In this document: one piece after another, positions 1 to 64,000 of the stretch
How the letters are laid out: every line of letters begins with the position of its first letter
Numbering within the stretch: the stretch's first letter is position 1
Assembly (NCBI GenBank): GCA_029553475.1
Contig: JAKPKV010000143.1
Coordinates: 1 to 64,000 of the forward strand
DNA: 64,000 nt
Origin: Armatimonadota bacterium
Lineage (GTDB): Bacteria; Armatimonadota; Hebobacteria; CAIYQO01
Direction: 5' to 3'
The notes under the pieces: model-generated
Told to the model about the DNA's origin: nothing
Seen by the model: only the letters and a program-made list of their open reading frames with translations
The model's database searches: none
Position numbers and translations under genes: made by a program

Positions 1-1
1 T

Positions 2-1286
<1,285 letters not shown>

Positions 1287-1323
1287 ACACCGACTGTCAC
1301 TCTAGCGGATGCGGTCACACGAA

Positions 1324-1368
1324 CCCGTGAGTAATCGAAATGTGTATCCCTATTCGGCTACTCACGGG
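1324..1368. terminator. Hairpin between convergent genes, likely bidirectional terminator
   Basis: A perfect 10-bp inverted repeat, CCCGTGAGTA (1324-1333) and TACTCACGGG (1359-1368), lies between the methyltransferase stop and the end of the convergent ATPase gene. There is no clear U-tract. A second imperfect dyad, GTGACTA with TAGTGAC, follows near 1370-1388. A terminator for both genes is the simplest reading. Confidence 0.5.
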
Positions 1369-1423
1369 GGTGACTACTATATAGTGACTTTATACTTGTA
1401 TTCCGACCAGCGCTATTGGAAGG

Positions 1424-4084
1424 TCACGGTAATATCGCACCCGCTTGGCGGCGTTCAATGTCCAGCACCCACCCCCGCAGTGTATCAATCTCCTGCTTCA
1501 CGGCGGTGGGCAGGGGTGGTGGTGAGCCTGCAGGTAGCGGTGCGGTATGCAATAAGGCCGAGCAGCGTCCAAAGCCTTCACGCATGGCGGTACAATCTGC
1601 CGACGATAACACGGTTACTTTAATCAGTCCGGCTGTTTTTACTTTATAGGCATAACGTGTAAACACGGGAGACAGCGCTTTCTCTACGGCGCGTTCCCAC
1701 AGTTCCCGAAGCTCTTCTGCGATTCCCTTTACTTCTCGCAACCACTTTGCAGTATCCCCATACGTGTAGGCATTTGTGACATTCGTCAGGTGCCGGTCTA
1801 GCGAGTCGAGCGCGTCAAGAACGGGACGGACATTCATAGGAATTTCGGCATGGCAATACCCACACCGGTTTTCACCACGCCCGATGCACTGGTAGTGCGG
1901 GTCAATGCCGCATTGCCGGGCTTCGTCGGAAAGTTGGGTGAGGAATACAATGTCATGCGTAAACACAATTACCTGCCGCATTTGGGCTTCCTGCACGAGG
2001 CGCTTCGCGACGGCTTGACGGTATTCATGGTCGAGAGAAGACACAGGGTCGTCAAAGACAATCCCGGAATGGTCGTCCGCCGTTGCTAGTTCAGAGAGAA
2101 ACGCCGCCAGCGCAATACAGCGGTGCTCTCCCTCACTGAAAATTGCTTTCACGTTTGTGTCTTTTTGCCCGGCAAGGCCAATGCGGAATTTAGGCACCCC
2201 ATATTGGCTTCCAGTTTCCTGCATTTCAGCTTGTAGTCGTTCCACTCCGAAACTCAGCACTTCCCCCGCGAAACGGTCTTTGAGCGCTGCGGTAACGAGG
2301 CCGCGAGCGAGTGCTTTGCTTTTATTAGTAATGCCCCGCGTTTCGGTGTCCGTGAGCGCATTCGTCAGTATCGCCAGCTTTTTCCTGCGTGTAATATCAG
2401 CCCGCACGTCGTCAAGCACGTGTCCCAACCACACCCTGTCGTCAAGCTCCTGTAATTCCTTGGTGAGTATCTGTCGCGTTTCGTCCTGCATCGCCTGCTG
2501 TAAATCGGAAATGCGTGTATCAAGGCCCGTAACCAGCGCCTCCAATCCTGCAATGGGTGGTGGTGGCACCGGGGGCAAGCTCGGCCATTCACTTGTGCGT
2601 TTCGCACCGAGCAACAACCGTTGTCGCCACCGGGTGAGCGTCAGAAAGCGGCGGAGTTCAGATGCAACCGCCGGGCATTCCAAGTCACCATCAATCAATC
2701 CGAACGCGTTGAGCCGGTCGGACTGGGTCAGTTGGAGCGCCCGCACGGGAGACAGCGCGGTTTCACACGCGCGTGCCGCTTCTTTGGCGCGGACTTGGGC
2801 ATTGGCTTGAACGAACGCATGGAAGCGCGACAACCGCTGTGCCGCTTCTGATGTTAATGCTTGCTGGCAGAGGACACAGTATGCGCCGTCACCCGTCACG
2901 GGGAAGTCTTGCGCGGGATAGGCGTCCTGCATGGAATACGCGCGGGCTGACTCCCACAAGGCACGCCATGTTTCAGACCCAACATGGGGGAGCGGTTCGT
3001 CACGGAATAGCTCCTCCGCCGCAACACGGGCGGCTTCGGCTTGTGTTTCCGCGTTTGCCAGTAGCAGTTTGATATTCTCAGCCACGATATCGGAAGTGCC
3101 TACGGAAAATTCACGCACGGTGGCAAGCACACGGAGGAGGTGAGCTTTCCGTTGCCGCAGTTGCTCGATTTGTTTTGCCAAGTCGTGTGACAGGTCAGCC
3201 CGCAACGTCTCCTGACGCCGCTGTTCGTCCGGCGTTAAGGTGGCTAACGTCTGGACACCCGTCATGTCAGTGGTAGCAGAGAGTGCAGTGAGGAGCTTGC
3301 TGACCTTCGTGCCAGCCTGACACTGCGGTTTGACTAATGCTGCTGGAATCGCTGCTTGTAATTGCTGCTGTTCCTGTTTCAAGCGTTTTTGCAGTTCAAT
3401 ACAGGCGTCAGCGAGTTGCTCCAACAAATCGAGTGCAGCCGGAGTGTATGCCACGTCGTTGGCTTTTTCGACGTGGATTATGGCGCAAGCGGAGTCAAAC
3501 ACGCTAATGGCGGTCAGTTCGTCGGCGCAGGATGTCCCATCAACCCAATGTGCCGGAGCGGGAACAGCAATACCATTTACTGTGTATTCAATCGTCGCCG
3601 TCGCGCCACTCGTGGCTTGTGGGTCATAAACGTTGGGCAGGATAGCCTCTCCAGCCGCGCGTGCACGGCAGGCTTTTTTCAGAATGCGCGTATAGCCGGA
3701 CTTCCCTGACCCGTTGCCACCATAGACAATCGTCAATCCTGTTTCCCTGAACGTGAGTGACTGCCCGTCCGCGAGAGCGTTGACATGGCACACGTCCTTA
3801 ATGCGCTTGAGGGCAACGACTTTCCCAGTGGTATCGGCTTTCACGTGGTGCGTGGTGAGAGGTTGTGGTTTGGGTGTAGACGGTGACGCCCCCGCTCCTT
3901 CGTGTGCCGCCCGGCACATTGCCAATAATTCGAGGTAATCCTTCTCGGTCAGGCTTCCGTGCAGGCACAGGCGTCGTAAGGCGTCTCGCTGCCATGCGGG
4001 GAGTTGAGCAGACCAGCCCACGATTTCCTGCATGGCCGCGCTAGATGGTGAGCTTGACGACGGGGGAGTCACCGAAACATTCAT
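1424..4084 (-). CDS. SMC/Rad50-like AAA ATPase with zinc hook, RloC/PrrC-like defence protein
   Basis: An 886-residue AAA_13-type ATPase. Walker A is GGNGSGKSG (about 122-130), a CVLCQQA zinc-hook motif sits near residue 410 between coiled-coil-like arms, Walker B with D-loop is GIVFDDPVSSLDHE (about 674-687), and the H-loop is VIVFTHD (about 705). The last 100 residues carry LRELWERAVE and a later LLHTAP, giving R793, E797 and H846. This is the type of residue set (Arg-x3-Glu then His) described for the anticodon nucleases PrrC and RloC, though the spacing to His is longer than I remember. An extra pair, CGYC (741-744), may bind zinc. ATG at 4084 has AGGAGG upstream. It converges on the methyltransferase gene, which suggests a restriction or abortive-infection module. 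Confidence is high for the ATPase and low for nuclease function. Confidence 0.8.
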   Translation of the reverse strand: MNVSVTPPSSSSPSSAAMQEIVGWSAQLPAWQRDALRRLCLHGSLTEKDYLELLAMCRAAHEGAGASPSTPKPQPLTTHHVKADTTGKVVALKRIKDVCHVNALADGQSLTFRETGLTIVYGGNGSGKSGYTRILKKACRARAAGEAILPNVYDPQATSGATATIEYTVNGIAVPAPAHWVDGTSCADELTAISVFDSACAIIHVEKANDVAYTPAALDLLEQLADACIELQKRLKQEQQQLQAAIPAALVKPQCQAGTKVSKLLTALSATTDMTGVQTLATLTPDEQRRQETLRADLSHDLAKQIEQLRQRKAHLLRVLATVREFSVGTSDIVAENIKLLLANAETQAEAARVAAEELFRDEPLPHVGSETWRALWESARAYSMQDAYPAQDFPVTGDGAYCVLCQQALTSEAAQRLSRFHAFVQANAQVRAKEAARACETALSPVRALQLTQSDRLNAFGLIDGDLECPAVASELRRFLTLTRWRQRLLLGAKRTSEWPSLPPVPPPPIAGLEALVTGLDTRISDLQQAMQDETRQILTKELQELDDRVWLGHVLDDVRADITRRKKLAILTNALTDTETRGITNKSKALARGLVTAALKDRFAGEVLSFGVERLQAEMQETGSQYGVPKFRIGLAGQKDTNVKAIFSEGEHRCIALAAFLSELATADDHSGIVFDDPVSSLDHEYRQAVAKRLVQEAQMRQVIVFTHDIVFLTQLSDEARQCGIDPHYQCIGRGENRCGYCHAEIPMNVRPVLDALDSLDRHLTNVTNAYTYGDTAKWLREVKGIAEELRELWERAVEKALSPVFTRYAYKVKTAGLIKVTVLSSADCTAMREGFGRCSALLHTAPLPAGSPPPLPTAVKQEIDTLRGWVLDIERRQAGAILP

Positions 4085-4828
4085 GCCACAAGCCTCCTGT
4101 ATGGCTTTATATAGAATGATTCGCGTTGCATATGGTGAATGCCTGCTAACAAAGGCTATTTAGGCGATTATTCTACCGCTATCCCTTTGCCTTCCCATGT
4201 TTACCCCGGTGTAGTTTGTCCCGTGCTGTCCAGCGTTGCGCTGGCTCGGTCATAGTGCGCCGTCATTTTCGCGGCCACCCCCGTTTCCCCCGTCCCCGCA
4301 GTTCACGGCGTGTTCACGGCAAACCTTGGCACTGAAAAATTTTGGAAGGGTGGCCTGTTTCCTAGAAAAAAGAAGGGTACGCCTTCTTTGGCGAAGGTCA
4401 CCAGCGTTACGCCGACCACGCGGGGAGGTGTCGCCGGCTGGGGGGCGGGGCGTTGCTTAGCTTACAAGGAGTGACGGAGCGGGCGAAATCGCTCAAAGCA
4501 GCCAGTTTGTAGTGATTATCACATAGATTTCCGCTGGGCAACTCGGTTTTTACATATTTTGCGCACCTGACGCGTTCCGCCACTGAAAAAATGTCCAACC
4601 GACCGGTCGCAGGGACGGCTTGAGGTTTCCGACATAGGGGGGGTAGGCATGGGGAACCGCACCGTGGGTACGAATGCCCGCAATGGTAGACAGGAGTTCG
4701 GGTGTTCGTTCCCAGTCGGGGAGACAAGCAGGGGATATATACAGAGATATATATCGCATTGCCTTCACTTGGGGTAGAACAGAACTCGACAACTCCTCGC
4801 TGGACAGCGCTCTTTTCGGAAGGTAAGG
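4085..4828. other. Non-coding stretch upstream of the AAA ATPase
   Basis: About 740 bases without a convincing gene; the open frames here lack ribosome sites and coding-like composition. Just upstream of the ATPase (minus strand) lie AGGAGG and an AT-rich segment reading TATATAAAGCC, a plausible promoter and leader for that gene. Around 4730-4755 there is an AT-rich dyad with two ATATAT runs, similar to those at 8030 and 10490. Nothing else is recognisable. Confidence 0.4.
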
Positions 4829-4873
4829 CCGTCATAGCGCATACCAACACGCAGGTATGTCTATGACGGCCCA
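4829..4873 (-). terminator. Strong hairpin after the primase-helicase operon
   Basis: A long inverted repeat pairs GGCCGTCATAG plus ATACC with GGTAT plus TATGACGGCC, interrupted by a small internal bulge and an eight-base loop. It lies 16 bases beyond the stop codon of the primase-helicase C-terminal part at 4889, so it most likely ends the leftward operon. Confidence 0.6.
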
Positions 4874-4888
4874 TGATCTCCAGCGCTG

Positions 4889-5605
4889 TTACGCTTGCGG
4901 GTCGTCTGTTTGTTTCGATGACTCGTCTTCGTGCTTCACCGGTTCTGCTGTTTGCTTCGGCGGCACGGTACACTCAATCGTTCTGATAGCCCACACGACC
5001 GGGTGGCCGTCCTTGACACGCACAACCCCCAATGCGCTCTCGCCATACGGCCGGTCTTCACGTTTCAGGAGCGCCTGCCCGATTCGCCGCACGGCGCTCC
5101 CGCGTTCCACCATTTCGTTCAGGTCGGCCAACTCGTCGGGAATGACCGAGCCAAAGCCCTTGAGCTTGTCGGCGATATCGGCAGCGCGGAAGCTTTGCGG
5201 GAAGAACCTTTGCACGGTCGTCAAGAACGCTTCCCATTGCACGGATTCCGTATCACTCCGCCGCCGCCGCGCCTCCTGATTGCCCAAGAACGCCGGGATA
5301 CCGACGAAATCCAGGAGTCCACCCATAGTGTGCGCGAATGTTTCATACGAGCGGAACTCCGGTATCGGTGACGTGGACGACGGACAGTTTGCCTTCCGAT
5401 ACGCCTGCCAAAGTGTCAGTTTCGCCCATACCAACTCCGCCCGGTGCTCCATGACCCACGCAATCAACGGAAAATGCGTAAAATTCTCCAGGTGATTCAT
5501 GCCGCGCGCCCGCTGGCAAATCCGTATGCCCATGGTGCGCCGGAAGATATCCCCGCCGATATCCACGTTATTGCCGGTGCCAATCCACACCGTGCGATTC
5601 GGCAC
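4889..5605 (-). CDS. Primase-helicase, C-terminal part, in a shifted frame
   Basis: This frame continues the protein encoded at 5568-7955. It opens with PNRTVWIGTGNNVDIGGDIF, which matches the sensor-1 region (TGNN) and the arginine-finger region of plasmid/phage primase-helicases. Reading the frame upstream to about 5640 gives ARELGVLRDISVPNRT, exactly what should follow the LLTARRWR end of the other frame. The 238 residues end in a charged tail. The ATG at 5605 has no ribosome site, so independent translation is unlikely. The two halves would form one protein of about 1020 residues if two bases were restored in the CG run at 5631-5642. It is either a real frameshift, a slippage site or a sequencing error. 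Confidence 0.75.
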   Translation of the reverse strand: MPNRTVWIGTGNNVDIGGDIFRRTMGIRICQRARGMNHLENFTHFPLIAWVMEHRAELVWAKLTLWQAYRKANCPSSTSPIPEFRSYETFAHTMGGLLDFVGIPAFLGNQEARRRRSDTESVQWEAFLTTVQRFFPQSFRAADIADKLKGFGSVIPDELADLNEMVERGSAVRRIGQALLKREDRPYGESALGVVRVKDGHPVVWAIRTIECTVPPKQTAEPVKHEDESSKQTDDPQA

Positions 5606-7955
5606 GGAAATGTCCCGTAATACTCCTAACTCGCGCGCGCCAGCGGCGGGCGGTGAGCAACGCCGCCAAGTGTTGCGATTTCAGGACGCCGTCAATATTG
5701 TCATACAGACTAATCGGCACCCCGCTTTTCAGGGTGGAGGATATCTGCTTCCGCCACTCTTCGTCCGTCGCCGGAGTCGTGGTCACGTCAGGCTCTTGGC
5801 CCAATTCCTCCGCAACAAGCACCCGCGCCAGTAGCCCTTTCCCACTATCCGGCGCGTTCGCTTCGATAAGAATAAACGGAAACGCCTCGTCTACATACGG
5901 CAAGAGCATGGGCGCGAACCGCGCGGCAATAAAGTTCGCGTAATCGGCCTTGGACGCGAAAATGAAGTCACAGACCGGGTCGTGTAACAGTTTGACCGCG
6001 CGTTCAAGCTCCTTTGTCCCCGGATTCTCCGATATCGGTGGCAGCACAAACCCCGGCACAGGACGGTAGATACGCCGTGTCTGCGCGTCGTATCCCGGCT
6101 CCGCCATAATGCTCCCATCCTTGCGGATAAACGGACTAATTGAGATACCTTGAATGGGCTGGAGCGGCCAATTCCACCGTCCCTGAATATGGTCAGAGAG
6201 TTTCTTCGGGCATTCTACGTGTTTGACGTGACCGTCCGTAACTTCCACCATATCGCAAATTTCTTCCAACCGCGTTTGCAGGTGTATGGCGTCCATTTCC
6301 TGCAGCCGGGCATTCCCCTCCGGGTCTACCACCAGTTCCACCAGCGCCAAGTCATGCTGGAACAGCGTCGGCCCCCACTCTTTTGAGGTCATGCCCGCAA
6401 TGAGGTGGTGCACCGCTGTATATGCAATCTCACGGAGCGGGATATTCTCATTAACCACCACGCGGGGTTTCGTGGTCGTGAGCGTTTCTTCGGCTTGTTT
6501 CCGCTGCTTCACCAGTAAGTGCTTCCGCACTTTCCGCACCTTACTGTCCAAATCACGCTTGTGCAAGGCGTCAATGGCCTTGTCTAAATCATGGAGTATG
6601 TCCTCATACTCACCCACCGGCAACTTGGCGAGGTCGTCGGCAATCTCATAGACCGCCGCCGCTTTGCCTTTCGCTTTCGCTGCGTCAGCAGCGGTGTAAA
6701 TACGCGCCAACTCGTCTTCGCTCACCCAGACCTCATCCGGGTCACCCCAGTCCGAAGCGCCGTAGCCGTCGTCGCGCAACGCTTTCGCCGCCGCGCTGTA
6801 GTCGCCCCCGTGCTTCAACAGGGCGTAGACGGCAAAGAGCTTGTACGCCTGCCCCTCCTCAAAGGGGTCAGCATTACTGGAGAAGACGTAAAACAGGCCG
6901 AGTGCCGTGTTGTATGTGGCGGAGCAACTCCCCTCGGTCTTTCCCGGACGCCGCCAATACTCCGTGCCGTCGGGCCGGGTAGACAGATACTGCCAGCCGT
7001 GCGTCTCCAGCAGCGCGCGGTGGTCGCCGCGTGCGCTGTAGTCGTCACCGGGCCGGTTCCCCCAGCCGGGAGAAGGCGGGAGCGGCGGTTCCGGTTTCGG
7101 GTCGGGCTGCACTTCGGTGAGGCCGCGCATGATATCAAGCAGCGCGTCCACTTCGTCGGCGCTGAATACGGGAATGTCACCGAGACTCCCCGACACCACC
7201 CGGTACGGACAGTCCGGCGCGGGCGGCATACCCGGCAGGCGCGACGGAGCCACGGCATACACCCCGGTGCCTTGTACCTCAATGAGCGTGCGCTTCTTTT
7301 GTTCCGCTTCGTCCCAATAGCGGGCTAACACCATTTTTGAGTACGGGTAGTTCCCACACCGGAAATACCGGTGGTCACCCTTGCGCGTTTTCACGTGCGG
7401 CATACGCGCGGCCAAGTGGCCCACCCCCTGCTCGGCGCACCGGCGCAGGAAGGCGTCGTGAATGTCCGCCCGGTCGAAGTCGGCAATGAGCAGGTTGCCG
7501 GAGACGGCTCCCGCGTAAATGCCGATACCGTAGCCCTGCTGGTCGGGTTCCCCGCCGAACCAGTCACAGAGTTCGTCCACGGTCGCCCGGCGTGTGGTGC
7601 GCACCGGTTCCAACGCCTCACTGCTTAACTTGGGGGTTTTATCGGTCAGCGTAACCCGGAACGCCGATAGGCCATATTGCTCCACGTAAGTGACGGCGGT
7701 AGACAGCGTGTAATTATCGTCGCCGTCGTCCTCGTCTACGCCGTCCGCCATTGCCACCCCGGTTCCCGTGGGGTACAATGAGGCCGGAGCCTGTTCATGG
7801 GAATGGGCGTCCCCAAGAGCCTCGCCGTGCTGGTCGTCAAACTCGCCACTGCGGGGCTTTACAGTCGTCGCCACTGCGTCCGCGTCTGTGTCGGCTACCG
7901 TGTCCTCCCACGCGTCCACCGTGAAGCGGTCGTCGCGTTCGTCAATGTCTACCAT
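5568..7955 (-). CDS. Prim-Pol primase fused to replication helicase, N-terminal part, frameshifted near its end
   Basis: The replication protein of the integrated element. An acidic leader of about 85 residues precedes an archaeo-eukaryotic primase (Prim-Pol) domain with the metal-binding LLIADFD (D159, D161), KGDHRYFR and the LIEVQGTGVYAVAPS motif. After a linker comes a helicase-type ATPase with a variant P-loop EANAPDSGKG (near residue 690) and Walker B-like ISLYDNID. The frame then runs into 20 unrelated residues after LLTARRWR, because of an apparent 2-base loss in a CGCGCGCG run (5631-5642). The rest of the domain is encoded at 4889-5605. ATG at 7955 has GAGG eight bases upstream. It is last in a leftward operon with three small genes. 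Such fused proteins drive replication of integrative plasmids and phage satellites. Confidence 0.82.
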   Translation of the reverse strand: MVDIDERDDRFTVDAWEDTVADTDADAVATTVKPRSGEFDDQHGEALGDAHSHEQAPASLYPTGTGVAMADGVDEDDGDDNYTLSTAVTYVEQYGLSAFRVTLTDKTPKLSSEALEPVRTTRRATVDELCDWFGGEPDQQGYGIGIYAGAVSGNLLIADFDRADIHDAFLRRCAEQGVGHLAARMPHVKTRKGDHRYFRCGNYPYSKMVLARYWDEAEQKKRTLIEVQGTGVYAVAPSRLPGMPPAPDCPYRVVSGSLGDIPVFSADEVDALLDIMRGLTEVQPDPKPEPPLPPSPGWGNRPGDDYSARGDHRALLETHGWQYLSTRPDGTEYWRRPGKTEGSCSATYNTALGLFYVFSSNADPFEEGQAYKLFAVYALLKHGGDYSAAAKALRDDGYGASDWGDPDEVWVSEDELARIYTAADAAKAKGKAAAVYEIADDLAKLPVGEYEDILHDLDKAIDALHKRDLDSKVRKVRKHLLVKQRKQAEETLTTTKPRVVVNENIPLREIAYTAVHHLIAGMTSKEWGPTLFQHDLALVELVVDPEGNARLQEMDAIHLQTRLEEICDMVEVTDGHVKHVECPKKLSDHIQGRWNWPLQPIQGISISPFIRKDGSIMAEPGYDAQTRRIYRPVPGFVLPPISENPGTKELERAVKLLHDPVCDFIFASKADYANFIAARFAPMLLPYVDEAFPFILIEANAPDSGKGLLARVLVAEELGQEPDVTTTPATDEEWRKQISSTLKSGVPISLYDNIDGVLKSQHLAALLTARRWRARVRSITGHFRAESHGVDWHRQ

Positions 7956-8141
7956 AACATAAACCTCAATAATTCCTGCATGTATTCAGCGGTGAGTGTC
8001 ACCGCCCCACCGGTTTGCGCGGTGGGCTTATATATCTCGTGTTAGCATGGTGGTGGGGGAACCACCGCGCCCGCGCTACCTGTAGCCGGTTAATACCATA
8101 CCTTTGCTCCTTTCGATTCCGCGTGGAACTTGTGTATGTAC
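7956..8141. other. Short spacer with small hairpins inside the element operon
   Basis: This 186-base gap separates the 129-residue protein gene from the primase gene. It contains CCCCACCGG...GCGGTGGG-type dyads around 8008-8030 and a TTATATAT run. It could hold an internal promoter or processing site; no gene is visible. Confidence 0.3.
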
Positions 8142-8531
8142 CTACCACCCCATACCCTCGTCCTCCCACGCGGGGGTTTCGTCATAGATTTGCGTGCCCG
8201 CATAGACGGCTTCGTAGCGCTGGCGCGGCCACCAATAGTAGAGCCGTCCGCTGCCGTCCCGCGTTATGCGCCCGTGGTCAATCATGTCCGCCAACTCGGT
8301 AGCCATGCACTCATCCGTGTCTTCGAGCAACAGTTCAAGGGTGTCATACCCCTCCCGCTGCAACCGGACGGCTTGTGCCACCGAGACGTACCACGGATTC
8401 CATTGCAGTCCCCGGACATGACTCGCTCCGCCCCACGAGAGCGTGCGCAGCGCCCTGCCTTCCTTCGGATAGAGTGTGTAGGTATTACTCGGCGGGGGGC
8501 CGTCGTCGTCGTCCGACCAGTTATAGCGCAT
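8142..8531 (-). CDS. Hypothetical acidic protein of the integrated element
   Basis: A 129-residue protein that I do not recognise. It opens with an acidic patch (SDDDDGPP), has several tryptophans (WNPWYVS, YYWWPRQ) and a central amphipathic helix that may be helical by composition (REGYDTLELLLEDTDECMATELADMI). ATG at 8531 is preceded by AGGAAGGAG at good spacing, which makes translation convincing. It lies upstream of the primase gene and downstream of two other small genes, so an accessory role in replication or its control is plausible from position alone. Confidence 0.6.
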   Translation of the reverse strand: MRYNWSDDDDGPPPSNTYTLYPKEGRALRTLSWGGASHVRGLQWNPWYVSVAQAVRLQREGYDTLELLLEDTDECMATELADMIDHGRITRDGSGRLYYWWPRQRYEAVYAGTQIYDETPAWEDEGMGW

Positions 8532-8621
8532 GGCGTGCTCCTTCCTGCCGTTCCCACGTCGAGAGCGGCCAATGTGAATTGCTCATGCAGTGTCCTCCTT
8601 TCTCATGTCTGTCGTGCATGC

Positions 8622-8936
8622 TTACTCTTCCGTAACGGCGTCACCGTCTGTCTGCACAGGGTCACTTTGCGGAGCGACCGGCACTGTTTCAACACGCACG
8701 ACACGCGGACGGCGTGCCTCACGCATGTGCTGGTTGTCTTGCTCCGATTCGTCGAAGTCCCACGCTTCGGAGCATTCGCCCGCTTCTTCAAGGGCTTCCG
8801 CGAACGCCCGTTGAATTTCCGGGTCAGGCTGCCGCATTTTGGCGAGAGCTTCTGCGCACGCCCGCTGCACGCTCCGGTCGGGTCGCTGGGCTTTACGGAA
8901 AATCGCTTCCACCTCTCGCGTTCGGTCAGGATACAT
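8622..8936 (-). CDS. Hypothetical helical protein of the integrated element
   Basis: A 104-residue protein with no recognised domain. I start it at the ATG at 8936 (MYPDRTREVEAIF) because AAAAGGAG stands seven bases before it; a longer frame exists to 8978 but has no ribosome site. It contains two similar helical segments, DRSVQRACAEALAKM and DPEIQRAFAEALEEA, an internal duplication, followed by an acidic, proline-rich tail. The gene overlaps the end of its upstream neighbour by 11 bases, so both are translated from one message. Confidence 0.6.
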   Translation of the reverse strand: MYPDRTREVEAIFRKAQRPDRSVQRACAEALAKMRQPDPEIQRAFAEALEEAGECSEAWDFDESEQDNQHMREARRPRVVRVETVPVAPQSDPVQTDGDAVTEE

Positions 8937-9162
8937 ACGATAACTCCTTTTCTGTCGGTTTCTCGGTGCAGCACACAAACGTCTGCGTGTTCGGCAGTAA
9001 GCCGCCGCTAGGGTAGGGCAGTATACGGCTCGCTTGCATGGCGTCTAAACCGCAGATTAGCTCCCGCAGCGTGTCCGCACTGAGAACAGCGCGCACGTTA
9101 TCAATCGAACTAATGCCTCGCTGCTTCACTCTCCGCTGTGCTTGCTCGTGTTCCTGTGACAT
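8926..9162 (-). CDS. Hypothetical small protein, first gene of the replication operon
   Basis: A 78-residue protein that I do not recognise. The ATG at 9162 (MSQEHEQAQRRVKQ) is chosen over the one at 9198 because GGAGG lies six bases before it. The N-terminal half is charged and helical and could bind nucleic acid. The C-terminal half is PYPSGGLLPNTQTFVCC followed by a polar tail. It is the promoter-proximal gene of the leftward operon and divergent from the zinc-finger gene at 9332, a typical place for a small regulator, but no helix-turn-helix is evident. Confidence 0.55.
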   Translation of the reverse strand: MSQEHEQAQRRVKQRGISSIDNVRAVLSADTLRELICGLDAMQASRILPYPSGGLLPNTQTFVCCTEKPTEKELSYVS

Positions 9163-9331
9163 AAAAACCTCCATATGTGTCGTTCGTCGCTTCCGCACAT
9201 GCTCATGCCAACACGAAGCGAACCATGTCGGGGCGACAGAAAGAAAGATACCGCAGACGGAATTGCCTTCGTCGGACTAAAAGGGTATGATTTTGGTGCG
9301 ACAAACATGGATTTGCGTCGCGGGAGGTCAC
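9163..9331. promoter_or_regulatory. Divergent control region of the element
   Basis: This 169-base space separates two divergently transcribed units. It contains dyads that could be operators: CGCTTC...GAAGCG (21-base spacer) and TGTCG-GGG-CGACA. No confident -35/-10 pair could be placed. Function is inferred from position. Confidence 0.35.
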
Positions 9332-10399
9332 ATGCAGGATTATAAGCTCATGCACGCGGAGGTCGAAGTCGCGGAGCGGGGGTATCGGTGTGTAAATGCG
9401 CAGCTAGACAATTCTGTCTTATCGCACGTGAGTGTCGAAGGGCTTGCTCAAACGGCAAAGAAGCGTCGGCCTCACTGGAGTGACGAACAGGCGAAAGCCG
9501 ACGCTCAAGCGCGGTATAATGCGATACGCCGTGAGGTGGAAACACGGGTACTCACAACGATTGATTTCCCGAAATCCCTCCGCCAGCGAACGAAGGAGTT
9601 ATACCAGTACCGGTGGCGCGCACTTGAGCCGTCCATCCCAATCAAACGGAAAAACCCCATGCAGGAACCATACTTATTTAAGGTCTTTGCCCGCATGGTT
9701 CACGCAGAGGACTTTGAGGATGCGTGTATCCATTTTGCCAACGAATGGGGATTTCTTGGTAAACCGCGTGAGGCCAGTGAACTTGACGGTGAACATATCG
9801 TGCGGCCTATTGAGGGCGAAGCGGTGACACTGTGGCGAGACGAAGCTGCGGTTATAGCGCAGGTGGTCGAACTGCTACGCCTTGCCAAGCAAGAGAACGA
9901 GCCGTGGCAACTGAAAAGCTGGTTTCGGTGGCAAGATGGTCGCGTATATTTCACAAAAGGGGCGAAGAAGCAATACGTTGCGCACTATGTGCCGGAGGCG
10001 AGTGTCACGGAACCGCTGATTGAGCTTCGCGACGCGCGCGCGGCGGCACAGCGACACGTCCATAACCTCGTGAATGCGCATGTGAAGGGACAGACCGCCG
10101 CGCGGTGTGAATGGAATCCCACGGAGGGGGGATACGAGACGCATGTCACCTTTACGTCATTATTGGGGGCGCTGTGGCTCCAGTGCCTGAACGAACTGAC
10201 CGGCGAGGTGGATTGGGCGCAGTGCCCGCAATGCGGGACGTGGTTCCAACGCAGTGGAGAGAATGGACGGCGCACGAATGCCAAACTCTGTGGGAATCCC
10301 AAGTGCAAACAGCAGCGCTATTATGTGGGCAAGGGGAAAGAGACACGGAAGCGGCGGTATGCCGCCGAGAAAGCCATGAAGACAGCGCAGGCCGCGTGA
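9332..10399 (+). CDS. Zinc-finger protein with CxxC...CxxxxC C-terminus, possible DNA-binding regulator
   Basis: A 355-residue protein. The N-terminal 250 residues are not recognised. The C-terminus has a four-cysteine finger, CPQCGTWFQR followed by KLCGNPKCKQQRYY, then a very basic tail (GKGKETRKRRYAAEKAMK). The finger is organised like that of CGNR-type regulators (CGN...C plus a basic helix), so DNA binding is a reasonable guess. I start at the ATG at 9332 because GGGAGG lies four bases upstream; the frame is open to 9287. It is transcribed away from the replication operon and lies between it and the integrase, so it may control excision or replication. Confidence 0.6.
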   Translation: MQDYKLMHAEVEVAERGYRCVNAQLDNSVLSHVSVEGLAQTAKKRRPHWSDEQAKADAQARYNAIRREVETRVLTTIDFPKSLRQRTKELYQYRWRALEPSIPIKRKNPMQEPYLFKVFARMVHAEDFEDACIHFANEWGFLGKPREASELDGEHIVRPIEGEAVTLWRDEAAVIAQVVELLRLAKQENEPWQLKSWFRWQDGRVYFTKGAKKQYVAHYVPEASVTEPLIELRDARAAAQRHVHNLVNAHVKGQTAARCEWNPTEGGYETHVTFTSLLGALWLQCLNELTGEVDWAQCPQCGTWFQRSGENGRRTNAKLCGNPKCKQQRYYVGKGKETRKRRYAAEKAMKTAQAA

Positions 10400-10443
10400 C
10401 GGTGGAGGCACCACCTGTTCACACGCGGGGGAATGGCGAGTCG

Positions 10444-10544
10444 AGTTTAGGGAGTTTCTATTCCCGTACCTCTACCTACCATAGGTATATATGTCGGTAT
10501 ATATCGTTAGTGGTAAGGTAGAGAGAAGTGAAACTCCCCAAACT
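10444..10544. repeat. Long imperfect hairpin between zinc-finger and integrase genes
   Basis: The arms AGTTTAGGGAGTTTC (10444-10458) and GAAACTCCCCAAACT (10530-10544) pair with one mismatch, and inside them CTACCT-CCA pairs with TGG-AGGTAG. The loop contains two direct copies of GTATATAT about 14 bases apart. The hairpin sits between convergent genes, so it may be a bidirectional terminator. The AT-rich tip would also suit an origin or transfer site of the element. Confidence 0.5.
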
Positions 10545-10590
10545 CCCGTGTCAACCCGCCGAGTGTTGACCGTCCCCCGCGTGGCGACAC

Positions 10591-11556
10591 TCATTTATAG
10601 CGTTTTCGTCCGCTTGTCGGTTGAAGCTGAAGCATGTCTCCCGGACTGAACCGCCGGTGCTTCTCGACAATATCCGTCTGTGCTAACTCGGCGTACCGGC
10701 GGGTCATTTCCAAGCTGGTGTGCCCAAGGAGCTTTTGCAGGGAAAATACGTCTCCACCGTTCCGCAGGTAGCTGACCGCAAAGTACCGCCGGAAGTTATG
10801 GGGGGAGCACACGCTAATGTCCACCCCTGTCGCCGTGCCCCGGTCTTTCAGCATTTCCAGTATCCGCAGCCGGGTTAATGGCACACCGTAGCAGCTGACA
10901 AATAGGCTGTTGACCTTCGGTATCTCACCCCGGTGCGCGGTGTAGGCCGTGAGCGCGCGGTAGGCGGCGTTTCCGAAGGGCACCCGGCGTTCTTTGGCCC
11001 CTTTACCCAACACGAGTAACGTCCGGTCACGCCAATCAATCGCGTCGAGCGTCAACCCGCAGAGTTCCGACACCCGCAACCCGCAGTCCGCGAGAATGAG
11101 GATTATGGCGCTATCGCGCTTCCCGGTGAAATCCGTGCCGCACGCCGCCAGCAACGCCCGCACTTGGTCGGTGGTGAACGTCGTAATGACTTTCTTGCGT
11201 TGCCGCAGCGGTTCCACGTGCTCCATGGGATTGGTATCAATCAGCCCTTCCGCCGTGAGATACCGGAAGAAGCAGCGGAGCGTAATGAAGCTATGGTGGG
11301 CCGTCAGAGAGGAAATTCGTGTGGTTTCGTCGGCAAGAAAGTCGCGAATGACCGCTGGCGTCACGTCGGCAATGCCGAGTGTCGGGGCGTGCGCCAACAA
11401 AAACCGGGCAAACGCCTCAAACCGGAACCGATAGAACTCTTTGGTATGGTGGGAGAGATTCCGGGCGTCACACCGGCGCATGAAACTCTGAATCGCCGCT
11501 TGCACGTCCTGTTGAGGGGGTAAGGGTTGCCGAAAATCTACGGCAGGTATACGCAT
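10591..11556 (-). CDS. Tyrosine recombinase/integrase of the element
   Basis: A XerC/D-like phage integrase of 321 residues. It has an N-terminal SAM-like core-binding domain (about 15-105) and a C-terminal catalytic domain with Arg161 (GLRVSEL), Lys185 (GKGAKERRVPF), His253 and Arg256 (SPHNFRRYF), His279 (LLGHTSLEM) and the nucleophile Tyr288 (RRYAEL), so all catalytic residues are present. I start at ATG 11556 with GAGGT upstream rather than at the longest frame (11634). It lies beside a tRNA-Ser half-gene and a cluster of repeated AATCGTG motifs, as expected for an integrase next to its own attachment site. The longer start would run into that site. Confidence 0.92.
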   Translation of the reverse strand: MRIPAVDFRQPLPPQQDVQAAIQSFMRRCDARNLSHHTKEFYRFRFEAFARFLLAHAPTLGIADVTPAVIRDFLADETTRISSLTAHHSFITLRCFFRYLTAEGLIDTNPMEHVEPLRQRKKVITTFTTDQVRALLAACGTDFTGKRDSAIILILADCGLRVSELCGLTLDAIDWRDRTLLVLGKGAKERRVPFGNAAYRALTAYTAHRGEIPKVNSLFVSCYGVPLTRLRILEMLKDRGTATGVDISVCSPHNFRRYFAVSYLRNGGDVFSLQKLLGHTSLEMTRRYAELAQTDIVEKHRRFSPGDMLQLQPTSGRKRYK

Positions 11557-11595
11557 TACTGACCTCGCTTTCAGAAAGAAATGCGCGCGAAAGCG

Positions 11596-11760
11596 AATCG
11601 TGCCAGCAATAGACGAAGGTGACAAATCGTGCAAGCAAGTTGGGACTTTTTAGTTCCTTGCACGATTTTTCCGGGGCAACGGGAGAGGAATTTGAGGTCA
11701 AAGCATGGGGAGAAATCGGGGAAAACCGCGTAATGTAATTAAGCCACGATTTCCAGTCGT
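11596..11760. other. Probable attachment region with repeated integrase sites (attR-like)
   Basis: The heptamer AATCGTG or its complement CACGATT occurs at 11596-11602, 11625-11631, 11661-11667 and 11745-11751. The middle two form a perfect 12-bp inverted repeat, AAATCGTGCAAG (11624-11635) with CTTGCACGATTT (11657-11668). The last copy is the 3' strand of the anticodon stem of the interrupted tRNA-Ser. Four copies in 165 bases beside the integrase gene suggest core- and arm-type binding sites. The crossover is probably in or just after the anticodon arm. Confidence 0.6.
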
Positions 11761-11790
11761 GCTCCTTCAACCAGACTCGGACACCTCTCC
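11745..11790 (-). tRNA. tRNA-Ser(GGA) 5' half, interrupted after the anticodon arm
   Basis: On the minus strand the sequence begins GGAGAGGTGTCCGAG and has a normal acceptor 5' strand (GGAGAGG), a D-arm (TCC...GGA) and a perfect anticodon arm, CACGA-CTGGAAA-TCGTG, with anticodon GGA. This matches bacterial tRNA-Ser(GGA) closely. Directly after the anticodon stem the sequence becomes AT-rich element DNA: no long variable arm and no T-arm (GGTTCGAATCC) can be built. A CCTCTCC that could pair with the acceptor strand occurs about 56 bases further on, but a serine tRNA needs only about 32 there, and the bases between do not form a T-arm. The 3' half is presumably at the other end of the element, outside the window. 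Confidence 0.75.
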
Positions 11791-11883
11791 GCGGCACGCG
11801 GCGGGTGCCGTGTGCGGGTGACAGTGTAGCAAACCACCCCGCCGCGTGTCAATGTCGCGAGGCGGGCCGCGCGCGGGGGCGGC

Positions 11884-12237
11884 TTATGTCTTCGGCCTGG
11901 GCGGGGCGCCTGTGCGGTCGTGCAGCAGGTGTTTCAGCGCCGCCAGGTCGCCGCGCAGCAGCAGGCGCGGGCCGGCGTAGCGCATCACCGCTTTGATGCG
12001 GTCGCGTTCGGTGGGGCGGTAGCAGTGAATCGGGCACTGGCGGCAGGTGGGTTTCTCCGCGCCGTACGGGCAGCGCTCCAGCCGGGCGCGCACGTAATCA
12101 CACAGCGCTGCGCACGCGTCGCAGAGCGTCCCCTCCGCCGTGCCGTGCTCGCCTTCGCAGGCCAGGCGGATCATCCGCTCCACCAATGCCAGCTCGTCAG
12201 AGAAGTGCGCGAGATCGTTTAACTGTTGTTTTGCCAT
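11884..12237 (-). CDS. YgbA-like protein (nitrous oxide-stimulated promoter family)
   Basis: A 117-residue cysteine-rich protein matching the YgbA family (PF11756). The signature RCPYGAEKPTCRQCPIHCY, followed by MRYAGPRLLL, is the family core and contains a tight cluster of conserved cysteines that could bind a metal or cluster. In enterobacteria the family is linked to nitrosative stress; the exact reaction is not established to my knowledge. It is the first gene on the chromosomal side of the element junction. A near-consensus promoter lies so close upstream that the message is probably leaderless, and no ribosome site is visible before ATG 12237. Confidence 0.85.
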   Translation of the reverse strand: MAKQQLNDLAHFSDELALVERMIRLACEGEHGTAEGTLCDACAALCDYVRARLERCPYGAEKPTCRQCPIHCYRPTERDRIKAVMRYAGPRLLLRGDLAALKHLLHDRTGAPPRPKT

Positions 12238-12249
12238 AGTGTTAGTATC

Positions 12250-12278
12250 ATTTTAGCGCGGCTGGAGGAAAACTGCAA
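12250..12278 (-). promoter_or_regulatory. Sigma-70-type promoter of the YgbA-like gene
   Basis: Reading the minus strand, TTGCAG (12278-12273) and TAAAAT (12255-12250) are separated by exactly 17 bases. The start of transcription would fall about 6 bases before the ATG at 12237, which implies a leaderless or near-leaderless message. Confidence 0.65.
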
Positions 12279-12428
12279 GTCCTACTTCGAGGTGCAGCAG
12301 GCCGCGCGCGTTGCCGGAGGGGCACGCAGTGACCATTGTCCGAGGCCCCCTGGCGTCCTGACGGCGGCACCGGCGCATGATGCGCCGCGCCGCGTAGGTG
12401 CCGCGGTCGCCGGGGAGGCGGCGGCAAC

Positions 12429-12670
12429 GCCGCGGCCCCGGTGTGTGCGGAGTGCATGCTCTGTTCATGCTCGGTATCCGGTTGGTCGGCCCGCTCCGGC
12501 CAGTCCGCGCAGGCGGACTTCGTTTCTCCAGCCCTGGATTTCAATCCGGGGGACGCACACCTGCCGATGCATAGCCCACCAGAGCGGAGATAACGTGTCA
12601 CAGAGCATCAACGCTGCGGTCCCGATACGGGCGGAGTGCAACGCCGCCTCCCCGGTACGGGTGTGTGCAT
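12429..12670 (+). repeat. Composite intergenic repeat, family 1, copy A
   Basis: This non-coding stretch between divergent genes shares an ordered set of blocks with 21490-21685 and, inverted, with 34104-34320: GCGGCCCCGGTGTG, CGGAGTGCATGCT, a CAGTCCGC...GCGGACTTCGTT hairpin, then GGATTTCAATCCGGGGGACG. A further GGCGGAGTGCAACGCCGC palindrome follows near 12630. The blocks fold into several stem-loops. The remainder of 12238-12787 is GC-rich and holds nothing coding. Confidence 0.65.
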
Positions 12671-12787
12671 CGGCGCGCACAGCGCTGAATACGACAAGAG
12701 GAAGCGGGGCAATGTGGTGTCAGAAGCAGGAGAATGGCGGCTGCCCGTGAAGGTATATCAGCGGCATTGTTCCCCGGGAGTTCGTGT

Positions 12788-14335
12788 ATGCATCGTTGGT
12801 TCGCCTGCGCCTGCGCGCTCGTTCTCGTTGCCCTCGGTTGGGCGCGCTGCACCATCAGCCAGCGCCTGGTATTGCCCGACGGCAAACCCGCCGCCGGCGC
12901 GGCCGTCACCGTGCGCCTGGCGCGGCCGGAACGGCGCGCCTTTGAAGAGCTGCGCGCCGTCGCCGATGCGCGCGGCGTCTTCGCCGTCGCCGGCGAGGTG
13001 GATACGGGCGGCCTCGCCGATCTCCGCGCCGGCTATCTGCTGGTAGACGCCCCCGGCTGCGTGCTCACGGTGGCGGCGCTGCCGGTGCTGCGCGCGAACG
13101 AGTCGCCGCGGACGCTGCGGCTGGATCCGGACTGCCCCTACACCGGCAAAGTGGTGGACGAAGCGGGCCATCCCGTCGCCGGCGCCGCCATCAGCGTGAT
13201 GCAGCTCGGCGGCACGGTGTCATGGGGGACGACGACCGCGGTGCTCAACGCCCCCAACATGGGAGTGGCCACCCCCGCCCTCACCGCGAAAACGCGCGCA
13301 ACCGGCGCCTTCACCCTGCGCGGCGCCACCCTGGTGAGCGAGGAGCATGGGGGCACCGCCGGCACCGGCGCGTTCACGCCCGGCAAGCTGGTCGCCTACG
13401 CGCAGACGCCGGCCGGCCTGCTCGCCGGTGAGACGGACATGCTCTTTCGCCCCGCCGGCCTCCCCGCCGGCAACCCGCCGAAGGCGGTGGTGGTCGCGCC
13501 CACGCTGGTGGTGCGCGGCACCGTGTTGAACAGCGTCACCAATGCCCCGGTGGCCAACGCGCGCATCACCTTCGACGGCGAGTCCGTGGCGGCCGCGGTG
13601 CTGCCCCCCGCGACGACGGACGCCCGCGGCGGTTTTGAATATGTCGGCGTCCCGCGCCTGGCGAATATCTACGCGCTGGCGGCGCATCCCGCCACCTCCG
13701 GCGGGTGGGCCGTCGTCACCGGGCGGCTGCGCTCCGCCGCCGAGCGGGCGCAGCTCGTCCGCCAGGTCGTCATCAAAGTGAAGCCCCTCGCCCCGGTCAC
13801 CGCCGTGCTGGTGGACGCCGCCACCGGCCATCCGCTGCCCGTGCCGGCGACGCTCATCGCGGTGGCCGATGAGGGCGTGCGCGTCGGCGGCGATCTCGTC
13901 GGGCGCGATACCGCCCGCGGCGCCGTCGTCAACGGCGCCGTGGCGATGCAGATGGCCGCCGGCCGCAACCGGCTGGAGCTGGCCGCCCCCGGCTACGCGC
14001 TGGCGGAGGAGTCCGCCGAGCTCTTCGTGGCGCCGGCCGGCGTGCGCAATCTCACCTGCAAAGCGGTGCGCCAGCGCGGTTTCCTCGTCACGTTCACCAC
14101 CCGCCACCCCGACGGCTTCTTCGGCACCAAGCTGCAGGTGCGCACCGCCGACGGCCAGGTGCGCACCGCCGGCGGCGTGCTCGCCATCCGCCCCGACGGC
14201 TGGTGGTTCGCGCCTGTCGGCGACCTGGGCGAGACCGTGGAGATGCGCGTGCTGCGCGACGGCCGGGACATCCTCCCCTGGACGCGCATCTCCGCCGACC
14301 CGGGCCCGCCGCCGGCGGCGATGCGGCTCGACTGA
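12788..14335 (+). CDS. Secreted protein with repeated carboxypeptidase-regulatory-like (Ig-fold) domains
   Basis: A 515-residue exported protein. I start at the ATG at 12788, because GGGAG stands seven bases before it and the product opens with a proper signal peptide, MHRWFACACALVLVALG. The mature part is a chain of beta-sandwich modules of the CarboxypepD_reg/Cna-B-like type; the recurring pattern is 'x-V-V-D-E-A-G-x-P-V-A-G-A-x-I' with a later 'T-x-A-x-G-x-F', as in GKVVDEAGHPVAGAAISV and LNSVTNAPVANARITF. No catalytic motif is visible, so an adhesive or scaffolding role is likely. It is followed 52 bases later by the beta-helix protein gene, probably in one operon. Confidence 0.75.
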   Translation: MHRWFACACALVLVALGWARCTISQRLVLPDGKPAAGAAVTVRLARPERRAFEELRAVADARGVFAVAGEVDTGGLADLRAGYLLVDAPGCVLTVAALPVLRANESPRTLRLDPDCPYTGKVVDEAGHPVAGAAISVMQLGGTVSWGTTTAVLNAPNMGVATPALTAKTRATGAFTLRGATLVSEEHGGTAGTGAFTPGKLVAYAQTPAGLLAGETDMLFRPAGLPAGNPPKAVVVAPTLVVRGTVLNSVTNAPVANARITFDGESVAAAVLPPATTDARGGFEYVGVPRLANIYALAAHPATSGGWAVVTGRLRSAAERAQLVRQVVIKVKPLAPVTAVLVDAATGHPLPVPATLIAVADEGVRVGGDLVGRDTARGAVVNGAVAMQMAAGRNRLELAAPGYALAEESAELFVAPAGVRNLTCKAVRQRGFLVTFTTRHPDGFFGTKLQVRTADGQVRTAGGVLAIRPDGWWFAPVGDLGETVEMRVLRDGRDILPWTRISADPGPPPAAMRLD

Positions 14336-14387
14336 CGAGGCGCGCCGCCTGTTCATGCTGCCGGCTGTCGCCGGGAAAGGACCGACC

Positions 14388-16172
14388 ATGCCCATCCACG
14401 TGACCCCCGCCGATGACCTGGCCGCGGCGATCATCCGCGCCCGCGACGGCGACCGCCAGGTGCTCCTGCACGGCGGCGCGTACGCCGAGGTGGCCCTCAC
14501 CCTCACCCCCGACGACAGCGGTCTCACCCTCGCCGCCGCGCCGGGCGAGACGCCGGTGCTGTACGGCGGGCGGCGCCTGACCGGGTGGACGCAGCAGGGC
14601 GATTGGTGGAGCGCCGCGGTGCCGGAGGTGCGGGACGGCGCGTGGGATTTCCGCCATCTGGTGGTGAATGGCGGCCTGCGCCCCCGCGCGCGCCTGCCGA
14701 AACACGGCGCCTTCACCCACGAAAATGTCTTCGACGTGCGCTGGATGAGCAGCACCGACGGCGGCTGGGAGCGCAAACCCACCGCGGCCGAATTGACGAC
14801 GCTGCGCTACCGGCCCGGCGACCTGGGCGCGTGGCTGGACCTCCGCAACGCCGAGCTGACGATTTACCACCAGTGGGATGAATCGGTCGTCGGCATCGCC
14901 GCGCTGGACCCCGCCACGCGCACCGTCACCTTCTCCACCCCCGCCGGCCACCCGCCGGGCGCCTTCGGCGCCTGGAACCCCAACGCGCGTACCTACGTGG
15001 CGTGGAACGTGCGCCAGGGGATGACGGAGCCCGGACAGTGGTATCTCGATCGCACCGCCGGCACGGTCTCGTACTGGCCATTGCCGGGCGAGGAGCTGGC
15101 CGCCGCCGAGATCATCGCGCCGACGGCCGCGCGCGTCATCCGCCTGGAGGGCACGGAGGCGGCGCCGGTGGCCGAGGTCACGCTGCGCGGCCTCACCGTC
15201 AGCGCCACCACCACGCCGCTGGTGGCGGGCGGCTTCGCCGCCGGGCGCTTTGACGGCGCGCTCTCCGGCGCGCATCTCCGCGACTGCCGCATCCTCGACT
15301 GCGCCGCGCGCGCCGTCGGCGGGCAGGGCATGAAACTGCTGGGGGCCGAGCGCCTGCGCATCGCGGGCTGCGAAACGGCGGACACCGGCGCCGGCGGCAT
15401 CTATCTGCATAAATCACGGGACTGCGCCGTCACCGAGTGCCATATTCACCACAACGGCCGCACCTACCCCAGCGCCATCGGCCTGCAGCTCTCCGGCGCC
15501 GGGCATGTCATCAGCCATAACGAGATCCACCACACCACCTACAGCGGCGTGGGCAGCAGCGCGTCCACCACGCGGTTCGAGGCGAACCTGTTTTACGACA
15601 TCATGCAGGTGCTCAGCGACGGCGGCGCCATCTACATCACCTTCTGCGCGGACGTGACCATGCGCGGCAACGTCGTCCGGGGCGGGACCGGCACGCAGCT
15701 GTCGCACGCGTACTACATTGACGAGCAAGGGGAGCGATGCGTGGTGGAGGGCAACCTCGCCGTCAACACCCGCTGGCCCGCGCACAACCACATGGCGCGC
15801 GGCGGCGTCATCCGCCGCAACGTCTTCATTGACGCGGGCGACGCCCGGCTGACCTTCATGCGCTGCGCCGATTTCACCGTGGCGGAGAACATCATCGTCG
15901 CCGGCGGCGCGCTGACCGTCTCCGCCCCGCCGACGGGCATCACCGCCATGCCGAAGAACGTCCTCTGGAGCGGCCAGGGCGTCATTACGCTCGAAACGCT
16001 GCCCGAGGACGACTATCAGACGCGCGCCAGCGCCCCGCTCGCCCCCCGCGACGGCACCGTCATCGCCGACCCCCACCTCAACGGCGCTGCCTTCGGCCCC
16101 GACTCCCCCGCCGCCGCACTCGGCATCCCCCCGCTGGACATCAGCGCCGCGGGCCGGAGCAGGCGGGAGTAG
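14388..16172 (+). CDS. Right-handed parallel beta-helix protein, GH141-like
   Basis: A 594-residue protein. The N-terminal region (LTLTPDDSGLTLAAAPGETP, then VLYGGRRLTGW) is characteristic of the GH141-like/DUF1565 class of beta-helix proteins that act on plant glycans. From about residue 270 to 530 there are repeated short strands typical of a beta-helix (GLQLSGAGHVISHNEIHH, GGAIYITFCADVTMRGN). No signal peptide follows ATG 14388 (GGGAAAGGA upstream), so it is probably cytoplasmic unless exported another way. A fucosidase or related glycosidase activity would fit known GH141 members, but the catalytic residues cannot be assigned here. Confidence 0.75.
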   Translation: MPIHVTPADDLAAAIIRARDGDRQVLLHGGAYAEVALTLTPDDSGLTLAAAPGETPVLYGGRRLTGWTQQGDWWSAAVPEVRDGAWDFRHLVVNGGLRPRARLPKHGAFTHENVFDVRWMSSTDGGWERKPTAAELTTLRYRPGDLGAWLDLRNAELTIYHQWDESVVGIAALDPATRTVTFSTPAGHPPGAFGAWNPNARTYVAWNVRQGMTEPGQWYLDRTAGTVSYWPLPGEELAAAEIIAPTAARVIRLEGTEAAPVAEVTLRGLTVSATTTPLVAGGFAAGRFDGALSGAHLRDCRILDCAARAVGGQGMKLLGAERLRIAGCETADTGAGGIYLHKSRDCAVTECHIHHNGRTYPSAIGLQLSGAGHVISHNEIHHTTYSGVGSSASTTRFEANLFYDIMQVLSDGGAIYITFCADVTMRGNVVRGGTGTQLSHAYYIDEQGERCVVEGNLAVNTRWPAHNHMARGGVIRRNVFIDAGDARLTFMRCADFTVAENIIVAGGALTVSAPPTGITAMPKNVLWSGQGVITLETLPEDDYQTRASAPLAPRDGTVIADPHLNGAAFGPDSPAAALGIPPLDISAAGRSRRE

Positions 16173-16246
16173 GACGCGCGGAGCGGCCCCGCGCCGCGGG
16201 CGCGCAAAAAAAGCGGAAAAATTTTCCCGCCGAGCGTGGCAAGGGC

Positions 16247-16273
16247 TTGACAACCGCCGCGGCCAAGTATACT
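16247..16273 (+). promoter_or_regulatory. Promoter of the cobalamin-riboswitch operon
   Basis: TTGACA (16247-16252) and TATACT (16268-16273) are near-perfect sigma-70-type hexamers with a somewhat short 15-base spacer. Transcription would start about 16280, just before the riboswitch. Confidence 0.65.
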
Positions 16274-16289
16274 ATGCGCCTGACAATCG

Positions 16290-16475
16290 CATAGCTGCCA
16301 GACGGACAGACTTTGGGAAGCCGGTGCGAATCCGGCGCTGCCCCGCAACTGTAACCGCTGACGAACGCCACACCAGGCCACTGCCCACCGAAGCTTTAGC
16401 GAAGGTGGGTGGGAAGGCGTGGCCAGTAGGAAGACGCGGAAGCCAGGAGACCGGTCCGGCTCGGAGTTCGACACC
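16290..16475 (+). ncRNA. Cobalamin (B12) riboswitch
   Basis: The conserved core is present in order: GGGAAGCCGGTGCGAATCC (16316 on), GCTGCCCCGCAACTGTAA (16337-16354), a variable stem, GGGAAGG (16411-16417), and the B12 box AGCCAGGAGACC (16441-16452) followed by CGGTCCGGCTCGG. This is an adenosyl- or aquocobalamin-sensing element that normally represses downstream genes when B12 is plentiful. The variable stem CCCACC-GAAGCTTTAGCGAA-GGTGGG (16384-16410) carries an 18-base hairpin tip that also occurs at 47379-47396. Downstream is the pseudopilin gene rather than a known B12 synthesis or transport gene. Confidence 0.93.
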
Positions 16476-16522
16476 ACTTCGCGGGAATTCGGTGTGAGCG
16501 CGCTGCTTCCTGTAGCCGTATC

Positions 16523-16553
16523 ACGCCTCCTGTGCCTATTGGGCCGGAGGCGT
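16523..16553 (+). terminator. Expression-platform hairpin of the riboswitch
   Basis: ACGCCTCC (16523-16530) pairs with GGAGGCGT (16546-16553), followed by TTTGCT. It can act as a weak intrinsic terminator. It also buries a GGAGG placed eight bases before an in-frame ATG at 16559, so translational masking is the alternative. Either would let B12 binding shut the operon. Confidence 0.55.
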
Positions 16554-16693
16554 TTGCTATGGATAGGCTGCTTCAGGAGCATGGCCCCACCCGTACCTCG
16601 CCACGAAACCGTCGCGCTGCCGCCGCATGCCGGTCACGGTCCCCCAACAGTCTCCGCTGGGCGCCAGATCATCATCGCAGAGGAGACAGAACT

Positions 16694-18376
16694 ATGATAC
16701 GCCGAACACGGTCAGGGTTCACGCTGATAGAATTGCTCGTCGTCATCGCGATCATCGCGGTGTTGGCGGGGATTCTCTTTCCCGTCTTTGGCAAGGCGCG
16801 CGAGAAAGGCCGCCAGGCCAGTTGCATCAGCAACCAGCGCCAGTTGGCGCAGGCGGTCATGATGTATGCCCAGGATCACAACGAGCAATTGCCCGACCGC
16901 GGCTGGCTGACGAACACCGACAGCGCCGGCGCCGACGCCCTGCGCTGCCCCAATGCGCCCAAGAGCGGCACGGTGAATTACACGCTGCACATCATGGTGA
17001 CGGGCAAGGCGCTGGGCGAGATCGGCTATGAGCCGACCAGCATGTGGTTGACGGCCGACGGCAAGGAGGAGGTGGGCGGCGCTTACGGGGATGTGGTGTA
17101 CCGCCATAACGGCAAGGCCATTGCGTCATACCTGGATGGACACGCCGGTCTGCTGAAGACCGCCTTTGACAACTACGCGGTAGGCGACAACCAAAAGAAC
17201 GCCCTGCAGATGGTCATGCCGAACCCGCAGGGATATGGCGGTCTCTGGGGATTTGGCGCCGCCTATGCCGCGTTTCCTGCCGGCGCGCCCAATGGGCTGG
17301 GCGGGCGGATTCTCGCCTCTTCCGGCGCTCAGCTGTTTCTGCAAGACCGCCCGGGCGTTGGCAGCAATCCCGGCAGCTGGTCGTTCGCTAGTGCCCAATA
17401 CACCGCGGCTACCGATTCCTGGCGCTTCCCGAGCCTGCCTCCTTCGGGGAGCGTGACAAATTTCTCGCCGGCGGCGTCGTTCAAATCCAGCTCGGTATCT
17501 ATGCTCGATACTCCGCTCATCTCGATTTCGTCGGATGGCCAGCGCATCGCTCTCGGTATCGGTTATAACAGTAACGATTACGCCCTGTATATTCTGAATT
17601 CATCGCTCCTGGGCGGCACCCCCATAGATTTAGAGACCGACCCGCGGGTGTATAAAAATCACCTGATGAATAGCCATAATCCCGGTCAATTCGTCGGGCT
17701 CTCCAGCGTCGCCTGGGTGGGGAATGATACAGTCGCGATCCTGTGGGGCGATTATACCAATAGCTTTGTCGAAACTATCCCGGCGGCAGGGGGGGTGTTC
17801 ACGAAAGTGATGTTCGTTCCCGGCGCCTCCGGCAGCATGACGGTCGACCTCGATGGGAATCTCTATGCCGGCATTGGCTTATATTCCGATGCCAGCGGTG
17901 ATAGGACCGGCGAGGTACGGGTGATACCTGCCGGCATCGCGTGGGGGACTCCGGGTAAAACGGAAGTAGCGCCGAAAAGCGCGGGCCCCTGGCCGGTTGA
18001 TTTCACTCGCGACGGCAAACTTGTCGCCAGGCAATGCGGCTGTGCCACGTCGCTCGGCGTTACTGTCGAGGGTGATGTTTTTTGTAGCGGCACCAATGCG
18101 ATGGGGACATCAGGCGCTTACCCCGGGCGCGTATATCTCATCAGGAACGACCTGATCGCGCGAGTCTTAAAAGGCGGCGCGCCCGCGAATCAAAACAACT
18201 CGCTGGAGTTCCGCATAATTATGCCTGACCCCAACCACGATGACTTTTATACGTATGTCTTCTCAAACCCCGTCAATAACGGCCTCTATTGCAGCTGGGA
18301 TCCCACCTCAAATGGCGGGTATTACGATAACGTCAGCACGCAGTACCAGATAGTTACCGGATATTCAGGCCTGTAA
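16694..18376 (+). CDS. Pseudopilin-type surface protein with large beta-rich (propeller-like) ectodomain, B12-regulated
   Basis: A 560-residue protein. ATG 16694 has AGAGGAG upstream and gives a class III prepilin leader, MIRRTRSG^FTLIELLVVIAI, with cleavage expected after the glycine. The next segment (FPVFGKAREKGRQASCISN, MMYAQDHNEQLPD, then YRHNGKAIASYLDGHA) is the DUF1559-like pseudopilin module common in Armatimonadota and Planctomycetota. Normal members are about 200-300 aa; this one adds some 370 residues of repeated short beta segments (ISISSDGQRIALGIGY, VDLDGNLYAGIGLY, VDFTRDGKLVARQC), suggestive of a WD/NHL-like propeller with a CGC pair. An in-frame upstream ATG at 16559 would add 45 residues. 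It is first in an operon under the cobalamin riboswitch; a role in capturing or sensing B12 is an inference. Confidence 0.8.
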   Translation: MIRRTRSGFTLIELLVVIAIIAVLAGILFPVFGKAREKGRQASCISNQRQLAQAVMMYAQDHNEQLPDRGWLTNTDSAGADALRCPNAPKSGTVNYTLHIMVTGKALGEIGYEPTSMWLTADGKEEVGGAYGDVVYRHNGKAIASYLDGHAGLLKTAFDNYAVGDNQKNALQMVMPNPQGYGGLWGFGAAYAAFPAGAPNGLGGRILASSGAQLFLQDRPGVGSNPGSWSFASAQYTAATDSWRFPSLPPSGSVTNFSPAASFKSSSVSMLDTPLISISSDGQRIALGIGYNSNDYALYILNSSLLGGTPIDLETDPRVYKNHLMNSHNPGQFVGLSSVAWVGNDTVAILWGDYTNSFVETIPAAGGVFTKVMFVPGASGSMTVDLDGNLYAGIGLYSDASGDRTGEVRVIPAGIAWGTPGKTEVAPKSAGPWPVDFTRDGKLVARQCGCATSLGVTVEGDVFCSGTNAMGTSGAYPGRVYLIRNDLIARVLKGGAPANQNNSLEFRIIMPDPNHDDFYTYVFSNPVNNGLYCSWDPTSNGGYYDNVSTQYQIVTGYSGL

Positions 18377-18391
18377 GGAGGCATTGGCATG

Positions 18392-18426
18392 GCCCTCTCT
18401 TCCGGCTCCACGCTGGAAGAGAGGGC
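18392..18426 (+). repeat. Perfect 12-bp hairpin inside the B12-controlled operon
   Basis: GCCCTCTCTTCC (18392-18403) and GGAAGAGAGGGC (18415-18426) pair perfectly around an 11-base loop, between the pseudopilin stop and the next start. There is no U-tract, so it may protect the upstream message or lower expression of the downstream genes. Confidence 0.55.
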
Positions 18427-18449
18427 ATCCGGCCAATGAAAGGCACGCG

Positions 18450-18920
18450 ATGAGTATCGAACTGACTCCGCGGGAAACGGAGAACCCCGAAAAGCCGGTG
18501 CGGGAACAATACCTGAAAATAGCTGCCGCCATCCTTGCCGGCCTGCTGATTATCCTGGTGGGTATTTTCGGCATTCCGCGGCTGAAAACAATGCATGATC
18601 GGGCGGTTGCGCGCGCGTATCGCGCGAAAATGCTGGACCCCGTCTACCGGCGTGAGCAGACCATAAAGTATCAACCAAGCGTCGAGCGGGAAATAAAAGA
18701 AAAATACCCGCAGGCGATAATTAAGCCGTACCCGCATGCCGAGCCAGGAAAATTCGTCTATGAAGTGCACCTGCCGGATGGTGATGGTCGCGAGCTGCCG
18801 CGTCTTACCGAGCATCTCTGCCATGTCTGCGGCAAATATTACAAACAAGGCTATAAAGCGACGATCTTGATTTACCATGAAGATCGCATCATCAAAGCCT
18901 TGCCGGAAGTGCCGTTTTGA
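18450..18920 (+). CDS. Small inner-membrane-anchored protein, paralogue of the next gene
   Basis: A 156-residue protein with no family I can name. Residues 22-42 form one transmembrane helix (LKIAAAILAGLLIILVGIFG) after a charged N-terminus, so the rest should be outside the cytoplasmic membrane. The soluble part has the pattern LDPVYRREQ, QPSVEREIKEKYPQA, VHLPDGDG, YYKQGYKATILIYHEDRIIKALP, which aligns with the lipoprotein at 18995-19390. A CHVC pair (HLCHVCGKYY) is present only here. ATG 18450 has AAAGG upstream. It lies 73 bases after the pseudopilin gene, under the same riboswitch. Confidence 0.65.
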   Translation: MSIELTPRETENPEKPVREQYLKIAAAILAGLLIILVGIFGIPRLKTMHDRAVARAYRAKMLDPVYRREQTIKYQPSVEREIKEKYPQAIIKPYPHAEPGKFVYEVHLPDGDGRELPRLTEHLCHVCGKYYKQGYKATILIYHEDRIIKALPEVPF

Positions 18921-18994
18921 TTGTTTGCGCCCTGCAGTTGTAAGTATTGTCATTGTTGCAAACAGTGACTATCGTTCAGATGGGAGTTGTCGCC

Positions 18995-19390
18995 ATGCAA
19001 AATCTTCACTTACGCTATGCGCGTATTGGGGCAATACTGCTCTTCGTAATTATCGCCGCGTTATTGAGCGGTTGCCGCGCTAAAACGCCCGCGGAAAGCC
19101 GGGAGAAGCTGCACGACCCCGCCTATCTGGCCAGCCAGACGCGGACGCTGCAACCGCAGGTGATCGCAAAACTACGGGAGATCATCCCCGACGCCACGGT
19201 CAGCGAGGCGGCGGCGAGCGCCCCGTCGGGCAATATCGGCTGCACAGTGCAATTGCCCCCTGAGAAAGCCGATCAGATGGGCAAGGTGATGGAGCGCATG
19301 ATAAAAGTGAAGCAGGAGTATAGCCGGCAAGGATATATCGGCGTGTTTGAACTCTATCTCGGCGAGCGCCTGGTGAAACGTATCCCGTGA
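18995..19390 (+). CDS. Small lipoprotein, paralogue of the upstream membrane protein
   Basis: A 131-residue lipoprotein. The N-terminus ends in a clear lipobox, AALLSGC, with the lipidated cysteine near residue 25. The mature part follows the same pattern as the preceding protein: HDPAYLASQTRTLQP, VIAKLREIIPDA, VQLPPEKADQM, then YSRQGYIGVFELYLGERLVKRIP at the very end. The two are therefore tandem paralogues with different anchors, one on a helix and one on a lipid. I start at ATG 18995, with GGGAG eight bases upstream. It ends 18 bases before the convergent heparinase gene. Confidence 0.7.
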   Translation: MQNLHLRYARIGAILLFVIIAALLSGCRAKTPAESREKLHDPAYLASQTRTLQPQVIAKLREIIPDATVSEAAASAPSGNIGCTVQLPPEKADQMGKVMERMIKVKQEYSRQGYIGVFELYLGERLVKRIP

Positions 19391-19408
19391 TCACCGGCGC
19401 GCCGGCCG

Positions 19409-21442
19409 TCACCGCGCGCGCAGGCGTGAGTGGAACAGCCGCTCCACCCCGGAAAATTCCGCGCACCGCCACGGCAGGTTCCAGTGCATGTGGGTATCCA
19501 CGTACACGTCCCGCCGCCCGGCGATGATGATCTCCAGGCCGGTGATCTCGAACGGGTCAACGGTGCGCGCGTCCGCCCGCACGTCGAGCAGGCGCGCCCG
19601 CACGTCGGGGCACTCGCCGGTGAAGGGCACCAGCAGGGTGACGAACAGCCCGCTGCCGTCGCGGGTCTGCGTGAAGGTGAGCTGGTCGGGATCGGCGTAG
19701 TCGCCGCCCAGCGGATACGGGCAGGGCGCGATGGCCGCCTCGCCGAAGAGCGGTACGAAGAGCAGGTTGCCGCCCTCGCCGTCCGTCACCACGCGGTGGT
19801 CGGCCAGCATGCGGCTCGGCACGCCCAGTTGGAAGCGCTGCTGGTAGGTGTGCCGGTGGTCGGGCGCGGCGGCGGTGAAGCGGTCCATGAGAATCCAGTA
19901 GCCGCCGCGCAGGTAAAAGAGTTTGCGCCGCGCGCCCGATACCTTGTGCTCCAGCCGCTCGTAGGCTTCATGGACGCCGCTGAAATAGGCGTATTCGTCC
20001 GCGGAAATCCATTCGTCCACCGTGGGCAGCACCACCCCGGCGAAGCGATACACGCTGCGCAGCGGCAGGTGATGGGCCGCATCCACCACCGCCACCGTGT
20101 GCGACAGCGTCTGGTGGCGCCAACTGCGCTCCGGGTCGTCCACGCCGTCCGGGCCTTTGCCGTTGCCGGCGGTGATCTGCCGGCCCTTCGCGTAGAGGAG
20201 CAGATCGAAGATGGCGCCGTGGCCGTGGCTGGTGATGAGGTTGCCCTTCGCCGCGGCCTCGATGGCCGCGTAGTCGCTCTCCCGCGTCCAGTTCTCGCGC
20301 ATCACGTAGTACCCGCTGTCCGGCAGCGTGGTATCGGCCGTCGCCGGCGGGCGCGCCGCCACCGCCTGATAGCTGGGGGCCAGGTCCTCGCCGACCGACG
20401 GATAGTGCAGCGTCTCGATCAGCATCGGGCCGAAGGGCGACCGGTCTGCAGGTGCAAAGGTTTCCGCCAGCCACTTCGCCTCGGGGATGCCGAGCAGCGC
20501 GGCGACCGAGCGCGCCCGGTCCAGGAAATACGGCCCACGGCTCCAACAGTCGCCGAAGGGGGGCATGCCGCCATCCGGGCACATGAGCTTCCACTCGACT
20601 TCATAGCCTTTGTACAGCTTGTCCATAAAAGCATCACTGAGGCGCAGGCCGTTCAGCTCGGCGATGCGCGCGCAGTCGAGGAAGAGGTCCATGGTGCCGC
20701 TGTGATAATTGACCGAGACTTCGTGGGTGAAGCCGTCGGGGAAGAGCAGCAGGCGCATCTCCCGCTCGAAGTAGTGCGGGAAGAGGGCATGCCAGCGGGT
20801 GAATCCGGTGAATTCGGGGAAAAGGAAGGCGGCTTTCCAGGTGGCGCCGTATTGCGCGACGTACCAGTTATGCCCCTGGGTGCCGAGCATCACCTCGTCC
20901 CAGCGCTTCGCGCCGTCCCACTCGTGATGCATCCGGTAGACGAGGAAACCGAGAATCGGCAGCACCGCGGCATCCGCGCACTCCGCCACCTCCCAGACGA
21001 TCTGCAGGTAGCGGGTGAGATACATGATGGTGTGGTGCGCCGCCCGCGCCCAGGTGTCGCGGCTGGCGGCCACGCAGTCGGCGTAGCGATCGTAATCCTC
21101 CCGCGCGGCGGCCACGTGCAGCACCTCCGGCCGGCAGTGCAGCAGCGTCCCCCGGCCATCCGGCCAATCCCCGCCCATGAAGGGCACGCGCAGCAGGCGG
21201 TGGATCTCCGCCTCGGCGCTCGTGCGGAAATCCGCCGCGGCATGCGCGCGCAGCCGCGCCACGTAGGCCGCGCTGTAGCCCATGCGCGGCGTTCGCCGCG
21301 CGCGCAGGTGCCGCACCAGCGCCAGCGCCGTCGCCGACGGGTCATCCGTCCGCAGCGCCGCCAGCTCCGGACGCGACCAATCTACCGCCGCGCAGAGCTC
21401 GCGGGCGATAATCTCGTAATGGCATTCGCGGGTGGATGGCAT
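19409..21442 (-). CDS. Heparinase II/III-family polysaccharide lyase-like protein, no signal peptide
   Basis: A 677-residue protein with the two-part layout of heparinase II/III enzymes: an alpha/alpha toroid in the N-terminal half (containing GTQGHNWYVAQYGATWKAAF, VNYHSGTMDLF and GGMPPFGDCWSRG) and a beta-sandwich C-terminal half introduced by SHGHGAIFDLLLYAKGR. Family members cleave uronate-containing chains by beta-elimination with Tyr/His/Asn residues in the toroid, consistent with the conserved H and Y clusters here. I start at ATG 21442 (GGGGAG upstream); no signal peptide is present, suggesting action on imported oligosaccharides. Substrate cannot be told from sequence. It lies downstream of the GH2 gene, separated by a family-1 repeat. 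Confidence 0.85.
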   Translation of the reverse strand: MPSTRECHYEIIARELCAAVDWSRPELAALRTDDPSATALALVRHLRARRTPRMGYSAAYVARLRAHAAADFRTSAEAEIHRLLRVPFMGGDWPDGRGTLLHCRPEVLHVAAAREDYDRYADCVAASRDTWARAAHHTIMYLTRYLQIVWEVAECADAAVLPILGFLVYRMHHEWDGAKRWDEVMLGTQGHNWYVAQYGATWKAAFLFPEFTGFTRWHALFPHYFEREMRLLLFPDGFTHEVSVNYHSGTMDLFLDCARIAELNGLRLSDAFMDKLYKGYEVEWKLMCPDGGMPPFGDCWSRGPYFLDRARSVAALLGIPEAKWLAETFAPADRSPFGPMLIETLHYPSVGEDLAPSYQAVAARPPATADTTLPDSGYYVMRENWTRESDYAAIEAAAKGNLITSHGHGAIFDLLLYAKGRQITAGNGKGPDGVDDPERSWRHQTLSHTVAVVDAAHHLPLRSVYRFAGVVLPTVDEWISADEYAYFSGVHEAYERLEHKVSGARRKLFYLRGGYWILMDRFTAAAPDHRHTYQQRFQLGVPSRMLADHRVVTDGEGGNLLFVPLFGEAAIAPCPYPLGGDYADPDQLTFTQTRDGSGLFVTLLVPFTGECPDVRARLLDVRADARTVDPFEITGLEIIIAGRRDVYVDTHMHWNLPWRCAEFSGVERLFHSRLRAR

Positions 21443-21489
21443 CAACGATTCTCCCCGGGAGGGCCAAGCGGCATGCCTCCCTATCGTTC

Positions 21490-21685
21490 GGGCGGAGTAC
21501 AACTCCGCGGCCCCGGTGTGCGGAGTACATGCTGTTTGACCAATGACTCCCGCGTTGCTCGGTATCCGGTCAGTCCGCGGGGGCGGACTTCGTTGCTCCA
21601 GCCCCGGATTTCAATCCGGGGGACGAAAGCCCACCGATGCACAGCCCGCCAAAGCGGCAACACGTTGGCAAAGCGCATGCATCCG
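21490..21685 (+). repeat. Composite intergenic repeat, family 1, copy B
   Basis: The element runs GGCGGAGTACAACTCCGC, GGCCCCGGTGTG, CGGAGTACATGCT, CAGTCCGC..GCGGACTTCGTT, CCCCGGATTTCAATCCGGGG, then GATGCACAGCCCGCCAAAGCGG. It matches copy A (12429-12670) over more than 100 bases and copy D (34104-34320) in reverse. It occupies the gap between the GH2 and heparinase genes. Confidence 0.7.
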
Positions 21686-21704
21686 GGGGCCGCGGACGCC
21701 GCGG

Positions 21705-23516
21705 TTACCCTTTCGCCGCGAAATGCGCTTTGAGCTGCGCGATGCAGTCTTTCAGCGTGTCGTAGACCGCTTTTTTCTCCCAGTGCTCATCGAGGAAGCC
21801 GTAGCGGAAGACGCCCTTGCCCGCGTTGTACCAGCGCCAGTGGATGGGCGCGCGCACGTCCACCAGGCACCACGGGCAGTAGCCGCTGATCTCCGGGATC
21901 TCCGCGAAGGCCGTGTAGGCGTCGCGGATCACCGCGCGGTGGTTCGCCTCGCTGCCAAGCTGGTCGTCCGGCACCTGGGCGCCGCGCAGCGAGGTGCTGC
22001 CGAATTCACTGAGGATCATCGGCTTGTTGTAGCCGCGGAGCATCTCCACGTAGCGCCGGTAGGCGATGCCCGCCTCGCCGACCTTCAGATACATGTTGGC
22101 GGCGAAGATGTCGAAGAGCGCGTAAATCTCGTCGGTATGGCCGGGCCGCCAGTGCACGGACTCGTCGGTGCGGCGGTTGAACTGGTCGCCCTGCTCCGGC
22201 TTCCACACCGGGGCCACGGCGATCATGTTGCCCGCCTCCGCGCAGGAGATCAGGCGGCCCGGGTCCATCTCGCGCACCAGCGGCACCACGCGGAACCAGT
22301 AGGCGTAGTTATTCTCCTCCGGATTGTCCGGGTTGCGGTAGCAGCACTCGTTGGACACCGACCAGATGATGAGCGAGGCGCGGTTCCAGTCGCGCTGGAT
22401 CGTCTCCGCCATCATCCCGCAGGCTTTGCGGCTCTGCCCGTCCTCCCCCATGTTCGGCAGCCAGTAAGCGGGCACTTCCTCCCACCAGAGGATGCCGGCC
22501 TTGTCCAGCGCCCGCCCCCAGGCGGCGGCGTAGGGGTAGTGCGCGCAGCGCAGAAAATTCACCCCCAGCTCTTTCGCGTGGGCGATGAGCAGGTCAATGC
22601 CCGCCGGCGTGGCGGCGCGGCCGGTATCCTTGAATTCGGCGTGGGTGCACAGGCCGTAGAGGCGGATCGGCTCGCCGTTGAGCAGGATGCGCATCCCCTC
22701 GGTGCGCACCTCGCGAAACCCCACCTCGTCGGCGATCTCATCCTCGTCGGTGGAGAGCTCGATGCGGTACAATTGCGGCGTCTCCGGCGACCAGAGGGTG
22801 ATCTCCGCCCGCGGCGCCTGGAAAAAGACGGACTCGGCGGTGCCCGGGGCGACGGTCACGCTCTCCTCCAGCCCGAGCTCGGGGATGCGCACCGTCACCA
22901 CGCGGCAATCCGCCAGATCGCGCGACGCGAGGTAGGCTTCCACCTCGATGACGGCGTGCTCCTCGTCCAGATAGGTCTGCACGCGGAAATTCTCCAGATA
23001 CGTCGTCGGGGTGAAGACCAGCGACACCGGATTGATGATGCCGCCGTCGTTGTTCCAGTCGAAGCGCGCCCCCGGCACGCGATTCTCGCTCAGGTGGCTG
23101 TCCACCAGTACGAAGAGCTGGTTCTCGCCCGCCCGCAGGCACTCCGTCACCCGCAGCGCGAAGTTGGAGTATCCCCACTCGTGGCTGCCCACCAGCTGCC
23201 CGTTGAGGAACACATCCGCCTGGTAGATGATGCCGTCGAAGACCAGGAATGCCTCCCGGTCCGCGGGCACTTCGTCCAGCGAAAACGTTTTGCAGTAGAC
23301 GGCGTGGCCGTCGTACCACTTCAGCTCGTCGAACTGCGTCTTCCACGTCCCCGGCACCTGGATCTCCCACAGCCCCGCGGGGTCCCAGCAGGGGAACATC
23401 GAATCCCGCTTCGGCGGCGTGCGCCACCACTGCTGCGACCGGCACCGCTGCATCGGGTCCGGACAAAACTGCCAGGTGCCGTTCAGGTCAATGGATGGAC
23501 GACCATAGGTGAACAT
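21705..23516 (-). CDS. Glycoside hydrolase family 2 (beta-glucuronidase/galactosidase-like)
   Basis: A 603-residue GH2 enzyme: sugar-binding jelly-roll (residues 1-170), Ig-like domain (about 180-280) and TIM barrel (about 285-600). The acid/base Glu390 lies in SVSNECC (the usual NE motif) and the nucleophile Glu504 in MILSEFGSTSL. The SEFG form and the short length favour a beta-glucuronidase-like member over LacZ, so removal of terminal glucuronate or a related sugar is likely. ATG 23516 has AGGAG upstream; there is no signal peptide. It probably acts with the cytoplasmic heparinase-like protein downstream on oligosaccharides. Confidence 0.9.
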   Translation of the reverse strand: MFTYGRPSIDLNGTWQFCPDPMQRCRSQQWWRTPPKRDSMFPCWDPAGLWEIQVPGTWKTQFDELKWYDGHAVYCKTFSLDEVPADREAFLVFDGIIYQADVFLNGQLVGSHEWGYSNFALRVTECLRAGENQLFVLVDSHLSENRVPGARFDWNNDGGIINPVSLVFTPTTYLENFRVQTYLDEEHAVIEVEAYLASRDLADCRVVTVRIPELGLEESVTVAPGTAESVFFQAPRAEITLWSPETPQLYRIELSTDEDEIADEVGFREVRTEGMRILLNGEPIRLYGLCTHAEFKDTGRAATPAGIDLLIAHAKELGVNFLRCAHYPYAAAWGRALDKAGILWWEEVPAYWLPNMGEDGQSRKACGMMAETIQRDWNRASLIIWSVSNECCYRNPDNPEENNYAYWFRVVPLVREMDPGRLISCAEAGNMIAVAPVWKPEQGDQFNRRTDESVHWRPGHTDEIYALFDIFAANMYLKVGEAGIAYRRYVEMLRGYNKPMILSEFGSTSLRGAQVPDDQLGSEANHRAVIRDAYTAFAEIPEISGYCPWCLVDVRAPIHWRWYNAGKGVFRYGFLDEHWEKKAVYDTLKDCIAQLKAHFAAKG

Positions 23517-23562
23517 CGTCAAGCTCCTATTCAAGCTCGTTTGAAGAGGCTTCGCAATCCAT

Positions 23563-23805
23563 CCCGTTCGTCGTGAAATGGGGACTGTCCCCCTTGTGCC
23601 AAATCGCGCCATATCAGTGCGGCACGCAGCGCAGCGGCTTATCCCCCGTAGCATCCCCCATAGCTTGAGCCTGCGGAGTTGCTGACGGTTGCAGGCACGC
23701 ACCCTGGGGACAGTCCCCATTTGACGGTACTCCGACTCCGCACCCTGGGGACAGTCCCCATTTTGACGCCACTCCGCTCCGCTGCGTGGCTGACTACGAA
23801 CGGGT
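23563..23805. repeat. Intergenic repeat, family 3 (related to 54066-54177), with GGGGACAGTCCCC palindromes
   Basis: The gap between the GH2 gene and the giant secreted protein holds three palindromes: AATGGGGACTGTCCCC near 23577 and two direct copies of CCCTGGGGACAGTCCCCATT at about 23702 and 23742. Outer ends CCCGTTCG (23563) and CGAACGGG (about 23797) are inverted. Its right part (ACTCCGCTCCGCTGCGTG, then CTACGAACGGG) is nearly identical to the right arm at 54139-54177. Confidence 0.65.
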
Positions 23806-23823
23806 TCTGGTGTTACCGACGAC

Positions 23824-26800
23824 TTATTTCACTTCCACTTTCGCGCCTTCGCCCTGCGTTGAAGTCGTGGCCTTCCCGTTCTCGATGACGACGGTGAACG
23901 CCCCCGCGCCGGTGATGGTCTTGCCCGCGACGGTATACGTCGCCGCGCCTTCGGCGTTAGTGACGACGATCTTGCCGTCCGTGTAGAAGCGCACCGAGCC
24001 GGCGGTGCCTTTGAAGGTCACGCGGGCGTCCGCGAAATCGAAAGCGTGGGCGTTGGCGAAGACGTAGTCGGTGGAGAGCGGCGTCTCCACCGTCACCGCG
24101 CCGTCGGCCAGCACGGCGTATTTCGCCGCGGGGTCGCCCTCCTTCAGCCGCGGGTAGAGGACGACCATATAGCCTTTCCCCGCCGGCTGTTTGAGGCGCA
24201 GGAGGAGCTGCGTCTCCTGCAGCTTGCCGTCCGGATGGAATTTCGGGTCGAAGCCGACCATGCGCCCGTAGGGCTGCTGCCGGTGGCCGTATTGGCCGGT
24301 CTCCGGCTCGGCGCCCGCCGGCGAGGCGACAAAGACATCCATATCCACCAGGCACTGGCCGTCGAAGTGGAAGACGTCGCCGGCGCGCGTCATGCTATTG
24401 GCGAGGAACCACAGGCTGAGATCGGTGGGGCGGGTGGGCGTGCCGCTGAAGCTCTCGCGCAGCACAAAATAGTTCGGCCCGCGCGGATCGGTATCCTTCA
24501 GGAAGAGCACCTGCCGGTGCCAGATCGTCATCGGGATGCGCGTGAAGGGGTTGGCGAGATTCGCGCTCTCCGCCGGCGTCCAGTTGCCTTTGTCGTCGAG
24601 GTCGGGGTATTCCGTCGCCACGTCGCGCAGGCTGTCAATGCCGCGGGTCGCGTGGGCGTATTCCATCGCCGGGGCGAAGGCCGCCGCCGTCACCGCCGTC
24701 ACGTTGCGCTCGCTCTCCTCGAACTTTTGGTCAATGGACACCCGGTTGCGCAGCCACGGCCGCCCGAACATCGGGAAGTAGCCGTTGCCGAAATGCAGGT
24801 TGATGGGCTGCCCCTTCGCGTAGAGGGTGTAGGACATCTGGTCGGATTCCCACTCGTAATGGCCGTCGCAGTTGCCCGCGTAGAGGAGCAGCAGCGTCTC
24901 GTACGGCGTGCCGAAGCCGTGGCGGAAATAGACGCCGTAGTCTTTGTACCAGGTGCTGCCCAGCGGCGGCACGATGTCCTGCACGATGGCGAGCTGCTTG
25001 TCCTTCGGCAGCGTCTGGTTGGCGGCCCACTGCAATTGTCCGGCCAGCTCCGGGTCGCGCTCCCGGTAGTAGGTCACGTACTGCGTCGCCATGCTCGGCG
25101 GGATGGACTGGTACGAGCAGTTGCCCAGCGGCAGCGCCACGCGGTGGCCGAGGAAGCGCGGGTCCGGCGGGGTGAGCCAGTCCAGGCAGAAGCGTATGCC
25201 CTTCGCGAAGAGCGGATCATCGAAGGCGTCGCCGATGCCGGCGTCCATGAGGATCTGATTCGCCTGCGCCTGCCAATCCAGCGTGACGCCCAGCGAGTAG
25301 TGCGGGTTTTCATACAGCGCGCCCGACTCGCGGGTGAAGCGCCGGTTGAAATGTTTTAGGAGGGCCAGCGACCACGCGCCCCACGGGGTGAACTGCGGGT
25401 GATCCTTGATGAGGAGGCTGGACTTCACCCGCGCTTCCACCGCCATCACCGTCATATTGGGGTTGTTCAGGTGGAAGCCCGCGCCCCACGGGAAGGTGGC
25501 GACGGCGTGCATGTCATAGGCGTTCCACGCGCACAGCCGGCGCAGCATCTTGCGGTCGGCGGCGGTCAGCTCTTGCGGCGAATTGATCGCCGCCTGCACC
25601 GCGCCGAATTCGCCCTTGGCGTAGCCGTAGTGATAGGCCATGGAGCAGCGCGCCCACTGCCCGAGGGTGCGCGTGGTATACAGCCGGTTGCGCATCATCT
25701 CCAGCGCCTTCGCGCCGGCGGGCGAGGTCTCCGCCGCCCAGGGCGCGTCCGCCAGCGGGTCGAGCCAGTCCAGCGTCATCTCCTTCACTGTATCCAGCGC
25801 CAGCGCGCCCGGGTCCAGCCGGCTCGCCTGGGTGAACAGCGACTGCAGCATCTCCCGCGTCTCGTCCACGGCGGGCGAGAGCATGATGCCGTAGACGCGC
25901 CGGGCGGTGTTCGGCGGCACGCCCAGCGTCATGCCGGTGTAGTTGGGGCTGCCGTCCCCGAAGCCGTCGCTGGGCCATTCCTGCCGATATTTTTGCAGCG
26001 GGAAGCAGAGCTGCGCCCCGCCGTCGGCGGTGGCGCGCAGGCGGATGCTCATCGGCTCGCGCCAGGCCGCGGTGTCGAGGGCGGTGAGGCCGATGGCGTC
26101 GCCGGCCGCCTCCTGCACCCGCGCCAGGCAGCCCACCCGCGCCAGCACGCTGGGGTAGCCGGTCAGCCGGTACAGCTCCCGCGCCGCGCCGTGCGGGATG
26201 GGCGCCCCCTGCACCGGCGAGGCGAACCAGCCGCCCCGGATGCCGAAGGCATCCCAGTCCTTGCGCATGCCGTCCTTGACGAGCGTCGCGTATTCCGGAA
26301 CATCGTTGCGCCCGCCGAAGAAGAACTGCCCCGGCGTGAACCCGCCGCCGCCCAGCGGCAGCGTGAAGAAACGGTCGGCGTCGCGCGCGAGCTGGCCGCT
26401 GGCGCCGGTGTTGAACTCTTCGGTGATGATGATCGTCGGGCAGTCTTTGATGACCCGCGCGGTGAAGGTCCAGTAGCCTTCATCGAAGGTGTAGCGCACC
26501 CGCGCCTCCGCGAAAAGCGGCCCGTTGGCGAGTATTTCCGTCGCGTAGGACCGCACCGTGAACGGCGCGTCAATCTCGCCGGGGCCGGTCACCTTCCCGG
26601 AGGGGAGCAGCAATCCCTGGATTGGCGCGGGCACCTCGGCGGCGGGCACCGGCCAGGCGAAGGATTGCGCGCCGTTCGGCAGGCGGATGCCGATGGGCCG
26701 CGCGCCGCCGGCAGTCAGCAGGATCGCCTCCGGCAGGCGCGTCCCCAGCGTCTCGCCCCCCTTCACGCCCCCCTTGCCAGGGGTGAACGTGTAGGTCACG

Positions 26801-27084
26801 GAGCCGTTGGCCGGCACGGTGGCGACGAACCACACCCGGCACGATGCCACCGAGCCGTCCGGGTGGCGCGTCACGTCGCTCGTCTGACTGGGCAGCGCCG
26901 TCTTGCCCGCCGTCACCCCCACCTGCGCGGCGCCCTTCAGCTCGCCGGGGGCGAAGGTCAGGTCGTAATGCACCAGCTCGTCGCGCCAGTCCAGGCCGAG
27001 GTAGTCGGTGATGGTCTCCGTGCGCGGTCCGGCGAAGGCGGTAGCGCAGCAGAGGAGCAGGACGCAGAGTACGAGGTACGGCAT
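23824..27084 (-). CDS. Giant secreted heparinase-like (alpha/alpha-toroid plus beta-sandwich) protein
   Basis: About 1086 residues with signal peptide MPYLVLCVLLLCCATAFA. ATG 27084 has GGGAG upstream. An N-terminal beta-rich region (about 25-400) is followed by an alpha-helical region and a C-terminal beta-sandwich. The motifs YEWESDQMSYTLYAKGQP and RQVLFLKDTDPRGPNYFVLR correspond to the heparinase II/III C-terminal signature and recur in the protein at 61228. Polysaccharide lyase or glycan binding is likely, but the N-terminal half is unfamiliar and the catalytic set cannot be assigned. It is divergent from the Big2/PKD lipoprotein gene. Confidence 0.7.
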   Translation of the reverse strand: MPYLVLCVLLLCCATAFAGPRTETITDYLGLDWRDELVHYDLTFAPGELKGAAQVGVTAGKTALPSQTSDVTRHPDGSVASCRVWFVATVPANGSVTYTFTPGKGGVKGGETLGTRLPEAILLTAGGARPIGIRLPNGAQSFAWPVPAAEVPAPIQGLLLPSGKVTGPGEIDAPFTVRSYATEILANGPLFAEARVRYTFDEGYWTFTARVIKDCPTIIITEEFNTGASGQLARDADRFFTLPLGGGGFTPGQFFFGGRNDVPEYATLVKDGMRKDWDAFGIRGGWFASPVQGAPIPHGAARELYRLTGYPSVLARVGCLARVQEAAGDAIGLTALDTAAWREPMSIRLRATADGGAQLCFPLQKYRQEWPSDGFGDGSPNYTGMTLGVPPNTARRVYGIMLSPAVDETREMLQSLFTQASRLDPGALALDTVKEMTLDWLDPLADAPWAAETSPAGAKALEMMRNRLYTTRTLGQWARCSMAYHYGYAKGEFGAVQAAINSPQELTAADRKMLRRLCAWNAYDMHAVATFPWGAGFHLNNPNMTVMAVEARVKSSLLIKDHPQFTPWGAWSLALLKHFNRRFTRESGALYENPHYSLGVTLDWQAQANQILMDAGIGDAFDDPLFAKGIRFCLDWLTPPDPRFLGHRVALPLGNCSYQSIPPSMATQYVTYYRERDPELAGQLQWAANQTLPKDKQLAIVQDIVPPLGSTWYKDYGVYFRHGFGTPYETLLLLYAGNCDGHYEWESDQMSYTLYAKGQPINLHFGNGYFPMFGRPWLRNRVSIDQKFEESERNVTAVTAAAFAPAMEYAHATRGIDSLRDVATEYPDLDDKGNWTPAESANLANPFTRIPMTIWHRQVLFLKDTDPRGPNYFVLRESFSGTPTRPTDLSLWFLANSMTRAGDVFHFDGQCLVDMDVFVASPAGAEPETGQYGHRQQPYGRMVGFDPKFHPDGKLQETQLLLRLKQPAGKGYMVVLYPRLKEGDPAAKYAVLADGAVTVETPLSTDYVFANAHAFDFADARVTFKGTAGSVRFYTDGKIVVTNAEGAATYTVAGKTITGAGAFTVVIENGKATTSTQGEGAKVEVK

Positions 27085-27363
27085 GTTCAAACTCCCGGGG
27101 AATATGTCGTTCGTTTCCCTTTTTCCCCCTCCGCCGGCGATTCCCCTCTCCGCGGCCGCGCGTCCCGCGAGATTTCCGCGGGAAAAACCTTTCCGCCCCC
27201 CGCGCGAGAGCGCGGACTGCCCTCCTTCCCCCCGCCGGCAAGCAGAAATCCCCCCACGCGCGCGCCGCTGTCGGCGCGCGGCGACGCCATCGCCGCGCCA
27301 CCATCCGACAATGGACGGGCGGGGCAGTCAATCGCCCCATGCGGCGGCGAAAGGATGCGCACG
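27085..27363. other. Divergent intergenic region
   Basis: This 279-base GC-rich space separates divergent genes and must contain both promoters. A CGCGCGCCG...CGGCGCGCG dyad lies near 27260-27280. No confident promoter hexamers were found. Confidence 0.3.
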
Positions 27364-28707
27364 ATGCACAGGAACGGGGTGATGCTGCTGGCGGCGGCAT
27401 GCGGTGTGCTGGGATTGCTGGGCTGCGGCGGCGCGTCGCGGATGACGGGCGAGAGCCCATTAGAACCCGGCGGCGGGACGGGCACGCTCACCGTCACCAT
27501 CAACTGGCCGGAGCCGGCGCGCGGACGGCTCATGCACGAGGAGACGGCGAGCGTCGTGATCATCATCAGCTATCTTGTTGGAGAGGCGATGTCGTATCAG
27601 CAGACGACGGTGAACCGCCCGGCGGAGACGCGGGTGAGCACCGTCAGCTTCCGCGACATCCCGCCGGGCGCGGTGACGTACTATGCGGATGGGTACACCG
27701 GCGCGGATGGCGCGGGGCTGCGGGTGGGCACCGCGAACAACACGCTGCCGATTGACGCCGGGCAGCAACTCGCGGTGACGCTGGATCTGAATCTGCTGCC
27801 GGCGGATTACCTGAATATCCTCTCCCAAACCAACCTGTTCGTGCTGAAGCCGGGCGAGACATTGACGCTGCTGCCGCGCGCCTGCACCGTCGGGCCGCTC
27901 GCGTATGAGACGCCGGTGCGGCCGTCCGTCGCGCGCTGGAGCAGCGCCAACCCGGCGGTGGCGACGGTGGGCGAGACGGACGGCGTGGTGCGCAGCGTCG
28001 CCGCCGGCGAGACCACCATCACCCTCACCGACGGCGATCGAGGTCTCACCGCGACAACGCCGATCTACGTGTATGACAGCTATCCCAACCCCGGCGGCGA
28101 CGCGCGCATGCGCGTCACCCTGGTGGGCGAGACCTACGGGGAATCGCTGCAATATCTCTTCACCTTCCGCGCGGTGGTCAGTTACTGCGGCCAACTGGCC
28201 GAGCAGGCCCGCGTGCGGTGGGACTGGGAAGATGACGGCGTCTATGACACCCCCTATCTCGCGACGGAGACGATAGAGTATCAATACTACACGCGGACAC
28301 GGCCAGGGGTGGTGATGACGCGGGTGCAGGCCGTGATGCCGGATCGCTACAGCGTCTCCGCCGCCATGCCCATCAGCCTCTACCGACCGCTTTTTTGGAT
28401 CGAGACCGCCTTCTCAGTCACCCCGGGGACGGGCGATACCGGCACGCGCTTCACCTTCAACGCCGGGGGTATGGAGAATGGGCAGGTGCTGCCGACGCGC
28501 TACGTGCGCTGGGATTGGGAGAACGACGGCCTGTACGACACGCCGTTCATTGATTGCAGCCCGACCGGATCGTGGCAGGTGCCGCCGCCGGAGCCGCCGG
28601 CCACCCACCGCTTCGCCGCGCCGGGGCGGTATACCGTGCGCGCGCAGCTCAAATCCTACACCGGCGCGGTGAATACCGACTTCGTGACGGTGGTGGTGAC
28701 GCCGTAG
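27364..28707 (+). CDS. Lipoprotein with Big2-like and PKD-like domains
   Basis: A 447-residue lipoprotein: MHRNGVMLLAAACGVLGLLGC has a lipobox LLGC with lipidation at about Cys21. A short region (to about 165) is followed by a bacterial Ig-like (Big2) module, VARWSSANPAVATVGETDG...GETTITLTDG, and two PKD-like modules marked by VRWDWEDDGVYDTPY and VRWDWENDGLYDTPF, each ending in a valine-rich strand. Such proteins sit on the outer membrane or cell surface and bind polymers. ATG 27364 has GAAAGGA upstream. The two PKD units are internal duplicates. Confidence 0.8.
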   Translation: MHRNGVMLLAAACGVLGLLGCGGASRMTGESPLEPGGGTGTLTVTINWPEPARGRLMHEETASVVIIISYLVGEAMSYQQTTVNRPAETRVSTVSFRDIPPGAVTYYADGYTGADGAGLRVGTANNTLPIDAGQQLAVTLDLNLLPADYLNILSQTNLFVLKPGETLTLLPRACTVGPLAYETPVRPSVARWSSANPAVATVGETDGVVRSVAAGETTITLTDGDRGLTATTPIYVYDSYPNPGGDARMRVTLVGETYGESLQYLFTFRAVVSYCGQLAEQARVRWDWEDDGVYDTPYLATETIEYQYYTRTRPGVVMTRVQAVMPDRYSVSAAMPISLYRPLFWIETAFSVTPGTGDTGTRFTFNAGGMENGQVLPTRYVRWDWENDGLYDTPFIDCSPTGSWQVPPPEPPATHRFAAPGRYTVRAQLKSYTGAVNTDFVTVVVTP

Positions 28708-28729
28708 CGATGCGCCGGCGGGCGCGGCG

Positions 28730-28899
28730 TTGCCCTCGGCACACCGGGGCCGCGTCCCGATGAAATCGGGACGCACACACTGGGGCCGCGGAGTTGCACT
28801 CCGCAGTTACTGGTTGCCCTCCGCACGCCCCCTCGCGTCACGACGCGGGGTAGGGGGGCGCCACGGGCCGCCCGGCCCTGGAGCGGGCGGCCCGTGGCG
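28730..28899. repeat. Hairpin cluster between convergent genes; likely bidirectional terminator
   Basis: The gap holds GCGTCCCGAT-GAA-ATCGGGACGC (near 28754), a CGGAGTTGCACTCCG palindrome related to repeat family 1, and a perfect 16-bp stem, CGCCACGGGCCGCCCG (28859-28874) with CGGGCGGCCCGTGGCG (28884-28899). The last is 20 bases past the catalase stop and is a good terminator candidate without a U-tract. Confidence 0.65.
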
Positions 28900-28918
28900 G
28901 TGCGCGGATGACCGGATA

Positions 28919-30376
28919 TCAGACGCGCACATCGTCGAGCGCGATGCCCAGCGCCTCCGCGACCCCTTGGCCGTAGGCGGGATCGGCGCGCAGGCAGTTC
29001 GCGATGTGGCGGGCCTTCACCTCGTCCGGCGCGTCGCCCATCGCGCGCGCGGTGTTGCCGAAGAGCGCGGCCTGCTGCGCCGGGCTCATCAGGCGGAAGA
29101 GCAAGCCGGGCTGGGTGTAGTAGTCGTCATCGTCCTCGCGGAAATCCCAGTGCGCGGCGTCACCGTGCAGCGCGAGCGGCGGCTCGGCGTATTCGGGCTG
29201 CTGCTGCCATTCGCCATAGCTGTTGGGCTCGTAGCCCAGCGTGGCGCCGTAATTGCCGTCCACGCGCATCTGCCCGTCGCGGTGGTAGCCGTGCACCGGG
29301 CAGCGCGCGGCGTTCACGGGGATGGCGTGATGGTTGACGCCCAGCCGGTAGCGCTGCGCGTCGCCATAGGAGAAGAGGCGGCCGTGCAGCATCTTGTCCG
29401 GGGAGAAGCCGATGCCCGGCACGATATTGGCCGGATTGAACGCCGCCTGCTCCACGTCGGCGAAGTAGTTCTCCGGGTTGCGGTTCAGCTCGAGCACGCC
29501 GACTTCGATGAGCGGGTAGTCTTTGTGCAGCCAGACTTTGGTCAGGTCGAACGGATGGAAGCGGTACCGCGCCGCCTCCGCGTCCGGCATGACCTGGATG
29601 TACAGCGTCCAGCGCGGGAAATCGCCGCGATCAATGCTCTCCAGCAGGTCGCGCTGGTGGCTCTCCCGGTCTTTGCCGATGATGGCTTCCGCCTCCGCGT
29701 CCGTCAGGTTGCGCACACCCTGCTGCGTGCGCAGGTGGAACTTCACCCACACCCGTTCGCCGGCGGCGTTGATCATGCTGAAGGTGTGGCTGCCGAAGCC
29801 GTGCATGTGCCGGTAGGAGTAGGGGATGCCACGGTCGCTCATGGTGATCGTCACCTGGTGCAGCGCTTCGGGCAGCGAGGTCCAGAAATCCCAGTTGTTG
29901 CGCGCGCTGCGCATATTGGTGCGCGGGTCGCGCTTGACCGCGTGGTTGAGGTCGGGGAATTTCAGCGGATCGCGCAGGAAGAAGACCGGCGTGTTGTTGC
30001 CCACCAGATCCCAGTTGCCTTCCTCGGTGTAGAATTTGATGGCAAAACCGCGGATGTCGCGCTCGGCGTCGGCGGCGCCGCGCTCCCCGGCCACGGTGGA
30101 GAAGCGCACGAACAGCTCGGTCTGTTTCCCCACCGCCGAAAAGATGGCGGCGCGGGTGTAGCGCGTGATGTCGTGGGTGACCGTGAAGGTGCCGAACGCG
30201 CCGGAGCCTTTGGCGTGCATGCGCCGTTCGGGGATCACCTCACGATCGAAATGCGCGAGCTTTTCCAGGAACCAGACGTCCTGGAGCAGCATCGGCCCGC
30301 GCGGTCCGGCGGTCATCGCGTCCTGGTTGCTCACCACCGGCGCGCCGGCGGCGGTGGTCAATTTCTTTTTCTTCAC
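28919..30376 (-). CDS. katA: Catalase (small-subunit, clade 3 type)
   Basis: A 485-residue monofunctional haem catalase converting hydrogen peroxide to water and oxygen. The distal His54 ([12 protein letters not shown]), Asn127 (GNNTPVFF) and proximal haem ligand Tyr337 ([14 protein letters not shown]) are all present, and length is typical of clade 3. The start is GTG 30376 with GAAAGGAG upstream, overlapping the perR stop by 4 bases. The catalase is therefore translated from the perR message and would be induced by peroxide through PerR. It is cytoplasmic, without a signal peptide. Confidence 0.96.
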
Positions 30377-30861
30377 GGGGTCTCCTTTCTCTGATGGCCG
30401 GGCTGGTCAGGACTCCTGTCCGGTTGACACCGACGGCAAATGCCGCGGATTTCCACCTGCACGGTCTGCACGTGCCCGAATGCGTGCGCGTCGGCAGGGA
30501 TAGGTAACCGATCAAAGGTTTCGCAGGTGAAATCATACATCTCCCCGCACCGCGCGCAGACGAAATGGTGGTGCGGGGTCCGGTTGGCGTCAAAGCGCAT
30601 GCGTTCCTGGAGCGCGCCGATGCGCGTGATCAGCCCGCGGTCGGCCAGCAGGGCGAGCGTGCGATAGACGGTATCCAGCGAGATCGTCGGCACGCGCGCG
30701 CGGACGCCGTGAAAGACCGTCTCGGCGTCCGGGTGGTTGGTGGCGCCGGCGACTTCCCGGCACACCTCCAGCCGCTGATGCGTCAGCTTCACGCCGGCGT
30801 GCTTGAGGCCGTCGGTCAGGCGCTTCAGGTGGCGTGTTGCTTCATCTGACGAGGGCTGCAT
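30373..30861 (-). CDS. perR: PerR-like peroxide-sensing Fur-family repressor
   Basis: Fur-family regulator of 162 residues from ATG 30861 (171 from the alternative ATG 30888). The winged helix has the recognition segment [17 protein letters not shown]. Zinc cysteines are CARC and CRRC near the C-terminus, and the regulatory metal site residues include MRFD and the HHH cluster. The pattern and the fused catalase gene point to PerR rather than Fur or Zur. The choice of 30861 keeps the operator outside the coding region; neither start has a good ribosome site. It overlaps katA (ATGA-type) and is probably autoregulated through the box at 30888-30905. Confidence 0.88.
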
Positions 30862-30887
30862 GGCGAAACGTTCCCGGATAGGAATCA

Positions 30888-30905
30888 TTATTACTTGAAT
30901 AATAA
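30888..30905. promoter_or_regulatory. PerR/Fur-type operator
   Basis: TTATTA-CTTGAA-TAATAA is a perfect 6-6-6 inverted repeat close to the PerR/Fur box consensus, and it lies immediately upstream of perR-katA in otherwise GC-rich DNA. It implies autorepression relieved by peroxide. Confidence 0.7.
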
Positions 30906-31029
30906 GCTAAGCGCGTGTCATTGTCAATACCCTGCCGGGAGCCAATCTCATCCGACAGCGAGACCATTGTCATGAACTGTGGCGCCAACAGCCGCGCGTC
31001 GTGCCGACGCGTCCCGCGCGCATTTCCCC

Positions 31030-32106
31030 TCACACTCCGTCAAAGCGCCACAGGTAATGCCGGATCGGCAGCAGGTCGCCGGCGAAGGCGGCGATGCGCT
31101 CCGGGCCGAGGAGGAGCTTGACCACCGCGCCGGGTGACAGCGTCGCGGTGTCATCTCCGCGGCGGAGGGTGACGGCGCCGTCCGTCTCGGTGACGGTGAT
31201 CTCCGTCAAATCGAGCGCGCGCAGCAGCGCGGGCAGGTCGGGAATCCACCACATGCCGCCATACGTGCGCGCGCGGGGCAGGCCCAGGTCGAGGAGCGCG
31301 GCGGCGACACCGTCATGCGCCGGGCAGGTGCGCACCGTCATGCTGCCCAGGCGCGCGCTGGTGGAGGTGGGTTGGTCACGCGCGTCCTGGCGGAGGAATA
31401 CCGCCCGCAGCAGGCCGGGGATGCAGGCCGCCTCGCCCGCCTGCTCGTAGACGTGCATCCCCTGGTAGAGGACGTAGGCGAGCAGCGCGCCGTCCCGCGA
31501 GGCGGTGGCGCAGCGCAAACCGGGCCGCCGCAGCAGCACGTCACACCACTCCCGCGAGCGCCGGGCGCCGAGGCCGATGGCGTGATACCGCGCCAGCATG
31601 GCCGCGGTATCCGGCCAGCGATCGAAGCGCACCTCCGCGCTCGGCGCGGGGAGCAGGTTCACCGTGAAGCGGTCGAGGGTGAAGGTCCAGTCCTCCCCGC
31701 CGCTCTCCCAGCCCAGCGCGCGATACCAGGCGTTGATGTCGGTGCCCAGCCAGCCGAGCTGACACCCTTCCTCGCGCAGCGCGCGCATGGCGTCCAGCAC
31801 GCACAGGCGGCCGTAGCCCCGGCGGCGATAGTCGGGATGCGTGGCCACCGCCCACAGCCCGCCGAGTTTCACCACCCCGCGCGACGTCTGATAGTCATAC
31901 ACCCAGTAGCCGGCGTGCGCCGCCAGCGTGTCGTTGACGCGCAGGATGCGCATGCGTCGCGCGTTCGCCTCGCTGGTGATGAGCGGGTTGAAGCTGCCCA
32001 TCTCCGGCGCCCGCGGGGAGAAGACCAGGTTCAGCAAATCCAGCGCCGCGCCCACCTCGTACGGCGTGCAGCCGCGCGGCCCATCATGCTGTTCGGGAGC
32101 CGTCAT
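31030..32106 (-). CDS. Eis-like GNAT N-acetyltransferase
   Basis: A 358-residue protein with an N-terminal GNAT domain (acetyl-CoA loop region VATHPDYRRRGYGRLCVLDAM, about residues 95-115), a second GNAT-like middle part and a C-terminal SCP2-like fold (GGMWWIPDLPALLRAL...). This three-part layout is that of Eis and related acetyltransferases that modify amines, including aminoglycosides and peptides. I start at ATG 32106, with GGAGG nine bases upstream, rather than at 32136. The gene stands alone and is divergent from the J-domain gene. Substrate is unknown. Confidence 0.82.
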   Translation of the reverse strand: MTAPEQHDGPRGCTPYEVGAALDLLNLVFSPRAPEMGSFNPLITSEANARRMRILRVNDTLAAHAGYWVYDYQTSRGVVKLGGLWAVATHPDYRRRGYGRLCVLDAMRALREEGCQLGWLGTDINAWYRALGWESGGEDWTFTLDRFTVNLLPAPSAEVRFDRWPDTAAMLARYHAIGLGARRSREWCDVLLRRPGLRCATASRDGALLAYVLYQGMHVYEQAGEAACIPGLLRAVFLRQDARDQPTSTSARLGSMTVRTCPAHDGVAAALLDLGLPRARTYGGMWWIPDLPALLRALDLTEITVTETDGAVTLRRGDDTATLSPGAVVKLLLGPERIAAFAGDLLPIRHYLWRFDGV

Positions 32107-32622
32107 CGCCCGGCACCTCCGCCGGTATGGTAGCACAAAACGCGCTCGCGATGTGTGGCATCACCGACGGATGGCGACCGAACAGCCGTAGACGATGCCG
32201 CCGCTGGTGCCGAAAAATCGCGGGCGAGACGCCGGTGCCGGCGTCCAGCGGCGGAATCTCTGCAAATAATTTATGCCGCGCGCGCACAGGGACCGTTTCT
32301 GTCCCTCACCTCCGCTACAATAAAGGCGATGCCGGCGGCGGGCATGGTCGTCGGGCAGGACGCCCAGCTCCAGGAGGGAGCGCGTGTAACGGAATTCCGT
32401 GCCGCCGGCATCACCCCGCCGCTGCGCTGACCGTCGCGGTCTGTTGATGAACAGAGAGTGCGCGCAGCTCCGCGAAGGGCTGCCGCAGAACTTCCCGGGC
32501 CATACCATCCGCACACGGAGAGTGACTGATGTGTGAAATACCGTCCGCGTCCGATCGCCGACGAACAATAGTGCCGCCCTGGCCCTTGTATCTGGCGACA
32601 CTGTTCCTCGTCGCGACGGGTG
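32107..32622. other. Intergenic region between divergent genes, no gene supported
   Basis: About 515 bases of mixed composition. Open frames exist on both strands, but none has a ribosome site with convincing content. The minus-strand frames contain fragments such as FFGTSGGIVYG in neighbouring frames, which hints at a decayed gene, but I cannot name it. It must contain the promoters of both flanking genes. Confidence 0.3.
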
Positions 32623-32778
32623 ATGAAGGAGGCGTTCATCGCCGACGACGGCTCGGAAGACGCCGCCGGCAACGCGCTCACCGACCTGTTGTACGAGATC
32701 CAGAACGAGCCGGAAGGGCCGCGCCATGAGCTGGGAATATTACCGCTTCATCAGTGTCGAACCGACGGCGGAGCCTGA
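32623..32778 (+). CDS. Possible small protein or gene remnant overlapping the J-domain gene start
   Basis: A 51-codon frame (MKEAFIADDGSEDAAGNALT...) with strongly GC-rich third positions and a protein-like sequence (LLYEIQNEPEGPRHELG), unlike the non-coding DNA before it. It overlaps the next gene by 53 bases in another frame. No ribosome site is obvious before ATG 32623 and no family is recognised. It may be the relic of an upstream gene once coupled to the J-domain protein, or a genuine small protein. Confidence 0.3.
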   Translation: MKEAFIADDGSEDAAGNALTDLLYEIQNEPEGPRHELGILPLHQCRTDGGA

Positions 32779-34096
32779 CGAGATCACGCGCGCCTGCGTG
32801 CGCAAGCGCCATGAGCTGGCGGTGGCGCGCGATGAGGACGGCGCGGCGCACCTGAGCCAAGTGCGCGAGACGCTCCTCGACCCGAAGGCGCGCGCCGAGT
32901 ATGACGCGCTGCAGGAGCACGGCAGCGCAATCGCCGCCCTCTTGGAGGAGGTGGAGGCGGCGAGCGCGGCGGAAAACTGGGTGGATGCCGTTCGCCTGCT
33001 GCAGCGCCTGCTGCAGCGCCTGCTGGCGCTGGCGCCGACCAATGCGGTCGCGCGCAACCGGCTGGGCGTGTGTTTCCTGCGCAGCGGTCAGTATGCTGAA
33101 GCGATCCGGCTCTACGAGGCACTCACCCGCGACCATCCCGAGATGCCGCTATACTGGTTGAATTACGGCCGTGCCTACCTGCGGCTGGCGACGATCGCCG
33201 GCGTGGCGGAGGGAGCGGAGATCGTCCTCACCTGCCCGGAGTGCCGCGCCGCGCAGCGCGTGGCGCGCGTCAACCGGATTATCCAACAGCGCTGTGCCGG
33301 CTGCGAGACGACCTTCCCGGCCTACGGCGAAGACCAACTGCCGTGCTACATCGCCGCCCGCGAGCGCTTCCAGTACGCCGCGCAGTTGGACCCCGCCAAT
33401 CCGGACGGGTATACCGAGACGGCGCGGACCTACCTGGACCTGCAGCAGTTCGATGAGGCGCTGGCGTGGGCGGAGCGCGCGGTGGGGGTGACGGGCGAGA
33501 CCGGCCCACGGGATTTCGACACCTTCTACTTCATGGCGATGGTGCACCTGCGCCGCGGCGACTGGGAAGGGGCGCAGGCCGTCGCGCGTCGCCTGGCGGG
33601 CATCCTCACCCAGCAGGACGACCGCGAATACGCCGCCTGGCGCTTCGGCACGTTCGGCGACGAGCTGTATCAGGCGCAGCACTTCCGCGAAGCGGTCGCG
33701 CTGGCCGGCTGCGCCCTCGTCCTCTGCCCGGAGGACGGGGCGGCCCAGGGCCTGCGCGACCGGGCGGAGGCGACGGCGCTGGCGGATGAGGAGTACCCCA
33801 CGCTGGAAGAGGATGAGCAGGTGGCGCGTCCGCTGCGCCGGCTGGCCGCGTTGAACCTGGTGAAAGCCTGCCAGGAGGAGGTCGCCAACGAGGAGGAGAT
33901 CATCACCTGTATCCTGCGCGACCTGGACGCCTACCCGCTGCAGCAGGTGCTCAAGAGCCTGCAGCGCATCGCGTCATGCTATCCCGGCACCTATCGCATG
34001 CGCCCGCGTGCCTTCGACGACATCGAGCGCATCGTCCGCGATGCGCTGGCGGAGGCGACGCCCGCCCCACAACCGCGCTCCAGCGGCGCCGCGTAA
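32726..34096 (+). CDS. Degenerate J-domain, zinc ribbon and TPR protein
   Basis: A 456-residue cytoplasmic protein. Residues 1-65 look like a DnaJ J-domain (YYRFISVEPTAEPDEITRAC...LLDPKARAEYDAL) but lack the HPD motif needed to stimulate Hsp70. TPR-like helices follow (LGVCFLRSGQYAEAIRLYEAL, ARTYLDLQQFDEALAWAERA). Between them is a zinc ribbon, LTCPECRAAQRV and QRCAGCETTF. Such proteins act as assembly or scaffold factors; the exact partner is unknown. The tract LLQRLLQRLLAL comes from an in-frame repeat CTGCTGCAGCGC at about 32997-33025. GGAAGGG lies before ATG 32726. Confidence 0.7.
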   Translation: MSWEYYRFISVEPTAEPDEITRACVRKRHELAVARDEDGAAHLSQVRETLLDPKARAEYDALQEHGSAIAALLEEVEAASAAENWVDAVRLLQRLLQRLLALAPTNAVARNRLGVCFLRSGQYAEAIRLYEALTRDHPEMPLYWLNYGRAYLRLATIAGVAEGAEIVLTCPECRAAQRVARVNRIIQQRCAGCETTFPAYGEDQLPCYIAARERFQYAAQLDPANPDGYTETARTYLDLQQFDEALAWAERAVGVTGETGPRDFDTFYFMAMVHLRRGDWEGAQAVARRLAGILTQQDDREYAAWRFGTFGDELYQAQHFREAVALAGCALVLCPEDGAAQGLRDRAEATALADEEYPTLEEDEQVARPLRRLAALNLVKACQEEVANEEEIITCILRDLDAYPLQQVLKSLQRIASCYPGTYRMRPRAFDDIERIVRDALAEATPAPQPRSSGAA

Positions 34097-34103
34097 AGCA
34101 GCT

Positions 34104-34320
34104 ACGTCCAGCCGTCCCCCGGACTCAAATCCGGGGCTGGCGCCACGGGTCGGGCCGACGGACCGGGTACAGGGCACAGCGGGAGCCATGTGGCACAGCG
34201 CATGCACTCCGCATGTACCGGGGCCGCGGCGTTGCACTCCGCCCGCGTGCCCTCACCCTGTCGTTGAACACAGAGCGTGCCAACGCGTGCGGAGTACAAC
34301 GCCGCGGCCCCGGTAGGGGG
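34104..34320 (-). repeat. Composite intergenic repeat, family 1, copy D (inverted)
   Basis: Read on the minus strand this gap shows the same order of blocks as copies A and B: GGCGGAGTGCAACGCCGC, GGCCCCGGTACATGCGGAGTG, a CCGGTCCGTCGGCCCGACCC segment, then CCCCGGATTTGAGTCCGGGG and GACGG. A second CGGAGTACAACGCCGCGGC block lies at 34290-34313. It fills the convergent junction between the TPR gene and jag. Confidence 0.68.
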
Positions 34321-34352
34321 TGTTCGCGGGGGGGCGGCGCGACGCGGCGCGA

Positions 34353-34847
34353 TTACGCGTCGGCTTCCTGCCCGGGCAGGCAGATGACCAGGTGGCGGTG
34401 CGGCTCCTCGCCGACGCTGAAGGAGGAGACGCCTTCGATCTCGGCCAGCGCCATGTGCGCGGTGCGGCGATCGCGGGCGGTCATCGGCTCCAGCGCGACG
34501 GCTTCGCCGGTCTCCAGCACGCGCCGGGCGTTCTCCCGCGCCACCTCGCGCAGGCGCTCGGTCTGGCGTGCGCGATAGCCCTCGGCGTCGAGCATGATGT
34601 GCTTGCCGCGCGCGCCGGTGCGGTGGAAGACGATCTCCTTCACGATCATCTCCAGCGCGTTCAGCGTCTGGCCGCCTTTGCCGATGAGCACGCCCAGCGG
34701 TTCCTCGCCGGTGAGGCTCACGGAGATTTGCTCGTCATCTTCGCGGACATCCACCGCCACCGGAGTGGCAAAATCCAGGTAATCTACCACATTCTCCACC
34801 ACCTCTTTGGCGATGGCGGCCTGATCGGAGAGCGGTTGTGCGCTCAT
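34353..34847 (-). CDS. jag: Jag/KhpB RNA-binding protein (KH and R3H domains)
   Basis: A 164-residue RNA-binding protein. The KH domain carries the GxxG loop in LGVLIGKGGQTLNALEMI (about 50-70) and the R3H domain carries the signature ARDRRTAHMALAEI and EPHRHLVICL. Jag/KhpB binds RNA together with KhpA and affects cell elongation and division in Gram-positives; here it follows yidC as in many phyla. Its ATG at 34847 overlaps the yidC stop by 4 bases, so translation is coupled. The usual N-terminal Jag_N domain is short or absent. Confidence 0.93.
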   Translation of the reverse strand: MSAQPLSDQAAIAKEVVENVVDYLDFATPVAVDVREDDEQISVSLTGEEPLGVLIGKGGQTLNALEMIVKEIVFHRTGARGKHIMLDAEGYRARQTERLREVARENARRVLETGEAVALEPMTARDRRTAHMALAEIEGVSSFSVGEEPHRHLVICLPGQEADA

Positions 34848-36286
34848 CGGCGTTTCCCTTTCTTACGCGGAGTGTTCGGCGCGGGCGTCACGGTGGTCTC
34901 GGTCGGCTTGACCGGCCCCGGCTTCGCGCCCGCCGGCACGATGCCCGCCGCGGCTTCCTCGGCGCGGAACTGCCGCAGCAGATAGTACTGGTGCACGGTG
35001 GTGAAGAGATTCAGGAAGAGCCAGTACAGCACGAAGGCCGAGGCGAAATCCTTCAGGAACACCACCAGGAAGATGGGCATGAACCAGGTCATGATCTTCT
35101 GCTGCTGCTGCACCATCGGGTCGGCCGTCGCCGTGGTGGGCGTCAGCTTCTGGCTGACGATCATGCTCACCAGATAGAGGAGCAAGAGCGGCGTATCGGG
35201 CAGCGCCAGGCTGTGAACCCAGAAGAACCGCGCGCCGGCGAAGCCGCTGGCGTAGACGTTCACCGCGTTGTAGACGATGATGAAAATCGGGAGCTGGATG
35301 ACCATCGGCAGGCAGCCGCCGGTCATGCTCACGTTGTGCTCTTTGTAGACGCGCATCTGCTCTTCGGCGAGTTTTGCGCGATCGCCCTTGTATTTTTCCT
35401 GCAGCTCCTTCAGGATGGGCTGGATACGCTGCATGTCGCGCATGCCGCGGAAGGCTTTGTTGGTCAGCGGGATGGTGAGCACCTTCACCAGCAGCGCCAG
35501 GAAGATGAGCGCCAGCGCCGCCCCGTAGGCGGGGGAGAGCGCGCGGAAGGCGTCCACCATGCCTTTCACGGTGAAGTAATACACCTGATCCACGCCGCCG
35601 CCGGTGCGGTAAATGGCATCCAGGTACGCCAGCGCGGTGGCCGACATCGGCGCGGGCGCGATCGTCGGCGTCTCGTCGCCGCCGTCCACCGCCGCCACGC
35701 CGCCCTCGCCGGCCAGCGCCGGCGGCGTCTGGCCGGGCACGGTGCGCACCAACACCCGATACTGCTGCGGCCGCGCGCCGGAGAACAGGCGGTCGAGCAT
35801 GCCGGGTTCGTCGTGCTTCATCACCAGCGGGCGGAAGCTGTTCTTCGCCACGCCGGCGGACTGCTGCCCGAGCACGCCGCGCATGCCGAGCACGCCGGAG
35901 CGGTAGAGCGCCTGCGCCGCGTACGGGGTGTTGGTGCGCTGCACCTCGGCGTAGTTGCGCTGCGCGCCGGCGTAGTCCTTGGCGTTCTCGTACCAGTAGC
36001 CTTGCAGGAAGAGCGCCCGTCCGCGGGTGTAGACTTGCGCGCTGTTCAACTGCTCGGTGCCGAAGCCGAGGCGGGCGTGCAGCTCTTTGATCTGCCGCTG
36101 CGTCATGTTGTCTTCGTCCACCGACAGCGTTTCGATGCGCGCCATCGCCCGGGCGAGATCGGGCAACTGGTCCGGCGGGAAGGCGAGGACGGGCGCGCCG
36201 GCGTGGCAGCCGCCGAGCAGCAGGGCGAGGAACGCGAGCCCCGCCAGCAGCGCGACCCGGGCGGGTAGGTGCGAATGTCTATTCAT
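34844..36286 (-). CDS. yidC: YidC/Oxa1 membrane protein insertase, lipoprotein form
   Basis: A 480-residue insertase. The N-terminus is a lipoprotein signal, LALLLGGC, as in Gram-positive SpoIIIJ, followed by an unusual periplasmic region of about 200 residues with TPR-like content (QGYWYENAKDYAGAQRNYAEV). The conserved core has five hydrophobic helices, including GAALALIFLALLVKVLTIPL, GGCLPMVIQLPIFIIVYNAV and IMTWFMPIFLVVFLKDFASA. The C-terminal tail is basic (TPRKKGKRR), suited to ribosome binding. Either ATG 36286 (AAGG upstream) or ATG 36301 (overlapping yidD) could be the start. It is part of rpmH-rnpA-yidD-yidC-jag. Confidence 0.93.
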   Translation of the reverse strand: MNRHSHLPARVALLAGLAFLALLLGGCHAGAPVLAFPPDQLPDLARAMARIETLSVDEDNMTQRQIKELHARLGFGTEQLNSAQVYTRGRALFLQGYWYENAKDYAGAQRNYAEVQRTNTPYAAQALYRSGVLGMRGVLGQQSAGVAKNSFRPLVMKHDEPGMLDRLFSGARPQQYRVLVRTVPGQTPPALAGEGGVAAVDGGDETPTIAPAPMSATALAYLDAIYRTGGGVDQVYYFTVKGMVDAFRALSPAYGAALALIFLALLVKVLTIPLTNKAFRGMRDMQRIQPILKELQEKYKGDRAKLAEEQMRVYKEHNVSMTGGCLPMVIQLPIFIIVYNAVNVYASGFAGARFFWVHSLALPDTPLLLLYLVSMIVSQKLTPTTATADPMVQQQQKIMTWFMPIFLVVFLKDFASAFVLYWLFLNLFTTVHQYYLLRQFRAEEAAAGIVPAGAKPGPVKPTETTVTPAPNTPRKKGKRR

Positions 36287-36293
36287 GACGGCC

Positions 36294-36575
36294 TTATCCA
36301 TTCGTGTCAGGAGATGCCTCCGTTCGGGCGGCCTCCGTGCCGGGCACCGGGTCGTAGCCCCCGGGATGCCAGGGATGGCAGCGCGCGAGGCGCAGGAGGC
36401 CCAGCCAGCTGCCTTTGAGCGCCCCATGCCGGATAATCGCCTGCGCGGTGTATTCCGAGCAGGTAGGGATGAACCGGCACACCGGCGGCGTGCGAGAGGA
36501 AATGGCGCGCTGATACAACCGCACGGCGGCCAGCGCCCAGCGGGCCAGGAGCGATTGCGGCGCCGAGGTCATCAT
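36294..36575 (-). CDS. yidD: YidD membrane protein insertion efficiency factor
   Basis: A 93-residue member of the haemolytic-domain family. The defining motif [15 protein letters not shown] (residues 32-46) and [14 protein letters not shown] are intact, and an N-terminal amphipathic helix would lie on the inner membrane. YidD assists YidC-dependent insertion. Its start overlaps the rnpA stop by 4 bases and its end abuts or overlaps yidC, the classical arrangement. Confidence 0.94.
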
Positions 36576-36958
36576 GACTCGCCCACCTCCCCTGCCTGTT
36601 CCCTGCGCATCACGCCGAGCAGACCCAGCAGCGCGCGCAGCGACGCTTCCACATCCGCCATCCGGGCCTGGTGCGCCTCGCGCGGCAGCACCAAGATATC
36701 CCAGCCCGGGGTGAACTCCGGTCCCAGCGCGCGGATCGCCGCGCGCACCAGGCGCTTGAAACGGTTCCGCTCCACCGCCGAACCGTACTTCTTCGTGACG
36801 AGCATGCCCAGCCGGATCAACCCTCCCGCGGCGATGCCGGGCGGCTGAGCGGCGACCCGCACCTGGAGGAGCCCATCAGATTTTCGACGCCCCTGCTGAT
36901 GCACGCGGCGGAAATCCGCGCGTTTGCGCAGGGGCGCGTAGATCTCGCTGGCGCGCAT
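36572..36958 (-). CDS. rnpA: Ribonuclease P protein component
   Basis: A 128-residue basic protein that helps the RNase P RNA remove 5' leaders from tRNA precursors. The RNR signature is [18 protein letters not shown] (about residues 59-76), preceded by [10 protein letters not shown], and the N-terminus has the typical [14 protein letters not shown]. Its ATG shares one base with the rpmH TAA (TAATG), so the two genes are translationally coupled. Confidence 0.95.
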
Positions 36959-37092
36959 TAGACGGTCAGGCGCTTGCGGCCTTTGGCCCGGCGGCGGCTC
37001 AGGACATGGCGGCCGTCCAGCGTGCTCATCCGCTTGCGGAACCCGTGCACGCGGGCGCGGCGCCGGCGCTTGGGCTGCCAGGTTCGTTTCAT
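36958..37092 (-). CDS. rpmH: Ribosomal protein L34
   Basis: A 44-residue basic protein of the large ribosomal subunit: [18 protein letters not shown], then [19 protein letters not shown] and RKRLTV. All conserved L34 positions are present. GAGGAAGG lies four bases before ATG 37092. It heads the operon with rnpA, yidD, yidC and jag. Confidence 0.97.
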
Positions 37093-37117
37093 GGGACCTT
37101 CCTCCTCACAACAATAA

Positions 37118-37137
37118 CGGCAGGCTCGCACCTGCCG
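37118..37137 (-). terminator. Leader hairpin upstream of rpmH, possible attenuator
   Basis: On the minus strand CGGCAGG-TGCGAG-CCTGCCG is followed by TTATTGTT, 26 bases before the L34 start codon and downstream of the promoter. A 7-bp GC-rich stem followed by T-rich DNA in a ribosomal-protein leader looks like an attenuator. Confidence 0.5.
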
Positions 37138-37175
37138 CTGACGGCGTCTGCCGCCTTGCTACCACCAACCGGTGC

Positions 37176-37204
37176 ATTATAGCAAAAGGCGCCGTGGGGC
37201 GCAA
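37176..37204 (-). promoter_or_regulatory. Promoter of the rpmH operon
   Basis: On the minus strand TTGCGC (37204-37199) and a perfect TATAAT (37181-37176) are separated by 17 bases. The transcript would have a leader of about 75 bases that includes the hairpin at 37118-37137. Confidence 0.7.
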
Positions 37205-37231
37205 ATGCCGGCCATCAGCGCGCGGCGCGCG

Positions 37232-38122
37232 TCACACGCCTTCCATGGTGAGCGCGTCCTGCGCGCCGAGGGCGAGGAGCTGCGTGTCCGCCCAGCCGCG
37301 CATACGGCGGAAGAGCGCCACCGCCGCTTCGCGCTCGCCGGAGGCAATGCTGATCTGCGAGGCTTCCATCTGGTCGAGCACGCTGGCGAAGTTGAACAGC
37401 CACCCGCCGCCGGCGGCGGCTTCCGCCGCCCGCTGGCGCAGCTTGACGAACTCCGGGTCCATCAGCGCCTTCTTCACGTCGGCGTCGGTCTCCACCAGCT
37501 CCTTGCGGATGGCGCGCACGGCGCGGCGCACGTCGGCGGGGGCGGCCTCCACGTCGCAGATCATCTCCGCCACGGCGTCGCGGTCAATGGGCTCCAGCTT
37601 CGCCACCTCGGCCAGCGATTCGGCGGGCAGCGCCGCGCCGGGGTGCTGCGTGGCGCGAAAATGCGCGCGCAGATCCTCCGCCTGCTCCGCCTGCTTCACC
37701 AATATCGGCGTGCAGCCGAGGAACTCGACGATGCGCTCCGGCGTCCACCCCTCGCGGGCGAGTTTTGCCACCGCCTTCAGCCGCTCTTCGCGGGTGAGGC
37801 GCAGCCCGTGGCCGAGGTTCAGCTTCACGGCGTGCGCGAAGAATTCCTCCTCCGGCGCGTCCACCCACAGCACCGGCAGGCGGTAGATGCCGGCGCGCTT
37901 CGCCGCCTCCACCCGGTGCCAGCCGTCCAGCAACTTGCGGGTGGCGCGGTCCGCCACGATGGGCGGCCAGACCACCTCCTGGAAGATGCCGGCGTAAAAC
38001 TCCACCACCTCCTGGTCCACCCCGTGCGCGCGGGGGTTGAGGGCGCGATCGAAGACGAGATCGTTGACGGACACGGTATCCACGGCGGGAACTCCTGGTA
38101 CGATTGAAGTGCGCTTGGTCAT
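37232..38122 (-). CDS. ParB/Srx-fold (ParB N-terminal-like) protein
   Basis: A 296-residue protein with a ParB N-terminal nuclease/CTPase-type domain: VSVNDLVFDRALNPRAHG, WPPIVADRATRKLLDGWHRVEAAKRAG and LNLGHGLRLTREERLKAVAKL. A helix-turn-helix-like segment WTPERIVEFLGCTPILVKQ follows, then a helical C-terminus unlike chromosomal ParB. It lacks the usual GERRxRA box, having GWHRVEA instead, which is the form found in plasmid or phage ParB-like proteins. An alternative GTG start at 38083 has AGGAG eight bases upstream and may be the true start. It lies upstream of rpmH, where dnaA or the origin often sits. Confidence 0.75.
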   Translation of the reverse strand: MTKRTSIVPGVPAVDTVSVNDLVFDRALNPRAHGVDQEVVEFYAGIFQEVVWPPIVADRATRKLLDGWHRVEAAKRAGIYRLPVLWVDAPEEEFFAHAVKLNLGHGLRLTREERLKAVAKLAREGWTPERIVEFLGCTPILVKQAEQAEDLRAHFRATQHPGAALPAESLAEVAKLEPIDRDAVAEMICDVEAAPADVRRAVRAIRKELVETDADVKKALMDPEFVKLRQRAAEAAAGGGWLFNFASVLDQMEASQISIASGEREAAVALFRRMRGWADTQLLALGAQDALTMEGV

Positions 38123-38211
38123 TACGCCGGGGCGGGGGGAGAGTCCTGCCGGGTGAGCAGGGATTTTTCCCGGTACGGCGTAAGTAGCGGAAACGGCGAG
38201 AGGGGGCGGCG

Positions 38212-38544
38212 ATGATCACGCTGGACGACGGCATGCTGGTGCTGAACCGGCAGGCGGATGGCGATGATGTTCAGCCGGTGTTGCGGCGCGCGCGGGGAAA
38301 ACAGCAGGAAGCGTGGTATATCCTCATCCGCGTGGAGACGGAAGCGGTGCTGCACTGGCTGCTCGACATCGAGATCATGGATGACGATGTGCCGCTGCGC
38401 TACCTCGCCCGCACCGGCGAGCGCAGCGACGGCACGGCGAAAATTGACGAGCTCGTCACCGCCGACGAAGGCACCCAGTGCCGCCTGAAAGGCATGGGCC
38501 CGGCCCCGGCGGCGCTGGTCGGGGATGAGCCGGAAGAGGTGTGA
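38212..38544 (+). CDS. Hypothetical protein
   Basis: A 110-residue protein that I do not recognise. It is acidic, with a compact alpha/beta look (MITLDDGMLVLNRQADGDD, AWYILIRVETEAVLHWLLDIEIMDDDVP) and no signal peptide. ATG 38212 is preceded by GAGAGGGGGC. It is divergent from the ParB-like gene, with only 89 bases between them, so the two may share a control region. A longer minus-strand frame over the same bases has poorer content and is taken as a shadow. Confidence 0.55.
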   Translation: MITLDDGMLVLNRQADGDDVQPVLRRARGKQQEAWYILIRVETEAVLHWLLDIEIMDDDVPLRYLARTGERSDGTAKIDELVTADEGTQCRLKGMGPAPAALVGDEPEEV

Positions 38545-38592
38545 CCCAGCGCCGAACAGGTGGATAGTCACCCCGAAGGGGTGGGTGATGCT

Positions 38593-38751
38593 AGCCACGG
38601 GTGAAGCGCCAGCGCAACCCGTGGGATCAAACGCCGATACACAGAAAAGCCCTGAAAGGGCGACAGCAGAAATAGCTGTCGCCCTTTTCAGGGCTTCTGT
38701 TGTTTTTCGCGGCCGGGTTCCACGGGTTGTGCTGGCGCTTCACCCGTGGCT
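38593..38751. repeat. Nested long inverted repeat between convergent genes
   Basis: Outer arms AGCCACGGGTGAAGCGCCAG... (38593-38624) and ...CTGGCGCTTCACCCGTGGCT (38720-38751) pair over 32 bases with one mismatch. Inside, AAAGCCCTGAAAGGGCGACA (from about 38643) pairs with TGTCGCCCTTTTCAGGGCTT (to about 38697). The whole 159-base element could form one large cruciform or RNA hairpin and terminate both flanking genes. Confidence 0.8.
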
Positions 38752-38827
38752 AACGGCTTCGGTCCCTTCGGGACGTGGGCGGGTGGGGACCCCGATGGCA
38801 TCGGGGCAGGCTACCGGCGCTCCCAGG

Positions 38828-41800
38828 TTACTCTTCGATATATACCGTGGTCCCCGCCGGCACCGTCACCGTTTTCGCCAGCGCTTTCAGGCCGGTGATC
38901 TCCTTTGGCGTGCTGATGGTCGCCGCGATGGGGGTGTCGGTGGGGTTATGGACTTCGACTTTGATCTTCCCGGGCTCCCATTTCACCACTGCGAGGACGA
39001 GGTCGCTGTTGTCGGCGGTGAGGAGGTTGCCGGCGACGAATTTTCCCGTCACCGCCACGTCCAGGCGCGGGTAGGCGCTGCCTTCGAAGACGCCGGTGTA
39101 GGTGATGCCGCTCCCCTCGCGCCAGATGCCCGCCGGCCAGCGCGGGTTCAGGCCGGTAAGCTGCAGCGGGATGGCGCAGGGGATGTCGGCGGCGGCCGTC
39201 ACCTCGCCGGCGGCGCCGCCGTTGGCCGGGGTGATGCCGGCGAGATACCGGATGCCGGTGAGCTTGCCGCGGGTGAATTTCAGCGCGTAGGGGGTTTTGT
39301 CGGCGAAGCCCATGGCGCGCAGCCAGGCTTCTTCCGCGCCGTCGAAGTGATGCTGCGCGGTGAAGGCCGGCATCTGGGGGGCGGCGTAGATGAAGCGCGC
39401 GGTGAAGCGCGTGCCCGCCGGGATCACCGCCGGATGGCCCGCCGGCGGCTTCAGCCCGATGCGCCCGTTCTCCAGCCGCAGGCCGTCATTGAGCGTGATG
39501 ATGTTGCCGACCATGCCGCCGGCCGGGATGTCGAAGGCGGACCGCGGGGTGATCTCGCCGGCGATGAGCTTGCCCTTCTCGAACCAGGCGTATCGCGTGC
39601 CAGTGGGGGTGGCGAACGCCGGGAAGAGGCCGGCGGGATTCACCGGCTGCACGTCGCGCTTGAGGGTGATGTCGTACTCGAAGATAGTCGGGTAGGGGGA
39701 GGCGTCCTTGCCCGGCGTGAAATTCCACGTGCGCACCTTGCCGCTGTAGACGGAGGAGGGTTTGCTCGCCATGCTGGGCATGGCGTCATACCCCACGTCC
39801 TTGAACATCGCGGTGACGTATTTCTCGTCGAGGATGCTCTCGGTGAGCACCACGTCATTGGTGGTGAAGGGGTAGTTCAGCTTCACCGCCATGCTGGTGC
39901 CGGGCGTGCCGGTGAAGATGCCGTTGCCTTCGTCAGTGCCTTCGATGGGCAGGAAGAGATTCAGCTTATACGGCAGGTCGGTGCCGGTGTAGTAGTGCCC
40001 CACGTCGCCCAGCCAGTTCTGCCGGTCGGCGCAGCGGTTGTGATAGCGCCCGGCCACCGTGCGCATGGACGAGGTGATGACGCGCCGCCCCGCGCTGTCC
40101 TCGGCGATGAGGAACAGGTCATACTGCTTGCCGTGCTGAAAATCGGCGCGGGCGGCGAACGCCGTCGCGTTGGGCCGCCAGCGGCGGATGGGCGTGTGCC
40201 CGTCATAGAGGACGACGCTGGTGAGCGGCTGATCGCTCTGCACCCCGATATCCACGCGAAAATGCATGCGGCCTTCGGCGGCGGGGCCGAAATCCTTCGG
40301 GTTGATCACCCAGTTGGTGACGAGCGGGCCTTCGCTGATGAGGTAGCGCACCGGGCATTCGAAGTAGTGGCCGGTGCCCACGCGGAAATAGTCCACCGCG
40401 GCCTTCACCGTATCGGCGGGCATGAGCTGCTGGAAGCCGCCCTTCGCGGCGACGGCCACCTCGGCGGGGCTGAACGTCTCATGCACCACGATGGGGTGGG
40501 GGTTGGAGCCGTTCATCACCTGCCAGGCGTAGGCGCCGATGCCGGCGTCTACCACCCGGCCGTTGCGATACGTGTAGACGGTCAGCCCCTGGAAATGCTT
40601 CAATCGCTCGTAGGGCAGCGGCGACGTTTCCGGGCGATGGGCGACCACCATGTGGTTGTACCAGAGCAGGTTGATCATCTGCGTCTTCACCAGCCGCGTG
40701 CCGTCGGCGCTGAGCCAGCTCGCGCGCGGGTAGGACGGCGGGGCGACGAGGATGAAGTGATTGTTGTCCGGGTCCATGATGTCGAAGCCGGGCAGGCAGA
40801 TGAAGTCGTCCGTGCTGTTTTTGGCGCAGGCGGCGACCAGTTTATCCCAATCGCCGCGGCTCAAGCGCGCGAAATTCTCGGTGAACACGATCAGCGAGTA
40901 GCCGGCGGCTTTCGCGGCGGCGGCGTAGTCCTCCACGCTGCCCGCGCCGTCGCTGTATTCCGAGTGCGCGCCGACGAGGGCTTTGAAGAACTGGATGTCG
41001 CCCTGCACCAGCGGGTCGCGGAACTCCGGGTAGTACGTCACCCCGTTCAGCCGGTACGGCATGGGCCGGTGCCGCCAGGACGTGGGCATGAGCATGGTGT
41101 CGGGGTCGAGCACCGGCGAGAAGGCGTTCTCCTCATCCGTCAGCGGCAGCTCGATCTCCTCGATGGGATCGCCGGCTTTGTACCCGCCGAAACCCACGGC
41201 GGCCGACGGCGCGGCCAGCCAGGCATACAGCCGGCTCACCAGCGCGCCGGTGTCGCTGGGCACCTCGCCGTTCCCCTTCTTCAGGATGATGCCGTCAATC
41301 GGCCCATAACTCATCTCGCCGTAGTTGTTGTTGCCCAGTTTCGTGTAGGTCAGGCGGTGGATATACGACGGGTTGATGGTGACCGCGCCCAGCCGGCCTT
41401 TGCCCACCGCGCGCACGGCGGCCAGCACCAGGTCGCCCGCGCCATCCGGCTCATACAGCCACTCGCCGTCCACCAGCGTGCCGACGCGGGCGCCCGCCAT
41501 CGCCTTCACGATGGGCGTCCAGCTCGCGTCGCACACCAGCGGCGGGGCGGTGTAGCAGTCGTCCCAGCGGGTGTTGGCCATCGGGTAGTAAATGCGCTTC
41601 AGCCCGTCGGTGACGGGGTGTTTGGCCAGGTTCTCCGTCCAGCCATAGGCGTTTTCCCCGTAGGCGCGCCACTTGGAGAAGGCCAGCGAGCGGTCGAGGA
41701 TGCACGCCTGCTGCGCCTGAATGCCGTAGCGCCGCATCTCCTCGTTCCAGCCGCCGGCCAGCGCGCCGCCGCAGTCCGCCAGGTTGGAGTAGACCAGCAG

Positions 41801-42157
41801 CCCCGCGCCCTCCGCCACGTACTGGCGGATGACCGCCATGTTCGCCCAGTACTGCAGCATGCGCTGGCCGAAGATGTTGTTCTGCTCGTTGGCGATGGGC
41901 AGCCGGTCAATGACGAAGAGGTTGAATTTTTTCAGGAAGGCGGGCGTCATCGGCGTGAAGTAGCTGACGCCGGTGAGGCTGAAGCCGGCGTCGGCCAGCT
42001 CAGCCGCGTATTGCGCGTCCACCTGCGGCTCTTCGCTGATGAAGAGGATGGCGAGCGGCCCGCCGCCGGCGCCGGCGGTCTTCGGGTCGGGCAGGTCGGC
42101 GGCGAGGGCCGCGGCGCACGGGCCGAGCATGGCGAGCACGACGAGAGCGAAGCGCAT
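38828..42157 (-). CDS. Large secreted protein with amidotransferase-like N-terminus and PHP-like domain
   Basis: A 1109-residue exported protein: signal peptide MRFALVVLAMLGPCAAALA, GGAGGTTCTC just before ATG 42157. Residues 30-340 look like a ThuA/glutamine-amidotransferase-like fold (LAILFISEEPQVDAQYAAEL, VAEGAGLLVYSNLADCGG, GKGRLGAVTINPSYIHRL). A PHP-like segment follows near 400 (GAHSEYSDGAGSVEDYAAAA, then YSLIVFTENF), in which the first histidine of the HxHS motif is absent. The C-terminal half is beta-sandwich-like and ends in a CBM-like strand-rich region. It belongs to the group of giant secreted proteins of this region, but the activity is unknown. Confidence 0.65.
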   Translation of the reverse strand: MRFALVVLAMLGPCAAALAADLPDPKTAGAGGGPLAILFISEEPQVDAQYAAELADAGFSLTGVSYFTPMTPAFLKKFNLFVIDRLPIANEQNNIFGQRMLQYWANMAVIRQYVAEGAGLLVYSNLADCGGALAGGWNEEMRRYGIQAQQACILDRSLAFSKWRAYGENAYGWTENLAKHPVTDGLKRIYYPMANTRWDDCYTAPPLVCDASWTPIVKAMAGARVGTLVDGEWLYEPDGAGDLVLAAVRAVGKGRLGAVTINPSYIHRLTYTKLGNNNYGEMSYGPIDGIILKKGNGEVPSDTGALVSRLYAWLAAPSAAVGFGGYKAGDPIEEIELPLTDEENAFSPVLDPDTMLMPTSWRHRPMPYRLNGVTYYPEFRDPLVQGDIQFFKALVGAHSEYSDGAGSVEDYAAAAKAAGYSLIVFTENFARLSRGDWDKLVAACAKNSTDDFICLPGFDIMDPDNNHFILVAPPSYPRASWLSADGTRLVKTQMINLLWYNHMVVAHRPETSPLPYERLKHFQGLTVYTYRNGRVVDAGIGAYAWQVMNGSNPHPIVVHETFSPAEVAVAAKGGFQQLMPADTVKAAVDYFRVGTGHYFECPVRYLISEGPLVTNWVINPKDFGPAAEGRMHFRVDIGVQSDQPLTSVVLYDGHTPIRRWRPNATAFAARADFQHGKQYDLFLIAEDSAGRRVITSSMRTVAGRYHNRCADRQNWLGDVGHYYTGTDLPYKLNLFLPIEGTDEGNGIFTGTPGTSMAVKLNYPFTTNDVVLTESILDEKYVTAMFKDVGYDAMPSMASKPSSVYSGKVRTWNFTPGKDASPYPTIFEYDITLKRDVQPVNPAGLFPAFATPTGTRYAWFEKGKLIAGEITPRSAFDIPAGGMVGNIITLNDGLRLENGRIGLKPPAGHPAVIPAGTRFTARFIYAAPQMPAFTAQHHFDGAEEAWLRAMGFADKTPYALKFTRGKLTGIRYLAGITPANGGAAGEVTAAADIPCAIPLQLTGLNPRWPAGIWREGSGITYTGVFEGSAYPRLDVAVTGKFVAGNLLTADNSDLVLAVVKWEPGKIKVEVHNPTDTPIAATISTPKEITGLKALAKTVTVPAGTTVYIEE

Positions 42158-42234
42158 GAGAACCTCCCGGCGGGATGAGTCTTATTGCTGTTTGACGATG
42201 GGGAACAGCTTTCGTTGTGCGTCCGCCGCCCCCG

Positions 42235-43575
42235 CTACGCCCGCCCCACCAGCGCCTGCACGTTCACCGGCACGTTCGTCAGCACCTCCACGCGCGGGCC
42301 GTATTTGCCGAGGGTGTTCTCCACCAGCGCGTAGTCGAAGCCGGGGAGGACGATGTCGTCCCAGTGGTTGCCCACGCCGCGCAGCGCGACGTCGAGCATG
42401 GTGACGATCTGGTGCCCCAGCGGCGCGTGGCTGTCCAGGGTGATGGCGCCGTAGAATTCCTGGCACTCGGTGTAGCCGGCGTTATGGGTGCCGGTGTAGG
42501 GCTTCTGGCGGGCGAGATCCACCGGTTTGCCGATGCGCGCGGAGACTTCCGCCGCCTTGCCGGCGAAATAGTCTACCAGCGCCTGCTCCTGCAAACGCGC
42601 GGGGAGGCCGTCGGCGGCGACTTTGCGATACCACGTCTCGCCCACGTCATAGGCGCCCTCGACCAGGTCGAGCCAGTAGCGCTGCTCGGCGGTGACCCGT
42701 GACGGGCTGTCCACGGCGATGGCCGAGCGGCGGATGCAGGCGGTGAGGCCGTCGCGCTGCGGGGCCACGCCCAGGTGTACCCAGTCGCCCTCGCGGATGG
42801 GGCGGTTGAGCGCGGGGCCGATGAGCGTGCGGTTCGCCTCGTTGGCGCCGACGATGATCTTGAAACCGTCGGCCTCGGAGCCGAGCATGCGGCCCACGAA
42901 CTGCGCCCACGCCGCCAGCTCCGTCTCCAGCCGGCCGGGGCGCAGCACGGCGAGCATGGCGCGCATCATGGCGTCGGCGATGGCGCCGGCGTCGGCGATG
43001 AGGCGCATCTCGATGTCGCTCTTCTCATATTTGACTTTGTAGTAGAGCGCCTGGGCGTCCACCACGCCGTCCCTGCCGAAGAGGTTCTCCAGGTACGCGA
43101 CGATGCCGGCGGGGATGACCTGGCGCGGGGTGAGCAGCGCCACGTGATCCACCGCGCCGCCCGCCGCGGCCGCGATGATATCCTCCAGCCGCTCCGCCTG
43201 AATGGGGTATTGCTCGTCGGCAAGCTGCAGCAGCTCCGCTTTGTGCACCTTGGCGCCAGAGCGGTAGACGAGCTGCTCGGCGACGTAGCCGCCTTCCAGC
43301 CCGGCGACGATGTGGAAACCGGTCGGCCCCACCACGCCCGCCACCTGCTCGATGGAGAGGTTGGTATTCCCGCCGAGATACGGCACGTCGCCGCGATAGT
43401 GCTCGTCGGAGAAGACGAGGCCCACCGTATGCCCGGCGGCGGCCAGCGCCACGTTCACCCGCTCCACGCGCTCCAGGAACTCCTCCTTCGGCGCCAGGTA
43501 GGTGCGGTCAATGGCCGGGGTATGTTCCAAAATGCGCTCGATGAGCGCGAGGTCACGCTGATGCTCGCTGGGCAT
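42235..43575 (-). CDS. M24-family (creatinase/prolidase-like) protein lacking metal-binding aspartates
   Basis: A 446-residue protein with the pita-bread fold of aminopeptidase P and creatinase: an N-terminal creatinase_N domain (to about 175) and a C-terminal M24 domain starting at KSDIEMRLIADAGAIADAMM. Where M24 enzymes have GDxVxxDxG...GYxxDxTR, this protein has GDWVHLGVAPQRDGLTACIR, so both aspartate ligands are missing. A His (TGTHNAGYTECQEFYG) and the late Glu (YALVENTLG) remain. Creatinase itself lacks the metal, so a non-metal hydrolase or a non-catalytic role is likely. ATG 43575 has AGGAGG seven bases upstream. Confidence 0.78.
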   Translation of the reverse strand: MPSEHQRDLALIERILEHTPAIDRTYLAPKEEFLERVERVNVALAAAGHTVGLVFSDEHYRGDVPYLGGNTNLSIEQVAGVVGPTGFHIVAGLEGGYVAEQLVYRSGAKVHKAELLQLADEQYPIQAERLEDIIAAAAGGAVDHVALLTPRQVIPAGIVAYLENLFGRDGVVDAQALYYKVKYEKSDIEMRLIADAGAIADAMMRAMLAVLRPGRLETELAAWAQFVGRMLGSEADGFKIIVGANEANRTLIGPALNRPIREGDWVHLGVAPQRDGLTACIRRSAIAVDSPSRVTAEQRYWLDLVEGAYDVGETWYRKVAADGLPARLQEQALVDYFAGKAAEVSARIGKPVDLARQKPYTGTHNAGYTECQEFYGAITLDSHAPLGHQIVTMLDVALRGVGNHWDDIVLPGFDYALVENTLGKYGPRVEVLTNVPVNVQALVGRA

Positions 43576-43666
43576 GGGGTCGCCTCCTGTCGCAGGGTTG
43601 CCTACCAAGGATACGGATTGCGGGAGGGGCTGTCAACGCGGGGGAGAGGTGACGGCAGCCTCCATA

Positions 43667-46600
43667 TTACGGCAGCGCCACCGCGTACCCCTTCACCCCC
43701 TCCACCGTGATCTCTGTCACCGCCGCCGGTTTCTCGTTCACCCTCACCGTCGGCGGCTTCGGGTAGCCGAAAAGGTGGAGGGCGGTGGCGGCGGCATCGT
43801 TCTGCTGGCCGGGCCGCCAGGCGTACTCCACGTAGAGCGTGTTGGCCTTCGGGTGGGCGGCCACGCGGGCGAGGCCGAGCTGGCCGTTGGCCTGTACCAC
43901 CTGCCCGCCGGGAAGGGTGAGCTTCCACGGCATCGGGTCGGGCATCGGGTTGTAGGCGACGACGGCATCCGCCCAGGGGGCCGACTGCAGGTAGGCGTGG
44001 CGGCCGGGCCGCGACTCCAGCACGGCGCCGTTCTTCTCGATGCGGCCGGTGGACCCCTGGATCGCCCACGAGGACTCGCGCATGATGCCCGGCGGCAGAT
44101 ACGGCCACTGGCCGTTCACTTTGCGCGACACCGCCGGGTAGCGGCCGGGGTCGAAGGCCATCTCCAGCGTGTCTTTCCCGCTGGCGTAGCTCACCTCGGC
44201 GTGCTTCTTCTCGGCATTCCAGGCGACGGCGAGCTTCACCGCGCGCATGTGCGCGCGAAACGCGTCGAACGTGGGGTATTCCGTCGCGTCGGCCATCTCC
44301 ACGACGAAGCCGGCGGTGGCCTTCTTCTCGGCGTGGTAGTAGCGGTTCATGTCCAGCCCTTTCGCGCCGCGATAGAGGAAGGCGTGGATGAACAGGGTGG
44401 GGTACTCGTAGCTGATCTCCACCTGCCGGTCGCGCTCCAGCGGGTTGACGACGATGGGGATGAAGCCGAGGTAGGAGACGCCATCCTTGATGCAGATGAT
44501 GTCGCCGTCCTTCGCCGCCGCCACGCTTTTTGTCCGGGTGTTTTCGGCGGGCGTTTCGACGTGCGGGATGTCGAGCGCGTCGGGATCATCCGGCAGCTCC
44601 GCCTGCAGGATGGGCATGCCGGCGGTCATCCGCTTCAGCCAGTCGCCGCCCGGATCGGGTTTCGCGCCGGAGAGCGCGGCGATCTTCTTGTCGTTCACCC
44701 ACACCTCGCGCTGCGCGGCATCGCCGAAGTCAATGAGCGCCACCGTGCTCTGCAGCGCCAGCGTGGGCACTTTCTTATCCTCGAAGCGGTCGGGGGCGGG
44801 GATCGCTTTCAGCGCCACCAGCTTGCCGTCGCGCTGCACGATGCCGAACTCGGCGGTGCTGTTGGCCGGCGCCATGAAGCGGGCGTTGCGCTCAAACCCC
44901 ATGAGCAGCGTGCCGCACTGTTCCAGCCGCGCCACCTGCGCCGGCGTTTTGCGCCAGTTCCCCACCACCGAGGTGACGCCGTAGTCGTGGTTGGCGTTGT
45001 CGCGCGAGGCCAGCGCATAGTGGGCGCCCAGGAAGTTCACGTGCCAGCCGCCGCCCCGGCAGCCGGGGGAGTAGTCCAGCGCGAAGACCCGCGCCGGCAG
45101 CGGCTTGCCGTCCGTCACCGCGCCGGAGAGCGCGGCCAGGTGCGGCTCGGTCCACGGGGCGAGCAGGCCGATACGCAGCGGCGGACCTTCGTCGCCGATG
45201 ATCTCCAGGCCATGCACCTTGCCCCAGGCGGCGGGGGTATCGCGGCGCTTCGGCGTCAGCTCCTCCAGGTGCATGAGCACGCCGCTGGGCGAGAGGGTGT
45301 GCAGCACGTGGGTGGGGCCGTCCTGGCAGAAGACATGTTTATAATAGCCGCCGCGGCCCATCGGGTGGGTGGCGTGGCGCAGCCCGGCGTGGTACATGGA
45401 CATCAGCGGCTCGGTGAGGCGGTCGCGCCAGATGCGCGCGCGCAGTCGGTCGAAGGGGTCTTCCGCCCACTTCGCCACCGCGCCGGCGGCCGCCAGCGTG
45501 AGGGCGTGGTAATAAGTGTCGCCGATCTCCTGGTGGGCGCCCGTGCCGAAGACGTACTGGCGGGCGATGTTGTCCATGCCGCCGCGGGCGTCTTTCAGCA
45601 GGTTGGGCGCGTCCAAAAACTGCCCGGCGAGATAGGCGCCCATGGTGGCATTATGGCCGAAATTCATCGTGCCGCCGCCATGGGTGTAGCCGCGAAAATA
45701 GCTCGGCCCGCCGCGGTGGTTGCCGCCGCCGATATTATCGCGGTTCGCCACCTCCGGGTGCAGCCAGGCGTCCCAGTAGATGCGCAGGTGGTCCTCCACC
45801 GCCGGCGGTAGCAGGTCGCGGTAGGCGTAGGCGAGGATGGCGAAGTCGGAGGTCTGATGGCCGTGCCAGGTGCGCGGCGGCATGCGCAGCAGCGTGCGCA
45901 TCGAAGCGAGGTAATCGTCCTTCGTGCCGGTGAAAAGGGTGTTGAAGTTATAGCCGCGCCCCAGGTAGAGGTCCACGTCGCCGGGGTCGGTGCCCAGCGC
46001 GAACAGCTCTTGCATCCGTTTCCACTGCCAGTCGGGGATGCCCGCCGGCCGCGCTAGGTGTTTTGCCGCGCGCTGCGGCAGATCTGCCGGGTAGTAGATC
46101 GTCGGCGTGCCGGTGATGCCTTTCGCCGCGAGCGCGGCGATATTCGCCGCCGGCGGCAGCGCGCCCGGCGGCGGGGCTTTCGCGTCCCGCACCAGCGTCA
46201 CCACCAGCCGCGGCGTCTTCACCCAGATCTTCATGTAGCCGATGCCCACGCTCCAGTCATAGGCCCAGAAGGAGCGATACTTCATGTCGCGGGTTTCCTG
46301 CTTGTGAAGCTGGAAGCCGCAATCCTCCAGCGCGCGCAGGCGGTCGCCGAGCTCCTTGCCGTAGGCGGGATCCGTCAGCACCTTCGTCACGTCCAGGCGG
46401 GCGATGCTGGTGTCGGGCACGGCGGGCGGCGGTTCCACCAGATCCTCGTCGCCCGGCTCCGTGGCGACCGGTTTCGGCGGCGGCGGCGCGGGATAGAGCG
46501 GCGCCGGGCCGAAGGTATCCGGCCCGCGGTCCCCGGCGGCGCGCCCGCCGCCCAGGCCCCAGAAGGCCCTGCCGTTGATGTAGGCGTTGAAGGTGGGGGC

Positions 46601-46999
46601 GGTTCTCGGGTCGTCGGTGCTCCACGGTTTGCGCAGCGGGCGCGCCAGCACGTGCCATTGGCCGGGATTGCCGGCGTACAGCTCATCTGCGCCCCAGCCG
46701 TGCCGCCCGCGCTCCGGGCGGGCGCCTTCCTGCTTTGCCCACTCCAGCACCAGCTCCGCCTTCTCCAGCCGATAGCCGTTCTTCAGCCTGCCGTACAGTG
46801 CCTCCGCGCTGCCGGGGAAGCGCACCAGCAGCGGGCGGAGGGCGTCGAAGTACAGCTCATCGGGCAGCGGCGTATCCCAGTCTGCCGGGTCGAGCACCGC
46901 CGTCTGCACGTCGAAAAACTCCAGCGTCGCGCGCTCCTGCGCGGCGGCGGCGGTGAGCAGACACAGGGACAGCAGGATGAGAGAGGATGGGAATCGCAC
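43667..46999 (-). CDS. Giant secreted protein of unknown, probably glycan-active, function
   Basis: About 1110 residues. I start at GTG 46999 rather than GTG 47005, because GGAGGA lies six bases before it; the product then begins MRFPSSLILLSLCLLTAAAA, a signal peptide. The N-terminal region is variable and proline-rich (YPAPPPPKPVATEPG). The middle is helical with HGHQTSDFAILAYAY, GGGNHRGGPSYFRGYTHGGG and FGHNATMGAYLAGQF, consistent with an alpha/alpha toroid carrying conserved histidines. The C-terminus is beta-rich. It resembles its neighbours at 47583 and 61228 in size and layout, but I see no definite family signature. Confidence 0.6.
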   Translation of the reverse strand: MRFPSSLILLSLCLLTAAAAQERATLEFFDVQTAVLDPADWDTPLPDELYFDALRPLLVRFPGSAEALYGRLKNGYRLEKAELVLEWAKQEGARPERGRHGWGADELYAGNPGQWHVLARPLRKPWSTDDPRTAPTFNAYINGRAFWGLGGGRAAGDRGPDTFGPAPLYPAPPPPKPVATEPGDEDLVEPPPAVPDTSIARLDVTKVLTDPAYGKELGDRLRALEDCGFQLHKQETRDMKYRSFWAYDWSVGIGYMKIWVKTPRLVVTLVRDAKAPPPGALPPAANIAALAAKGITGTPTIYYPADLPQRAAKHLARPAGIPDWQWKRMQELFALGTDPGDVDLYLGRGYNFNTLFTGTKDDYLASMRTLLRMPPRTWHGHQTSDFAILAYAYRDLLPPAVEDHLRIYWDAWLHPEVANRDNIGGGNHRGGPSYFRGYTHGGGTMNFGHNATMGAYLAGQFLDAPNLLKDARGGMDNIARQYVFGTGAHQEIGDTYYHALTLAAAGAVAKWAEDPFDRLRARIWRDRLTEPLMSMYHAGLRHATHPMGRGGYYKHVFCQDGPTHVLHTLSPSGVLMHLEELTPKRRDTPAAWGKVHGLEIIGDEGPPLRIGLLAPWTEPHLAALSGAVTDGKPLPARVFALDYSPGCRGGGWHVNFLGAHYALASRDNANHDYGVTSVVGNWRKTPAQVARLEQCGTLLMGFERNARFMAPANSTAEFGIVQRDGKLVALKAIPAPDRFEDKKVPTLALQSTVALIDFGDAAQREVWVNDKKIAALSGAKPDPGGDWLKRMTAGMPILQAELPDDPDALDIPHVETPAENTRTKSVAAAKDGDIICIKDGVSYLGFIPIVVNPLERDRQVEISYEYPTLFIHAFLYRGAKGLDMNRYYHAEKKATAGFVVEMADATEYPTFDAFRAHMRAVKLAVAWNAEKKHAEVSYASGKDTLEMAFDPGRYPAVSRKVNGQWPYLPPGIMRESSWAIQGSTGRIEKNGAVLESRPGRHAYLQSAPWADAVVAYNPMPDPMPWKLTLPGGQVVQANGQLGLARVAAHPKANTLYVEYAWRPGQQNDAAATALHLFGYPKPPTVRVNEKPAAVTEITVEGVKGYAVALP

Positions 47000-47096
47000 G
47001 GGCACTCCTCCGACGGGCGTATGGGTATTCGCGCTTTAAGTATACCCACGGAAGTGGAAAAGCGGAAGGCCAGGGAAGCGCGGGCGTGGAAGTAGT

Positions 47097-47578
47097 GAGG
47101 TCACCTCTCCCCCGGCCCGTCGTACTCGTACTCGTAGTCGTAGTCGTACTCGAACATGGGCTTCGCTTCTTCACCGCGTGTCGGAGCGCCACGTCCCGGA
47201 CTGCCCGACGCGCGGCAGCAACGCGCTCGGCTTCAGCATAACCGTTTCGAGTACGCGTATGAGTCGGAGCGCGGACATCCTGTCCGCCCGTAGCTGTAGT
47301 GGGTCGTCACGTTGCACCGTGCTCTGTAGTCCGCGCCCTCCGCGGCGCGTGGTGCCGCATTGCTACCCCGTTTGCCAGCCGAAGCTTTAGCGAAGGCTGG
47401 TGCCCGATGACGGTGGTGTCGGACACGGGTGCGCATGTTGGTCACACGCGCCGCGGAGGGCGCGGACTACCCCGGGCTGGTTTGCTACACAGAGTACAAC
47501 GTGACAACCCGCTACATGTAGCTGATGTCGAGTACGACTACGACTACGAGTACGACGGGCCGGGGGAGAGGTGACCTC
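47097..47578. repeat. 482-bp mega-hairpin element with GTACTC/GAGTAC tracts, family 2
   Basis: The ends are inverted copies of about 50 bases: GAGGTCACCTCTCCCCCGGC..., then GTCGTACTCGTACTCGTAG on the left, matched by the complementary ...GTACGACGGGCCGGGGGAGA and GGTGACCTC on the right. A second nested pair (TGTAGTCCGCGCCCTCCGCG near 47330 and CGCGGAGGGCGCGGACTA near 47452) lies inside. Near 47379-47396 is CCGAAGCTTTAGCGAAGG, identical to the riboswitch stem tip. About 100 bases of the left half match 60955-61075. The element lies between two co-directional genes of giant secreted proteins. Confidence 0.8.
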
Positions 47579-47582
47579 TTTT

Positions 47583-50500
47583 TCAGAACGTCGCCGTCGC
47601 CGCGCCCGCCGTCACGCTGACCGCGCCGTCCCGCGCGGCCACCGTCACCGCCGGCTGCGCGCCCTTGGCGTAGGGGACGATGACGACCTGGAACTTGCCG
47701 GCGCCCTTCAGGCGGAGGATGGACTGCGTCTCCGGCATCACGTTCTTGTGCGCGTATTGCGCGATGAACGCCTCCTGCGGCGCGTCGGCGATGACATACA
47801 GGTCCCAGTCAATGCCGCCCGCCGGGTGTTTCGGGAACGGCTGGCCGGTGTAGCGCAGCTTCGTCACCCCGGCGGGGATGGTGAAGCCGTCGCCCACGGT
47901 CTTCACGCCCTGCGGCGTTTCGATGGGGCCGGTGTTCATCAGGTTCAGCAGGAAGACCTTGCTATCGGCGGTGGTGAAGGTGTCCGTGATGCCGATGACC
48001 GGTTGCTCGTCGCGGAGCATGGCGGTCTTCAGCGTGCGCGTCCAGATCGTCTCGTCCATGGTGAAGGCGGCGGTGGACCACGCCTCGCGGTCGCGCGCCT
48101 GCACGTCCACCGTCTTCGGCGCGCGCCAGCGCGGGCCGACGGTGATGTCCGGCGGATTCTGCTTCCAGTCGCCCACCTTCGCCTCCGGCAGCACCACGCT
48201 GTGCACGAAGCCGCCGGGCGAGTGCGGCGAATACATGGTGCCGAAATCCAGCGAGAGCGGCGCGCCCAGCGCGTAGATGATGACCTCGCCCAGGTCGTTG
48301 GAGGCGTGATCGCTGTAGAAGCCGCCGTTGACGAACCAGGAGGCCGTCTCGTTGGGCGTGCCCCAGCCGAAGCGCTGCACGGAATACCACCCCTCGACGT
48401 GTGCCGACCCCAGCTTCGGGTCCTCCGCCGGCAGGCTCTCGTCAATCTTGAAGGTGGTGGCGCCGTGGAAGTCGGAGTGCGGCTTGCCGCATTGCTGCCA
48501 CATGCCCATCAGCCGCGCGGAGAGCTCGGGATGGACATCGGCGAAGCCGGTGGCCAGTTGGCCGAGGAACTCGCTGGTCTCCCCCGGGCAGGAGTCGCCG
48601 ATGGCGGGCCGCACGCGCTTGCCGAAGCGCGGGTCCACCGGTGTGCTGAAATGCATCTCGAACTCGGCGTATTTCGCCAGCCGCGGCTCCTCCCTGAACA
48701 GGTCCGCGATATCATACGTCTTCAACTGCTGGATCGTGGAGAGCAGCGGGCCCATCGCCGCGCCGATGTAGTGCGTGCAGCCCATGTGCGCGCCGTGCTC
48801 GTTGACGGTGTTGCGCAGCATGCGGCGCGCGCCGTCCTGCGTGCGCGCCTGCGCCTCGGCGGCTTTCGCGGCCATCATCGGGTGTTTTTCCAGGTACAGC
48901 GTGTACATGTCGCGGTACCCCTGCTGCTGGATGGGCATGTTGGCGGTGCCCAGGTTCACCCCGGCGGGCACGGAGAGCGGGGCGTGGTCGTCATCCCACA
49001 GCACCGCGCCGTAGAAGACGGCCACCTGCCGCGCCAGCGCTTTATCCGCCTCCGTGGCCTTCTCGGACGCCAGCACCTGGTCAATGCGGATGAGCGCGCG
49101 GCTGGCCTCCAGCCCGGCGTGCCAGTACCCGAAGCCGCCCCCGCCCATGATGCCCAGGCCGTTCACCAGCGTGTTCAGGCCGTCATGCGCGCTACGCCAC
49201 AGGCTGTAGGCCATCTGGTGCACGCGGATGCCGGAATCGTCGCGCAGCATGTCCAGCAGGTCGCGGAAATAGGTGACGGAGTTATAGGCGCTGCGGTAGA
49301 ACGCCTGATCCTCGCGCAGCTTGCGCACCACCGTCTTCGCGGCGTCTTGCTGCATATACATCGCGCCGAAACCCGGTTTCGGCGCGGCGAAATCGTAGGT
49401 CAGGGGGGCGATTTTGTTCAGCCCGATGCCGCTGTGCAGGTTCATCTGCAGGTTGATCGGCTGCACCTGCCGCCAATCGCGCAGGTCAGCGCCTTTGCGG
49501 CCGATGAAGAGGCGCCACTGCCAGCGCGGGTTGGGATGGAGGCGCGCGTCGGGGCCGCGCTGCCATGCCTGCACGGTGATGCCGGCGCTGTTCTCGGTGG
49601 CGCGGGTGTAGACGCCCACCCCCACCGCGCCGGCGTTGCGCAGCCGCGAGGCGCGGCCATCGTAGTAGCCGATGACGGGCGCCTCATCGCCGCCGTCCGT
49701 GTCGTAGAGCATCCAGTAGCTGCCGCTGTCGAAGATCCACGGGTCCCACGGCGCCATCCAGCGGATGCTGCCGCCGTTCAGGTCGGTCACGTAGTTGGCG
49801 CGGTAATTTTTATCGTAGGGCAGGTCGAAGAAGGCGTCGGTCCGGCGATCCTCGACCTTTTTCCCATCCGGGCGCCAGCCGTATTTGCTGTCGCGCACCG
49901 AGTGCCCCCGGTAGCGCGCCTGGGTGAGCGTCACGCCGGCCAGATCAATGTTGTAGGAGAACTGGCAGTCGGTCTCTTCCTCGAAGAGCACCGACGGCTG
50001 GCCGGCCTGCACCTCGATGCGGCAGGTGTATGCGCCGGGGCCGGCGGGGCAGACGGCCTGCGCCCCGTAATTATACCGCGCGCGGTCCAGCGTATACGTC
50101 ACCTCGGCGACGGTCTTCAGCGGGCCGCGCTCCGGGAAGGTGACCGCCACCTGCTTCACCTGCGTGCCGGGGGTGAAGGTGATGGGCGAGGAGGCGGTGG
50201 TCCACGTGCCGTCCGCCAGCCGCACCGCCAGCACCGGCGCGGGGGCTTTCGCCGGATCGGCGGGGGTGTGCGACACCGGGAGGCGCACGCCCAGTGTGCC
50301 GTTGGTGATCTCCCAGGACATCTTGTCCGCCGGCTGCGTCACCTGCACGCCGCCGGTGTAGGGTTTCGGCGCGCGGCCGCTCTTCAGCGTCCACGTCCAC
50401 TGCACCAGCAGCTCGTGGATGCCGCGACCCGGCGTGACGAGGTCCAGCGGCTTGCCGCCGCGCGTCGCGCTCACCTGGAAGCGATCGGCGGACGCGTTGC

Positions 50501-51203
50501 GGACGTAATATTCCACGTCCGGCACCAGCGGGCGCGGCAGCTCGCCATTGGTGCGGAAGATCACCGGCGCGTCATTCGCCAGTCGGTGATCGTGCACGTA
50601 CAGCTGGTCGGTCTCCGGGTCGGCGACCAGCGCCTGCGCGATGATGCCGGTGTTGTCGCCCGATTTCGCGATGGGGATGGCCGGCCCGTCCGGCGTGAGC
50701 GCCAGGCCGATGAAATGAAAGCCCCAGCCGCTCACCTCGCGGAACTCCAGCGTCGTCACGTAATAATTCGTGTCGGCGGCCAGCTCCTCCGGCAGCCGCG
50801 CGCCGTCCACCTGCACCACGTCGCCGGGGGTGAAATACGGGCCGTCGGTGGTGAGCAGCTTCTCCACGCCCGCCGTCTCGAATTTATAATGCGCCGCCCA
50901 CTCCTCGCACGTGCGGCCGAGGCCGCGCCGCACCGCCAGCCGCGAGGCGGTCAGGTGCGTGCGCACCGCCAGCGTCTTGCCGCCGTCCAGCACCTGGTAC
51001 GGCGTCTCGGCGTTGTTCGGCGCCAGCAGGTAGCACCGTTCGACGTCAACGGGGTGCGCCAGCGCGAATTCGACGAGCTGGTCGGGATGCGACACGCCGA
51101 AGAGCTCCTTCAGCGTGAACGTCGCCACCACGTCTGGGGGCTGCGCCTGCGCCAGGACGGCGCCCGCGCACAGCAGCGCGAGCAGCACGGACAGATTTCG
51201 CAT
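47583..51203 (-). CDS. Giant secreted heparinase-like protein
   Basis: About 1206 residues; ATG 51203 has GGGAGG upstream and gives the signal peptide MRNLSVLLALLCAGAVLAQA. The N-terminal 450 residues are beta-rich, including a region similar to tailspike-like or Ig-like modules (VNGTYYV-type strands NYYVTTLEF and EYYVRNASADRFQVSA). The middle is helical (HQMAYSLWRSAHDGLNTLV). The heparinase II/III-like beta-sandwich entry is SDHASNDLGEVIIYALGAPL, followed by FTTADSKVFLLNLMN. The C-terminus is a short beta domain. The likely role is depolymerising or binding an extracellular polysaccharide; the residues that would prove catalysis cannot be picked out. Confidence 0.65.
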   Translation of the reverse strand: MRNLSVLLALLCAGAVLAQAQPPDVVATFTLKELFGVSHPDQLVEFALAHPVDVERCYLLAPNNAETPYQVLDGGKTLAVRTHLTASRLAVRRGLGRTCEEWAAHYKFETAGVEKLLTTDGPYFTPGDVVQVDGARLPEELAADTNYYVTTLEFREVSGWGFHFIGLALTPDGPAIPIAKSGDNTGIIAQALVADPETDQLYVHDHRLANDAPVIFRTNGELPRPLVPDVEYYVRNASADRFQVSATRGGKPLDLVTPGRGIHELLVQWTWTLKSGRAPKPYTGGVQVTQPADKMSWEITNGTLGVRLPVSHTPADPAKAPAPVLAVRLADGTWTTASSPITFTPGTQVKQVAVTFPERGPLKTVAEVTYTLDRARYNYGAQAVCPAGPGAYTCRIEVQAGQPSVLFEEETDCQFSYNIDLAGVTLTQARYRGHSVRDSKYGWRPDGKKVEDRRTDAFFDLPYDKNYRANYVTDLNGGSIRWMAPWDPWIFDSGSYWMLYDTDGGDEAPVIGYYDGRASRLRNAGAVGVGVYTRATENSAGITVQAWQRGPDARLHPNPRWQWRLFIGRKGADLRDWRQVQPINLQMNLHSGIGLNKIAPLTYDFAAPKPGFGAMYMQQDAAKTVVRKLREDQAFYRSAYNSVTYFRDLLDMLRDDSGIRVHQMAYSLWRSAHDGLNTLVNGLGIMGGGGFGYWHAGLEASRALIRIDQVLASEKATEADKALARQVAVFYGAVLWDDDHAPLSVPAGVNLGTANMPIQQQGYRDMYTLYLEKHPMMAAKAAEAQARTQDGARRMLRNTVNEHGAHMGCTHYIGAAMGPLLSTIQQLKTYDIADLFREEPRLAKYAEFEMHFSTPVDPRFGKRVRPAIGDSCPGETSEFLGQLATGFADVHPELSARLMGMWQQCGKPHSDFHGATTFKIDESLPAEDPKLGSAHVEGWYSVQRFGWGTPNETASWFVNGGFYSDHASNDLGEVIIYALGAPLSLDFGTMYSPHSPGGFVHSVVLPEAKVGDWKQNPPDITVGPRWRAPKTVDVQARDREAWSTAAFTMDETIWTRTLKTAMLRDEQPVIGITDTFTTADSKVFLLNLMNTGPIETPQGVKTVGDGFTIPAGVTKLRYTGQPFPKHPAGGIDWDLYVIADAPQEAFIAQYAHKNVMPETQSILRLKGAGKFQVVIVPYAKGAQPAVTVAARDGAVSVTAGAATATF

Positions 51204-51379
51204 GGGACACCTCCCTTGTGACCGGTCATTATGCTGATAGACACCTGCCGGGACCGGTTGTTTCATTCGCGAGCGGGACGGAGAGTCCTGCCGGCTTCGC
51301 GCGGCATTGCCCCTGGCCCCTTGCATCCCCGGCGCAAGTGGGTTAAGATACCGCCCAGCAACACACCGGGAGCACCGCC

Positions 51380-51778
51380 ATGACCGACCGCCTGCTGCAG
51401 GGCATCCACCACGTCGCCATTCGCGTGAAGGATTTCGACGCCTCGCTCGCCTTCTACACCCAGGGCCTGGGCCTGACCCCGACGATGCGCTGGGGCGAGG
51501 GGGACACGCGCGCGGCCATGCTGGACGCCGGCAACGGCGACAGCGTGGAGATCTTCGCCGGCGGCGGGGACGGCCCGCTGCCCGAGGGCGCCTGGCTGCA
51601 CCTCGCCTTCACCAGCGACGATCCCGACGCCGCCTTCGCCCGCGCCCTGGCCGCCGGCGCCGCCGAGATGCACGCCCCCTTCAGCCACGTCATCCCCACC
51701 GAGCCGCCCACCCCCGTGCGCCTCGCCTTCGTCCGCGGGCTGGACGGCGAGGTGATCGAGTTTTTCAAGCGGGGGTAA
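51380..51778 (+). CDS. VOC/glyoxalase-family protein
   Basis: A 132-residue vicinal oxygen chelate protein. The two beta-alpha-beta-beta-beta halves are visible, with candidate metal ligands His11 (GIHHVAIRV), Glu in DSVEIFAGG, His in WLHLAFTS and Glu in EVIEFFKRG. This set fits glyoxalase I or lactoylglutathione lyase-like enzymes and small dioxygenases; the substrate is not predictable. ATG 51380 has GGGAG seven bases before it. It lies alone, divergent from the giant secreted gene. Confidence 0.88.
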   Translation: MTDRLLQGIHHVAIRVKDFDASLAFYTQGLGLTPTMRWGEGDTRAAMLDAGNGDSVEIFAGGGDGPLPEGAWLHLAFTSDDPDAAFARALAAGAAEMHAPFSHVIPTEPPTPVRLAFVRGLDGEVIEFFKRG

Positions 51779-51906
51779 GCGCAAGCCGTGGCGCACCTCT
51801 CCCCCCGGCCCTCTGGGAGCGCCGGTGTCCCCACCGGCAGAATGATCGCTTAAAGGAGGAGGTCGGGGGCAGAGGTGCGCCAATCTACTCGTCCAAGGAG
51901 CATCCC

Positions 51907-53889
51907 ATGACATCCGTCGCCGAATCCGTCACTTCGCTCACGCTGGCCGCGCTCTTTTCCGAGGGCATGGTGCTGCAGCGCGAGCGCCCGCTGCCCATCT
52001 GGGGATGGGCGCCGCCGGGGGCGCGCGTGGCCGTCGCGCTGGCCGGAGCGCGCGCGGAGGCGACGGCCGGCGACGATGGCCGCTGGCGGGCGACGTTGGC
52101 GCCGCTGCCCGCGGGCGGCCCGCACACCCTGACGGTGACCGCCGGCGCGGAGGCGCTGACGGTGGGCGATATCCTCGTCGGCGAGGTGTGGATTTGCTCC
52201 GGGCAGTCGAACATGGAATGGCCGCTGTCGCTCGCGCGCGACGCTGAGGCGGAGATTCGGGCCGCCGATGACCCCGGCCTGCGCATGTTCACGGTGGCCA
52301 AGGCCGCGGTGTACGCGCCCGCGCGCGACGTGCAGGGCGCCTGGCAGCCGTGCACCCCCGGCACCGCCGGCAACTTCTCCGCCGTGGGCTACTTCTTCGC
52401 CCGCGAGCTGCGCCGGCGGCTGGGCATCCCCGTCGGCATGATCAACGCCTCCTGGGGCGGCACGGTGGCGGAGGCGTGGACGAGCCGCGAGGCGCTGGAA
52501 GCCGACCCCGCGCTGCGCGGCATCGCCGACGACTACGAGGCGATGATGGCCGGCGTGGATGACGTGCAGGCGGCCTACCGCACGGCCTACGCCGCGTGGG
52601 AGCGGCGCGCGCTGCCGGAAGACGCCGGCAACAGCGGCCACCCGCGGGGGTGGGCGGACCCGGCGACGGACGCCGCCGACTGGCCGACGATGGCGCTGCC
52701 CGGCAACTGGCAGGACCGCGGGCTGCGGCACCACGGCGTGGTGTGGTTCCGCCTGGAGCTCGACCTCCCCGCCGCCTGGGCGGGGCGCGATCTCGACCTG
52801 CATCTCGCGCCCATTGATAAGTCGGACATCACCTACTGGAACAACGTCCCGGTGGGCGGCATTGATTTCCGCGAGCATCCGCTGGCCTGGTGCACGCCGC
52901 GGGCCTACACTGTGCCCGGCGCGCTGGTGACGGCGGGCCGCAACACGCTGGCCGTGCGCGTGTTCAGCCACATGTACGCGTCCGGCATGATCGGCTCCGC
53001 CGCGCAGATGCGCGTGAAGCCCGTCGGCGCGCCGGAGGCGGACGCCATCCCGCTGGCGGGCGCCTGGCGCTACCAGGTGGAGCAGAATTTCGGCCTCACC
53101 CAGGTGTCGCCCCCGCCGATGCCGCCGGGGCCGGGCAACCCGAACAGCCCCTACGCGCTGCACCGCGGCATGATCGCCCCGCTGGTGCCCTACGCGCTGC
53201 GCGGCGCCATCTGGTACCAGGGCGAGTCCAACGCGGACCGCGGCGACCAGTATCGCGCGCTCTTCCCGGCGATGATCGCCGACTGGCGGCGGCAGTGGGG
53301 GCAGGGCGACTTCCCCTTCTACTACGTGCAGCTCGCCAACTATATGGCGGAGACCCCGGAGCCGGGTGAGAGCCGCTGGGCGGAGCTGCGCGAGGCGCAG
53401 CGGCTGACGCTGAGCTGCCCGAACACCGGCATGGCGGTGATCATTGACATCGGCGACGCGGCGGATATCCACCCGACGAACAAGCAGGACGTGGGCCTGC
53501 GGCTGGCGCGGTGGGCGCTGGCGAAGGACTACGGGCAGGAGGTGGTTTACTCCGGCCCGCTGTACCGCGCCATGCGCGTCGAAGGCGGAGCCATCCGCCT
53601 CTTCTTCGACCCGGGAGCGCCGGCCTCCTCACCGGCACAGCGTCTGATGGCGCAGGACGGCCCGCCGCGCGCCTTCCAGATCGCCGGCGCCGACCGCCGA
53701 TTCGTCTGGGCGGACGCCGTCATTGACGGCGACACGGTGGTGGTCTCCAGCCCGCGCGTGCCCGCCCCCGTCGCCGTCCGCTACGGCTGGGCGAACAACC
53801 CGCCCTGCAACCTCTACAACGCCGCCGGCCTGCCCGCCAGCCCCTTCCGCACGGACGACTGGCCGCCGAGCGACCGGGAACCGCAATAG
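51907..53889 (+). CDS. Sialate O-acetylesterase-like SGNH hydrolase
   Basis: A 660-residue esterase of the sialate O-acetylesterase family (SASA). It has the GxSxxE-type nucleophile motif SGQSNMEW (Ser101), the block YQGESNA near residue 440, and a C-terminal IDIGDAADIHPTNK with the catalytic Asp/His. A beta-sandwich domain (about 240-390) is inserted in the SGNH core, a common arrangement in this family. No signal peptide follows ATG 51907 (AAGGAG upstream). It probably removes acetyl groups from the same glycans attacked by the neighbouring enzymes. Substrate may be sialate, xylan or pectin acetyl esters. Confidence 0.9.
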   Translation: MTSVAESVTSLTLAALFSEGMVLQRERPLPIWGWAPPGARVAVALAGARAEATAGDDGRWRATLAPLPAGGPHTLTVTAGAEALTVGDILVGEVWICSGQSNMEWPLSLARDAEAEIRAADDPGLRMFTVAKAAVYAPARDVQGAWQPCTPGTAGNFSAVGYFFARELRRRLGIPVGMINASWGGTVAEAWTSREALEADPALRGIADDYEAMMAGVDDVQAAYRTAYAAWERRALPEDAGNSGHPRGWADPATDAADWPTMALPGNWQDRGLRHHGVVWFRLELDLPAAWAGRDLDLHLAPIDKSDITYWNNVPVGGIDFREHPLAWCTPRAYTVPGALVTAGRNTLAVRVFSHMYASGMIGSAAQMRVKPVGAPEADAIPLAGAWRYQVEQNFGLTQVSPPPMPPGPGNPNSPYALHRGMIAPLVPYALRGAIWYQGESNADRGDQYRALFPAMIADWRRQWGQGDFPFYYVQLANYMAETPEPGESRWAELREAQRLTLSCPNTGMAVIIDIGDAADIHPTNKQDVGLRLARWALAKDYGQEVVYSGPLYRAMRVEGGAIRLFFDPGAPASSPAQRLMAQDGPPRAFQIAGADRRFVWADAVIDGDTVVVSSPRVPAPVAVRYGWANNPPCNLYNAAGLPASPFRTDDWPPSDREPQ

Positions 53890-53906
53890 GCCCCGGCGTC
53901 GAAAAT

Positions 53907-54057
53907 GGGCGGGCGAGCGTCCCCGCGAGCCGACTCCGGGCGGAAGTCTTATCCGTCGCGCGCGCGAGATAGCTTGCGCGCGCGAGATAGCTTTTCTATC
54001 GAACACGACTTCCATCATTTCCTCCCGGAGTCGGCTCGCGGGGACGCTCGCCCGCCC
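53907..54057. repeat. Perfect 34-bp inverted repeat with internal direct repeats
   Basis: The arms GGGCGGGCGAGCGTCCCC... (53907-53940) and ...GGGGACGCTCGCCCGCCC (54024-54057) match perfectly. The loop contains two adjacent direct copies of GCGCGCGCGAGATAGCTT at about 53959-53995. It is the first of two large hairpins in the convergent junction after the acetylesterase gene. Confidence 0.85.
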
Positions 54058-54065
54058 CAAACCAT

Positions 54066-54177
54066 CCCGTTCGTAGTGAGGCACGCAGCGGAGCGGAGTG
54101 CCGTCGTCTGTGCAATCCGTGACCGAGACTATACGCGCACGGCACTCCGCTCCGCTGCGTGCCTCACTACGAACGGG
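54066..54177. repeat. Perfect 39-bp inverted repeat, family 3
   Basis: The arms CCCGTTCGTAGTGAGGCACG... (54066-54104) and ...CGTGCCTCACTACGAACGGG (54139-54177) are perfectly complementary over 39 bases with a 34-base loop. The right arm is nearly identical to the right end of the repeat at 23563-23805. It is 9 bases after the preceding hairpin. Confidence 0.88.
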
Positions 54178-54234
54178 GTTTGGTGGGGCCGGGGTGCTAG
54201 GCGGGTTACACGGCGGCGTCCGTATAGGCGCGGT

Positions 54235-54450
54235 CTATCTCCACCGTGCCGATTCCATCTCGCTCGCGCGGCGGATCTCCACCCGGTCGAAATCGAAGAG
54301 GGCCTTGCGGGCGAGCCAGTCGCCGGAGTAGACGTTGCCCTCCCGCGCGTCCCCCAGCGCCCCCAATTCTTTGCACGCGTCTATCCTTTCTTCCAGTGAA
54401 CCGGACGCCAGCCTTTTCACCCATCTATCAACTTCAGCGCTGTTGGCCAT
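54235..54450 (-). CDS. Small HEAT-repeat-like hypothetical protein
   Basis: A 71-residue protein: MANSAEVDRWVKRLASGSLEERIDACKELGALGDA has the helix-turn-helix pattern of a single HEAT/PBS-lyase-type repeat, followed by a polar tail (DRVEIRRASEMESARWR). ATG 54450 is preceded only by a weak GGGGGC. An overlapping frame downstream (to 54206) would continue with a plausible EIDRAYTDAAV, so a frameshift near 54240 cannot be excluded. Convergent with the acetylesterase gene. Confidence 0.4.
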   Translation of the reverse strand: MANSAEVDRWVKRLASGSLEERIDACKELGALGDAREGNVYSGDWLARKALFDFDRVEIRRASEMESARWR

Positions 54451-54669
54451 AATATCGGTGCCCCCTGTCACAAAATTATACGCGGTGTCGCCGTCCTCCC
54501 GCGGCGGCGTCGGGGGGGGGGCGCTTCCGGCCCGCATCGTCCCGCGTCATCCAGAGAAAATCTTCCGGCGATTTTTCGCGCGTGGCGGCGGGAAGCGCCT
54601 TGCCTTTCCGGGAGGGGGGTGAGTATACTGAGTGCGGAGAGCGCCTGAAGCGGCGGGAGGGGGGCGGAG

Positions 54670-56043
54670 ATGATTTGCCAATCCGACGGCACGCAGTGTC
54701 CGGCCGAGAATCGCCAGGTGTCGCAGGTGCTGGGCCTGGGCCTGGCGGCGGGGAAGGGCGTGCGCTTTCGCCCGCTCACGCTGAAGGCGCGGGGCTACCT
54801 GCGCGCGAAAGCCGCCGTGCGCTTCCTGGGCCGCCGGGTGCTGGACTGGGTCATCAGTATCCTCGGCCAGCAGGGCATGCATGATTTCATCATGATCACC
54901 AGCGGCAAGGAGAACCGCTACCAGATCAAGAGCATCGTGGGCTACGGCGAGGCGCTGGACGTGCGCATCCGCTACTCGTCCGTGCGCTATGACCGCCGCA
55001 ACGTGGGCAGCGCCGACGCGGTGATCACCAACATGGGCTATTTCGGACTGGACGACACCATCTTCGTCTTCCCCACCGATTCCGTGCTGGACATTGACCT
55101 GCCCGCCATGCTCGCCGCGCACCAGCGGCACGACGCGGTGGTGACCATCGCCGCCGCGTTCCAGCCCGCCGAAGCCATCGCCGGGCGGTACGGCCTCATC
55201 CAGTGCGAGGCCGACGGCCGGGTGCGCGGCTTCGTGGAAAAGCCGTCGCTGGCGCAGATCACCGCGCTCTGCGGCACGCGGGCGGGCGCGCCGCTGCCGA
55301 CGAACGCCGGCTTTTACCTGATGAACGCCGCCATGCTGCGCGCGCTGTGCCGCGATCCGGAGGTGAGCGCCGCGCGGCAGGAGCAGTTCGACATCGGCAC
55401 AGACCTGTTGCCGTGGCTGGTGAAGAAGGGCTACCCCGTCTACGCGCAGCAGATCGGGCGCATGGGCGACCTGGGCAATATCCCCAGCTACCTGGAGACG
55501 ATGCTCGACGTGCTGCACGGCCGCTTTCAGTCCATGAACCTGCTGCTGCGCGACCAGTACCCCGGCGGGGGCGGCCTGCTCATCGAGCCGGAGTCGCTGG
55601 CGATGAGCGACCCCATCAGCGGCCTGACGCTGGCGGAGAAGATCGCGCAGGACCTGGTGACGATCATCCCGCCGGTGCGCATCGGCAAATACGTGCGCAT
55701 CTACCCCGGCGTCACGCTCTCCGAGTGCAACATTGACGATGACGGCGAAATCTATGAAGAGGCCACCATCCGGCGCTCGTCGGTGGGCGCCGGCTCGTCA
55801 GTTGGCCCGTGCAGCGTCATCGAAGATACCCTCACCGGCATCATGGTGGACATTGACTCCACCCACGGCCTGCCGATCCTGCTGAAGCGCTACGTGGCCA
55901 TCGGCGACGAAGTGATCATCCGCCCGGGCGTGACGCTGTCCGGCGGCGTCACCATCCACCCGCGCCTGAAAGTGCCCCGCGGCATCACCATCCCCCCGCA
56001 CACGGAGGTGGAGACGGCGGAGGAGATGCTGGAATATCTGTAG
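54670..56043 (+). CDS. Sugar-phosphate nucleotidyltransferase with C-terminal left-handed beta-helix
   Basis: A 457-residue protein of the NTP-transferase class (GlgC/RfbA/ManC-like). The nucleotide-binding loop is LGLAAGKGVRFRPLTL (about 22-37); the base/sugar-binding segments include VFPTDSVLDID and VRGFVEKPS, and the lysine that follows the glycine-rich loop in active enzymes (PKPM) is here YLRAKA. The C-terminal part (about 330-457) has hexapeptide-like repeats (IGKYVRIYPGVTLSECNI, VAIGDEVIIRPGVTLSGGVT). It probably makes an NDP-sugar, with substrate unknown. ATG 54670 has GGAGGGGG upstream. Confidence 0.75.
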   Translation: MICQSDGTQCPAENRQVSQVLGLGLAAGKGVRFRPLTLKARGYLRAKAAVRFLGRRVLDWVISILGQQGMHDFIMITSGKENRYQIKSIVGYGEALDVRIRYSSVRYDRRNVGSADAVITNMGYFGLDDTIFVFPTDSVLDIDLPAMLAAHQRHDAVVTIAAAFQPAEAIAGRYGLIQCEADGRVRGFVEKPSLAQITALCGTRAGAPLPTNAGFYLMNAAMLRALCRDPEVSAARQEQFDIGTDLLPWLVKKGYPVYAQQIGRMGDLGNIPSYLETMLDVLHGRFQSMNLLLRDQYPGGGGLLIEPESLAMSDPISGLTLAEKIAQDLVTIIPPVRIGKYVRIYPGVTLSECNIDDDGEIYEEATIRRSSVGAGSSVGPCSVIEDTLTGIMVDIDSTHGLPILLKRYVAIGDEVIIRPGVTLSGGVTIHPRLKVPRGITIPPHTEVETAEEMLEYL

Positions 56044-56046
56044 AAT

Positions 56047-56165
56047 TGCACCCCCTCACCCTGCCCCTCTCCCCGAGGAGAGGGAGGTATAGTCGGATGA
56101 ATAATACAGCGTTCGTTTCTCAATTCACTCCCCTCTCCCCGGGGAGAGGGGCCGGGGGTGAGGGG
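56047..56165. repeat. Inverted repeat with GGGGAGAGGGG arms
   Basis: The left segment CACCCCCTCACCCTGCCCC... (with TCTCCCCGAGGAGAGGG) and the right segment CCCCTCTCCCCGGGGAGAGGG with CCGGGGGTGAGGGG form nested stems around an AT-richer loop. It lies between two co-directional genes and ends 23 bases before the next start codon. Confidence 0.6.
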
Positions 56166-56187
56166 GCATCACCCCGGAGGTGAACCC

Positions 56188-57774
56188 ATGCGCGCTGAGC
56201 TTCGCGAGAGCCTGGAATTCCTGTATGACGATGCCGTCGTCGGTGACGCGCCACGCCTGGCGATGACGCTGGATGTCGCGCGCGGCGGCATCGCGGCGGC
56301 GCACGTGCTGCTGAATGGCCTGACGCCGGGCAAGACGCTGCGCTGCCACGTGACGGGCGCGGCGGGGCAGTGGTTTCGCCTGCTGGACGTGCCGGTCGAG
56401 GCGAACACGGGGCTGGACGGCTTTACCGAGCGCGACGGGGTGGCGAATCCCTTCGTCGCCCGCCGCGCGCCGTTCCGCGTCTTCGACGCCATGCAGCCGC
56501 TCACCGGGGCCGTGGGGGGGCACGCCGCATCGGAACCCCTTGAAATAGACAGCCCCATCATGGCGCTGCGCCTGCACGTGCCCATCGCGCCGGATGCGCC
56601 GGCGGGCGCGTTTACCTGCACCCTCGCGATAGACGCCGGCGGGGAGCCGGCCCACCTGACGCTGACGGTGCGCGTGCATGCCGTCTCCATCCCGCCGGTA
56701 GGCGCGGGCAGCTTCCCCTACACGAACTGGTTCAGCCTGCGGCTGATGGCCGAGCGGCACGACCTGGAGCCGTGGGGCGAGGCGCATTGGCGGATGATCG
56801 CCCGCTACGCCGCGCTGATGGTACACGGCCGGCAGAACATCTTCTGGGTGCCGCAGGGCGACGTCTTCGCGATGCGGGACGGCCACCCCGTGCTGAACCG
56901 CGAGCGCCTGCGCCGGCTGGTGCAGGTCTTCACCGATGCGGGCATGCACTACATCGAGGGCGGGCATTTTGGCGGGCGTACGACCGATGATTGGCACAGC
57001 CCCACCTTCAGCATCGCGCTCACCAGGAGTCTGGCCACCTCGGCGGAGGGCAACGCGGATCTCGCCGGCATCGCGCAACAGCTGATGGAAGAGATCGAAG
57101 GGAACGGCTGGGGGGGACGCTGGCTGCAGCACGTCGCCGACGAGCCCATTGACAGCAACGCCGCCGACTACCGCATCTTCACCGGCATGGTGCGCAAGTA
57201 TATGCCCGGCCTCCCCATCGTGGATGCCACCATGTACGAGGGGCTGGTGGGTTCGGTGAATATCTGGTGCCCGCAGGCGCAGGAGTACCAGCGCCACCAG
57301 GAATTTTTCACCGCGCAGCGCGCGGTGGGCGACACGGTGTGGTTCTACACCTGCTGCTTCCCCGGCGGCCCCTGGCTCAACCGCCTGCTGGACATGGAGC
57401 TGCTGCGCCCCGCGCTCTTCGGCTGGGCTGCCGCCCGCTTCCGCCTGCACGGCTTCCTGCACTGGGGGCTGAACCATTACCGCCCCGGCCAGGACCCCTT
57501 CCAGCAGAGCGTGGTGGGCCACGGCGGCGAGACGAAACTCCCCGCCGGCGACACCCACATCGTCTACCCCGGCGCCGATGGGCCGTGGAGCAGCGTGCGG
57601 CTGGAGGCGCAGCGGGAGGGGGTGGAGGATTATGAGCTGCTGCGGAGGCTCGACCCCGCGCGGGCGCAGGCGCTCATCGAGCCGGTGCTGCGGGGATTTG
57701 ACGATTATACGAAGGACGCGGCGGCGTTCAGAGCGGCGCGGCGGGCGCTGCTGGAGGCGGCGAGCGTGGGGTAG
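56188..57774 (+). CDS. DUF4091 protein, GH123-like glycosidase
   Basis: A 528-residue protein: an N-terminal beta-sandwich (to about 180, LTLDVARGGIAAAHVLLNGL) and a C-terminal TIM-barrel of the DUF4091/GH123 type, marked by NWFSLRLMAERHDLEPWGE, HVADEPIDSNAADY and GWAAARFRLHGFLHWGLNHY. The DE pair in HVADEPID sits where related enzymes keep their catalytic Asp-Glu, so an N-acetylhexosaminidase-type activity with substrate assistance is possible. It has no signal peptide. ATG 56188 has GGAGGTGA upstream. Confidence 0.8.
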   Translation: MRAELRESLEFLYDDAVVGDAPRLAMTLDVARGGIAAAHVLLNGLTPGKTLRCHVTGAAGQWFRLLDVPVEANTGLDGFTERDGVANPFVARRAPFRVFDAMQPLTGAVGGHAASEPLEIDSPIMALRLHVPIAPDAPAGAFTCTLAIDAGGEPAHLTLTVRVHAVSIPPVGAGSFPYTNWFSLRLMAERHDLEPWGEAHWRMIARYAALMVHGRQNIFWVPQGDVFAMRDGHPVLNRERLRRLVQVFTDAGMHYIEGGHFGGRTTDDWHSPTFSIALTRSLATSAEGNADLAGIAQQLMEEIEGNGWGGRWLQHVADEPIDSNAADYRIFTGMVRKYMPGLPIVDATMYEGLVGSVNIWCPQAQEYQRHQEFFTAQRAVGDTVWFYTCCFPGGPWLNRLLDMELLRPALFGWAAARFRLHGFLHWGLNHYRPGQDPFQQSVVGHGGETKLPAGDTHIVYPGADGPWSSVRLEAQREGVEDYELLRRLDPARAQALIEPVLRGFDDYTKDAAAFRAARRALLEAASVG

Positions 57775-57812
57775 GAATTTTGCGCTTACCGCGCGTCGTT
57801 CCCCTTTCGTGA

Positions 57813-57932
57813 CCGGGTCCCAGGGCGCTGCCCTGGGCTATAGCATGTGAAGAATAGGAATGGATTGGAAAGGCAAAAAGACCATTCCTTCTCTGCCCAT
57901 CCCATAGCCCAGGGCAGCGCCCTGGGACCCGG
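57813..57932. repeat. Perfect 29-bp inverted repeat containing a smaller palindrome
   Basis: The arms CCGGGTCCCAGGGCGCTGCC... (57813-57841) and ...GGCAGCGCCCTGGGACCCGG (57904-57932) match over 29 bases. Each arm itself contains the palindrome CAGGGCGCTGCCCTG, so each can also fold alone. The 62-base loop contains GGAATGG/CCATTCC. It lies at a convergent junction. Confidence 0.82.
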
Positions 57933-57959
57933 TGCCGTGAGAAAACCCCTCGCCCTGTC

Positions 57960-58006
57960 AGAAACTGTCCGAGCAGCCCCACACCGAGACTGCTCGGACA
58001 GTTTCT
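57960..58006. terminator. Perfect 17-bp hairpin, bidirectional terminator candidate
   Basis: AGAAACTGTCCGAGCAG (57960-57976) and CTGCTCGGACAGTTTCT (57990-58006) form a perfect stem with a 13-base loop; TCGCCCT and AGGGCGA extend it further out after a mismatch. It is 80 bases before the stop of the DUF2314 gene and 28 bases beyond the larger inverted repeat. Confidence 0.65.
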
Positions 58007-58086
58007 AAGGGCGAAAGTCTTTATATTAGCCATCGTCCGGTATTTACATGTCAAACAGCGTCAGAGGGGGAAGCGCGGCGTTGGCG

Positions 58087-59088
58087 TCACGTTTTCCGGC
58101 TTATCATCTCCGTCAGCACCTTGACGGTGAAGCCGCCCACCATCTCCTGGCCGTTGAAATACAGCCAGTCGCTGATCCGCTCCACGGTGACCGTCACCCG
58201 GTCATGGTATTGCAGGCCGGGGATGTTTTCCGGGTCGTTGCCCACGCTGCCGGTAATGGTCTCGCCGTCAATGGCGTCCACTTCCACCCAGATATGCTCG
58301 GTAGCGTCGCCGTGGGTGAAGGCCGCCTTCACGTGAAAGCCCTGGGTCTCCGCCGCTCGCGCGGTGAAGGCCGCCACGAATTCCGGCCAGCGCCGGCGCG
58401 CCTCCGCGATGGCCGCCGTCATGGCGGGGTCATCAGCGGCGACGCTGAGGATCGGCACCGGCATGGCGGAGAACAGCGCGAGCGGGTCGTCACCGCGCAG
58501 AGCGTCGCGCGCGTCGTCGTTGAGCGGATGGCAGCGCGAGAGCTGCGGCGCGAGCACGCCGAGGCTCTCCGCGTCCAGCATCGCGGCGAGGATCTTGCCG
58601 ATGGTCGGGTAGGCCGCCTCGCGCGCGGCGCCTTCCGGCGCGGAGAGCAGGTCCACGGATAGCCAGGCGCGGTGGTCCGTCATGATGCGTCGCAGGCGCA
58701 AATCCGTGATCCCGTCAACGGCGCGCCCGTCGAGGTCCGCATACGGTTGCCCGTAGCTGTGGACGAAGAAGAGGCCGGCGTTGAGCTGCACCATGAAGGT
58801 CTGCCCCTCGCCGAAGGGGGGGCGGGCTTCTTTCGGCATCTCCATCACGAATTCGGTGGCGTGCTCATTGCCGAGATCGAACTGCGTGCCCAGCGCGCGG
58901 CTCACTCGCGCCCGCACGTCGTCCTCGGTGAGCGCCAGCCGTGACGACCGCAGCAGCACCAGGGAAATCATCGGTTCGTCGTCGGCTTTCGCCGCCTTGC
59001 GCGCGGTCATGCGGCGCAGCGCCTGCTTCACCAGCGCCGCCGCGACCGCCAGCAGGACGATGACTCCCACGGCAATCCAGAAATCCAT
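58087..59088 (-). CDS. Membrane-anchored DUF4261/DUF2314-type protein
   Basis: A 333-residue protein with a single N-terminal transmembrane helix (MDFWIAVGVIVLLAVAAALV) and cytoplasmic or periplasmic domains. The middle resembles DUF4261 (EFVMEMPKEARPPFGEGQTF, MVQLNAGLFFVHSYGQPYAD, AWLSVDLL). The last 110 residues are DUF2314-like (EFVAAFTARAAETQGFHVKA, HIWVEVDAIDGETITG, VTVTVERISDWLYFN). Both families often appear alone in type VI or immunity-type contexts, but nothing of the kind is here. I start at ATG 59088 (AAGGAGG upstream). Confidence 0.75.
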   Translation of the reverse strand: MDFWIAVGVIVLLAVAAALVKQALRRMTARKAAKADDEPMISLVLLRSSRLALTEDDVRARVSRALGTQFDLGNEHATEFVMEMPKEARPPFGEGQTFMVQLNAGLFFVHSYGQPYADLDGRAVDGITDLRLRRIMTDHRAWLSVDLLSAPEGAAREAAYPTIGKILAAMLDAESLGVLAPQLSRCHPLNDDARDALRGDDPLALFSAMPVPILSVAADDPAMTAAIAEARRRWPEFVAAFTARAAETQGFHVKAAFTHGDATEHIWVEVDAIDGETITGSVGNDPENIPGLQYHDRVTVTVERISDWLYFNGQEMVGGFTVKVLTEMISRKT

Positions 59089-59270
59089 CCCGGCCTCCTT
59101 TCCACTCCACCTCACCATGACAATACAGCGCCTGGCGAGAAACTCCTGCCATTGGCCGGGCGCGCGCCTCCCAGGGCCTGGCCGTACGGTGGCGGCGGCA
59201 CGTGGGGTGTGGGGTGTAACTGCCGGCGTGCTCGCGGTATACTATCGGTATCCCACGACGGAGGGCGCGC

Positions 59271-60830
59271 GTGATGAGGGTGCTGGGGATGCCGCTGGGG
59301 CTGACGGCGGAGGAGCCGCTGACCGGGGAGCGCTTCGTGCGCGGGGCGGTGTGGAACATCGTCCTGGTGGTCGCCGCCGGCTGGCTGGCGACGCTCCTCT
59401 TCCCGCCGCGCGAGGTGTGGTGGTTCGGCTGGCTCTACCTGGTGCCGCTCTTTATCGCCCTGCGGCGGGCGCGCGAGGTGCGCGCCGCCGGCTGGCTCAC
59501 GCTGCTCTTTGGCCTGGTCTTCTTCGCGGCGGCGCTGCCGTGGATTTCCCGCATCTTCGGCATGGCCGCGGTGGGCATCTACCTGCTGATGGCGCTGCCG
59601 CTGGTGCTCTTCGGGGTGGGGTACCGCCTGCTCGCCGGCGGAGGGCGCTGGTGGGCGACCGCGCTGCTGGCGCCCGTGCTCTGGGTGGCGGTGGACTGGC
59701 TGCGCGGCGAAGGCTGGTATTTTCAGTTCTCCTGGTGCCAGCTCGGCTTCGCCTTCGCCTCCGCCCGGCACAGCGGCACGCTCTACCCGCTGGTCGGCGT
59801 CTACGGCGCCACCTTCCTGCTGGTGCTGGGCAACGCGCTGGTGGCCGAGCTGCTCACCATGCGCCTGCCGCGGGGCAGGCGCTTTCTGGCGACGCTGGCG
59901 CTGGCGATCCCCATCGCGGCGCTCTGCCTGTACCTGAACGTCCCCGCGCCGATGCCGCGGATGACCGGCGAACCGGTGCGCGTGGCGCTGGTGCAGGGGG
60001 AGAACGGCGATCTCGACTATTTTCGCGCGCGGACGCTGGCGCTGCGCGCTGCCCGCCCCGCCCTCGTGGTGTGGCCGGAATACGCCCTCGCCTCCTACGT
60101 GCTGGAGGACGCGCGGACGCGGGGCGAACTGCGCGACCTGGCGCGGACGATGGGCGCGACGCTGGTGGTGGGCGCGAAGGAGCGCGTGCCGGCGACCCAT
60201 CCCTGCGACTGGCTGCGGCGGCGTTCGATGACGCTGGTGGAGGGCGAGGTCTTCGCCAACAGCGCGATCATCTTCGCGCCGAACGGCGCGGCCATCGGCA
60301 GCTATCACAAGCGCCACCCCATCCAGTTTTTCGCCGACGGCGTGCCGGGGCGGCGCCCGCACGTCTACCCGACGCCGGCGGGCAACCTCGGCGTGGGCAT
60401 CTGCTACGATTTCGACTACGCGGGCACCGCCGTGCGCATGGTGCACGGCGGCGCCGAGCTGCTGGTGGTGCCCACCTTCGACGCGTATAGCTGGTCGGAC
60501 ACCCAGCACGTGCAGCACGCGCGCATGGCGCAGGCCCGCGCCGAGGAGGCGGGGCGTTGGGTGGTGCGCCCCACCTCCTCCGGCGTGTCGCAGGTTTTTT
60601 CCCCCAGCGGTCACGCCGTCGCCACCATTCCCAACGGCGAGGAAGCCGGCGCGCTGGCGCGTGTCGCCCTGGCCAGCGGCCTCACCCCCTATATGCGCTG
60701 GTTCTACGCGCTGCCGTACCTGTGCCTGGCGATTGCCGGCCTCTGGGGGATTTTGCGGCTTCGCGAGGGGATCACGGCATGGCGAAGGCGGCGCATTCGC
60801 GGGCGAGACGCTGTCTCGCCGCGCGCGTAG
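59271..60830 (+). CDS. lnt: Apolipoprotein N-acyltransferase
   Basis: A 519-residue inner-membrane enzyme that adds the third acyl chain to lipoproteins. Six to seven hydrophobic helices in residues 25-220 precede a nitrilase domain with the Glu-Lys-Cys triad: Glu in VWPEYALASY, Lys in YHKRHPIQFF and Cys in VGICYDFDY. A C-terminal helix follows (ALPYLCLAIAGLWGIL). GTG 59271 fits the GGAGGG ribosome site better (spacing about 5-6) than ATG 59274. Lnt presence supports a diderm cell, and the several lipoproteins in the window are its natural substrates. Confidence 0.92.
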   Translation: MMRVLGMPLGLTAEEPLTGERFVRGAVWNIVLVVAAGWLATLLFPPREVWWFGWLYLVPLFIALRRAREVRAAGWLTLLFGLVFFAAALPWISRIFGMAAVGIYLLMALPLVLFGVGYRLLAGGGRWWATALLAPVLWVAVDWLRGEGWYFQFSWCQLGFAFASARHSGTLYPLVGVYGATFLLVLGNALVAELLTMRLPRGRRFLATLALAIPIAALCLYLNVPAPMPRMTGEPVRVALVQGENGDLDYFRARTLALRAARPALVVWPEYALASYVLEDARTRGELRDLARTMGATLVVGAKERVPATHPCDWLRRRSMTLVEGEVFANSAIIFAPNGAAIGSYHKRHPIQFFADGVPGRRPHVYPTPAGNLGVGICYDFDYAGTAVRMVHGGAELLVVPTFDAYSWSDTQHVQHARMAQARAEEAGRWVVRPTSSGVSQVFSPSGHAVATIPNGEEAGALARVALASGLTPYMRWFYALPYLCLAIAGLWGILRLREGITAWRRRRIRGRDAVSPRA

Positions 60831-60954
60831 GCGCCGTTACCGAATAACGCGCTGGTGCAGCGCGTGGGATACGTGCAACGGTACGTATCGCTACCCGCAG
60901 GGTCCCTTCGCGCGGCCCTCACCTCCCCCCATCAGCGCGTCAGCGCTCGTTTCG

Positions 60955-61112
60955 TACCCGTACTCGAATACGGGCTTCGATTCTTCACCTCGCGTCTGAT
61001 CTCCAGGCACCGGACTGCCCGACGCGCGGCAAGACCGCGCTCGACTGCAGCACAACCGTTTCGAGTACGAGCACGAGCACGAGTACGAGCACGAGTACGA
61101 GCACGAGTACGA
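60955..61112. repeat. Family 2 repeat with (GAGYAC)n tandem tract
   Basis: From CCCGTACTCGAATACGGGCT (about 60957) to GACTGCAGCACAACCG (about 61055) the sequence matches the left half of the element at 47097-47578, including CGGACTGCCCGACGCGCGGCA. It then runs into a perfect hexamer tract, GAGTACGAGCAC units, about 9 copies, at 61058-61112. The junction is convergent (Lnt and the heparinase-like gene). Confidence 0.78.
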
Positions 61113-61227
61113 AGGAGACGCGAACCCTCGCGTGACGCCGATGTTCCCAGCCCCTCCCACCCCCCGTGCCGTATGGGCGCAGCGGGAGGGAGCCGCTCGT
61201 GCACCACCGTGCGCCTTACCCGCTACG

Positions 61228-64000
61228 CTACTCCACCGCCTTGCGCGGCGGCGCGGGCGGCATGGCGGGCCATTCCCACTCGCCGATTTTCACCGCGTGC
61301 GGGCCGGCGGAGACGCCGAAGGCGATGCCGAACTGCGGGGCCTTCGTACCCATGACGATGGAGTGCTCGTCGCCGAAGCCGGCATACCAGCGCACGCCGT
61401 CCATCGCGTAGCCGGGGCGGATGATCCGCTCCGGCCAGGTGGTGACGAGGGTGCGAACGTCGCCGTCCACCATGCCGGTGATGCCGTCGGCGGTGAAGGT
61501 GAGATCGAAGGGGCCGACGCCGCGCACGCCGATGTTGCCCACCGAGAGCTGGACGTAGGCGCGTTCGGGCACCACGAAACGCGCCCAGTGCTTGCCGGCC
61601 GCATCCTTGCCGCACTCGACGGTGGCCTTGCGCGCGTGGAGCCGCACGTCGCCGTCGGCGGCGGTGATCGCCATCGGCGCATCCACCACGTATTGCGTGA
61701 CGGCGTCAGCATCCGCCTTCGTCACCCCGGCGACGACCGGCCGCGCGGCGGGCAGGGCGGCGGGCTGCCGCACCTGCCAGGCGGGCGCGGGGAGGGTTTG
61801 CGTCTTCTTTCCGGCGGCGACCGTCCGCTCGAACGGCGCGGTGCCGGCGATGACCTGACCGTTGTAGCCGACTTTGCCCGGTCCGGCGGAGAGCACCAGC
61901 GTGGCCTTGCCGTTTTTCGCCACGCGGACGGCGCCGGCGAGGCCGCTGAACTCGACCCCGCCGCCGGTATAGGTCAGCGGCCTGGGGGAGAGGAAGACGT
62001 AATCCGTGCCCTCGGCGGTGACGATTTTCGTCACGCCGGGCGCGAGCCGCGTGGCTTTCGGCGCGGCCTCACCGGCGCCGCGTGGGTAGAGCACCCAGGC
62101 CACCTCCTGGCCGGGCGCGCTCCGCAGGCGCAGCGCCACGTGCTGCTCCTTGCCGCCGACCCAGTCGCGCGACGTGCCCGTGGGGGTATTGTATGCGCCC
62201 GTCTGCATGGGCAGGTCGTCCTCGGCCAGCTCGAAGGCCGGCTCCGCGCGGTCGGTGAAGAGCAACTCCAGCTTCGTCGGCCACTCGGTATCCAGCCTCA
62301 CCGTGCCGCCGTCCCGCGTGACGTTCGCCTTGCGGCCGAGCAGGCTGAGGTTGAACCAGCTGGCCAATTTCCCGTCGCCGTGCGTCGAGTCGCGGATGAC
62401 GAAGTAGTTCGGACTCTTCGGCGTCGCGCCCTTGAGGAAGAGCACCTGGCGGTCCCAGGTGAAGGCGCCTTCCGCCTGTCCGAGGCCGGCGACCAGGTCG
62501 CGCGTGTTGGCACGCTCCCATTGCGCGCGCGCGCCGGGGGTGATATACCAGTCGGGGTACCCGCTGGACGCCCAGGCGTAGTCCACGCTCGGACTGAAGT
62601 GGGCATCGAGCACGTTGCTGTCCGCCCAGGCATGCGGGAAATCGTTAGTGGGCGCGCCGAAGCGCATGAAATTCTTATCCGGGAAGGCATTGTCCCGCGG
62701 GCCGCCATACTGGTAGGGCTGGGACGGCAGCAGCACGGCGCCCTTCGCGTAGAGCATGAGGTTGCCCTGATCCTGGTTCCAGTGGCTCCACAGGTAGCCG
62801 CTGCGCAGGTACAGACACGTCTCCTCCGGGCCCTGGTGCGCGCGGAAGATGACGCCGAAGCCGGGGTAGACGCGGCTGGCGAGCGTCGGCTCCTTCGCCG
62901 CGATGGACGGGCGGATCATCGCCGGGATGGTGATGCCGTCGGCGCCGGTGCCGATCATGCGGCCGTTCTGGTCCCAGGCCCAGCGGAGGTTGGCGGCGAA
63001 CGCGGGGTCTGTGTCCGCCACCGTGCCCATCGCCTGCAGGTAGTGCGGGGACTGCCCCACCGCCGAATTGGCCGTGCCGGGGATGGTGCGCGATCCGTAG
63101 CGGGTATCCACCGGCGAGAGCAGGTTCAGGAAATAGTCCATATCGGCGCGGTGATAGGCCCAAATCTGGTCGGCCTGCGGGGGCCGGCTGCTCAACACGC
63201 CCATGATGCCGCGCGCGATCTTCCCGTAGCCGTGCATATGGTAGCTGGCGCCGTATTCGAACCAGCCGCCTTCCGGCGCCATGAAGCTGCCCATTTTGTA
63301 GGCGAGAAACCGCGCCATGTATTCCGACCAGGCGCTATGCATGGGGTGGTCGGGGATCAGCGCCGCCAGGTTGCTCCGGTCGGAGAGCCGCGAGACCCCC
63401 ATATTCGGATTGCCGTGGTGCGAGCCGTTGCCGGCGCTGGTCACGTCCGGTTCGATGAGCAGGTAACTCAGCAGCGCCAACTGGGCGCGAAGCTGCCGGC
63501 GCTGTGCCTCGGGCAGGTTCGGGTTCGCCAGCGCCGCTTCCGCGTTGCCAATGGGGCCGCCGAAGTCGCCCGTCGTCTGGTGGTGATGGATGGACAGCGA
63601 GGTCATGATGTAGAGGATGCTCTGCGGCAGTGACCTGCCGGAGGTGTTCACCTTGAAGTTGGGCGCGACCGCCTCGGCCGGCTGCGCCTGCCACGCGGGG
63701 GTGGTGAAGACGCGCGGATAGGTCGCCTTCGTATCCGGCCACTCGAGGAGGTAGTCCTTGTAGCGATCCAGCCCGACAATGCCGTAGAGGGCGCGCACGG
63801 CATAGGCGGGGCTGGCAGTCGTGGTGGCATCGCCGTAGCCGGTGACGTGGTGCGCGGGCTTCGCCAGCACCAGCGCCCACACGCGGCGGCCGTATGTGAC
63901 GGGCAGCGCGGCGTCGTGCTCGTGGCAGGAGAAGGGGGACACGTCGGAGCGCGGCTCGTTCAGCCACGAGGACGGCCAGGTGGCCATGGGCAATTGCACG
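61228..64000 (-). CDS. Giant heparinase II/III-like protein, 5' end outside the window
   Basis: At least 923 residues are visible; the frame is open to the window edge, so the N-terminus is missing. The toroid half contains SLSIHHHQTTGDFGGPIGN, GNGSHHGNPNMGVSRLSDRS and GASYHMHGYGKIARGI, rich in conserved histidines. The beta-sandwich entry LWSHWNQDQGNLMLYAKGAV and later RQVLFLKGATPKSPNYFVIR match the heparinase signature and the protein at 23824-27084. The C-terminal 150 residues are a further beta domain (VQLSVGNIGVRGVGPFDL). Substrate is unknown; an alginate-, heparin- or ulvan-like polymer would suit the family. Confidence 0.75.
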   Translation of the reverse strand, partial: VQLPMATWPSSWLNEPRSDVSPFSCHEHDAALPVTYGRRVWALVLAKPAHHVTGYGDATTTASPAYAVRALYGIVGLDRYKDYLLEWPDTKATYPRVFTTPAWQAQPAEAVAPNFKVNTSGRSLPQSILYIMTSLSIHHHQTTGDFGGPIGNAEAALANPNLPEAQRRQLRAQLALLSYLLIEPDVTSAGNGSHHGNPNMGVSRLSDRSNLAALIPDHPMHSAWSEYMARFLAYKMGSFMAPEGGWFEYGASYHMHGYGKIARGIMGVLSSRPPQADQIWAYHRADMDYFLNLLSPVDTRYGSRTIPGTANSAVGQSPHYLQAMGTVADTDPAFAANLRWAWDQNGRMIGTGADGITIPAMIRPSIAAKEPTLASRVYPGFGVIFRAHQGPEETCLYLRSGYLWSHWNQDQGNLMLYAKGAVLLPSQPYQYGGPRDNAFPDKNFMRFGAPTNDFPHAWADSNVLDAHFSPSVDYAWASSGYPDWYITPGARAQWERANTRDLVAGLGQAEGAFTWDRQVLFLKGATPKSPNYFVIRDSTHGDGKLASWFNLSLLGRKANVTRDGGTVRLDTEWPTKLELLFTDRAEPAFELAEDDLPMQTGAYNTPTGTSRDWVGGKEQHVALRLRSAPGQEVAWVLYPRGAGEAAPKATRLAPGVTKIVTAEGTDYVFLSPRPLTYTGGGVEFSGLAGAVRVAKNGKATLVLSAGPGKVGYNGQVIAGTAPFERTVAAGKKTQTLPAPAWQVRQPAALPAARPVVAGVTKADADAVTQYVVDAPMAITAADGDVRLHARKATVECGKDAAGKHWARFVVPERAYVQLSVGNIGVRGVGPFDLTFTADGITGMVDGDVRTLVTTWPERIIRPGYAMDGVRWYAGFGDEHSIVMGTKAPQFGIAFGVSAGPHAVKIGEWEWPAMPPAPPRKAVE

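Follow-up and report, generated by a model that had tools for sequence, protein, structure and literature searches.

The DNA analysed here, referred to as the window, is a 64,000-nucleotide stretch that forms part of contig C40 in a draft MAG of 5.27 Mb and 194 contigs. Positions 1 to 11744 belong to an integrated element with a GC content of 56.8%, compared to 68% for the rest; the window starts at the first base of the contig, so the left part of the element is cut off. At the other side of the boundary, the minus strand from 11790 to 11745 reads GGAGAGGTGTCCGAGTCTGGTTGAAGGAGCACGACTGGAAATCGTG, the 5' half of a tRNA-Ser(GGA), comprising the acceptor 5' strand, the D arm and a perfect 5-bp anticodon stem with its GGA loop. 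The tRNA half ends with the last base of the anticodon stem (11745), and there the sequence of lower GC content begins. Past the 5' half follow 42 nt, the motif TTTGACCTCAAA, one direct and two inverted AATCGTG repeats, and the integrase gene (Table 1).

Table 1. Features of the element and of the adjoining chromosome, in window coordinates.
Position	Strand	Feature	Basis
321..1286	+	DNA methyltransferase N6/N4, type II-like	Pfam 2e-51, PADLOC 3e-145
1424..4084	-	Candidate anti-phage ATPase, PADLOC PDC-S06, AAA_13	PADLOC 8e-190, Pfam
4889..7955	-	Primase/polymerase-like gene in two reading frames, 5568-7955 and 4889-5605	Both pieces hit by PHROG 19930 and 10537
9287..10399	+	Element gene without a family match; the G001:C177 element has a homologue of 42% identity	
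10591..11556	-	Tyrosine integrase of 321 aa with likely start ATG 11556; open reading frame from 11634	Pfam PF00589 3e-37, PHROG integrase
11596..11602	+	AATCGTG repeat, inverted	Repeat search
11625..11631	+	AATCGTG repeat, inverted; pairs with the copy at 11661-11667	Repeat search, inverted-repeat comparison
11661..11667	-	AATCGTG repeat in the orientation of the tRNA stem strand; probable integrase core-type site	Own-target repeats in relatives
11691..11702	-	TTTGACCTCAAA motif, with similar counterparts behind the tRNA of several related elements	Upstream regions compared by eye
11703..11744	-	42 nt where the tRNA 3' half would be; element sequence, at most a 3'-half remnant	Weak alignment to intact 3' halves
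11745..11790	-	5' half of tRNA-Ser(GGA), acceptor 5' strand to anticodon stem end	Sequence; match to intact G001 and G002 genes; no tRNA called
11823..11852	-	Promoter-like site TTGACA-18-TACACT native to the tRNA, which now points to the integrase gene	10/12 consensus; conserved at the G001 intact site
11884..12237	-	YgbA_NO gene of the adjoining chromosome, in synteny with the intact site	Family match; comparison with G001

The gene at the end of the element encodes a bacterial XerC/D-like tyrosine integrase, whose catalytic residues R161, K185, H253, R256, H279 and Y288 are invariant in an alignment of ten sequences. The primase/polymerase-like gene has a homologue of 67% identity in G001:C177; its two frames overlap near 5570-5605, indicating a frameshift that is either real or a sequencing error. 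The candidate defence ATPase of the PDC-S06 type adjoins the type II-like methyltransferase gene. No structural phage genes were found among the tested proteins of the element portion at hand, the contig starting within the element.

Is the serine tRNA truly broken at this position? ARAGORN calls no tRNA in the 64-kb window, and an Rfam tRNA search of 11600-11850 yields no match even at E<=10. The preliminary description had concluded that the gene is not rebuilt at the integrase end, and this is borne out: neither program folds the downstream element bases into a full tRNA, and a complete tRNA rebuilt at the junction behind its native promoter, as in the usual 3'-restoring tRNA island, is not found at 11600-11850. 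We also considered CCTCTCC (minus strand, 11688-11682), which is complementary to the acceptor strand, as an acceptor partner and rejected it, since it lacks a preceding T arm and fits no tRNA model. A 28-nt piece of the 5' half has 61 exact matches in a collection of one-per-species genomes, 55 of them inside called tRNAs; the other six visibly run on into a tRNA 3' part before the contig end cuts them. The 5' half is therefore no chance resemblance. None of these 61 copies is visibly broken within a contig, and a search for the half-tRNA pattern in viral contigs found none.

The corresponding uninterrupted site is present in the same genus. On a contig of 3088 bp (G001:C495), a gene of the CarboxypepD type is followed by YgbA_NO, an uninterrupted tRNA-Ser(GGA) and finally a gene for a repeat protein; up to the tRNA, this order is that of the chromosomal side of the window. 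Nucleotide identity to this site is 84-87% overall; in BLAST the match runs from 12255 to 11745 at 87% and stops at 11745, which places the boundary within a tRNA gene that the relative has in full. The 5' half differs in a single D-loop base from the intact tRNA-Ser(GGA) of G001:C495 and from that of G002:C301, a member of the same family. Sequence, synteny and the endpoint of the match thus uphold the earlier view of a tRNA-Ser(GGA) split in its anticodon arm by an integrated element. The right-hand neighbour gene of the same-genus empty site has no orthologue-like identity match in the own assembly; contigs C5 and C35 were examined as the other flank and discarded, their match being paralogue-like (70-71%) and their neighbourhood different. 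Further into the chromosome lies a cobalamin riboswitch (16287-16473, plus strand; Rfam RF00174, 100.6 bits).

Besides the three AATCGTG copies listed in Table 1, a fourth at 11745-11751 (minus strand) is the anticodon-stem strand of tRNA-Ser(GGA) itself. The preliminary description had counted four copies of an octamer core; four copies of the 7-mer do exist, but only the three in the element extend to the 8-mer AATCGTGC. These are its only three matches in the window and fall inside 72 bp, where about 2.5 would be expected in the whole 64 kb. Elsewhere in the genome, the repeats AATCGTGCAAG have one further match, one with a mismatch, in contig C33. The copies at 11625 and 11661 are part of an 18-nt inverted repeat (89%; arms 11621-11638 and 11654-11671), for which a hairpin in the integrase leader is predicted, possibly an attenuator or a pair of integrase sites. 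Related elements show the same layout, in agreement with the earlier assignment of the repeats to the attachment region. As judged from comparison across the relatives described below, they most probably serve as binding sites of the integrase, with a sequence that fits the target stem.

A comparison across 291 genomes of the phylum groups our integrase with its 15 closest relatives (47-54% identity), giving 16 genes in ten genomes. A single-sequence scan of genome and viral collections with the integrase returned none, and by alignment viral contigs reach only about 41% identity or less. Nearly all 16 genes lie directly downstream of a tRNA in the same orientation; the exceptions are a second copy without an adjoining tRNA (G032:C28) and one cut by the contig end (G010:C28). 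The targets are diverse: Ser(CGA), Ser(GGA), Leu(CAG, GAG, UAA), Arg(GCG), Pro(GGG, UGG), Asn, a CAU tRNA and Glu(CUC). In 9 of 12 elements tested, the repeats between tRNA and integrase gene fit the arm of their own target distinctly better than they fit the other targets' arms on average, the exceptions being Glu, the CAU tRNA and Pro(GGG); the repeats of the CAU-tRNA element resemble the T arm by eye. Some close relatives, such as G007:C70 at Ser(GGA) and G001:C177 at Arg, keep an entire tRNA next to the integrase gene. In the former (locus L115), the T-arm and acceptor 3' part of the intact tRNA-Ser(GGA) are tandemly duplicated, CGCGGGTTCGAATCCCGCCCCCTCCG occurring twice. Our own genome contains a second element of the clade (G000:C13:12454-13654), with an integrase 48% identical, beside an intact tRNA-Pro(GGG); the far end of this element was not found on its contig.

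What happens to the target gene at the opposite end? Both ends are known for five elements, four from the clade and one distant, and in all five a complete tRNA stands behind element sequence at the integrase-distal end, in what is a small sample drawn from genomes that are mostly draft MAGs. On the integrase side, the tRNA copy is broken in two of the five. In G114:C49, tRNA-Glu is broken at the integrase gene and a complete copy lies 8 kb away; the 58-bp direct repeat starts 15 nt ahead of the tRNA and runs until the anticodon stem ends, the same endpoint as in our element. In G018:C7, tRNA-Pro is broken after the T stem and complete 11 kb away, with a 69-bp repeat; contig C32 is the chromosomal side of this element and has a promoter-like site. 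Complete tRNAs at both ends are found in G018:C9 (Leu, 92-bp repeat), in G153:C188 (Asn, 81-bp repeat, the distal copy with two changes) and in the distant G087:C1 (Val; integrase identity 39%), which lies on a 3.29-Mb contig of a single-contig genome. The four distal ends of the clade have promoter matches of 10-11 out of 12 positions with 17-bp spacing, 146-174 nt upstream of the tRNA; these are matches of sequence, and in single cases 2 to 20 of 300 shuffles reach them. The two relatives broken at the integrase gene are sisters in the integrase tree and our element is placed elsewhere; a break on the integrase side may thus have had more than one origin. In G114:C49 (locus L170), the broken tRNA-Glu is followed directly by CCCTCTGCCAATTGAGCTACCGGGGAA (254-283), whose other strand resembles an Asn-type 5' half; the repeats there also fit an Asn-type stem rather than Glu, and together this may record a change of target.

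From these comparisons we consider it likely that the window contains the integrase-side end of an element whose attachment site holds a promoter and a tRNA 5' half, and that the tRNA is rebuilt at the far end. The tyrosine integrase would recombine at the anticodon arm of tRNA-Ser(GGA). The attachment site of the element would provide its own promoter followed by a tRNA 5' half, with little or none of the 3' half. Integration would then strand the native promoter and 5' half beside the integrase gene, the arrangement seen at 11745-11852, and at the far end the promoter and 5' half of the element would be joined to the host 3' half to give a complete tRNA, as observed in the relatives. Such an event may also exchange promoters: the native tRNA promoter would pass to the integrase gene, and the element promoter, which would face the integrase gene in the excised circle, to the tRNA. 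The intact gene in the same genus, the complete tRNAs in all five resolved relatives and the promoter-like sites at the distal ends of the four from the clade favour a rebuilt tRNA. Against it stand the absence of our own distal junction from the assembly, the sister relationship of the two broken resolved relatives, the complete integrase-side tRNA in other close relatives and the purely sequence-based nature of the promoter matches.

We searched the own assembly for the distal junction, that is a second 5' half and the 3' half of Ser(GGA), and found neither; the suggestion to look for a 3' half preceded by AATCGTG accordingly met with a negative result here. The sole extra exact match to the 3' half, at C180:1862, is of the Ser(CGA) type with a different anticodon stem, and we rejected it as the partner of the integrase end. 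This tRNA 3' half (G000:C180:1832-1886, locus L161; CATGACTCGAAATCATG stem) lacks a 5' half, adjoins an integrase-like reading frame and resembles the attachment site of a different, 3'-restoring element.

Could the cell have lost the gene instead? The preliminary description had left two alternatives, a working copy or the 3' half at the other end, or dependence on another serine tRNA. In the latter case tRNA-Ser(GGA) would have been destroyed outright, its 3' half unused at the far end or deleted, and UCC would be read by tRNA-Ser(UGA). An intact tRNA-Ser(GGA) is indeed not found in the assembly, while Ser(UGA), Ser(CGA) and Ser(GCU) are present, and the missing match to the right-hand neighbour means that the flank may be missing or deleted. 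However, the absence of Ser(GGA) is weak evidence, because tRNAs for Asn, Ile(GAU), Ala(UGC) and two for Leu were likewise not found. Outright loss would probably be costly, since no CmoB scores above the curated cut-off in the genome and UCC is used normally (17 of 96 serine codons in a small chromosomal sample), though an unmodified U34 could compensate. With the complete tRNA retained in every resolved relative, a working copy at the other end is the favoured alternative and outright destruction is unlikely; tRNA-Ser(GGA) is probably rebuilt just off the assembled contig.

Somewhat less likely still is a tRNA-dependent integration like that of actinobacteriophages, in which the junctions stay unrebuilt and a separate complete tRNA of the same isotype on the element complements the loss. 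In tRNA-dependent lysogeny the integrase likewise splits a tRNA that is not rebuilt at the junction by the shared core (PMC10865867), and an unreconstructed junction with a short shared core, the hallmark of this mode, is what we observe. The 11.7 kb of the element at hand contain no tRNA gene, but the unseen part could hold one. Actinobacteriophages carry their separate complete tRNA gene (PMC10865867), whereas in the resolved relatives the complete tRNA stands at the far junction, bounded by the 58-92-bp direct repeat, and not inside the element.

We give little credence to the possibility that a 3' half brought by the element once rebuilt the tRNA at the integrase end and then decayed to the 42 nt. 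These are of roughly the right length, the TTTCTCC within them can pair with GGAGAGG if two G-U pairs are allowed, and several relatives have a complete integrase-side tRNA. Yet alignment of 11744-11703 to intact 3' halves is weak (shuffle p 0.02 to 0.2 in global mode), and the 5' half is nearly unmutated next to an unrecognisable 3' part; the change from one to the other is abrupt and falls at the position where the tRNA of G114:C49 also breaks off. Decay would be compatible with the far-end reconstruction that we prefer, if a whole attachment-site tRNA had lost its 3' half before integration. An assembly artefact that wrongly joined element and tRNA might be suspected in a draft MAG whose contig starts inside the element, but is hardly credible given the break exactly at the anticodon stem, the repeats that match this stem and the same layout in other genomes, one of them a single contig (G087:C1).

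An element that integrates into a tRNA usually brings the back half of the gene and leaves the tRNA promoter in place. The preliminary description had contrasted our element with such tRNA-restoring elements; this is correct for the integrase end, but the elements of the clade appear to restore the gene at the other end. Islands with a 5' tDNA fragment are a known, rare kind: Islander lists 159 of 3919 tRNA-integrated islands (PMC4383910). Like these, our element has a 5' fragment of its target at one end, and the Islander islands have the complete tRNA at the other; unlike them, ours is seen at the fragment end, and some copies of the clade are complete at both ends. In pTN3-like archaeal integrative elements, the rebuilt tRNA is expressed from the integrase promoter, an arrangement reportedly uncommon in bacteria (PMC8371274). 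Those elements are archaeal, whereas ours has a bacterial XerC/D-like integrase, resides in Armatimonadota and has stem-matched repeats beside the integrase gene. For ICEKp1 at tRNA-Asn, the host tRNA promoter drives the integrase gene in the integrated state and a far-end promoter does so in the circle (PMC13023037). A similar switch between integrated and circular states may operate here; the far-end promoter of ICEKp1 is described as an integrase promoter, whereas that of our element would also express the rebuilt tRNA.

A broader proposal, which we put forward tentatively, is that Armatimonadota harbour a clade of elements whose attachment sites contain a promoter and either a whole or a front-half tRNA, which retarget many tRNAs and swap the promoters of tRNA and integrase gene. 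If true, the host tRNA would depend on a promoter of the element while the integrase gene is driven by the promoter of the host tRNA, and elements flanked by two whole tRNAs would illustrate the interconversion of 3'- and 5'-restoring types by loss of either half. A single integrase clade includes both whole tRNAs at both ends and the front-half arrangement, and so provides a concrete series for how the rare 5'-restoring type could originate. Should the promoter swap prove real, a mobile element with a candidate defence gene and a methyltransferase gene would be in control of how a host tRNA is expressed.
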